Positions 1 to 22,705 of a stretch of DNA of 22,705 nucleotides are shown one piece after another (position 1 is the first letter of the stretch; every line of letters begins with the position of its first letter). The position numbers and the translations under genes were made by a program. The notes under the pieces were generated by a model. It worked only from the letters and a program-made list of their open reading frames with translations. It ran no database searches and had not been told where the DNA came from. This DNA is from a virus: positions 1 through 22,705 of the IMG/VR virus record IMGVR_UViG_3300030382_003166; one strand, given 5' to 3'.

Positions 1-154
1 AGCGGTCTTCGGCATAGCCCAGCAACTTGGCACGAATCACCTCCTTGTTTTCGCGCTTGTCCACATTGATATCCAAGTGCTCAATGCCCAGCGCCTCCAG
101 ATCGTCCTTGGTCCGGGCCTTGGTGATCTTGTCGATCAGTACCGTCATGTCCAT
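1..154 (-). CDS. Unknown protein downstream of the capsid gene (partial, N-terminus only)
   Basis: The first 51 codons of a minus-strand gene that runs off the left edge. It starts at the ATG at 154..152 behind a CGGAG Shine-Dalgarno 7 nt upstream; a second in-frame ATG lies two codons in (148). The visible protein begins MDMTVLIDKITKARTKDDLE and is charged and probably helical. The segment TKDDLEALGIEHLDINVDKR faintly recalls the small HeH/LEM-like helical motif common in phage proteins encoded next to capsid genes; this is a weak resemblance, not an assignment. A strong terminator lies between it and the capsid gene, so it is probably reached by read-through or from its own promoter. Its position suggests a head-completion or other virion protein. 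Confidence 0.7.
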   Translation of the reverse strand, partial: MDMTVLIDKITKARTKDDLEALGIEHLDINVDKRENKEVIRAKLLGYAEDR

Positions 155-171
155 TGGATTACTCCGTTAGG

Positions 172-199
172 AACAAGAAAACCGCCCCGTAGGGCGGTT
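172..199 (-). terminator. Intrinsic terminator after the capsid gene, UACG tetraloop
   Basis: On the minus strand an 8-bp perfect stem (AACCGCCC with GGGCGGTT) is closed by a C(UACG)G loop, a member of the very stable UNCG tetraloop class, and followed by TTCTTGTT. It begins 11 nt beyond the capsid stop codon at 211..213. It probably sets the 3' end of the abundant capsid mRNA and lowers expression of the next gene. Confidence 0.88.
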
Positions 200-210
200 C
201 TCAGGTGGGT

Positions 211-2189
211 TTAGCCGCGCTCGGCGTACAGGTGGCCGATGGCGTTCGGGTCGATGACCTTGCGGCCATAGACGTTCAGGCCACGGATCAGCTTGCCGAA
301 GTCGTTGGGGTTCGGCAGCGTTTCCATGTTGGTCATCTGGCTGGCGAAGGTCAGAGCCTTCTTGTGACCAAAGATCACGTTGGTGGCCGGACGGGTGGTG
401 GTGCCATCAACAACCGTGCTCAGGTTGTTGGACACGTACACGGTGAAGCGATCCAACTCGCCCACCTTGCCATTGCGGTAAACGCTGGTCGCGTCACCCA
501 TGGCGCTGGCGTCGCGCAGATCAGACTTCTTGAGCATGCCGTTCATCCACGCCGGGATAACGATGTACCGCCCGGTGTTCGGGCAGTTCTGCTCGTCCAG
601 TGCCACGCCGGCATCAACAATCACATCCATGATGTTGGCCTTGGTGACGGCTACCGGCGCGCCGGCGGCGCCCAGGTTGATGGATCCAGATTTGGCACCA
701 GCGGCTGCGCCGGCATTCTCTGCCGCCGCCTCGGTGTACGCGTAGGCGTTCACGTCGGTGTCGATCTGGATGGACATTTGTTGACCACCATCGTCAGACC
801 AGTTGTCCATCAGCTTGATGTCGGACTGGTAGGCGTCCACATCGTTGACCTCAAAGGCAAAGTATTTCGCCTGGTCAATCTGCAGCTCTACCTTGTCGGA
901 AGTCGGCTTCTCGTAGTTGAGGCCGCCGCCGATCTCGTAGTCACGGATGGTGATGGACGGGGTGGTACGGATCTGTACGGTGTCACCCTGCTGCTTGATC
1001 TCGCCTTCGTACAGGCGTGTTACCCCAAGGGCTCTTTATCCCCTGGTTCTGCCGGTTCATTTCCCGACAGTTCGGACTATATCATCACCCAGCGCGGGAG
1101 CCGTGAGGCTTCCTTCCATCCGCATGCCGGCGAACATTCCTGTAATACTCTCGCGAGTAACAGGCTGTGCAGAGGCCTCCGCGCCTTTTTTCGTAGATCA
1201 CGGAATTGCATTCTCTGCACTCGCCAACGGGTGTCTGGCACTCGTGGGAACGCATGTCTGATAGGTGGCTCAGTTTGTAGAGCATTGGTTCCGGGATGTA
1301 TTCCTCAATTAAACGACCGAACTTTTTGCTTTCTTCGGTGTTCGCTTCAATGAAGAATTGACTCCCGGGGCTGCAAGTTTTCTTGCAGCGCTTCTTGAAG
1401 GCAATTCCGTGATTTTCAATAAACCACTGTATTACCTGCTCCACCTCTTCTTCTGAGCACATCGTTGCAATGTTGGTAGCGACCGAGGTTACTCGTCCAT
1501 CTTTGTTGGTGTTTCGCCTGGCATGACCATCATCCATGTACCAAATGGCAATGCCTTCAGGTGTAAGCATGTCAAGCACCTGACCAGAAAGGCGCTTTTG
1601 GCCTCCCGGGTACAGCCAGCGCTTGACCTGACCAAAGTACGGATGACTGACTCCGAACTGATACGCACTGTACCTGCCCCCCGGTCCATTCTTAACCTTG
1701 GTGACATTGATCTGCCTTCCGCCTAGCGCCCATCCTAAACGCTTGGCCTTCCACTCAACATAGAGCCTTTGGCTTTCACCGTGCAGAACCCTCATTGTGC
1801 GGGATTCGTAAGGATACTTGCCTTGCCCGAGTCGCTGACGGACCTGGATATGCCCGTCACCAAGCGCCATCCCAATGATGACGCCTCGCTTTTCGCTATT
1901 CATTGCAGCACCTATTTCGTGGCACTAAGGCCATGAGGTATGAAATGCGTCCCTAGTCTCTGAACCTTCCCAAGTCCGTTTGGGCTTGGCTGCTGATTCC
2001 CGTTTCAGGGTTCCAGCAATTCACCAGATTTTACACCGACCACGATTAATCGGTGTTGGCGATTTCGGCGTAGTAGGTGTGGGCGTACAGCTTTTCGACC
2101 AGCTTTCCGCTCCATACGGAGGGGATAAAGCCGGGGGTGCTGGTGCTGGAGTAATTCGGGTGCCCTGCGGCACGAGTTGGACCTGCCAT
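211..2189 (-). CDS. Major capsid protein, split by a group I intron (exons 2049..2189 and 211..1011)
   Basis: Exon 1 (2189..2049, 47 codons) starts at an ATG behind AGAGGT and ends ...AEIANTD; without splicing it meets a TAA immediately. Exon 2 (1011..211) resumes in frame with YEGEIKQQGDTVQIRT and ends HLYAERG. Joined, they give a 313-aa protein with an HK97-fold-like layout: N-terminal FIPSVWSGKLVEKLY, the ANTD/YEGEI junction, TIRDYEIGGGLNYEKP, QIDQAKYFAFEVND, and a C-terminal segment. It forms the icosahedral shell around the scaffold encoded just upstream (2232..3185). The fold family (P22 gp5-like or another HK97-type lineage) is my reading of the N-terminal pattern and of gene order. 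Conventional gene calling would see only the fragment starting at an internal GTG (840) and miss the first 104 residues. Confidence is high that this is the capsid gene and that it is intron-split. Confidence 0.9.
1012..1087 (-). ncRNA. Group I ribozyme core, 3' half (P8/P7 3' strands, P9 stems, terminal G)
   Basis: GAUAUAGUCC (S-type element) contains UAGUC (1079..1075), which pairs perfectly with GACUA of the 5' half as P7, the guanosine-binding helix. P9 is a 7-bp hairpin CUGUCGG/CCGGCAG (1070..1064 with 1055..1049, one G-U). A second 7-bp hairpin, CCAGGGG/CCCUUGG-like, follows before the terminal G at 1012. Tentative P8: CAUACC (1942..1937) with GGU-G-AUG (1089..1083), which would place the endonuclease gene in the P8 loop. 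Confidence 0.88.
1085..1903 (-). CDS. LAGLIDADG homing endonuclease encoded in the capsid-gene intron
   Basis: A 272-aa protein started by ATG behind AGGTG (6-nt spacing). Two LAGLIDADG motifs are visible, VIIGMALGDG at residues 8-17 and GIAIWYMDDG at 117-126, each with the acidic residue that coordinates the metal; the ~108-residue spacing fits a monomeric two-domain enzyme. Near the C-terminus, C229-x2-C232 and C245-x2-C248 look like a zinc finger, which could add DNA contacts. By family, it should cut an intron-less capsid allele at or near the intron insertion site and so spread the intron. The stop TGA (1087..1085) falls inside the presumed P8 3' strand, directly before the P7 element, so the last residues are encoded by or next to ribozyme sequence. 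A maturase role is possible but not shown. Confidence 0.9.
   Translation of the reverse strand: MNSEKRGVIIGMALGDGHIQVRQRLGQGKYPYESRTMRVLHGESQRLYVEWKAKRLGWALGGRQINVTKVKNGPGGRYSAYQFGVSHPYFGQVKRWLYPGGQKRLSGQVLDMLTPEGIAIWYMDDGHARRNTNKDGRVTSVATNIATMCSEEEVEQVIQWFIENHGIAFKKRCKKTCSPGSQFFIEANTEESKKFGRLIEEYIPEPMLYKLSHLSDMRSHECQTPVGECRECNSVIYEKRRGGLCTACYSREYYRNVRRHADGRKPHGSRAG
1954..2048 (-). ncRNA. Group I ribozyme core, 5' half (P1, P4, P5, P6, P7 5' strand)
   Basis: Reading the minus strand: the P1 guide is at 2040..2033. UUGCUG (2019..2014) pairs with CAGCAG (1995..1990) as P4. CCC/GGG (2010..2008 with 2001..1999) forms P5. CCCAA/UUGGG (1984..1980 with 1973..1969) forms P6. The conserved R-type sequence GUUCAGAGACUA follows, whose GACUA (1958..1954) is the 5' strand of P7. 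P3 is not clearly resolved by eye; AAAU near 2031 with AUUU near 1946 is the best candidate. Confidence 0.88.
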
Positions 2190-2231
2190 GATAATTACCT
2201 CTCGGGATCGGGAACCGCGAGAAGGGGGCGG

Positions 2232-3185
2232 TTATCGAACGCGCCCCTCATTCAGTGCGGCAAAAATGTCGGCTTCCAGCCGCTCCCGCTCGCTCGCGCT
2301 GTATTTCCCGGCGGCCGCATCCTTGTAGAACTTCTTGATTTCCCCGTCCGTCCAGACCGTCTGCCCCTGTGGGGTCTCGGTCGCACGGCTGGTTTGGGGG
2401 TCTACTTGGTCGTCGGGAATGCGCGGCTTGGGAGCCGGCTGTTGTTTTTTGAAGTCGTTGAACACGGCGGCTACGCCGTCTGCATCCAGTGCCTGTTGCG
2501 CATCCGCCAGGGTTTGCTGGCGTTGCTTTCCGGTCTGCGAGTCAAACTGGGTCAGGAAGGCGTGGAAGGCCTGATCGGCGTTGATCTGCTTCCAGTCGGG
2601 CACCAATTCTGTCAGCACGGTCCAGAACGTTGCCTGGGCCTTTTGCCGATCACGCTCCTTGATCTCGTTCAGCTGGTCTTCAAGCTGTCGAACCTTGGAG
2701 TCGTCGGTTGCCGGAACGGCCTTGCTGTCGATCATCTTCTGAACGAACAGCACAAAATCCTCGCCAAATTCTTCCTTGCCTTTCTGGATCTGCTCGTCGG
2801 TCAAGCCGCCAGGGTTGTTGGCTGGATTGGATGCCTGCTTCAGCGCATCGATCTCGCGGCCTTTCGCTTCGAGCTGACCTTTCAGTTCGCTGACTTCTCG
2901 ACGCAGCGCGGGCACCTCGGCGGCGTACTTCCCACTCATGACGTTGAAGCGGTGTTCCCAGTAGGTCTCGGAACGCTTAGGCTGATCGCCCGGCGTTTCG
3001 TCGCTGCCTTGGGAGTGCTCGTTGTCTTCGGGTTTCGGCTGGGTGTCAGCGGGTTGCGCGGCAGTGTCCGTTGCATCAGGCGTCTTTTCTTCCGCTTCCG
3101 GAGCCGCTGGCGCGGGATTCTGGAGGGCATCAAAGTGCGCTTTCGCCTCATCGGCTTGCTTCTGGACGGAACGGGGTAGTGACAT
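2232..3185 (-). CDS. Head scaffolding protein
   Basis: A 317-aa protein starting at ATG 3185 (MSLPRSVQKQ) behind AAGGAG 5 nt upstream; a longer reading upstream lacks a good ribosome site. Residues about 25-75 are rich in Ala, Pro, Glu and Asp (disordered, acidic). Residues about 90-120 (ALRREVSELKGQLEAKGREI) and a segment near 165-185 are predicted coiled coil, and the C-terminus is charged and helical (GKYSASERERLEADIFAALN). No homology is certain, but acidic and coiled-coil composition, the place between portal and capsid, and the 42-nt gap to the capsid start are the usual signature of a scaffold. It would template procapsid assembly and leave before or during packaging. There is no obvious protease motif. 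Confidence 0.82.
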   Translation of the reverse strand: MSLPRSVQKQADEAKAHFDALQNPAPAAPEAEEKTPDATDTAAQPADTQPKPEDNEHSQGSDETPGDQPKRSETYWEHRFNVMSGKYAAEVPALRREVSELKGQLEAKGREIDALKQASNPANNPGGLTDEQIQKGKEEFGEDFVLFVQKMIDSKAVPATDDSKVRQLEDQLNEIKERDRQKAQATFWTVLTELVPDWKQINADQAFHAFLTQFDSQTGKQRQQTLADAQQALDADGVAAVFNDFKKQQPAPKPRIPDDQVDPQTSRATETPQGQTVWTDGEIKKFYKDAAAGKYSASERERLEADIFAALNEGRVR

Positions 3186-3295
3186 TTCAACTCCTTGTGC
3201 GCTTATCTGCGCGGTGAGCCGGCAAGTGCCGGGGTTCACGATTCGGGATCACGGATTCAGCAACCAGTGGCCGCTGGTGCTGAGCGTTCGCCCAC
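3186..3295 (-). promoter_or_regulatory. Structured leader ahead of the scaffold gene
   Basis: Between the terminator and the scaffold Shine-Dalgarno, the minus strand can form three hairpins: TCAGC/GCTGA extended by CCAG/CTGG (3257..3283), CCGGC/GCCGG (3219..3232) and GCGC/GCGC (3199..3212). No convincing -35/-10 pair was found. A promoter, mRNA-stabilising hairpins or a translational control site for the scaffold-capsid pair are all possible. Confidence 0.4.
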
Positions 3296-3331
3296 AAAAA
3301 AGCCGCCTCCCATTGCTGGTGAAGCGGCTTT
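3296..3331 (-). terminator. Intrinsic terminator between the 73-aa gene and the scaffold gene
   Basis: AAAGCCGC (3331..3324) pairs with GCGGCTTT (3306..3299), and the T tract continues to 3296 on the minus strand. It starts 26 nt after the stop of the 73-aa gene (3358). Terminators on both sides isolate the scaffold-capsid pair as a transcription unit of its own. Confidence 0.85.
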
Positions 3332-3357
3332 GTTGTGAGGCCCGTTTCCGGGCGGTG

Positions 3358-3579
3358 TTAGCTAAATCGTGTTTTGACAGTCTCGGGGGCTTTTTCGATC
3401 AACTCCATCATATCCTTGTAGGCCTTGGCGCCACCCTGCTCGATACCAAAATTGTCAGGGCTGGCTTGCTCAAGACGGTCTCTGCAGACCTCTCTGCGGC
3501 GCCGGAGAATAGCCAGCAGATGCTTGCCATCCGGGGTTGCGGCCAGTCTGGCCAGGGCCTTCCAGTCCTGTTCGTTCAT
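3358..3579 (-). CDS. Small protein overlapping the portal 3' end
   Basis: A 73-aa protein (MNEQDWKALARLAATPDGKH...) encoded in the +1 frame relative to the portal gene; its first 110 nt overlap the portal 3' end. Composition is that of a real soluble helical protein: alternating hydrophobic and charged residues, ILRRRREVCRDRLEQ, GGAKAYKDMMELIEKAPE. Small proteins of this build follow the portal gene in several podovirus-like genomes, but I cannot name a function; a head-assembly or connector accessory role is inference from position. No strong Shine-Dalgarno precedes the ATG, so translation may depend on ribosomes translating the portal end. The next element is a strong terminator. Confidence 0.7.
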   Translation of the reverse strand: MNEQDWKALARLAATPDGKHLLAILRRRREVCRDRLEQASPDNFGIEQGGAKAYKDMMELIEKAPETVKTRFS

Positions 3580-5686
3580 CGGGTTTCACCATGTTGAGGA
3601 TTTCTGCGAGCAACTTACGGGCTTCCAGCGGGGTCAAAGTCTGGGTTCGCTGGGCATCCGCCTGAGTCTCGGCCACTTCGGCCTCACTCTTGGCGGCCTT
3701 GGCCATTTTCTCCTGCGCTTCGGCCTGCTTAATCATTTGCTCGAGCTTCTGCATCATCTGCCCCTGCTCCTGCTGAGAGGCCAGGTTCTCGCGCATCTTG
3801 TCCTCAGAGGGGATCAGGCCGGGCAGGTCCAACTTCTCAGCCACAGCGGCCAGCAGGTCGCGGCGGCCCTCTTGACCGATAATGCCCATATCAATCGGGT
3901 TCGCAGTCATTGCCAAGAACTCGGCGCGCATCTGGTGCGTCTGCTCACGAATCAGCATGGCGCTGGAGCCGCGAGGCACTACCGACACATCGCCCTTGAT
4001 GCTGTTGTCGTCGCTGTACTGCATGTTGTGCAGCCACAGAGCCTCGATCACACGGCGAATCACGCCCCGGTCAATGTGGCGAATGGCGTCCTTGATGCCC
4101 TTGTTGGCACTTTCCATGAGCATGGACAGGCCGCTGGCTGTCTGACCAGCACCGCCCACGCGCTCATTACCGTAGGCGTAGCGGGGAATATTGGTCGCAT
4201 CGTCGGCCCGGCGCTCAAACTGCTCATAAACCGTCAGCAACTCAGCAGCGTTGCTGGTTGGCTGGAAGAATCGCACCGCCGGATTGTTGCCGGTAACGGC
4301 GGAATCCTTCGTGCGCCAGACCTTCCACGGATACATGTTCGTCGGGTCTTCCGTGGCGTCCAGCCGTTCCTCGTACACTTCCACCTGCGGGCCGGAGGAA
4401 ATTGCCAAGTTATTCACCAGGCTGCGGGCGGTGGCGTTACACACGTCCTGAACGTCTGCCATTAGCTCGGGAATGCCTTGGCCCCAGAATGAGCCCGGCA
4501 CCGGCTGGAAGCTCGCCGTGTGGTACGGGCGGCGCTCCAGGGGATCACGGTTGATCTTCACGCGGATAACGTGACGACCAATCAGCGTGGCTTCCACCTC
4601 GTACTCGGCCAGCGGGTCTTCGATGTCGTCCGGGTTTACGCCCCACTGCAGCAGGCTGATACCTTGCGCGCCGCCGCAGTAGATCAGCGCATCGATAGTC
4701 TGGCCCTTGGTCAGCCATTCATGGCCGCGCCCTTCCAGTTCCGCGCGTTCGCCGTCCGTCCACAACCAATTGCGCAGACCGCTCTGGCCGTGCTCCTGAA
4801 GCACGTTGCGGATGGCTTCTTCGTTGTACCCAGGCGCTCCAATCAGTCTGTTCAACTGGCCCCGGGTAAACCGGCACCGCTCGATGATGTACGCGCCGTC
4901 ATCAATGCTGACCGCATCCGGGCTCGGGTACAGGTCAAAGGGGCTTACCCGGTACCAGTCCGGGCGAATTTCTTTTGTCTTGACCGGCTTCCATCCCTGC
5001 ATCCACGCCAGTGCGGAAACGTTACGCAGGTTGTGGCCGCGAATAATGGCGTTCGGGTAGGTAGCAAAATCCTCAATGAAGTCTGCCAGTGCGTTATCCC
5101 AGTTACCCTCGCTCAACTGGTCTTCAATCAACTCCTGGTGCCGCTCGGCGGCTTCCTCGGCCATTTCCTGCGCAGCACGGCGCACATGATCCTCGGCGGC
5201 TTTCATCACCGCTTGCGGATCCAGTGGCTGGCCAGTCTGTTCGGCCTGCATGGCGGCTTGCTGAATGAACTGACGGAATACCGGGCGCAAAAACTCAGGG
5301 GGAACGCTGGCGATCGGTGTCGGCTCCAGCCCCCACGGACGCTCGTTGGCGGGCATGAGAATGTCACGAATCCATGACGAGGCCGCCCGGCACTTGGTGG
5401 TGGTCAGCATCATGAAAATGGCGCTGCCGCCTTCTTGCTGAATCGCGGCCAACTTTTCCGGGGAGTACTCGCCCTTGCGTCGTCTCAGGCAGTCCAGCAG
5501 GCGGCGCTCCACCTCCTGTTTAGCCATCTTGGCTTCCTCCCAGCACCGATGGATGTGCGAGCCCAGAGAGCTCTCCAGCAACGCACGGCGGCGCTCCTGT
5601 TCATCCTGTAGCCGTTGTGCTTCTTGCTCATCAACGGCGCGAAGGTCAGCAGCAGATCGATACTGCAGAAGGCCCAAACTAGCCAT
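3470..5686 (-). CDS. Portal protein
   Basis: A 738-aa protein, close in length to P22-type portals (~725 aa). Start ATG 5686 overlaps the upstream gene by 8 nt and has a GGAGA-type ribosome site. Features: charged N-terminal helices (residues 15-60), a central mixed region with repeated Trp/Tyr/Pro patterns (WYRVSPFDLYPSP, GSFWGQGIPELMADVQDVCN), and a long C-terminal helical segment around 640-690 rich in Gln, Glu, Lys and Ala (QQEQGQMMQKLEQMIKQAE), resembling the C-terminal barrel/coiled coil of podophage portals. It would form the dodecameric ring at the packaging vertex, fed by the terminase encoded just upstream. The last ~35 residues are Gly/Pro/Ser-rich and lie where the next gene overlaps, so they may be a recent extension. 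Assignment rests on size, order and composition, and I consider it secure. Confidence 0.9.
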   Translation of the reverse strand: MASLGLLQYRSAADLRAVDEQEAQRLQDEQERRRALLESSLGSHIHRCWEEAKMAKQEVERRLLDCLRRRKGEYSPEKLAAIQQEGGSAIFMMLTTTKCRAASSWIRDILMPANERPWGLEPTPIASVPPEFLRPVFRQFIQQAAMQAEQTGQPLDPQAVMKAAEDHVRRAAQEMAEEAAERHQELIEDQLSEGNWDNALADFIEDFATYPNAIIRGHNLRNVSALAWMQGWKPVKTKEIRPDWYRVSPFDLYPSPDAVSIDDGAYIIERCRFTRGQLNRLIGAPGYNEEAIRNVLQEHGQSGLRNWLWTDGERAELEGRGHEWLTKGQTIDALIYCGGAQGISLLQWGVNPDDIEDPLAEYEVEATLIGRHVIRVKINRDPLERRPYHTASFQPVPGSFWGQGIPELMADVQDVCNATARSLVNNLAISSGPQVEVYEERLDATEDPTNMYPWKVWRTKDSAVTGNNPAVRFFQPTSNAAELLTVYEQFERRADDATNIPRYAYGNERVGGAGQTASGLSMLMESANKGIKDAIRHIDRGVIRRVIEALWLHNMQYSDDNSIKGDVSVVPRGSSAMLIREQTHQMRAEFLAMTANPIDMGIIGQEGRRDLLAAVAEKLDLPGLIPSEDKMRENLASQQEQGQMMQKLEQMIKQAEAQEKMAKAAKSEAEVAETQADAQRTQTLTPLEARKLLAEILNMVKPDERTGLEGPGQTGRNPGWQASAGYSPAPQRGLQRPS

Positions 5687-6074
5687 TGGCTGCCGTCTCC
5701 CGGGTCAGAATGTCGTACATGGCGGCATCCAGAAGGCGCTTGTTATGGCGCATCTTCTGGCCGTTGCGCAGCATCGGGTACAGGTGGTCAAACAAGTCTT
5801 TCAGGGTGCCAACAGGATCCTTTTCGAAATCTTCCAGGTTCACGTTAAATGCCACGCCGAACCGGGCTTCGGTCATAAACTGCAGGCGCACGCCAGGCTT
5901 GGGCTGCGTTACGCGCTTCTCGATGATGATCGGGTCAATCTGGATGTGATCCACATCGTTGCGATATTGGCCGCTGGGCACCGGCAGCCCAGTTTTGGCA
6001 ATCGCCTGCGCTACCATCACCGCCACTTCCCGTTGCGTCAAAGTGACCGGCTTGTTCGATTCGAGAATGGCCAT
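5679..6074 (-). CDS. Unknown protein between large terminase and portal
   Basis: A 131-aa protein starting at ATG 6074 behind AGAGGT, 8 nt after the terminase stop. It is soluble with no membrane segment or Cys motif. The N-terminal third looks like a helical pair (TLTQREVAVMVAQAIAKTG). The middle is beta-rich (DHIQIDPIIIEKRVTQ, GVRLQFMTEARFGVAFNVNL), and the C-terminus is helical (TLKDLFDHLYPMLRNGQK). It overlaps the portal start (ATGGCTAG), implying coupled translation. I do not recognise the family; position suggests a packaging or head-tail connector accessory. Confidence 0.82.
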   Translation of the reverse strand: MAILESNKPVTLTQREVAVMVAQAIAKTGLPVPSGQYRNDVDHIQIDPIIIEKRVTQPKPGVRLQFMTEARFGVAFNVNLEDFEKDPVGTLKDLFDHLYPMLRNGQKMRHNKRLLDAAMYDILTRETAANG

Positions 6075-6082
6075 GAATACCT

Positions 6083-7684
6083 CTAGGTGTGTGCGGCCCA
6101 GCTTCCGCGACGGGCGGCTGGGCGGCTTTTGGCAAAATCGCTGCGCACGCTGCGCTTGAATATGTCAGCCCGGGCCAGCGTCTCCAGCGCCTTGGCACCG
6201 TGAGAGGCCCAGTCGTGTCGGGGTCGGTCTTTGTAAACGCCTCGCTTCTCGTCCCATTCCTTGCGGTAGTTATCAAGGCACTTCACGCCTTCCTCGCAGG
6301 CCTGCTCATTGATCCAGCAGGATGGGAGAAACTGGCGCACGGCCTGCACGCCCTCGGCGTGGTTGCTGATTCGAGGGATGGTTTCAAACCGGATGCCGAA
6401 TTGTTTGGCGACATCAGAGCGGGAAAGCCCGGTACCGAGCTCTCGCACAGCCAGATCGTGCGGACCGAAGTGCCCGCCGTAGCGATAGCCCTTTTTGTTC
6501 AGCTGATCGGCGTAGTACTCAATGCCTTCGCCTTCGCCTTCCAGGTAATCCACCAGGTGAACTTCCCGGCCGACGATCTGGGCGAACCAGATGGCCATGG
6601 TGTCATTCATGCCTAGATCCCAGCCGGTAAACACCGGCAGGCTCGGGTTAACCTGCACTTCCGTGGTCAGGCGCTTGTTCTTGCGCAGGAACCGCATCTG
6701 GGTGGCGTAGTACGCGCCCTCGACAGACTGAGCAAACGCCTCATCCGGCGTGGATGGATACTCGCGCTGCATGTCGTCCTGCAGAACCTGGGCTTTTTTC
6801 GCATACCAGGCCTGCTGCCCGGGCGTGGTCGTAATGCTGTGTTTGGTCTGCAGATCCTCGAAATACTCCTGCAGCCGAATCGGCACCATGACCGTGGCCG
6901 GGTCCATGGTGTAAGCAGGCTCCTGCCACCACGGAAAGAAATGAAACTGAAAATCCAGATCGGTCAGCGGCCGCTGCAATTCCTGCAGGTGCTGGGCGTG
7001 CTGGCAGTAATCGAAAAAGTACCCTTCCCGGCCCTCGGCGGTAGACTCCAGGGTGATCTGATTGCCCAGACCGACCGCCTCAAAAGCACCGGTAACAATC
7101 TCTTGCGCCTTGTGCGGGAACTGTTTGCAGATCTTCCCGAACTCCGAGACATGTAGCCGTTGCAAGGTGCCGCCCCGGTAACTGGTGCTGACCTTGATGC
7201 TGGAGCCGTTGTCGAACACGTAGGCGCCGGATCCGGTCTTGTCGCTGGCCGGCCTCGGCAGGTGCAGGCCAATGCGCTCAAAGATGCCCAGCCACGCCTC
7301 CGGAATATTCTCGTAGGCAAAGGTGATTTTGTTCCGGAAAATGTCCTGAGCGTCGTCAAGCTTGTGACAGATACAGCCCGCGGCGTAGTTTTCGATGAAC
7401 AGGCAATCATCCAGGGCGTCGATCATTTCAAAGGTGGTGAACCCGAGCTGACGCGCTTTCAGGATGATGTTTCGGGAATGGCCGTTGATGTACCGGTCGC
7501 GCTGCGCCTGATTCGGGCGAAACTTGATCTTCTTCCCGTGCTTGTCCTTGATGTAGTACAGGGTGTTAATCCTGAACCACTTGATGGCCAGAGCTTCAAC
7601 CAGATGCGCCTTTTCCGTGAGCTCTCCTTGCTCCAGGGCGATCAGATAGGCTTCCCCCAATCTGACCTCGGCGGCGCGGTTCAT
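6083..7684 (-). CDS. terL: Terminase large subunit (packaging ATPase and nuclease)
   Basis: A 533-aa protein, ordinary length for TerL. The ATPase half has a deviant Walker A, ILKARQLGFTT (residues 74-84), a Walker B/catalytic Glu segment LHVSEFG (177-183) and a TLESTAEG coupling motif (211-218). The C-terminal RNase H-fold nuclease shows FTGWDLGMND (352-361), an acidic position near D410 and the late HDWASHGAKAL (490-500). It pumps DNA through the portal and cuts the concatemer. ATG 7684 overlaps the small-subunit stop in TAATG, so the two are translationally coupled. The KARQLGFTT form lacks the classic GxxxxGKT but is common in TerL proteins. Headful versus site-specific cutting cannot be decided from sequence alone. 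Confidence 0.95.
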   Translation of the reverse strand: MNRAAEVRLGEAYLIALEQGELTEKAHLVEALAIKWFRINTLYYIKDKHGKKIKFRPNQAQRDRYINGHSRNIILKARQLGFTTFEMIDALDDCLFIENYAAGCICHKLDDAQDIFRNKITFAYENIPEAWLGIFERIGLHLPRPASDKTGSGAYVFDNGSSIKVSTSYRGGTLQRLHVSEFGKICKQFPHKAQEIVTGAFEAVGLGNQITLESTAEGREGYFFDYCQHAQHLQELQRPLTDLDFQFHFFPWWQEPAYTMDPATVMVPIRLQEYFEDLQTKHSITTTPGQQAWYAKKAQVLQDDMQREYPSTPDEAFAQSVEGAYYATQMRFLRKNKRLTTEVQVNPSLPVFTGWDLGMNDTMAIWFAQIVGREVHLVDYLEGEGEGIEYYADQLNKKGYRYGGHFGPHDLAVRELGTGLSRSDVAKQFGIRFETIPRISNHAEGVQAVRQFLPSCWINEQACEEGVKCLDNYRKEWDEKRGVYKDRPRHDWASHGAKALETLARADIFKRSVRSDFAKSRPAARRGSWAAHT

Positions 7685-8232
7685 TACTGGCCACGCACCT
7701 CGGCAATCAATTCTGCGAGGGTTTTGGCCTTCTGGGCGTTGTCCTTCTCATACCCGCCCAGGTGCTTCATCAGCTTTTCCAGGGCGCTGTTCTTGTCCGC
7801 AATCTTGTACTCGGTAATGGTCGCCAGTTCGCCGTCCTCACCGATGGGTGTCTGGCGCACCTTGATACCAGCAATAACAGCGGCCACATCGTCGTCCAGT
7901 TCCTGAATCGGAATCGGAATCCCCTTGTTATTGAACAGCCGGCGGGCATCAAACAGACCAATGCGGGCAATCTCTTTCAGCACCCGGCCCTGCGTGACAT
8001 CGGCTTCTTCGGCCACCGCGTCGGTTTTCTCTTGCAGGTAGGCCTTGGTATACGGGTGATTGAAATACTCGCACCCCATGGCCTCGCACACCTTCTTGCT
8101 GGCGCGCGGGTGCAGGGCGCCGTAACACTTGGCAGCATCCCCACGCACTTCATCCGGGCCACCACGATACAGGTCTGCGAACTCCCGCAACTTGGCTTTG
8201 GTGGATTCTCTCGGGTTCTCAGCAAGGGCCAT
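7684..8232 (-). CDS. terS: Terminase small subunit
   Basis: A 182-aa protein of the Terminase_2 type: an N-terminal DNA-binding region where AAKCYGALHPRASKKVCEAMG resembles the family's helix-turn-helix with its N-acquire-A-YxxxxA logic, followed by HPYTKAYLQEKTDAVAEEADV and a C-terminal oligomerisation/terminase-contact region (NSALEKLMKHLGGYEKDN). The GGYEKDN ending is typical. It recognises viral DNA and hands it to TerL. Its ATG overlaps the stop of the upstream structural gene (TGATG) and its stop overlaps the TerL ATG. Confidence 0.92.
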   Translation of the reverse strand: MALAENPRESTKAKLREFADLYRGGPDEVRGDAAKCYGALHPRASKKVCEAMGCEYFNHPYTKAYLQEKTDAVAEEADVTQGRVLKEIARIGLFDARRLFNNKGIPIPIQELDDDVAAVIAGIKVRQTPIGEDGELATITEYKIADKNSALEKLMKHLGGYEKDNAQKAKTLAELIAEVRGQ

Positions 8233-10238
8233 CAGTGCATCCGGTCAATCAAAATCATCAGAATCTGGAACACGGCGGTTCGGTAGCCGGTCGTGGTGAT
8301 TTGCAGTTGCAGCGGCACCGCCTCGCCTTCTTCCATCGGGTTGGCACGCAGCCAGACCTTCACGCGGTCCTGGCCGGTAACCTGGCCAATGGCGACCACA
8401 TCCAGAGACTCGGAGCCTTCGGTGGCCACCCAGGAGCCCTGGGCGATGTCGTCACCTTCCAGTGCCAGCCAGTCGGTCAGGTCGAAATCGAAATCCATCA
8501 CCTCGCCCGCTTGCAGCACGAACGTCTTGGCAAAGTCAGACGGCATAACGGGGCGGCGAACCACGGCGGTGCGGCGTACCGGCGCCGGGTTATCAAACGG
8601 GTAATTGGTAGCCGGCAGAACCGTCACGATTCGGGTGGCGGTACCGGTGTTGCCAGTGCTGTCCGACACGGTGTAGGTGATCGGGTAACTGCCGGCCTTG
8701 GAGGTATCCACGGAGCCTGTTGCCACCACCTGGGCGGTCAGGTCACCATCCACGTTATCCGTGGCGGTGTATCCTGGCTCAGACCAGGTATCGCCAACGG
8801 TCAACGTCAGGTTGCCGCCGGTCAGCGAGATCACCGGCGCAGTCGTGTCGTCCGGCACAAACTCAACCACCGTCACAGTTCGGGTGGTGCTGGTGCTGTT
8901 ACCGGCCGCATCCTCGACGTAATAGGTCAAGGTCTGCTCACCCAGCTGGTTCTCGTTGATCGAGCCGGTGACCTGCACCTGCAGGGTCAAATCGCCGTCT
9001 GCGTTGTCGCTCGCGGTGTAACCGGGCTCTGAATACGGTGTGCCCTGCACCAGTTCAATGTTGCCGCCAATCAGCGAAATGGTCGGCTTGACGGTATCGG
9101 CCAGGGTGGTGGTGCTGAATGCTCCGCTCTGACTGTTGCCAGTCGGGCCGAGCGTCAGTGTTGTGGTCTTGGTGGTGCCGTAGGTGCTGGCCGACCTGTG
9201 GCGCACGCGGATCTGGTGGTTCAGGCGCACGTTGCCGGGGTCGGTTGTCCACAAACCCCAATTAGCACCAGCATCGGTAGACACCGAATATTCGCCATTT
9301 TCCACCGATACCGGAATATCAATGCCTGCATCCACCTCAGTGACCGTGATCACGTTGGAAGTCTGGTACAGGTCCCGGGCAACACCGGTCAGCGCATTGA
9401 AGGCGAACGCAGCAGGCTTGGTGTCCTGCGCACCCGCAAGGCCGGTAGTATCAATGGTCAGGTAATAAGTCGTGCCGTCCAGGGCAACGAATCGAACCGG
9501 AATCACCGCCTCCAGATCGGTGGCGAAGTTGCCGTACTGGTCGAAGGCGCCGGCGGAACTCTGGGTAATCAACTGCTCCCCGGCCACCGGTTGGCGGCTC
9601 CAGTTCTGGAACAGGTACGGCTCAATGGGCTCAACCAGGGTTGCCAGCGCACGACTGCTGCCCACAATGTAATTGCCGCTCACGCTCGCCACCTGGCGCG
9701 TGGCCACCGCAGCCGACACCAATACGTTGGACTGGTTACTGGATGAGTCAACGTGCACGAAATGGACGTAATAGCTGTTACCAAGCGCAAGGCCGGTGAA
9801 GCTGACCGATTGCGTGCCTGTGGCGCTCACCGCCTGGCTGGTGCCGCTGGCAATAATTTCCGGCGCGGTCTCAGTGGCGTTCGTTGAAATCAGCGCATAC
9901 AGCGTGCCGTTGGCCTCGTCGGTATCGACCGTGGCATCAATGGCATCGGCTGCGCTGCGGGTGGCGGTCACGTTGGACAGGATCGGTGCCACCGCATCCG
10001 GGGAGCCGATCAGGTAACTGACCGCCTCGGTGGAGCCATTCGCCTGCACATGCCGCAACGTGTAGTTGCCGTCAGCACCGGTCACTACGCCATCATTGGC
10101 AACCGTCAGCGGGTCCGGGTACTCGATCTGATCCCCGGTCACCGGAGTGGTGGCAAACGACGCATCGCCTGCCCAGCCGGTCAGGCTGAGAAACAGCCGG
10201 CCGCTTACCGGAATGTAGTTACCCGCCGCAATCGCCAT
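8232..10238 (-). CDS. Large structural/fibre protein with two tandem Ig-like (DUF5011-type) domains
   Basis: A 668-aa protein. Residues 382-458 and 465-541 are two 77-residue copies of a bacterial Ig-like domain; both share EPGYTAxDN and DGDLT, and they look about half identical. Further N-terminal segments (80-180) also look fibronectin/Ig-like. Residues 542-668 form a distinct C-terminal domain (DFAKTFVLQAGEVMDFDFDL, VKVWLRANPMEEG) similar in flavour to short phage fibre-tail adaptor proteins. No signal peptide. A virion surface or tail-fibre role is inference: Ig-like domains decorate many virion proteins and help adhesion. ATG 10238 overlaps the previous stop (TGATG). What lies upstream and downstream (fibre-like genes, terminase) places it in the late operon. 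Confidence 0.8.
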   Translation of the reverse strand: MAIAAGNYIPVSGRLFLSLTGWAGDASFATTPVTGDQIEYPDPLTVANDGVVTGADGNYTLRHVQANGSTEAVSYLIGSPDAVAPILSNVTATRSAADAIDATVDTDEANGTLYALISTNATETAPEIIASGTSQAVSATGTQSVSFTGLALGNSYYVHFVHVDSSSNQSNVLVSAAVATRQVASVSGNYIVGSSRALATLVEPIEPYLFQNWSRQPVAGEQLITQSSAGAFDQYGNFATDLEAVIPVRFVALDGTTYYLTIDTTGLAGAQDTKPAAFAFNALTGVARDLYQTSNVITVTEVDAGIDIPVSVENGEYSVSTDAGANWGLWTTDPGNVRLNHQIRVRHRSASTYGTTKTTTLTLGPTGNSQSGAFSTTTLADTVKPTISLIGGNIELVQGTPYSEPGYTASDNADGDLTLQVQVTGSINENQLGEQTLTYYVEDAAGNSTSTTRTVTVVEFVPDDTTAPVISLTGGNLTLTVGDTWSEPGYTATDNVDGDLTAQVVATGSVDTSKAGSYPITYTVSDSTGNTGTATRIVTVLPATNYPFDNPAPVRRTAVVRRPVMPSDFAKTFVLQAGEVMDFDFDLTDWLALEGDDIAQGSWVATEGSESLDVVAIGQVTGQDRVKVWLRANPMEEGEAVPLQLQITTTGYRTAVFQILMILIDRMH

Positions 10239-11416
10239 CAGGTGCCCAGCTCCACAGTGACGTTACCGAACAACAGGCCCTGTGCAGTGCCTGAACTTGG
10301 AAGGCTCGGCATGGTGCCGGTAGCGGTACCGGTGCCGTCGCCGTTGTCGTTAATGGTGACCGGCACGGTGATGCTGTTGTTGTTGCTGTCAGTGATGGTG
10401 ACCGGGCTCACCGGTACAGCGGCATAATTGCTGTAGTTCAGGGTGAAGCTGGCGCCGGGCTGGAGGTCGTTGGCGAGGGTGACAGCCGGGCTCGGCGGTA
10501 TTCCGCCATCAGCAACAAAGCCGCCCCGATACCAGAAGTTGCCCTGGGCTGCGCGCGAGATAAACTCCACTTGTCCATTGTTTGTAAGGACGTAGGACCG
10601 GGCACTGGAGACGGCGCGATTCCACTTTGCGCCATCAGTTGATCCGTTCTCCCGGTATGCATGCTCGCCAGTGTCGTTCGCGTCACTAACCGCTGGCGCG
10701 GCGGACATATAAGCGAACACTACAGCCGGATCGGAGTCTGGGAAGTCCTGCCACGTGTCAGCAGCCGCCAGGGAGCGAGGCGCTGGGTCCATTCGATACA
10801 AAAACTCATTAGCGCCAATCCATCCCAAGACCTCTGGCGCATTCAAAGAGGTCTGGATGTATACTTCAATCTCCTTTGCGGCATTCAGCTTGATGATGTC
10901 GCATTGATATATATCCGCTCCGTTCAGCACCGTTTCAAATGGCTGAGTTTCACCAACTGCGCGAAACAAGCCCGTGCCCTCACCTTTACGCACCACAGCG
11001 AACTCGGCTTGGGATGGCAAAACCGCACTTAGATCGTAAACATGCCACTGACCGTTGGGCGATACTGTCGCCAACTCTGTCGGCGTAATCCAGTTAATTT
11101 CACTGCCATAGCCCCGCAGGTAGAAGTCTTTTCGGGCGTCGTATTGGACATAAAATTCCAGCTGCTCATTTGCGCCGAGCCTGACAGGGATTACGAAATT
11201 GCAGTCATCCGCATTGATGGCGCCAAAGGTTGCCGCAGGATCCGATGAGCCCGGCGCCCTAACGCCGCTTCCGCAGCCATAAGGCGAGGTTCCATTTACT
11301 TCAATGAGCGCAAAACTGGCGCCAGCAATGCCAGGTTCAATCGTTTTAAGGTCGATAGTTGTCCATGTGGCATCCGGCAAGGAGCCAATCGGCAAGCGAC
11401 CACAAGAAATTGCCAT
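10238..11416 (-). CDS. Fibre-like structural protein with three ~95-aa internal repeats
   Basis: A 392-aa protein. Three degenerate repeats can be aligned at about residues 7-106, 113-206 and 215-303. Each begins with W plus a Leu/Asp strand (ATWTTIDLKT, GQWHVYDLSA, DTWQDFPDSD) and ends in a strand followed by an aromatic-Gly-Gly turn (QLEFYVQYD...LRGYGSE, EIEVYIQTS...LGWIGANE, QVEFISRAA...WYRGGFV). Residues 310-392 form an Ig-like tail (TLNYSNYAAVP, GDGTGTATGTMPS). No signal peptide or membrane segment. It is probably a virion appendage or receptor-binding component; the repeat family is not one I can name. Its ATG overlaps the upstream stop in TAATG. Confidence 0.78.
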   Translation of the reverse strand: MAISCGRLPIGSLPDATWTTIDLKTIEPGIAGASFALIEVNGTSPYGCGSGVRAPGSSDPAATFGAINADDCNFVIPVRLGANEQLEFYVQYDARKDFYLRGYGSEINWITPTELATVSPNGQWHVYDLSAVLPSQAEFAVVRKGEGTGLFRAVGETQPFETVLNGADIYQCDIIKLNAAKEIEVYIQTSLNAPEVLGWIGANEFLYRMDPAPRSLAAADTWQDFPDSDPAVVFAYMSAAPAVSDANDTGEHAYRENGSTDGAKWNRAVSSARSYVLTNNGQVEFISRAAQGNFWYRGGFVADGGIPPSPAVTLANDLQPGASFTLNYSNYAAVPVSPVTITDSNNNSITVPVTINDNGDGTGTATGTMPSLPSSGTAQGLLFGNVTVELGT

Positions 11417-12576
11417 TAGAGTTGCACTCCCACGGTGTTAAGCATTTGGCCGTTTCCGTCCTTCACGTAGAGATACTTGCCAGAGAGCGTTGCTCTGGGC
11501 TTTGCGGCAATCTGAGAGTTCGACCAAGACAAGGGGATTGCCGGGTCAATAACGGCATTCAGGTCGCCCCAGTTCGGCTTGTCGGTGATGATTACGGCGT
11601 GCGGCGTATCGTCCAAGTAAAAGAAGTCGTGCCACAGGCTGAACGGGGTGTCAGTGTAAATAAATTGCCACTGCTCGATCACGAACTGGGTGTATTCGCC
11701 ATCTTCACCGTCATCATTTCTGGTGACCACGTTCGGGAAAACAAACTCTTGACCGTTCGCGATGTGACGAGCCAATCCATCAGCAACATCAAAGCCGCTG
11801 CTTTGCCTGAGCTCGACCAACTCCGAGACCCATTGATTCTTTTTCATACCGTAGAGAGCTAGGTCCACGCCCGCTGGATCTGAGTGATACGTGCCTCCCA
11901 TGCTTCGCTCAGGGGTTATTCTCGGCCGCCCGTCTTCTGATGAGCTTTGTCCATAAGCGAACACGATATCATTGCGAGGATCTTGCGCTGACCACCAGCG
12001 CCACCGCTTGATGTTCCAGGCGTCCGACGATGGCGCCAGTTGTTGCCACTTTGCATAGGCGTCGGCGCCGTCAAAGTCGCGGCGATATCGGCTGAAAACG
12101 ATGATGTGATCACCAGCGCCGTACTGGTTCGTGAGAATGTCACCCCGACCAGGGCCGAAAGGTATGGCGGCTCTGTAGTCCGGCGCTGAACCCACGCGGG
12201 TGTAGCGCACTGATGCCTGACCATTAGCAACATTGGTATCGAGCTCAGCCGGGCCAAAATCTGACAAATTCACTTTGAGCCGGGACAAGGGCGAGGCTGT
12301 CAAAACGCCTTCCGCGCCAGGATCGACGTACCACAAAGGGTTGGCGTTCTGCTTTGCTGTAAAGTTCAGCGTATTAGTCGTGATGGTTAGCACGCCATTT
12401 TCATAGGTTCCGCCAAGGGTGGCGTCACCAAATGAAAAGGAGCCGTCAGGCGGATTGCTGATTCCGCTATCCCCCCTCGCCCCGTCGCGCAGGTCGGAGC
12501 GTGTGGCGATCTTCGGCGACTCGTTACCCATCCGTGTTTCGGGCGTCAAATTGGCTACGACGATGTTTGTGGGCAT
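11416..12576 (-). CDS. Unknown structural protein, beta-rich, possibly lectin-like
   Basis: A 386-aa protein of beta-rich composition with many Trp, Tyr, Gly and Asp residues, without signal peptide. A possible jelly-roll/concanavalin-like core spans residues 130-330 (HIIVFSRYRRDFDG, WRWWSAQDPRNDIVFAYG, QFVIEQWQFIYTD, FYLDDTPHAVIITD). The C-terminus (LSGKYLYVKDGNGQMLNTVG) is short-stranded. It is the first of three co-oriented structural genes, overlapping the next by 1 nt. The start at 12576 has only a weak AGGG-type ribosome site. Glycan binding or a tail-spike role is a guess from composition and neighbours; I do not recognise a family. Confidence 0.72.
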   Translation of the reverse strand: MPTNIVVANLTPETRMGNESPKIATRSDLRDGARGDSGISNPPDGSFSFGDATLGGTYENGVLTITTNTLNFTAKQNANPLWYVDPGAEGVLTASPLSRLKVNLSDFGPAELDTNVANGQASVRYTRVGSAPDYRAAIPFGPGRGDILTNQYGAGDHIIVFSRYRRDFDGADAYAKWQQLAPSSDAWNIKRWRWWSAQDPRNDIVFAYGQSSSEDGRPRITPERSMGGTYHSDPAGVDLALYGMKKNQWVSELVELRQSSGFDVADGLARHIANGQEFVFPNVVTRNDDGEDGEYTQFVIEQWQFIYTDTPFSLWHDFFYLDDTPHAVIITDKPNWGDLNAVIDPAIPLSWSNSQIAAKPRATLSGKYLYVKDGNGQMLNTVGVQL

Positions 12577-12747
12577 TGATCACAACCCTGCTGGTGACGC
12601 GGCTGCGTCAGGTTTGTTTACGCCTCGCATCCGTGGTCATCCACATTCCCATACAAAACACCGGCCTACGCGGTGGCTTGAAATGTGCTTAAATTAGGTT
12701 TTGGCGATGTTGCGCCTGGCGATAACTCAAAATCAGGAGAGCTGGCC
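12577..12747. promoter_or_regulatory. Divergent intergenic region between the late operon and the lone plus-strand gene
   Basis: About 170 nt separating 11416..12576 (minus) from 12748..13197 (plus). It includes an AT-richer patch around 12678..12705 (TTGAAA, TTAAATTAGG) and a GATAAC hexamer near 12721 that could serve as plus-strand promoter parts, but spacing is poor, so no promoter is called. Nothing else is seen in it. Confidence 0.35.
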
Positions 12748-13197
12748 GTGAGTCTTACGGAGCGAATCTTTAACGATGTGTGGCGGCACCTTCTGTGCCA
12801 GGGAGTCCGCAGCACATTAGGCGGTACCGATAAAAGGCCCGCCATTTATGGCACCGATGGCCGCCGTGATCCGGTAGGCCTGTTGATAGACGCAAAGTAC
12901 TACGAACCAAAATTCGAATTCCGGTACCCGTCTGATCCCCTGATTGTCGCGGCCATTGAAAAGTCGCTTGGACAATCTCTGGATGAAACCTGCATCAACC
13001 TGATCGTGAGACTGAGGCAGATTCACCGGCAGATTGAGCCTTGCCATTGGGAAGCCGAGCTTCGCGCTGCCGCGCTTGAATTCGGGCTAACCCCGCCTCG
13101 GATGCCAAGACTGATCGACAAAGCAAATTACTTCTTTGTTCGCAGCGTCCATGAACACTGGGGCTATCGGCTGGGTTATGGTCAGTCTGCTGACTGA
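12748..13197 (+). CDS. Lone plus-strand small protein, moron-like
   Basis: A 149-aa protein, the only plus-strand gene. The GTG at 12748 is chosen because AGGAGA sits 7 nt upstream; an earlier ATG at 12685 has no such site and would add an unlikely leader. The pattern W-x-HLLCQGVRS, PAIYGTDGRRDPVGLLIDAKYY, LIVRLRQIH, WEAELRAAALEFGL follows that of a family of small phage- and host-borne hypothetical proteins (a Y-x-G..G....VG-x-LI motif, then LQ-x-IH and W-x-x-x-L-x-x-A); family recognition is from memory and function is unknown. Its 3' end overlaps the convergent holin-like gene by 16 nt. Orientation opposite to the whole late operon suggests separate expression, as in lysogenic-conversion morons. 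Confidence 0.75.
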   Translation: MSLTERIFNDVWRHLLCQGVRSTLGGTDKRPAIYGTDGRRDPVGLLIDAKYYEPKFEFRYPSDPLIVAAIEKSLGQSLDETCINLIVRLRQIHRQIEPCHWEAELRAAALEFGLTPPRMPRLIDKANYFFVRSVHEHWGYRLGYGQSAD

Positions 13198-13463
13198 TTC
13201 CGCGCCGCCATTTCAGTCTGTACCCGCAGCGCGTGAAACTCCTGCTCTCTGCGATCCCGCCGGCGCTGGAAATACAGGCTGGTGAAGTAGGTGGCCGCAA
13301 CAAAGATCAAACCGCCGGCCGCCAGGATCTCGTTTTTCGTCCAGGTGCCACCGAAAGCGGCAAGCAACCCCGAGACGTAGGACACTCCGGTAGAACCGGT
13401 CTCGACTTTTAGTTGTGCGGCAGAAACGGGCAGGTTCTCGATTGCGGCTTTCAAGTTCACCAT
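13182..13463 (-). CDS. Second holin-like membrane protein (HP1-holin-like)
   Basis: A 93-aa protein with ATG 13463 overlapping the previous stop in TGATG; AAGGGG precedes it. A membrane helix is clear at residues 47-65 (ILAAGGLIFVAATYFTSLYF), followed immediately by a strongly basic segment QRRRDRREQE; a weaker hydrophobic stretch lies at 27-38. One or two helices plus a short basic cytoplasmic tail resembles HP1-type small holins. It directly follows the 3-TM holin and endolysin, so a lysis role (holin, antiholin or pinholin) is likely. It lacks the long periplasmic coiled coil expected of an i-spanin. Confidence 0.75.
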   Translation of the reverse strand: MVNLKAAIENLPVSAAQLKVETGSTGVSYVSGLLAAFGGTWTKNEILAAGGLIFVAATYFTSLYFQRRRDRREQEFHALRVQTEMAARNQSAD

Positions 13464-13930
13464 CACCCCTTATTCACGCTCTGCGTAAAGCGCCCGGTGA
13501 CCGCCTTGGCGATGTCACCCATGTGGGGAGCGGCGAAGTAGAAGGCCAGAATCAGCATGACCGCCGGGTTCATATCCACGGCGGCACTGTCGGCAATCTC
13601 ACCTATCGCGCGAACCTTCCCAGCAGTGACCGAGCCCGTGTCGTTAACGAATAGAGCGACCATGCCGGCAAGCACCGATAGCAGGTACATGCCGAGCCAG
13701 GTGCCAGTAATGGCCAGCGCAATCAGTCGTCGTGCCAGGTTCTGTCCCTGAGTTGACGCCATCCACTGCACGACCATCTTCCGCGCTTCGGAGCGATCCG
13801 CCGCCGCCTCCTTGGCCCTTTCCTCGTCGGTGTAGATCAGCGCATCAAGGCCGTTGGTCACACCGTCCACGATGCCGCCCAGCGCCTTTTCGGTGCCGAA
13901 CAGTTTTCCGAAAAAGCTGCCGATACCCAT
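13463..13930 (-). CDS. Holin, 3-TM (GTA-holin-like) family
   Basis: A 155-aa protein starting at ATG 13930 behind GGAG; an upstream reading adds an unlikely segment. The N-terminal amphipathic segment (MGIGSFFGKLFGTEKALGG) is typical of 3TM holins (PF11351-type). A charged helix (YTDEERAKEAAADRSEARK) leads to hydrophobic stretches at about 68-95 and 122-135. The layout with conserved Trp (WMASTQGQNLARRLI) fits that family well. It would form membrane lesions that let the endolysin, encoded 10 nt upstream, reach the peptidoglycan. Confidence 0.85.
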   Translation of the reverse strand: MGIGSFFGKLFGTEKALGGIVDGVTNGLDALIYTDEERAKEAAADRSEARKMVVQWMASTQGQNLARRLIALAITGTWLGMYLLSVLAGMVALFVNDTGSVTAGKVRAIGEIADSAAVDMNPAVMLILAFYFAAPHMGDIAKAVTGRFTQSVNKG

Positions 13931-13940
13931 AGGCGCTCCG

Positions 13941-14486
13941 TTACAGCCCGACCCGGTGTGAAAACCAGCCAAACACAAAGGATTCATTTCGCTCGCGGGC
14001 TTCCGCGATCTCGATGTAGCGCGCGCCTTGCAGGCAGTTCAGCGCCTTGAGCAGTACCCGTTCGCCTTCGTGCTGGCGACGGTCGAGGTAGTCTTTCAGC
14101 GCGCCCAGAGTGCCGTTACCGATCACACCATCCACCACCAGGTCACTGTAATGCGTGCCCTGGCTGTTTAGTGCATTCAGGCTGCGCTGCAGGAACTTGC
14201 CTGCCCAGACAATGCCCATGTTGACGCCGGTATCCAGCAGTTCCTCGGCCACCTTCTGGCTCAGCATGGCCACCCGGTCGAAGTTCGGAGCGGTCCAGTA
14301 CTGATCCTTGTAGATGGCAACGGCCAGCGTCTTCGGCATGTGCGACATAGGGCCGTCGAACTTATGCAGCCGCGCCACCTTCTCGGTGATGCCGTACATG
14401 GTGGGGCCGCCCTTGTCGTCTGCGTGATCGACATAAGCGCCTTCGCGCTCAATCAAGTCATCGATGATTTGAGTGAGTCGGCGCAT
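13941..14486 (-). CDS. Endolysin, GH108-type lysozyme
   Basis: A 181-aa protein starting at ATG 14486 behind AGGAGG at 8-nt spacing. The N-terminus has the GH108 signature: EREGAYVDHADDKGGPTMYGIT at residues 13-34, with the predicted catalytic Glu15. A helical body follows, with WTAPNFDRVA, DTGVNMGIVWAGKFLQRSLN (C-terminal peptidoglycan-binding-3-like region) and DGVIGNGTLGALKDYL. There is no signal peptide, so it depends on the downstream holin. By family it hydrolyses the glycan strand of peptidoglycan. It is the first gene of the late operon. Confidence 0.93.
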   Translation of the reverse strand: MRRLTQIIDDLIEREGAYVDHADDKGGPTMYGITEKVARLHKFDGPMSHMPKTLAVAIYKDQYWTAPNFDRVAMLSQKVAEELLDTGVNMGIVWAGKFLQRSLNALNSQGTHYSDLVVDGVIGNGTLGALKDYLDRRQHEGERVLLKALNCLQGARYIEIAEARERNESFVFGWFSHRVGL

Positions 14487-14500
14487 GGGCTGGCCTCCTG

Positions 14501-14527
14501 AAATAAAAAAGCCACCGCAAGGGTGGC
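14501..14527 (-). terminator. Second of two tandem terminators in the late leader
   Basis: GCCACC (14527..14522) pairs with GGTGGC (14516..14511) over a 5-nt loop; six Ts follow (14510..14505). It lies 5 nt from the endolysin Shine-Dalgarno, so transcripts starting at the late promoter must be made resistant before reaching the lysis genes. Confidence 0.85.
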
Positions 14528-14647
14528 AGGGGTCTGCTGGCTGCAGATCGTCAGGTATTTGGGCTACTGAACTCAAAGAGGGCGCCAACCTCACCGAGCG
14601 GCTATGGGTTGTGCCATCCAGGCCGCACGTTGTATCTGGATCAGGCA
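14528..14647 (-). other. Late leader between the two terminators, no gene
   Basis: About 120 nt without a convincing reading frame, tRNA or promoter. As transcribed it is part of the RNA between the late promoter and the lysis genes. Confidence 0.45.
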
Positions 14648-14680
14648 CAAAAAAACCGCCAACTCTTTCGAGGGCGGTTT
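14648..14680 (-). terminator. First of two tandem terminators in the late leader
   Basis: AAACCGCC (14680..14673) pairs with GGCGGTTT (14660..14653). The inner CTC/GAG is capped by a GAAA tetraloop, and seven Ts follow the stem. Starting from the predicted promoter, termination here would give an RNA of about 55 nt. Confidence 0.87.
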
Positions 14681-14710
14681 CTCTGGGGGAATTTCTACGT
14701 ATTAGCTGAC

Positions 14711-14738
14711 AGTGTATCGCCCAATCGGAAATTGTCAA
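14711..14738 (-). promoter_or_regulatory. Predicted late promoter (pR'-like)
   Basis: A perfect sigma70 -35 hexamer TTGACA (14738..14733), 16 nt spacer, and -10 TACACT (14716..14711, four of six matches). It starts 13 nt after the stop of the Q-like gene and faces the lysis and late genes. A CAAAC-AGAAT-GTTTG dyad overlaps its upstream edge. The layout copies lambda Q-pR'-tR'. Confidence 0.68.
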
Positions 14739-14750
14739 ACATTCTGTTTG

Positions 14751-15236
14751 TCAGGCGGCCATCCGCTGGCACAGCATTTCTTCAAGGCTGCGGTACCCAT
14801 CATGCACTCGGTTCTGGAACGCCTTAACCGTGCACCGCAGCTGCTGCGCGCACGCATCATCAGACCAGTAGATTTCCACGCGATCCTCGGGCGTGAACGG
14901 GTCAACGGCCACCTTGGTCTTGCCCCGGTAGGCGCGATCAAAGCACAACGCCTCACGCTGGCGATCACTGAGGGCGCGCATCAGGATGCAGGCGGCCACA
15001 TGGCTCTCGCTCCAGTCGCGCAACTTCTTGCTGTTCTCGTACACCTTGCTGAATCCGCTGAATCCCGATGACTGCGGCAACTCGCCCTTGAAGTCCACCA
15101 GCTTGCCAATCAGGCTATCCCCTTCCCATCCTGCGTCCCGATCCCTGGACAACAGCACATCCAGAAACAGGTCAACCACCTGCTGCGCCTGTTGTCGTGC
15201 CACCTTGTCGTTGTCCGTTCGCTTCTGGTTCGCCAT
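14751..15236 (-). CDS. Q-like late antiterminator / sigma region 4-like regulator
   Basis: A 161-aa protein starting at ATG 15236 in a TGATG overlap. Residues 89-97 (LSDRQREAL) and 126-155 (SDDACAQQLRCTVKAFQNRV then HDGYRSLEE) have the shape of sigma70 region 4 or of phage Q-type antitermination proteins: a QRE-like helix followed by a helix-turn-helix. The N-terminal half is helical and charged. It is the last gene of the early operon and is followed at once by a strong promoter and two tandem terminators, the order found in lambdoid phages for Q. It probably modifies RNA polymerase at that promoter to read through into lysis and virion genes. A phage sigma-like activator is the alternative. 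Confidence 0.78.
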   Translation of the reverse strand: MANQKRTDNDKVARQQAQQVVDLFLDVLLSRDRDAGWEGDSLIGKLVDFKGELPQSSGFSGFSKVYENSKKLRDWSESHVAACILMRALSDRQREALCFDRAYRGKTKVAVDPFTPEDRVEIYWSDDACAQQLRCTVKAFQNRVHDGYRSLEEMLCQRMAA

Positions 15237-15508
15237 CACCCGCCCCTCATGCTGTTGTACATCGCCCGAATCTGCTTCTCGTCTTCCGCCGTTTGTTCTT
15301 TCAGCCAGGCTTCCAATTCCTCCCGGGTAATGCGCTTTTCCCGGTATTCGCTCCACTTCATGCGCGCCTGGGCCTCGATGGGCACAGGCTCAAATCCCTC
15401 AAACCGTTCACCGAACCGATCCCGGCAGCTGCGCGCGGCTTCTTCCAGGCTTTCACCTGTGAGCATGGTGCAGCGTTTGCCGGCGACGATGGCGGTTAGT
15501 TGGTTCAT
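15236..15508 (-). CDS. Unknown small protein
   Basis: A 90-aa protein starting at ATG 15508 in an ATGA overlap with the upstream gene. It is acidic and helical in its second half (KWSEYREKRITREELEAWLK, EDEKQIRAMYNSMRGG), with an N-terminal strand (LTAIVAGKRC). No motif or family recognised. Its genetic context (NinG and a Q-like gene on either side) makes a recombination or regulation accessory possible. Confidence 0.75.
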   Translation of the reverse strand: MNQLTAIVAGKRCTMLTGESLEEAARSCRDRFGERFEGFEPVPIEAQARMKWSEYREKRITREELEAWLKEQTAEDEKQIRAMYNSMRGG

Positions 15509-15786
15509 GCATTGCACCAATCCAGAGACAGCTCTCCGCAGTTGCGGCATTGATGCCCGTCAGGCGTCAGATAAAACAGGTTGCTGCCGCAATTGCAGCG
15601 CCACATCGTTTCTGGCACTTGAGGCCCACGAAAAACGCCGTAAAACTTTCGGCAGCTCGGGCACTCCAGCAGCTCCGCGTCGCGCTCTTTCACCATTACC
15701 GCCCGCCACTCGTGTTCGCACTCCGTGCAGATTGCCGGGCCGGACAAGTGCGGCTTCATGCTGTCGATATCGATTACATTGCTCAT
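15505..15786 (-). CDS. Zinc-ribbon protein
   Basis: A 93-aa protein starting at ATG 15786 in an ATGA overlap. Two ribbon modules are visible: C20-x2-C23 with C42-x2-C45 (the knuckles CTEC and CPSC), then C64-x-C66 with C80-x2-C83 (CNC and CRNC). With four cysteine pairs it probably binds two zincs. Small zinc-ribbon proteins are common in the nin-like regions of phages; a role in nucleic-acid or protein binding is plausible. No catalytic motif. Confidence 0.78.
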   Translation of the reverse strand: MSNVIDIDSMKPHLSGPAICTECEHEWRAVMVKERDAELLECPSCRKFYGVFRGPQVPETMWRCNCGSNLFYLTPDGHQCRNCGELSLDWCNA

Positions 15787-16385
15787 GCCGCCAGTCTCCC
15801 CCGCTCCAATTCCCGTATCCGCTGATTCCACTGCTTGCGCAGCGCCTCCAGTTCCTGCCAGTCCCAATTCGCCGGCGCTGTGTTCGATTCGCAGTAGTCG
15901 ATGATGCGCCGGGCTTCTTGCTCGCCGAATCGCTCAACCAGGCCGCTCTTGTAGCCTCTGGTATTCTTGTTGCCCTCGATATTCCCGCTCAGCCCGCTGT
16001 TGCAGTACCGGTTACACTGCAGGTAGGTATTGCTTCGGTCGTACCTGAGATTGGATTGCGCGCCAACGGTCTTGAAATGACCGCAGCACCAGTCCATGTG
16101 CGTCTTGCCGCAGGAAATGCACTCTGGCTCCATACCGCGCTCCCGGAACCACTCCATTTCCTCGAGCACTCGCATCCGGTTAAACACGCGCCGGCACTGT
16201 TCGTGCTGCCAGCTGAGATCCCGGCGGTTGAACTCCCGGCGCTCTGCCCTGGCCTGCTTCGCCTGCCGCTCTGCCTTCTTGACCGCTTCTTTCTTCCCGA
16301 TAGCCAGCGCGCACTTGGGGCTGCACGCCACCTGCAGGGTGTTATAGGGCTTGAAGGGCTTTCGGCATTCGCGGCACTTCTTCAC
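15783..16385 (-). CDS. ninG: NinG (Rap) recombination protein
   Basis: A 200-aa protein, nearly the length of lambda NinG (204). The N-terminal zinc-binding block KKCRECRKPF...CSPKC (C4, C7, C21, C25) and the central CISCGK...CCGHF...CNRYCN...SGN segment are characteristic. Start is GTG at 16385 because it gives the GTGA overlap used throughout this operon. Lambda Rap/NinG is a DNA structure-specific endonuclease acting on recombination intermediates. Together with NinB it would support phage recombination and replication. Confidence 0.93.
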   Translation of the reverse strand: MKKCRECRKPFKPYNTLQVACSPKCALAIGKKEAVKKAERQAKQARAERREFNRRDLSWQHEQCRRVFNRMRVLEEMEWFRERGMEPECISCGKTHMDWCCGHFKTVGAQSNLRYDRSNTYLQCNRYCNSGLSGNIEGNKNTRGYKSGLVERFGEQEARRIIDYCESNTAPANWDWQELEALRKQWNQRIRELERGRLAA

Positions 16386-16609
16386 ACCTCACCCCCAATA
16401 TCGCCGGGGTTAAACGCCGGGCTCCGGTACGGCCGTTGCTGCTCGCTCGCCAGCTCCTGGATCTGCCCGCCGTTGGCCAGGAAGTCCCGAGTTAGCAGCT
16501 CGATCTCCGCACTGTCGGCCCGCTTGTTCCGCTTGCGCGTCTCACCGCTACCAATGCTCGGCGTGTGAACTCGGGCTTTCATTATTCGCTTGAAGTCGGC
16601 TCGGTTCAT
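16382..16609 (-). CDS. Unknown small basic protein
   Basis: A 75-aa protein from ATG 16609 (AGGA 9 nt upstream); a TTG at 16618 would add three residues and give a 4-nt overlap. Basic N-terminal half (MNRADFKRIMKARVHTPSIG, GETRKRNKRA), then a helix (AEIELLTRDFLANGGQIQEL) and a Pro/Gly tail. The spacing of Arg/Lys residues suggests nucleic-acid or protein binding, but I recognise no family. Confidence 0.68.
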   Translation of the reverse strand: MNRADFKRIMKARVHTPSIGSGETRKRNKRADSAEIELLTRDFLANGGQIQELASEQQRPYRSPAFNPGDIGGEV

Positions 16610-16614
16610 AAGCT

Positions 16615-16857
16615 TCAATCCTGCCCGGGCATCTTTTCGTAGAGCACGAAAACGGTCGGCTTGAATTTTGCTGACCGTTTAGTGAACTTTGCTGACTCAA
16701 TCGCCCCCTTGCAGACTTTCCCGGCAACCTTGACCTTGCTCCCGTCCCTGTAAAACTCATTCAGAGCGTCGGCAATCACCTCAAGCACTTCGCTTTTTCC
16801 GCAACCAACATCGCCGCGGACGGTTATTTCTATCAGGCTTGTCTCGAAATCTTTCAT
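16615..16857 (-). CDS. Small P-loop-containing protein
   Basis: An 80-aa protein from ATG 16857 in an ATGA overlap with the 55-aa gene. It contains a full Walker A, GDVGCGKS (GxxxxGKS) near residues 15-22, right after a predicted strand (SLIEITVRG), followed by a helix (VLEVIADALNEFY) and a basic strand region. There is no room for a complete Walker B/NTPase fold (usually 150+ residues), so it may be a minimal nucleotide-binding domain, a truncated NTPase or a chance match. Function unknown. Confidence 0.72.
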   Translation of the reverse strand: MKDFETSLIEITVRGDVGCGKSEVLEVIADALNEFYRDGSKVKVAGKVCKGAIESAKFTKRSAKFKPTVFVLYEKMPGQD

Positions 16858-17021
16858 TGCACACCCCATTCAAGTGCTTTCAAATCGTCGTCTGCATGCG
16901 GAACCTCGTCGTGTATGAACAGATACCCGTCATGCTCGCCCGCTGCGACTTCCCAGAAGTTGCTGGCATAGATCATTCGCCCGCAAACCGGGTAATAAAT
17001 GCTTGCGCCGTCATCGCTCAT
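16854..17021 (-). CDS. 55-aa unknown protein
   Basis: A short gene from ATG 17021 to TGA 16854, linked on both sides by ATGA overlaps (with the ninB-like stop and the P-loop protein start), which supports it. Sequence begins MSDDGASIYYPVCGRMIYAS and ends KALEWGVQ; acidic, with aromatic residues and one Cys. A GGCGGC-type region precedes it. No family recognised. Confidence 0.72.
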   Translation of the reverse strand: MSDDGASIYYPVCGRMIYASNFWEVAAGEHDGYLFIHDEVPHADDDLKALEWGVQ

Positions 17022-17440
17022 GCCGCCTTATCCTCCCGTTTCGGCCATTCGGGACACGCAATGCCCAACTTCTGCCCCAGGTGCCGCGAAAGCACCGCGT
17101 GAATCTCTGTCGGCTCAACCGTGGTGATCTCGGTCGTGCTGCGCTTGTCGGTCATGGCGATCTGGATCGGGCGCCACAAATGCTCCTTGACGGCGGCAGG
17201 CGTCCACGGAATGTCGATGTCATTGCGCAGAGTCCGGCGCATGTCATACCCCGCGTCATTCAGCGCATCAGCCAGCCAGCCAAAAAACAGGTGCATCGCC
17301 GCGTTCTGCGTCAGCGTCCGCTGCTTCGCCTTGCGCCGGAACTCCACCTCGACGTACTTGTTCTCGCGCCACATTTCAGCCAGTTTGCGCTGGGCTTGAG
17401 CGAGAGCGATTTCTGAGTTGATGATTAGGGTGTCGCTCAT
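17018..17440 (-). CDS. ninB: NinB (Orf) recombination protein
   Basis: A 140-aa protein (lambda NinB is 146). Start ATG 17440 behind GGAGGTGC in an ATGA overlap. Family hallmarks: RTLTQNAAMHLFFGWLADAL, DAGYDMRRTLRNDIDIPWTP, VKEHLWRPIQIAM, STTEITTVEPTEI and the C-terminal HLGQKLGIACPEWP. Lambda NinB/Orf is a recombination mediator that binds single-stranded DNA and SSB and aids strand exchange independently of RecFOR. Confidence 0.93.
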   Translation of the reverse strand: MSDTLIINSEIALAQAQRKLAEMWRENKYVEVEFRRKAKQRTLTQNAAMHLFFGWLADALNDAGYDMRRTLRNDIDIPWTPAAVKEHLWRPIQIAMTDKRSTTEITTVEPTEIHAVLSRHLGQKLGIACPEWPKREDKAA

Positions 17441-17649
17441 GCTGCACCTCCCGGCCACCCATCAGGACAATAACCGCCGTGAGCCCGCTCATACTTGCCG
17501 TAACCGTCCACGCGAATTTCCCCGGCTTCTCTCATGCGCTTGAGGATGCCCACGGTTCTCAGGTCATCCATGCCAATGATCTCGGCCAGCTCTTTGCGGT
17601 ACAGCGCCTTAACCGACAGAGCTGTGAGTATCTTTTCTTCCGGTGTCAT
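17437..17649 (-). CDS. Small winged-helix-like protein
   Basis: A 70-aa protein starting at ATG 17649 in a TGATG overlap. MTPEEKILTALSVKALYRKE, LAEIIGMDDLRTVGILKRMR and EAGEIRVDGYGKYE match a winged-helix pattern: H1, H2, recognition helix with the repeated 'L..I' of MarR/ArsR-like turns, then a beta wing. It would bind DNA or RNA as a small regulator. It sits between an unknown 66-aa gene and ninB. Confidence 0.75.
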   Translation of the reverse strand: MTPEEKILTALSVKALYRKELAEIIGMDDLRTVGILKRMREAGEIRVDGYGKYERAHGGYCPDGWPGGAA

Positions 17650-17849
17650 CACTGATTCCTCCACTTACACCCGACGCAGCCCTCGTCAGACGCCCTCTCG
17701 CTGTATCCACAGGCGATCTTTTCCCAAGGGGTCCGCACCATCACTATCTTTGGCTTGCCGTCCTCCCAGCCGTCCTGCGCTGGGTATGAGCCAAAATTAC
17801 CGGTAGCGGGTCGGTTTATGCAGTCGTGCTTATGATCTACTGCGTTCAT
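17649..17849 (-). CDS. Unknown small Cys-containing protein
   Basis: A 66-aa protein starting at ATG 17849, overlapping its neighbour upstream in ATGA and downstream in TGATG. Cys residues occur as HDC near the start, ACGYSE, and the C-terminal EGCVGCKW, perhaps forming a small metal site. No family recognised. Confidence 0.7.
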   Translation of the reverse strand: MNAVDHKHDCINRPATGNFGSYPAQDGWEDGKPKIVMVRTPWEKIACGYSERASDEGCVGCKWRNQ

Positions 17850-18058
17850 CGAATCACCTCGCCCTTCGCTGCCCGCTTCTCGTTCAGCACCCAGGCAAAG
17901 CCGTTTCGGTGCGGGATGTCCTCGGGAATCAGGATCAGATTGTTGTGGCCGGACAGCAGGCCATCGGTGCCCGGCTCACAGACTCGGCAGATTCCGCCGT
18001 GGCCTGTATGGCGCAGACGGTCACCGGCTTTGATTTCCACTCCGTTGATGTCTTTCAC
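17846..18058 (-). CDS. Unknown small protein, SH3-like beta pattern
   Basis: A 70-aa protein. GTG 18058 is chosen because it gives a GTGA overlap and avoids the weak TTG upstream. VKDINGVEIKAGDRLRHTGH...CRVCEPG...NLILIPEDIP resembles a small beta-barrel (SH3/KOW-like turn 'G-x-x-I-x-x-G-D-x-V') seen in phage proteins that start 'DINGxEIxxGD'. Function unknown. Confidence 0.7.
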   Translation of the reverse strand: MKDINGVEIKAGDRLRHTGHGGICRVCEPGTDGLLSGHNNLILIPEDIPHRNGFAWVLNEKRAAKGEVIR

Positions 18059-18273
18059 TGGCCACCCCCACAAACAAACGGTGCACTCTGAGTTACGCGC
18101 TTCTCAGGCTGGTGCCAGGTATCCCGGCTCTTGGGCTCAAGTTCAAGTCGATAGCGGCCAGAGGTGCAGGCAAAGGCGCCGCCCTGATCCCGGTGAAGCT
18201 TGCTGCCGAATCGGCTGGTTTCGATGGGTAGGCCGCGTTGGCAGCCGTCGCATTGGTTGATTCTTTCTTTCAT
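18055..18273 (-). CDS. Unknown small protein with CxxC knuckle
   Basis: A 72-aa protein starting at ATG 18273 in an ATGA overlap. It begins MKERINQCDGCQRGLPIETS and has a CDGC pair, a later Cys (GGAFACTSGRY), and near the end VCGGGQ, enough for one small zinc ribbon. No family recognised. Confidence 0.7.
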   Translation of the reverse strand: MKERINQCDGCQRGLPIETSRFGSKLHRDQGGAFACTSGRYRLELEPKSRDTWHQPEKRVTQSAPFVCGGGQ

Positions 18274-19274
18274 TCGCACAACCCGTAGACGCTGGTGCAT
18301 TTCGGCTGATCATCGGTAATGTCAATCGCGTTGATCAGATCGTATTGGCGCCCGCCACGGCTGGTCTTAGCCCACTCGACGACAGCACGAATTCCGTGGG
18401 TGTCTAGGCGGATATCATCCATTGAAGTTGAGTTGCCTGGGATAGTGTCGGCAGGGAAAAGGGTGCTGCATCCTCGTTTGCTCGCAGCACTGACCAGAAC
18501 TTCCCAATCAGCAATCAGATCAATAACCCACGGGAATACCCTATGGATTGATAGCAGCTCGTCTTTCTTGGCGTGAATGCACGGCATGCACCCAACGCGC
18601 CCCATGCCGAATTCGTAAAGCGGATTCCACCGGATGCCGGCTTTTCGGTGCTGAGCAAAAACATCTTGCACAGTCCAGTCAATGATTGGGCGGTAGATCA
18701 GCCAGCCTTTCGGCTCTGGCTCCCAGCTTCCGATCTCAATGTCATACATCGGAAGATCCCGGCGATTCAGGGATTCATCAGCCCTAACACCCTGCCAACT
18801 GATCACCGTGCTGTACTGCTTGAACAGTGGGCGCATAAACGCATCAAGCGGTTCGTGCTTCAGCTCCTGGCTACAGAACCTGGCGCGAGTGCTTGGGAAG
18901 CGTCCTTTCCAGATGCAAAGATCCAAGAACGGGTTACCGGTAGGCCTCAATGCATCAATCATTCGCTCTAACATTGGCGCGGTGTATTGCTTCAGTCTAC
19001 GGTTTCCGCGCCCAGCGTTATCAAGCTCTAGCAGCTGCTTAATCAGAGATCGTCTTTTTTCTTCGATCCTTTGTGAAAAGTCCGCCTTTACCTTATGGAT
19101 GGTGATTCCCAGCGCATCCTCGAGGTATTGAACGTACCGATAAGTCTCCGGGTGCTCGTGCCCGGTGTCAGCGAAAACAAAAACAGGGTTTTCGACGTTG
19201 CGCTCAAGCGCAAGCGTAATCATCGCCGTAGAGTCTTTTCCGCCACTGATCGAAAGGACGTTGCAGGTAGTCAC
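18270..19274 (-). CDS. PP-loop ATPase, PAPS reductase / adenylyltransferase family
   Basis: A 334-aa protein. Start GTG 19274 gives the GTGA overlap and leaves SGGKDST, the PP-loop, at residues 10-16 as expected at the N-terminus; a longer version from 19334 or 19295 is possible. Other family features: VFADTGHEHPETYRYVQYLE, RARFCSQELKHEPL, a WQGVRADES motif, and YRPIIDWTVQDVFAQHRKAG with GCMPCIHAKK. By family it activates a substrate with ATP or handles sulfonucleotides; phage copies are usually called PAPS reductase, but sulfur insertion into nucleic acid is another option (DndC relatives). No partner Dnd genes are seen, so the substrate is unknown. Confidence 0.88.
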   Translation of the reverse strand: MTTCNVLSISGGKDSTAMITLALERNVENPVFVFADTGHEHPETYRYVQYLEDALGITIHKVKADFSQRIEEKRRSLIKQLLELDNAGRGNRRLKQYTAPMLERMIDALRPTGNPFLDLCIWKGRFPSTRARFCSQELKHEPLDAFMRPLFKQYSTVISWQGVRADESLNRRDLPMYDIEIGSWEPEPKGWLIYRPIIDWTVQDVFAQHRKAGIRWNPLYEFGMGRVGCMPCIHAKKDELLSIHRVFPWVIDLIADWEVLVSAASKRGCSTLFPADTIPGNSTSMDDIRLDTHGIRAVVEWAKTSRGGRQYDLINAIDITDDQPKCTSVYGLCE

Positions 19275-19570
19275 GCCGCCACCCCCGGCACCCATCCCCT
19301 GCGGCGCTCTTTCGTCAACTCCAGCCGAATCCAAACCGGCACCCGCTTCAGCTCATACTTGTAGATGGTCGAGCCATCCAGTTGCTTGATGGGCTTGGCC
19401 GGGGGAATCTCGCAGCGGTAGTCGTTGCGCAGCTCCCGAATCCGGGCAGTGACTGCGGTATCTGAGGCAAGCCCTGCCTTGCGGCGGATTTCGCCAGCGG
19501 TCATGGGGCCAGCCTTGTGCATGGCGCGAAGGACTTTTCCGAGCTTGGTTTCTTTGCTTGGGACTCTCAT
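19271..19570 (-). CDS. Helix-turn-helix protein
   Basis: A 99-aa protein from ATG 19570 in an ATGA overlap. The segment LGKVLRAMHKAGPMTAGEIR then RKAGLASDTAVTARIRELRN has a winged helix-turn-helix look (MTAGEIRRKAG, turn, TAVTARIREL recognition helix) followed by a beta wing (GSTIYKYELKRV) and a basic tail KERRRGW. Probably a DNA-binding regulator; the target is unknown. Confidence 0.78.
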   Translation of the reverse strand: MRVPSKETKLGKVLRAMHKAGPMTAGEIRRKAGLASDTAVTARIRELRNDYRCEIPPAKPIKQLDGSTIYKYELKRVPVWIRLELTKERRRGWVPGVAA

Positions 19571-19749
19571 GCCGCAACCTCCTGCGCAAACCAGACAGTT
19601 GAATCAACTTCCAAATACACCTGGTGCGTCAGGATCAGGAACGCCAGGCATTCGCACAGCAGATCAAGATCACAGAGGATGATCGCGTGCAGCTGATCGA
19701 TTGAGCGCGGGCCTTGTTCGTGCAGGATGCAAAGGATTTCTTCGTTCAT
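19567..19749 (-). CDS. Small HTH-like protein
   Basis: A 60-aa protein from ATG 19749 (MNEEILCILHEQGPRSIDQL), in an ATGA overlap with primase. It looks like a compact three-helix HTH with a short wing (LTHQVYLEVDSTVWF). Function unknown. Confidence 0.7.
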   Translation of the reverse strand: MNEEILCILHEQGPRSIDQLHAIILCDLDLLCECLAFLILTHQVYLEVDSTVWFAQEVAA

Positions 19750-20696
19750 GCTGCCGCCCTCCGAGACTTGATCAGGCAATCGAGGTAGTCATCACCTACC
19801 TGGCCGCTGACGTACACTGATACTTTGAAGCCTTCCCGGTGCAGCCGTTTGGCCAACGCATAGGCGGCAGCCTGACCGGTAAAGCTGGCGTCGTTGTCGG
19901 CGTAGATCGTTACCTGCTTAATACCCTCGGGCGGCTGGAACGTCTCGATACCGTGCGCACTGACGCAGGCCCAGCAGGGCAAGCCCTCCCCTTCCATGAC
20001 AGCAAGCGCGTTTTCAATGCCTTCGGTCACGGCAATATGCTCAGCCACCGGAGCCAGCCGAATTGCGCATCCGTTGATGCTGCTGATGGGTGTTAGGATT
20101 TTCTTGCTGGCCCGAACGTCTGCTTTTTTGCCTTCAGGCGTCAGGTAGGTAATGTGGAACGATTCGGTTTTGCCTTCGGCGTTTTCAATCTTGGCAACCA
20201 TCGCCGGAAACTGTCCGATCAGGCGGGGCTCGTTGAACTCGTCGCGCTCATAATACCCCAGGCTCGGGTGGAGTCGCAGCGCATAACCGGCAATGCCCTG
20301 AATACCCCGGCCTTTCAGGTACATCGTGACCGGATCGTGTTGCCCGATACGCTGCAAACGCTTGCCGACATTCTTCAGGGCGTTGCGCGGGTCTTTCCGG
20401 CGCTTTGGCTGCTCAGCCTGTATGTCAGTGTTCTGGCAGATTTCGTCGATGCGCTTGGCGATCTCCGAGAACTCTTGACCTGTCACCGCCTCGATCAGCT
20501 TGAAACCATCGCCGGAACCGCACTGGCCGCAGATATAGGAGCCGGTGCCTTCCTTGTTATCAAATCGGAACCTGTCGTTACCGCCACAGGCTGGGCACGG
20601 GCCGTGCTTGTTTACCAGGTGGCGAGCGTCAATACCGAACTCCGGCAGGATGGCGTGCCACTTTCCTTTTGCGACTTCGCGAGTGGGCAGCTTCAT
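19746..20696 (-). CDS. Primase with zinc ribbon and Toprim domain
   Basis: A 316-aa protein from ATG 20696 in an ATGA overlap. The N-terminal zinc ribbon CPACGGNDRFRFDN...CGQCGSGDG (C34, C37, C56, C59) is the phage primase Prim_Zn_Ribbon type. The C-terminal half is Toprim-like: EHIAVTEGIENALAV (E225, G226, E228) and VTIYADNDA (D267, D269), the acidic metal sites. It would make RNA primers for replication, working with the helicase encoded immediately upstream (ATGA overlap). No replicative polymerase lies in this window. Confidence 0.93.
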   Translation of the reverse strand: MKLPTREVAKGKWHAILPEFGIDARHLVNKHGPCPACGGNDRFRFDNKEGTGSYICGQCGSGDGFKLIEAVTGQEFSEIAKRIDEICQNTDIQAEQPKRRKDPRNALKNVGKRLQRIGQHDPVTMYLKGRGIQGIAGYALRLHPSLGYYERDEFNEPRLIGQFPAMVAKIENAEGKTESFHITYLTPEGKKADVRASKKILTPISSINGCAIRLAPVAEHIAVTEGIENALAVMEGEGLPCWACVSAHGIETFQPPEGIKQVTIYADNDASFTGQAAAYALAKRLHREGFKVSVYVSGQVGDDYLDCLIKSRRAAA

Positions 20697-22195
20697 GCGG
20701 CAGCCCTCCCTGCTTCACGGCGCTTGGCTGCCTTAATGTTCAGGTGGCGCACAATGTTCAGCGTCTGCTGGCTTGGCGCTTTGCTCTTGATCTGCCTCGT
20801 ATTGCGAGGAGCGCGGCCAGCGTACTCCTGGCACTTGAAATAAGCCCAGCCAGGCTTGATGCCTTTCGCCTCCGCGTAACCCTTCAGCTCGGCATACAGG
20901 CTGGCCAATTCTTCCGTACTCCATTTCTCTTTCGGCGCGTTGTCCTTGGTGATTTCGTACAACTCGCCTTCGACCACTTCCACGTCCTGACGAACCTCCG
21001 GCTTGAACCCGCAGGCCGGGCAAACGTGTTTCGTACTCACGTGGCCGCAGCTGGCGCACGGCTTTTCAACGGGGTCCTTCTTGTCCCGCTCTTTGCGATC
21101 AAGGTTGCGGCTGCTTTCGCCGTCGTGCAGCTCCTGGGGCAGCGGAGAATCAGGTAGGCCGTTGCGCAGGCAGTTGCCCGCATGGTCGATGATAATGCAG
21201 TCGCTTTTGCCTTCAGCGGTGCGCAGCCCGCGGCCAATCATCTGAATGTGAAGCATCAGGGACTTGGTGGGCCTGGCCAGCACAACGCAGGCGGTTTCCG
21301 GGGCGTCAAAGCCCTTCGTGAGAACGGCCACATTGCACAGAACCTTGATCTCGCCGCGACGGAAGGCATTGATGGTTTCTGTGCGCCCTTCCTTGTCGGT
21401 GTCGTAGCCGTCGATATGCGCGGCGGCAATACCCACCTGGCGGAACCGGTCACACAAGGCGCGGGAGTGCGCCACGTTGGCTCCGAAGACGATGGTTTGA
21501 CGGCCTTCTGCCAGCTTGAGCCATTGCTCAATTACGTCGCCCATCAGGCCGTTTTCACCCATCACCTCTGCAACCGCGTCCGCATCCCAGTCGCCGGATG
21601 AATTGGTTTTCACGCCCTTCAGTTCTGGAATGTTTGGCGCGTAGCAGCGGGCCCGGCAGAGGTAGCCGGCGTCCATCAGGTCTCCCGTGGTGATGGTGAC
21701 AACCAGGCGGTCAAAGATTTTGCCGAGACCCTTGCGGAAAGGCGTGGCACTGAGGCCGATCACCGGCACCCGCTTCTCCTTGCACCACTGAATAATGTCC
21801 TCGTGCGCCTGGTGCAGAACGTGTGCCTCGTCGATGATCAGCAGGTCGGGGCGAATTTCGTCCGGCATCTGGCGCCAGCGCCGGCCTAGTGTCTGAATCG
21901 TGGCCACCTGAACCGGAGCTGCGTAGTTGGTCATGATGTGGTCGCCCTGGATAACACCTACCCACATACCGTCATCCATGAACCGCTTGGCGGCCTGATC
22001 AACCAGCTCCAACGAATCCACAATGAAGAATGCCTTTTTGCCCTTGGCGCACGCGCCCTGTTTGATGGCCGAAGCGATTGTGGTCTTTCCTGATCCGGTG
22101 GGAGCCATAAGCATTTGAGCCATTGCGCCTGAACGTATGCCCTGGCGTAGCTCGCTCAAGGCTTGTGCTTGGTACTGTCGTAGCTGCTGTGCCAT
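20693..22195 (-). CDS. DEAD/DEAH-box SF2 helicase with C-terminal zinc ribbon
   Basis: A 500-aa protein. Start ATG 22195 (MAQQLRQYQAQ) follows GAGGT; the frame stays open upstream to 22423, but that leader crosses a terminator-like hairpin and is not protein-like. Motifs: Q-like RQYQ (6-9), Walker A APTGSGKTT (31-39), DEAH (122-125), SAT (149-151), C-terminal motif QMIGRGLRT (318-326), and zinc ribbon CASC...CPAC (C380, C383, C392, C395). This is the phage replication/recombination helicase of SSL2/UvsW-like type. It starts the early operon and overlaps the primase gene by 4 nt. Confidence 0.94.
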   Translation of the reverse strand: MAQQLRQYQAQALSELRQGIRSGAMAQMLMAPTGSGKTTIASAIKQGACAKGKKAFFIVDSLELVDQAAKRFMDDGMWVGVIQGDHIMTNYAAPVQVATIQTLGRRWRQMPDEIRPDLLIIDEAHVLHQAHEDIIQWCKEKRVPVIGLSATPFRKGLGKIFDRLVVTITTGDLMDAGYLCRARCYAPNIPELKGVKTNSSGDWDADAVAEVMGENGLMGDVIEQWLKLAEGRQTIVFGANVAHSRALCDRFRQVGIAAAHIDGYDTDKEGRTETINAFRRGEIKVLCNVAVLTKGFDAPETACVVLARPTKSLMLHIQMIGRGLRTAEGKSDCIIIDHAGNCLRNGLPDSPLPQELHDGESSRNLDRKERDKKDPVEKPCASCGHVSTKHVCPACGFKPEVRQDVEVVEGELYEITKDNAPKEKWSTEELASLYAELKGYAEAKGIKPGWAYFKCQEYAGRAPRNTRQIKSKAPSQQTLNIVRHLNIKAAKRREAGRAAA

Positions 22196-22213
22196 AATTA
22201 CCTCGTCACTTGG

Positions 22214-22255
22214 AGCCCGATCTGTTGCCTCGCCAAAGGTGGATCGGGCTTTTTT
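22214..22255 (+). terminator. Plus-strand intrinsic terminator in the helicase leader
   Basis: A 9-bp perfect stem AGCCCGATC/GATCGGGCT (22214..22222 with 22242..22250), followed by Ts at 22250..22255 on the plus strand. Minus-strand RNA would carry the same stem but no U tract. It could end antisense RNA across the helicase or, as a plain hairpin, sit in the minus-strand leader. No plus-strand gene precedes it nearby. Confidence 0.65.
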
Positions 22256-22604
22256 GTGTCTGGCGATCACTGGTCGTCGGTCGGCAAACTCTCGATCAGT
22301 GGTCGCCCCTTCCAGATCAGAGGGCTCGCGTGTGCGGTTGTATCCCTCTAACTCTGAGTTACCTTCTGCACTCCCTGACCATCTACTTCCTGGTAGGGGC
22401 GGATACATCTTCCCTATGCCCATGCGCTACGCAGGGTTGAGAATTTTCACCAGAGCGCCTTGCCGGCGGTGATGGCTCAGGTTTAACGCAGTTCCTGAAC
22501 TTGGCAGGGATTCACCAGATGCGCCTGGTATCCGCCGGGGCCTGCCAACAGCGTGTATCCGCGCTGCCCTCCCTCCCCTGCCGCTTTGCGGTTCTTCTAG
22601 CGGC
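22256..22604 (-). other. Structured non-coding region upstream of the helicase
   Basis: About 350 nt with no convincing gene. Reading the minus strand, hairpins follow one another: GCCGC...GCGGC (22580..22604), CAGCG...CGCTG (22549..22566), TTGGCAGG...CCTGCCAA with an inner ACCAG/CTGGT (22501..22548), TCAGG...CCTGA, TCACC...GGTGA with inner GCC/GGC, CCC(T)GCG...CGC(A)GGG-like near 22425..22440, AACTC/GAGTT, and a 15-bp inverted repeat (22262..22307). The motif TGTATCCGCC recurs. It may be a regulatory leader, an origin, or the remnant of an RNA element; none is proven. Confidence 0.5.
22262..22307. repeat. 15-bp inverted repeat
   Basis: Arms GGCGATCACTGGTCG (22262..22276) and CGATCAGTGGTCGCC (22293..22307), spacer 16 nt. 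On the plus strand all 15 positions pair (13 Watson-Crick and two G-U); on the minus strand the two become A-C mismatches. Could be a protein operator or an RNA hairpin. Confidence 0.6.
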
Positions 22605-22705
22605 TTAACTGTCATGACACTGGCCGAACAGAGTAATCGACCGATAAACCAGTGCCGGCGCTTGCGGCGGTTGCTCGGAGTAACCGCAGGCCCTCTCTAG
22701 CTTTG
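22605..22705 (-). CDS. C-terminal end of an unknown gene (partial)
   Basis: The right edge of the window cuts a minus-strand frame ending in TAA (22607..22605). Visible residues include ACGYSEQPPQAPALVYRSIT and the end LFGQCHDS. Of three open frames here this one looks most like protein, but 32 residues are too few to be sure or to name a function. Confidence 0.3.
   Translation of the reverse strand, partial: KLERACGYSEQPPQAPALVYRSITLFGQCHDS

Follow-up and report, generated by a model that had tools for sequence, protein, structure and literature searches.

A probably mobile group I intron with a LAGLIDADG endonuclease gene in a phage major capsid gene whose relatives are interrupted at several positions

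Introns in phage capsid genes are already known, as the preliminary description of the present DNA had stated. In mycobacteriophage LittleE, a probable group I intron of 819 bp lies in the gene of the major capsid protein, of the HK97 type with a delta domain, and its splicing was proven by RT-PCR and protein sequencing (PMC3706429). The same article cites a capsid subunit gene with a group I intron in the lactococcal phage Tuc2009 (PMC3706429). Moreover, in phage PhiPA3, an intron-encoded endonuclease is reported to act between co-infecting phages and to disable rivals (PMC11620839).

The capsid gene studied here belongs to a virus record of 22,705 bases (the window, that is, the whole stretch of DNA analysed). 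Its intron resembles that of LittleE by the U that precedes it, the G that ends it and the LAGLIDADG gene that it contains (PMC3706429). However, it is longer (1,037 nt), and the endonuclease gene, which lies on the opposite strand in LittleE (PMC3706429), is on the same strand as the capsid gene and overlaps the ribozyme core. The likeness to Tuc2009, as cited, is that of a capsid gene with a group I intron. The PhiPA3 enzyme, from a different phage, is intron-encoded like that of the window (PMC11620839). At the nucleotide level, 76-78% identity over about 70-85 nt links the 5' core of the window intron to the psbA intron of Synechococcus phage S-PM2, and its 3' core to introns of Streptococcus thermophilus phages; these introns are, however, found in other genes or loci and have other ORFs.

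In the window, genes for the terminase and the portal, a gene intervening between portal and capsid, and the major capsid gene are on the minus strand (Table 1). The capsid frame is interrupted after codon 47 by an insert whose first codon is TAA (2048-2046), which places an in-frame stop at codon 48. Joining position 2049 to 1011 gives a frame of 313 amino acids that matches phrog_267 "major head protein" (9.3e-61) and the solved phage capsid structure 8e16 (7.4e-24). The spliced protein is 49% identical to Rhizobium phage capsids, the closest isolates being phages that infect Rhizobium. In the intronless relative L002 (93% amino acid identity; L-numbers designate related loci), the capsid sequence is continuous across the junction (...IANTDYEGEI), and 35 other homologues are also uninterrupted. 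Comparison with intronless homologues, put forward in the preliminary description as a check, thus bears out its splice sites, after 2049 and before 1011, which are exact to the base. When the exon 2 frame is read on from its last upstream stop, a start codon is first met at 840 (GTG), 57 codons into the exon. Since the intron opens with TAA and exon 2 offers no start before 840, neither exon alone would yield the conserved protein. That capsid production depends on splicing, as had been proposed, may be inferred on good grounds.

Table 1. Coordinates of the capsid exons, the intron, its helices and the endonuclease gene in the window
Feature	Coordinates	Strand	Details
Exon 1, major capsid gene	2189..2049	-	47 codons, MAGPTR...AEIANTD
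Exon 2, major capsid gene	1011..211	-	begins YEGEIKQQ, runs to stop at 211
Group I intron	2048..1012	-	1,037 nt, starts UAA, ends G; RF00028 and covariation
P1 internal guide sequence GUCGGUGU	2033..2040	-	pairs with exon 1 end ACACCGAU, 2056-2049
P10 guide UCGUG	2041..2045	-	pairs with exon 2 start UACGA, 1011-1007, 5 bp
P3 5' strand UCUGGUG	2028-2022	-	comparative pairing
P3 3' strand UGCCAGA	1240-1234	-	in endonuclease ORF (codons C-Q-T); 100% paired, 3 compensatory pairs
P4	5' strand UUGCUG 2014..2019; 3' strand CAGCAG 1995-1990	-	covariation count
P5	1999..2010: CCC 2010-2008 / GGG 2001-1999	-	covariation count
P6/P6a	1965..1989	-	CC/GG and CCCAA/UUGGG; covariation count
P7	5' strand GACUA 1954..1958; 3' strand UAGUC 1079-1075	-	invariant in 8 introns
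P8 5' strand CACCC	1233-1229	-	in endonuclease ORF; 100% paired, 3 compensatory pairs
P8 3' strand GGGUG	1090-1086	-	overlaps endonuclease stop codon (1087-1085)
P9 hairpin	1049..1070	-	4 pairs with compensatory changes
P9.1 hairpin	1025..1046	-	5 pairs with compensatory changes
LAGLIDADG homing endonuclease gene	1903..1085	-	819 nt, 272 aa; PF03161 (LAGLIDADG_2) 1.4e-23; phrog_11023

Helices P1, P10, P4, P5, P6, P7 and P9, claimed at first from the window alone, are all recovered when eight related introns are compared; P3, P8, the endonuclease gene with its ribozyme overlap and the family-wide capsid introns were absent from that account. The eight introns are those found after codon 47 in the window, L058, L159, L089 and L122, and after codon 48 in L085, L111 and L087. 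Over the 47 core pairs counted in this set, 98.7% of cells pair (92-100% for each helix), and 20 pairs show compensatory changes. The covariation score is 0.392, versus 0.147 after shuffling, and none of 500 shuffles reaches any of five measures. In slid-register controls, pairing falls to 29-44%; the helix positions were picked on the window sequence, so that the true register has an advantage over the slid ones, whereas the compensatory changes are independent of that choice. P3, for instance, is found as UCUGG/CCAGA, CCCGG/CCGGG, GCUGG/CCAGC, CUCGG/CCGAG and CCUGG/CCAGG.

Covariation extends to the exons. P1, which in the window joins ACACCGAU to GUCGGUGU (8 bp, with U-G at the splice site), reads ACACGGAU/GUCCGUGU in L122 and CGACUAU/GUAGUCG at codon 48, and its guide covaries with the exon from C-G to G-C in L159, L089 and L122. 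P10 also changes with exon 2, from UACGA/UCGUG in the window to UAUGAGG/CCUCAUG in L122. When guides are exchanged between exon types, P1 drops from 6-8 bp to 1-4 bp. A script served to count P1 and P10 in place of the MAFFT alignment, in which the codon-48 introns have their exon ends misaligned.

The search with the Rfam group I model, also proposed as a check, depended on its setting. In a relaxed search, RF00028 aligns across the full model (38.7 bits, E 5.8e-8). The default search of the window gives no match, this score being below the RF00028 gathering score of 50, which is a database cut-off and not a biological criterion. As the relaxed search retrieves what the default one misses, the cut-off is no evidence against the intron. 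The low score is likely caused by the ORF between P7 and P3', which stretches the model; relatives of this intron at its own codon or at neighbouring ones score 52.7-88.8 bits. Scanning the region against all Rfam families returned the group I model, one chance match and nothing else. Thus, the Rfam alignment, the covariation of the core, that of exons and guides, and the uninterrupted relatives support a group I intron with both splice sites as given, in agreement with the first assignment. The intron may be IA-like. The interval from the 5' strand of P7 to P3', which is the place of P7.1/P7.2 in IA introns, is occupied by the ORF, and only the ORF-less intron of L071 shows, by eye, a stem like P7.1/P7.2. 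As to likeness to phage IA introns, there is the similarity to the S-PM2 psbA intron given above.

The cmscan placement of P3' and P8 within the ORF was unreliable, and the comparative one was used instead. An automatic joint search for the two elements gave other top-scoring positions for the window, since its P8 has 5 bp only; the position taken is the codon-anchored one common to all eight introns. The ORF begins after the 5' strand of P7, and its 3' end encodes P3' and the 5' strand of P8. Because the 3' strand of P3 falls in the codons for C/R-Q/R, just after H-E in the endonuclease, changes there would serve RNA pairing and protein together. In L111 and L122, the endonuclease ORF continues through the 3' strands of P8 and P7 (GDDIVRP and GDEIVRP being translated core), so that more of the ribozyme is also coding sequence there than in the window.

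The endonuclease has two LAGLIDADG-type motifs with their acidic residues. Residues G15, D16, D124, D125, G126, C229, C232, C245 and C248 are invariant in eight sequences, and the C-terminal CxxC...CxxC segment looks, by eye, like a zinc finger. I-SceI, a LAGLIDADG intron endonuclease of solved structure that comes from a yeast mitochondrial rRNA intron, gives a weak match (E 6.6e-5) to residues 87-213, which ends before this segment. Comparison with L058 yields a dN of 0.076 and a dS of 0.87, and the ratio of about 0.09 indicates that the endonuclease is under purifying selection. Among the matches listed for the window enzyme, the eight loci with at least 46% identity are all in capsid genes, and the remaining matches, at most 31% identical, come without a capsid match. 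When an alignment of the endonucleases was used, all loci of at least 37% identity among the matches listed were in or beside a capsid match, with capsids down to about 30%, a fidelity to the target that is partly by construction, the alignment having been built from capsid introns. A scan of bacterial genomes with the endonuclease alignment retrieved distant relatives only (at most 32% identity).

The distribution of the intron is patchy. In a capsid tree of 60 rows (a quick tree, with SH-aLRT support only), introns are scattered, with 15 label changes, and the relatives closest to the window group (L002) and to L058 (L007) lack an intron. The endonuclease and capsid trees disagree: the capsid of L122 groups with those of L085 and L111 (100/100) and its endonuclease with that of L088 (99/98), and the endonucleases of codon-48 introns do not form one clade (AU p 0.007). 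The window and L003 differ by 1 mismatch in 2132..1007, versus 35 in the next 1 kb on the exon 2 side and 18 in 1.4 kb upstream, an interval that was picked post hoc on metagenome contigs in which assembly effects are possible. The synonymous contrast, which is independent of the interval, gives a dS of about 0.006 for the endonuclease versus 0.12 for the MCP (pS 0.006 versus 0.112). With L060, only 2 mismatches are found over about 3 kb of upstream sequence together with the intron, and divergence begins five bases into exon 2. Such a near-identical intron tract in diverged flanks is homing-like, in that homing with short co-conversion would leave this trace. A recent transfer between the window and L058 was also considered and is not supported, the endonuclease dS (0.87) not being below that of the MCP (0.73).

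From these sequence comparisons, it is very likely that the major capsid gene carries a mobile, perhaps IA-like group I intron that splices itself and is spread by its own LAGLIDADG enzyme. The capsid pre-mRNA would fold its own ribozyme, and guanosine would attack after U2049. Exon 1 would then be ligated to exon 2 at 1011, past the terminal G, and the spliced mRNA would direct synthesis of the 313-aa capsid protein. The LAGLIDADG enzyme would cut the intronless capsid alleles of co-infecting relatives at the conserved stretch encoding NTDYEG, and repair of the cut allele would copy the intron in.

The in-frame stop at codon 48 could also be that of a capsid pseudogene, or of two exons translated separately. 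However, the spliced frame is exact and conserved, uninterrupted relatives exist, the ribozyme core covaries, exon 2 is devoid of a usable start before the GTG, and the same layout recurs in contigs whose capsids are only about 45% identical, so that a reading without an intron is very improbable. An intein, a group II intron or a translational bypass, each able to interrupt a coding frame, is more improbable still. An intein is excluded by the stop codon with which the insert opens, the result of the all-family Rfam scan goes against a group II intron, and an insert of 1,037 nt in which a group I core is conserved does not suggest a bypass.

A formerly mobile intron, now fixed, deserves more consideration: it would still splice, no longer home, and be inherited vertically with losses. 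The window and L058, with an endonuclease dS near that of the MCP, would fit this course, as would the truncated HNH remnants or the lack of an ORF in L125, L148, L154 and L174. It is nevertheless unlikely, as the window endonuclease is intact, with conserved motifs and purifying selection, and as the identity tract and the patchy distribution argue for movement. To the mobile intron, which we favor, a further role might be added, in which the endonuclease is kept mainly as a weapon that cuts the capsid gene of intronless rivals. The gene that would be cut is essential and conserved, intronless relatives exist, and the action reported for the PhiPA3 enzyme offers a precedent in another phage (PMC11620839). 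Homing alone, however, accounts for the pattern, and this addition is rather doubtful.

Among relatives in IMG/VR, fitted intron positions fall after at least seven capsid codons (31, 44, 47, 48, 50, 98 and 231), and three of them lie within nine nucleotides. After codon 47, introns with LAGLIDADG_2 ORFs (Pfam) are found in the window, L003, L060, L228, L058, L159, L089 and L122, and, by reading, in L088. The codon-48 introns (L085, L087, L111 and copies) have ORFs assigned to LAGLIDADG_2 by alignment, and HNH_3 is the type found after codon 50 (L080, L207, L218, L174, L164, L154, L148, L127, L125 and copies). Elsewhere, LAGLIDADG_1 ORFs are in the introns after codons 31 (L054, L059) and 44 (L057), a LAGLIDADG_2 ORF (Pfam) is in that after codon 98 (L076), and the intron after codon 231 belongs to L071. 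Within the introns of L154, L174 and L071, no ORF was recognised; the HNH gene of L218 is on the opposite strand, L125 retains an HNH remnant, and L148 probably does so too, by eye. L359, L361 and L364 may have a further insertion, in phase 1, one base past codon 47.

The fitting script required a U before the intron and a G at its end, so that protein continuity and P1 matches are the independent support for these positions, which are less exact at codons 98 and 231, where P1 has 4-5 bp only. Introns after codons 31 and 44 gave no Rfam match at E 0.05; the calls there rest on the protein frame, the U and G ends, P1 and the LAGLIDADG_1 ORFs, and their assignment to group I is less certain. In the most diverged capsids, the splice-site script fitted no sites. 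It should also be noted that the pattern scan, which demanded an NTD-like exon by a group I core, is biased towards codons 47-50. Positions elsewhere stem from the capsid search, in which 10 of the 80 best loci are interrupted, a count of capped and ranked matches that is not a prevalence.

The capsids of L127 and L174 are near-identical, and their codon-50 introns measure 975 nt with an opposite-strand ORF and 318 nt without it. The first 45 nt of the two introns are identical and their 3' parts 78% so; the difference is a gain or loss of the endonuclease gene. The L127 ORF shows zf-FCS and weak phrog homing-endonuclease matches and is possibly, by eye, of the EDxHD type. In L311 (2275-5124), as in L310, a single capsid gene contains two insertions, near codons 31 and 240. 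The first is of the LAGLIDADG_1 type; the second is a group I intron above the Rfam gathering score with its own ORF of 256 aa. In L352, L354, L355, L357, L358 and L375, whose capsids have about 28-31% identity, related LAGLIDADG introns are apparently located further downstream, near VxxYARG, and two reach the Rfam gathering score.

What is newly seen here is this family pattern, with the capsid gene as a repeated landing spot for introns, a single capsid intron being of a kind already known. In the open-access literature, no capsid gene was found described with this many insertion positions or with one-codon shifts. Tentatively, and as a possibility more than a probability, one lineage of LAGLIDADG/group I introns may have become a specialist of one conserved segment in the capsid genes of tailed phages and followed its target into capsids of about 40% identity or less. 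On at least one occasion, its insertion point would have moved by one codon, with guide and P10 retargeted, the hot spot of nine nucleotides would be shared with HNH introns, and the element may be an inter-phage weapon.

The window provides a further, well-defined example of a phage whose most abundant virion protein would depend on ribozyme splicing. As the endonuclease ORF encodes P3' and P8, constraints on protein and RNA may be separated in one sequence. Within one capsid gene family, intron gain, endonuclease decay, small site shifts and double insertion can be compared, which offers a natural series to test how mobile introns choose and change their targets. Virus surveys based on capsids that need an unbroken ORF would presumably miss such phages.

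Two other genes of the window, both on the minus strand, may be mentioned. One (8232..10238) encodes a 668-aa protein with repeats of the form ISL.GGN...PGYTA.DN.DGDLT, Ig-like in look and with no PHROG match. The other (18270..19334) encodes a PAPS reductase-domain protein (PF01507, 8.7e-28).
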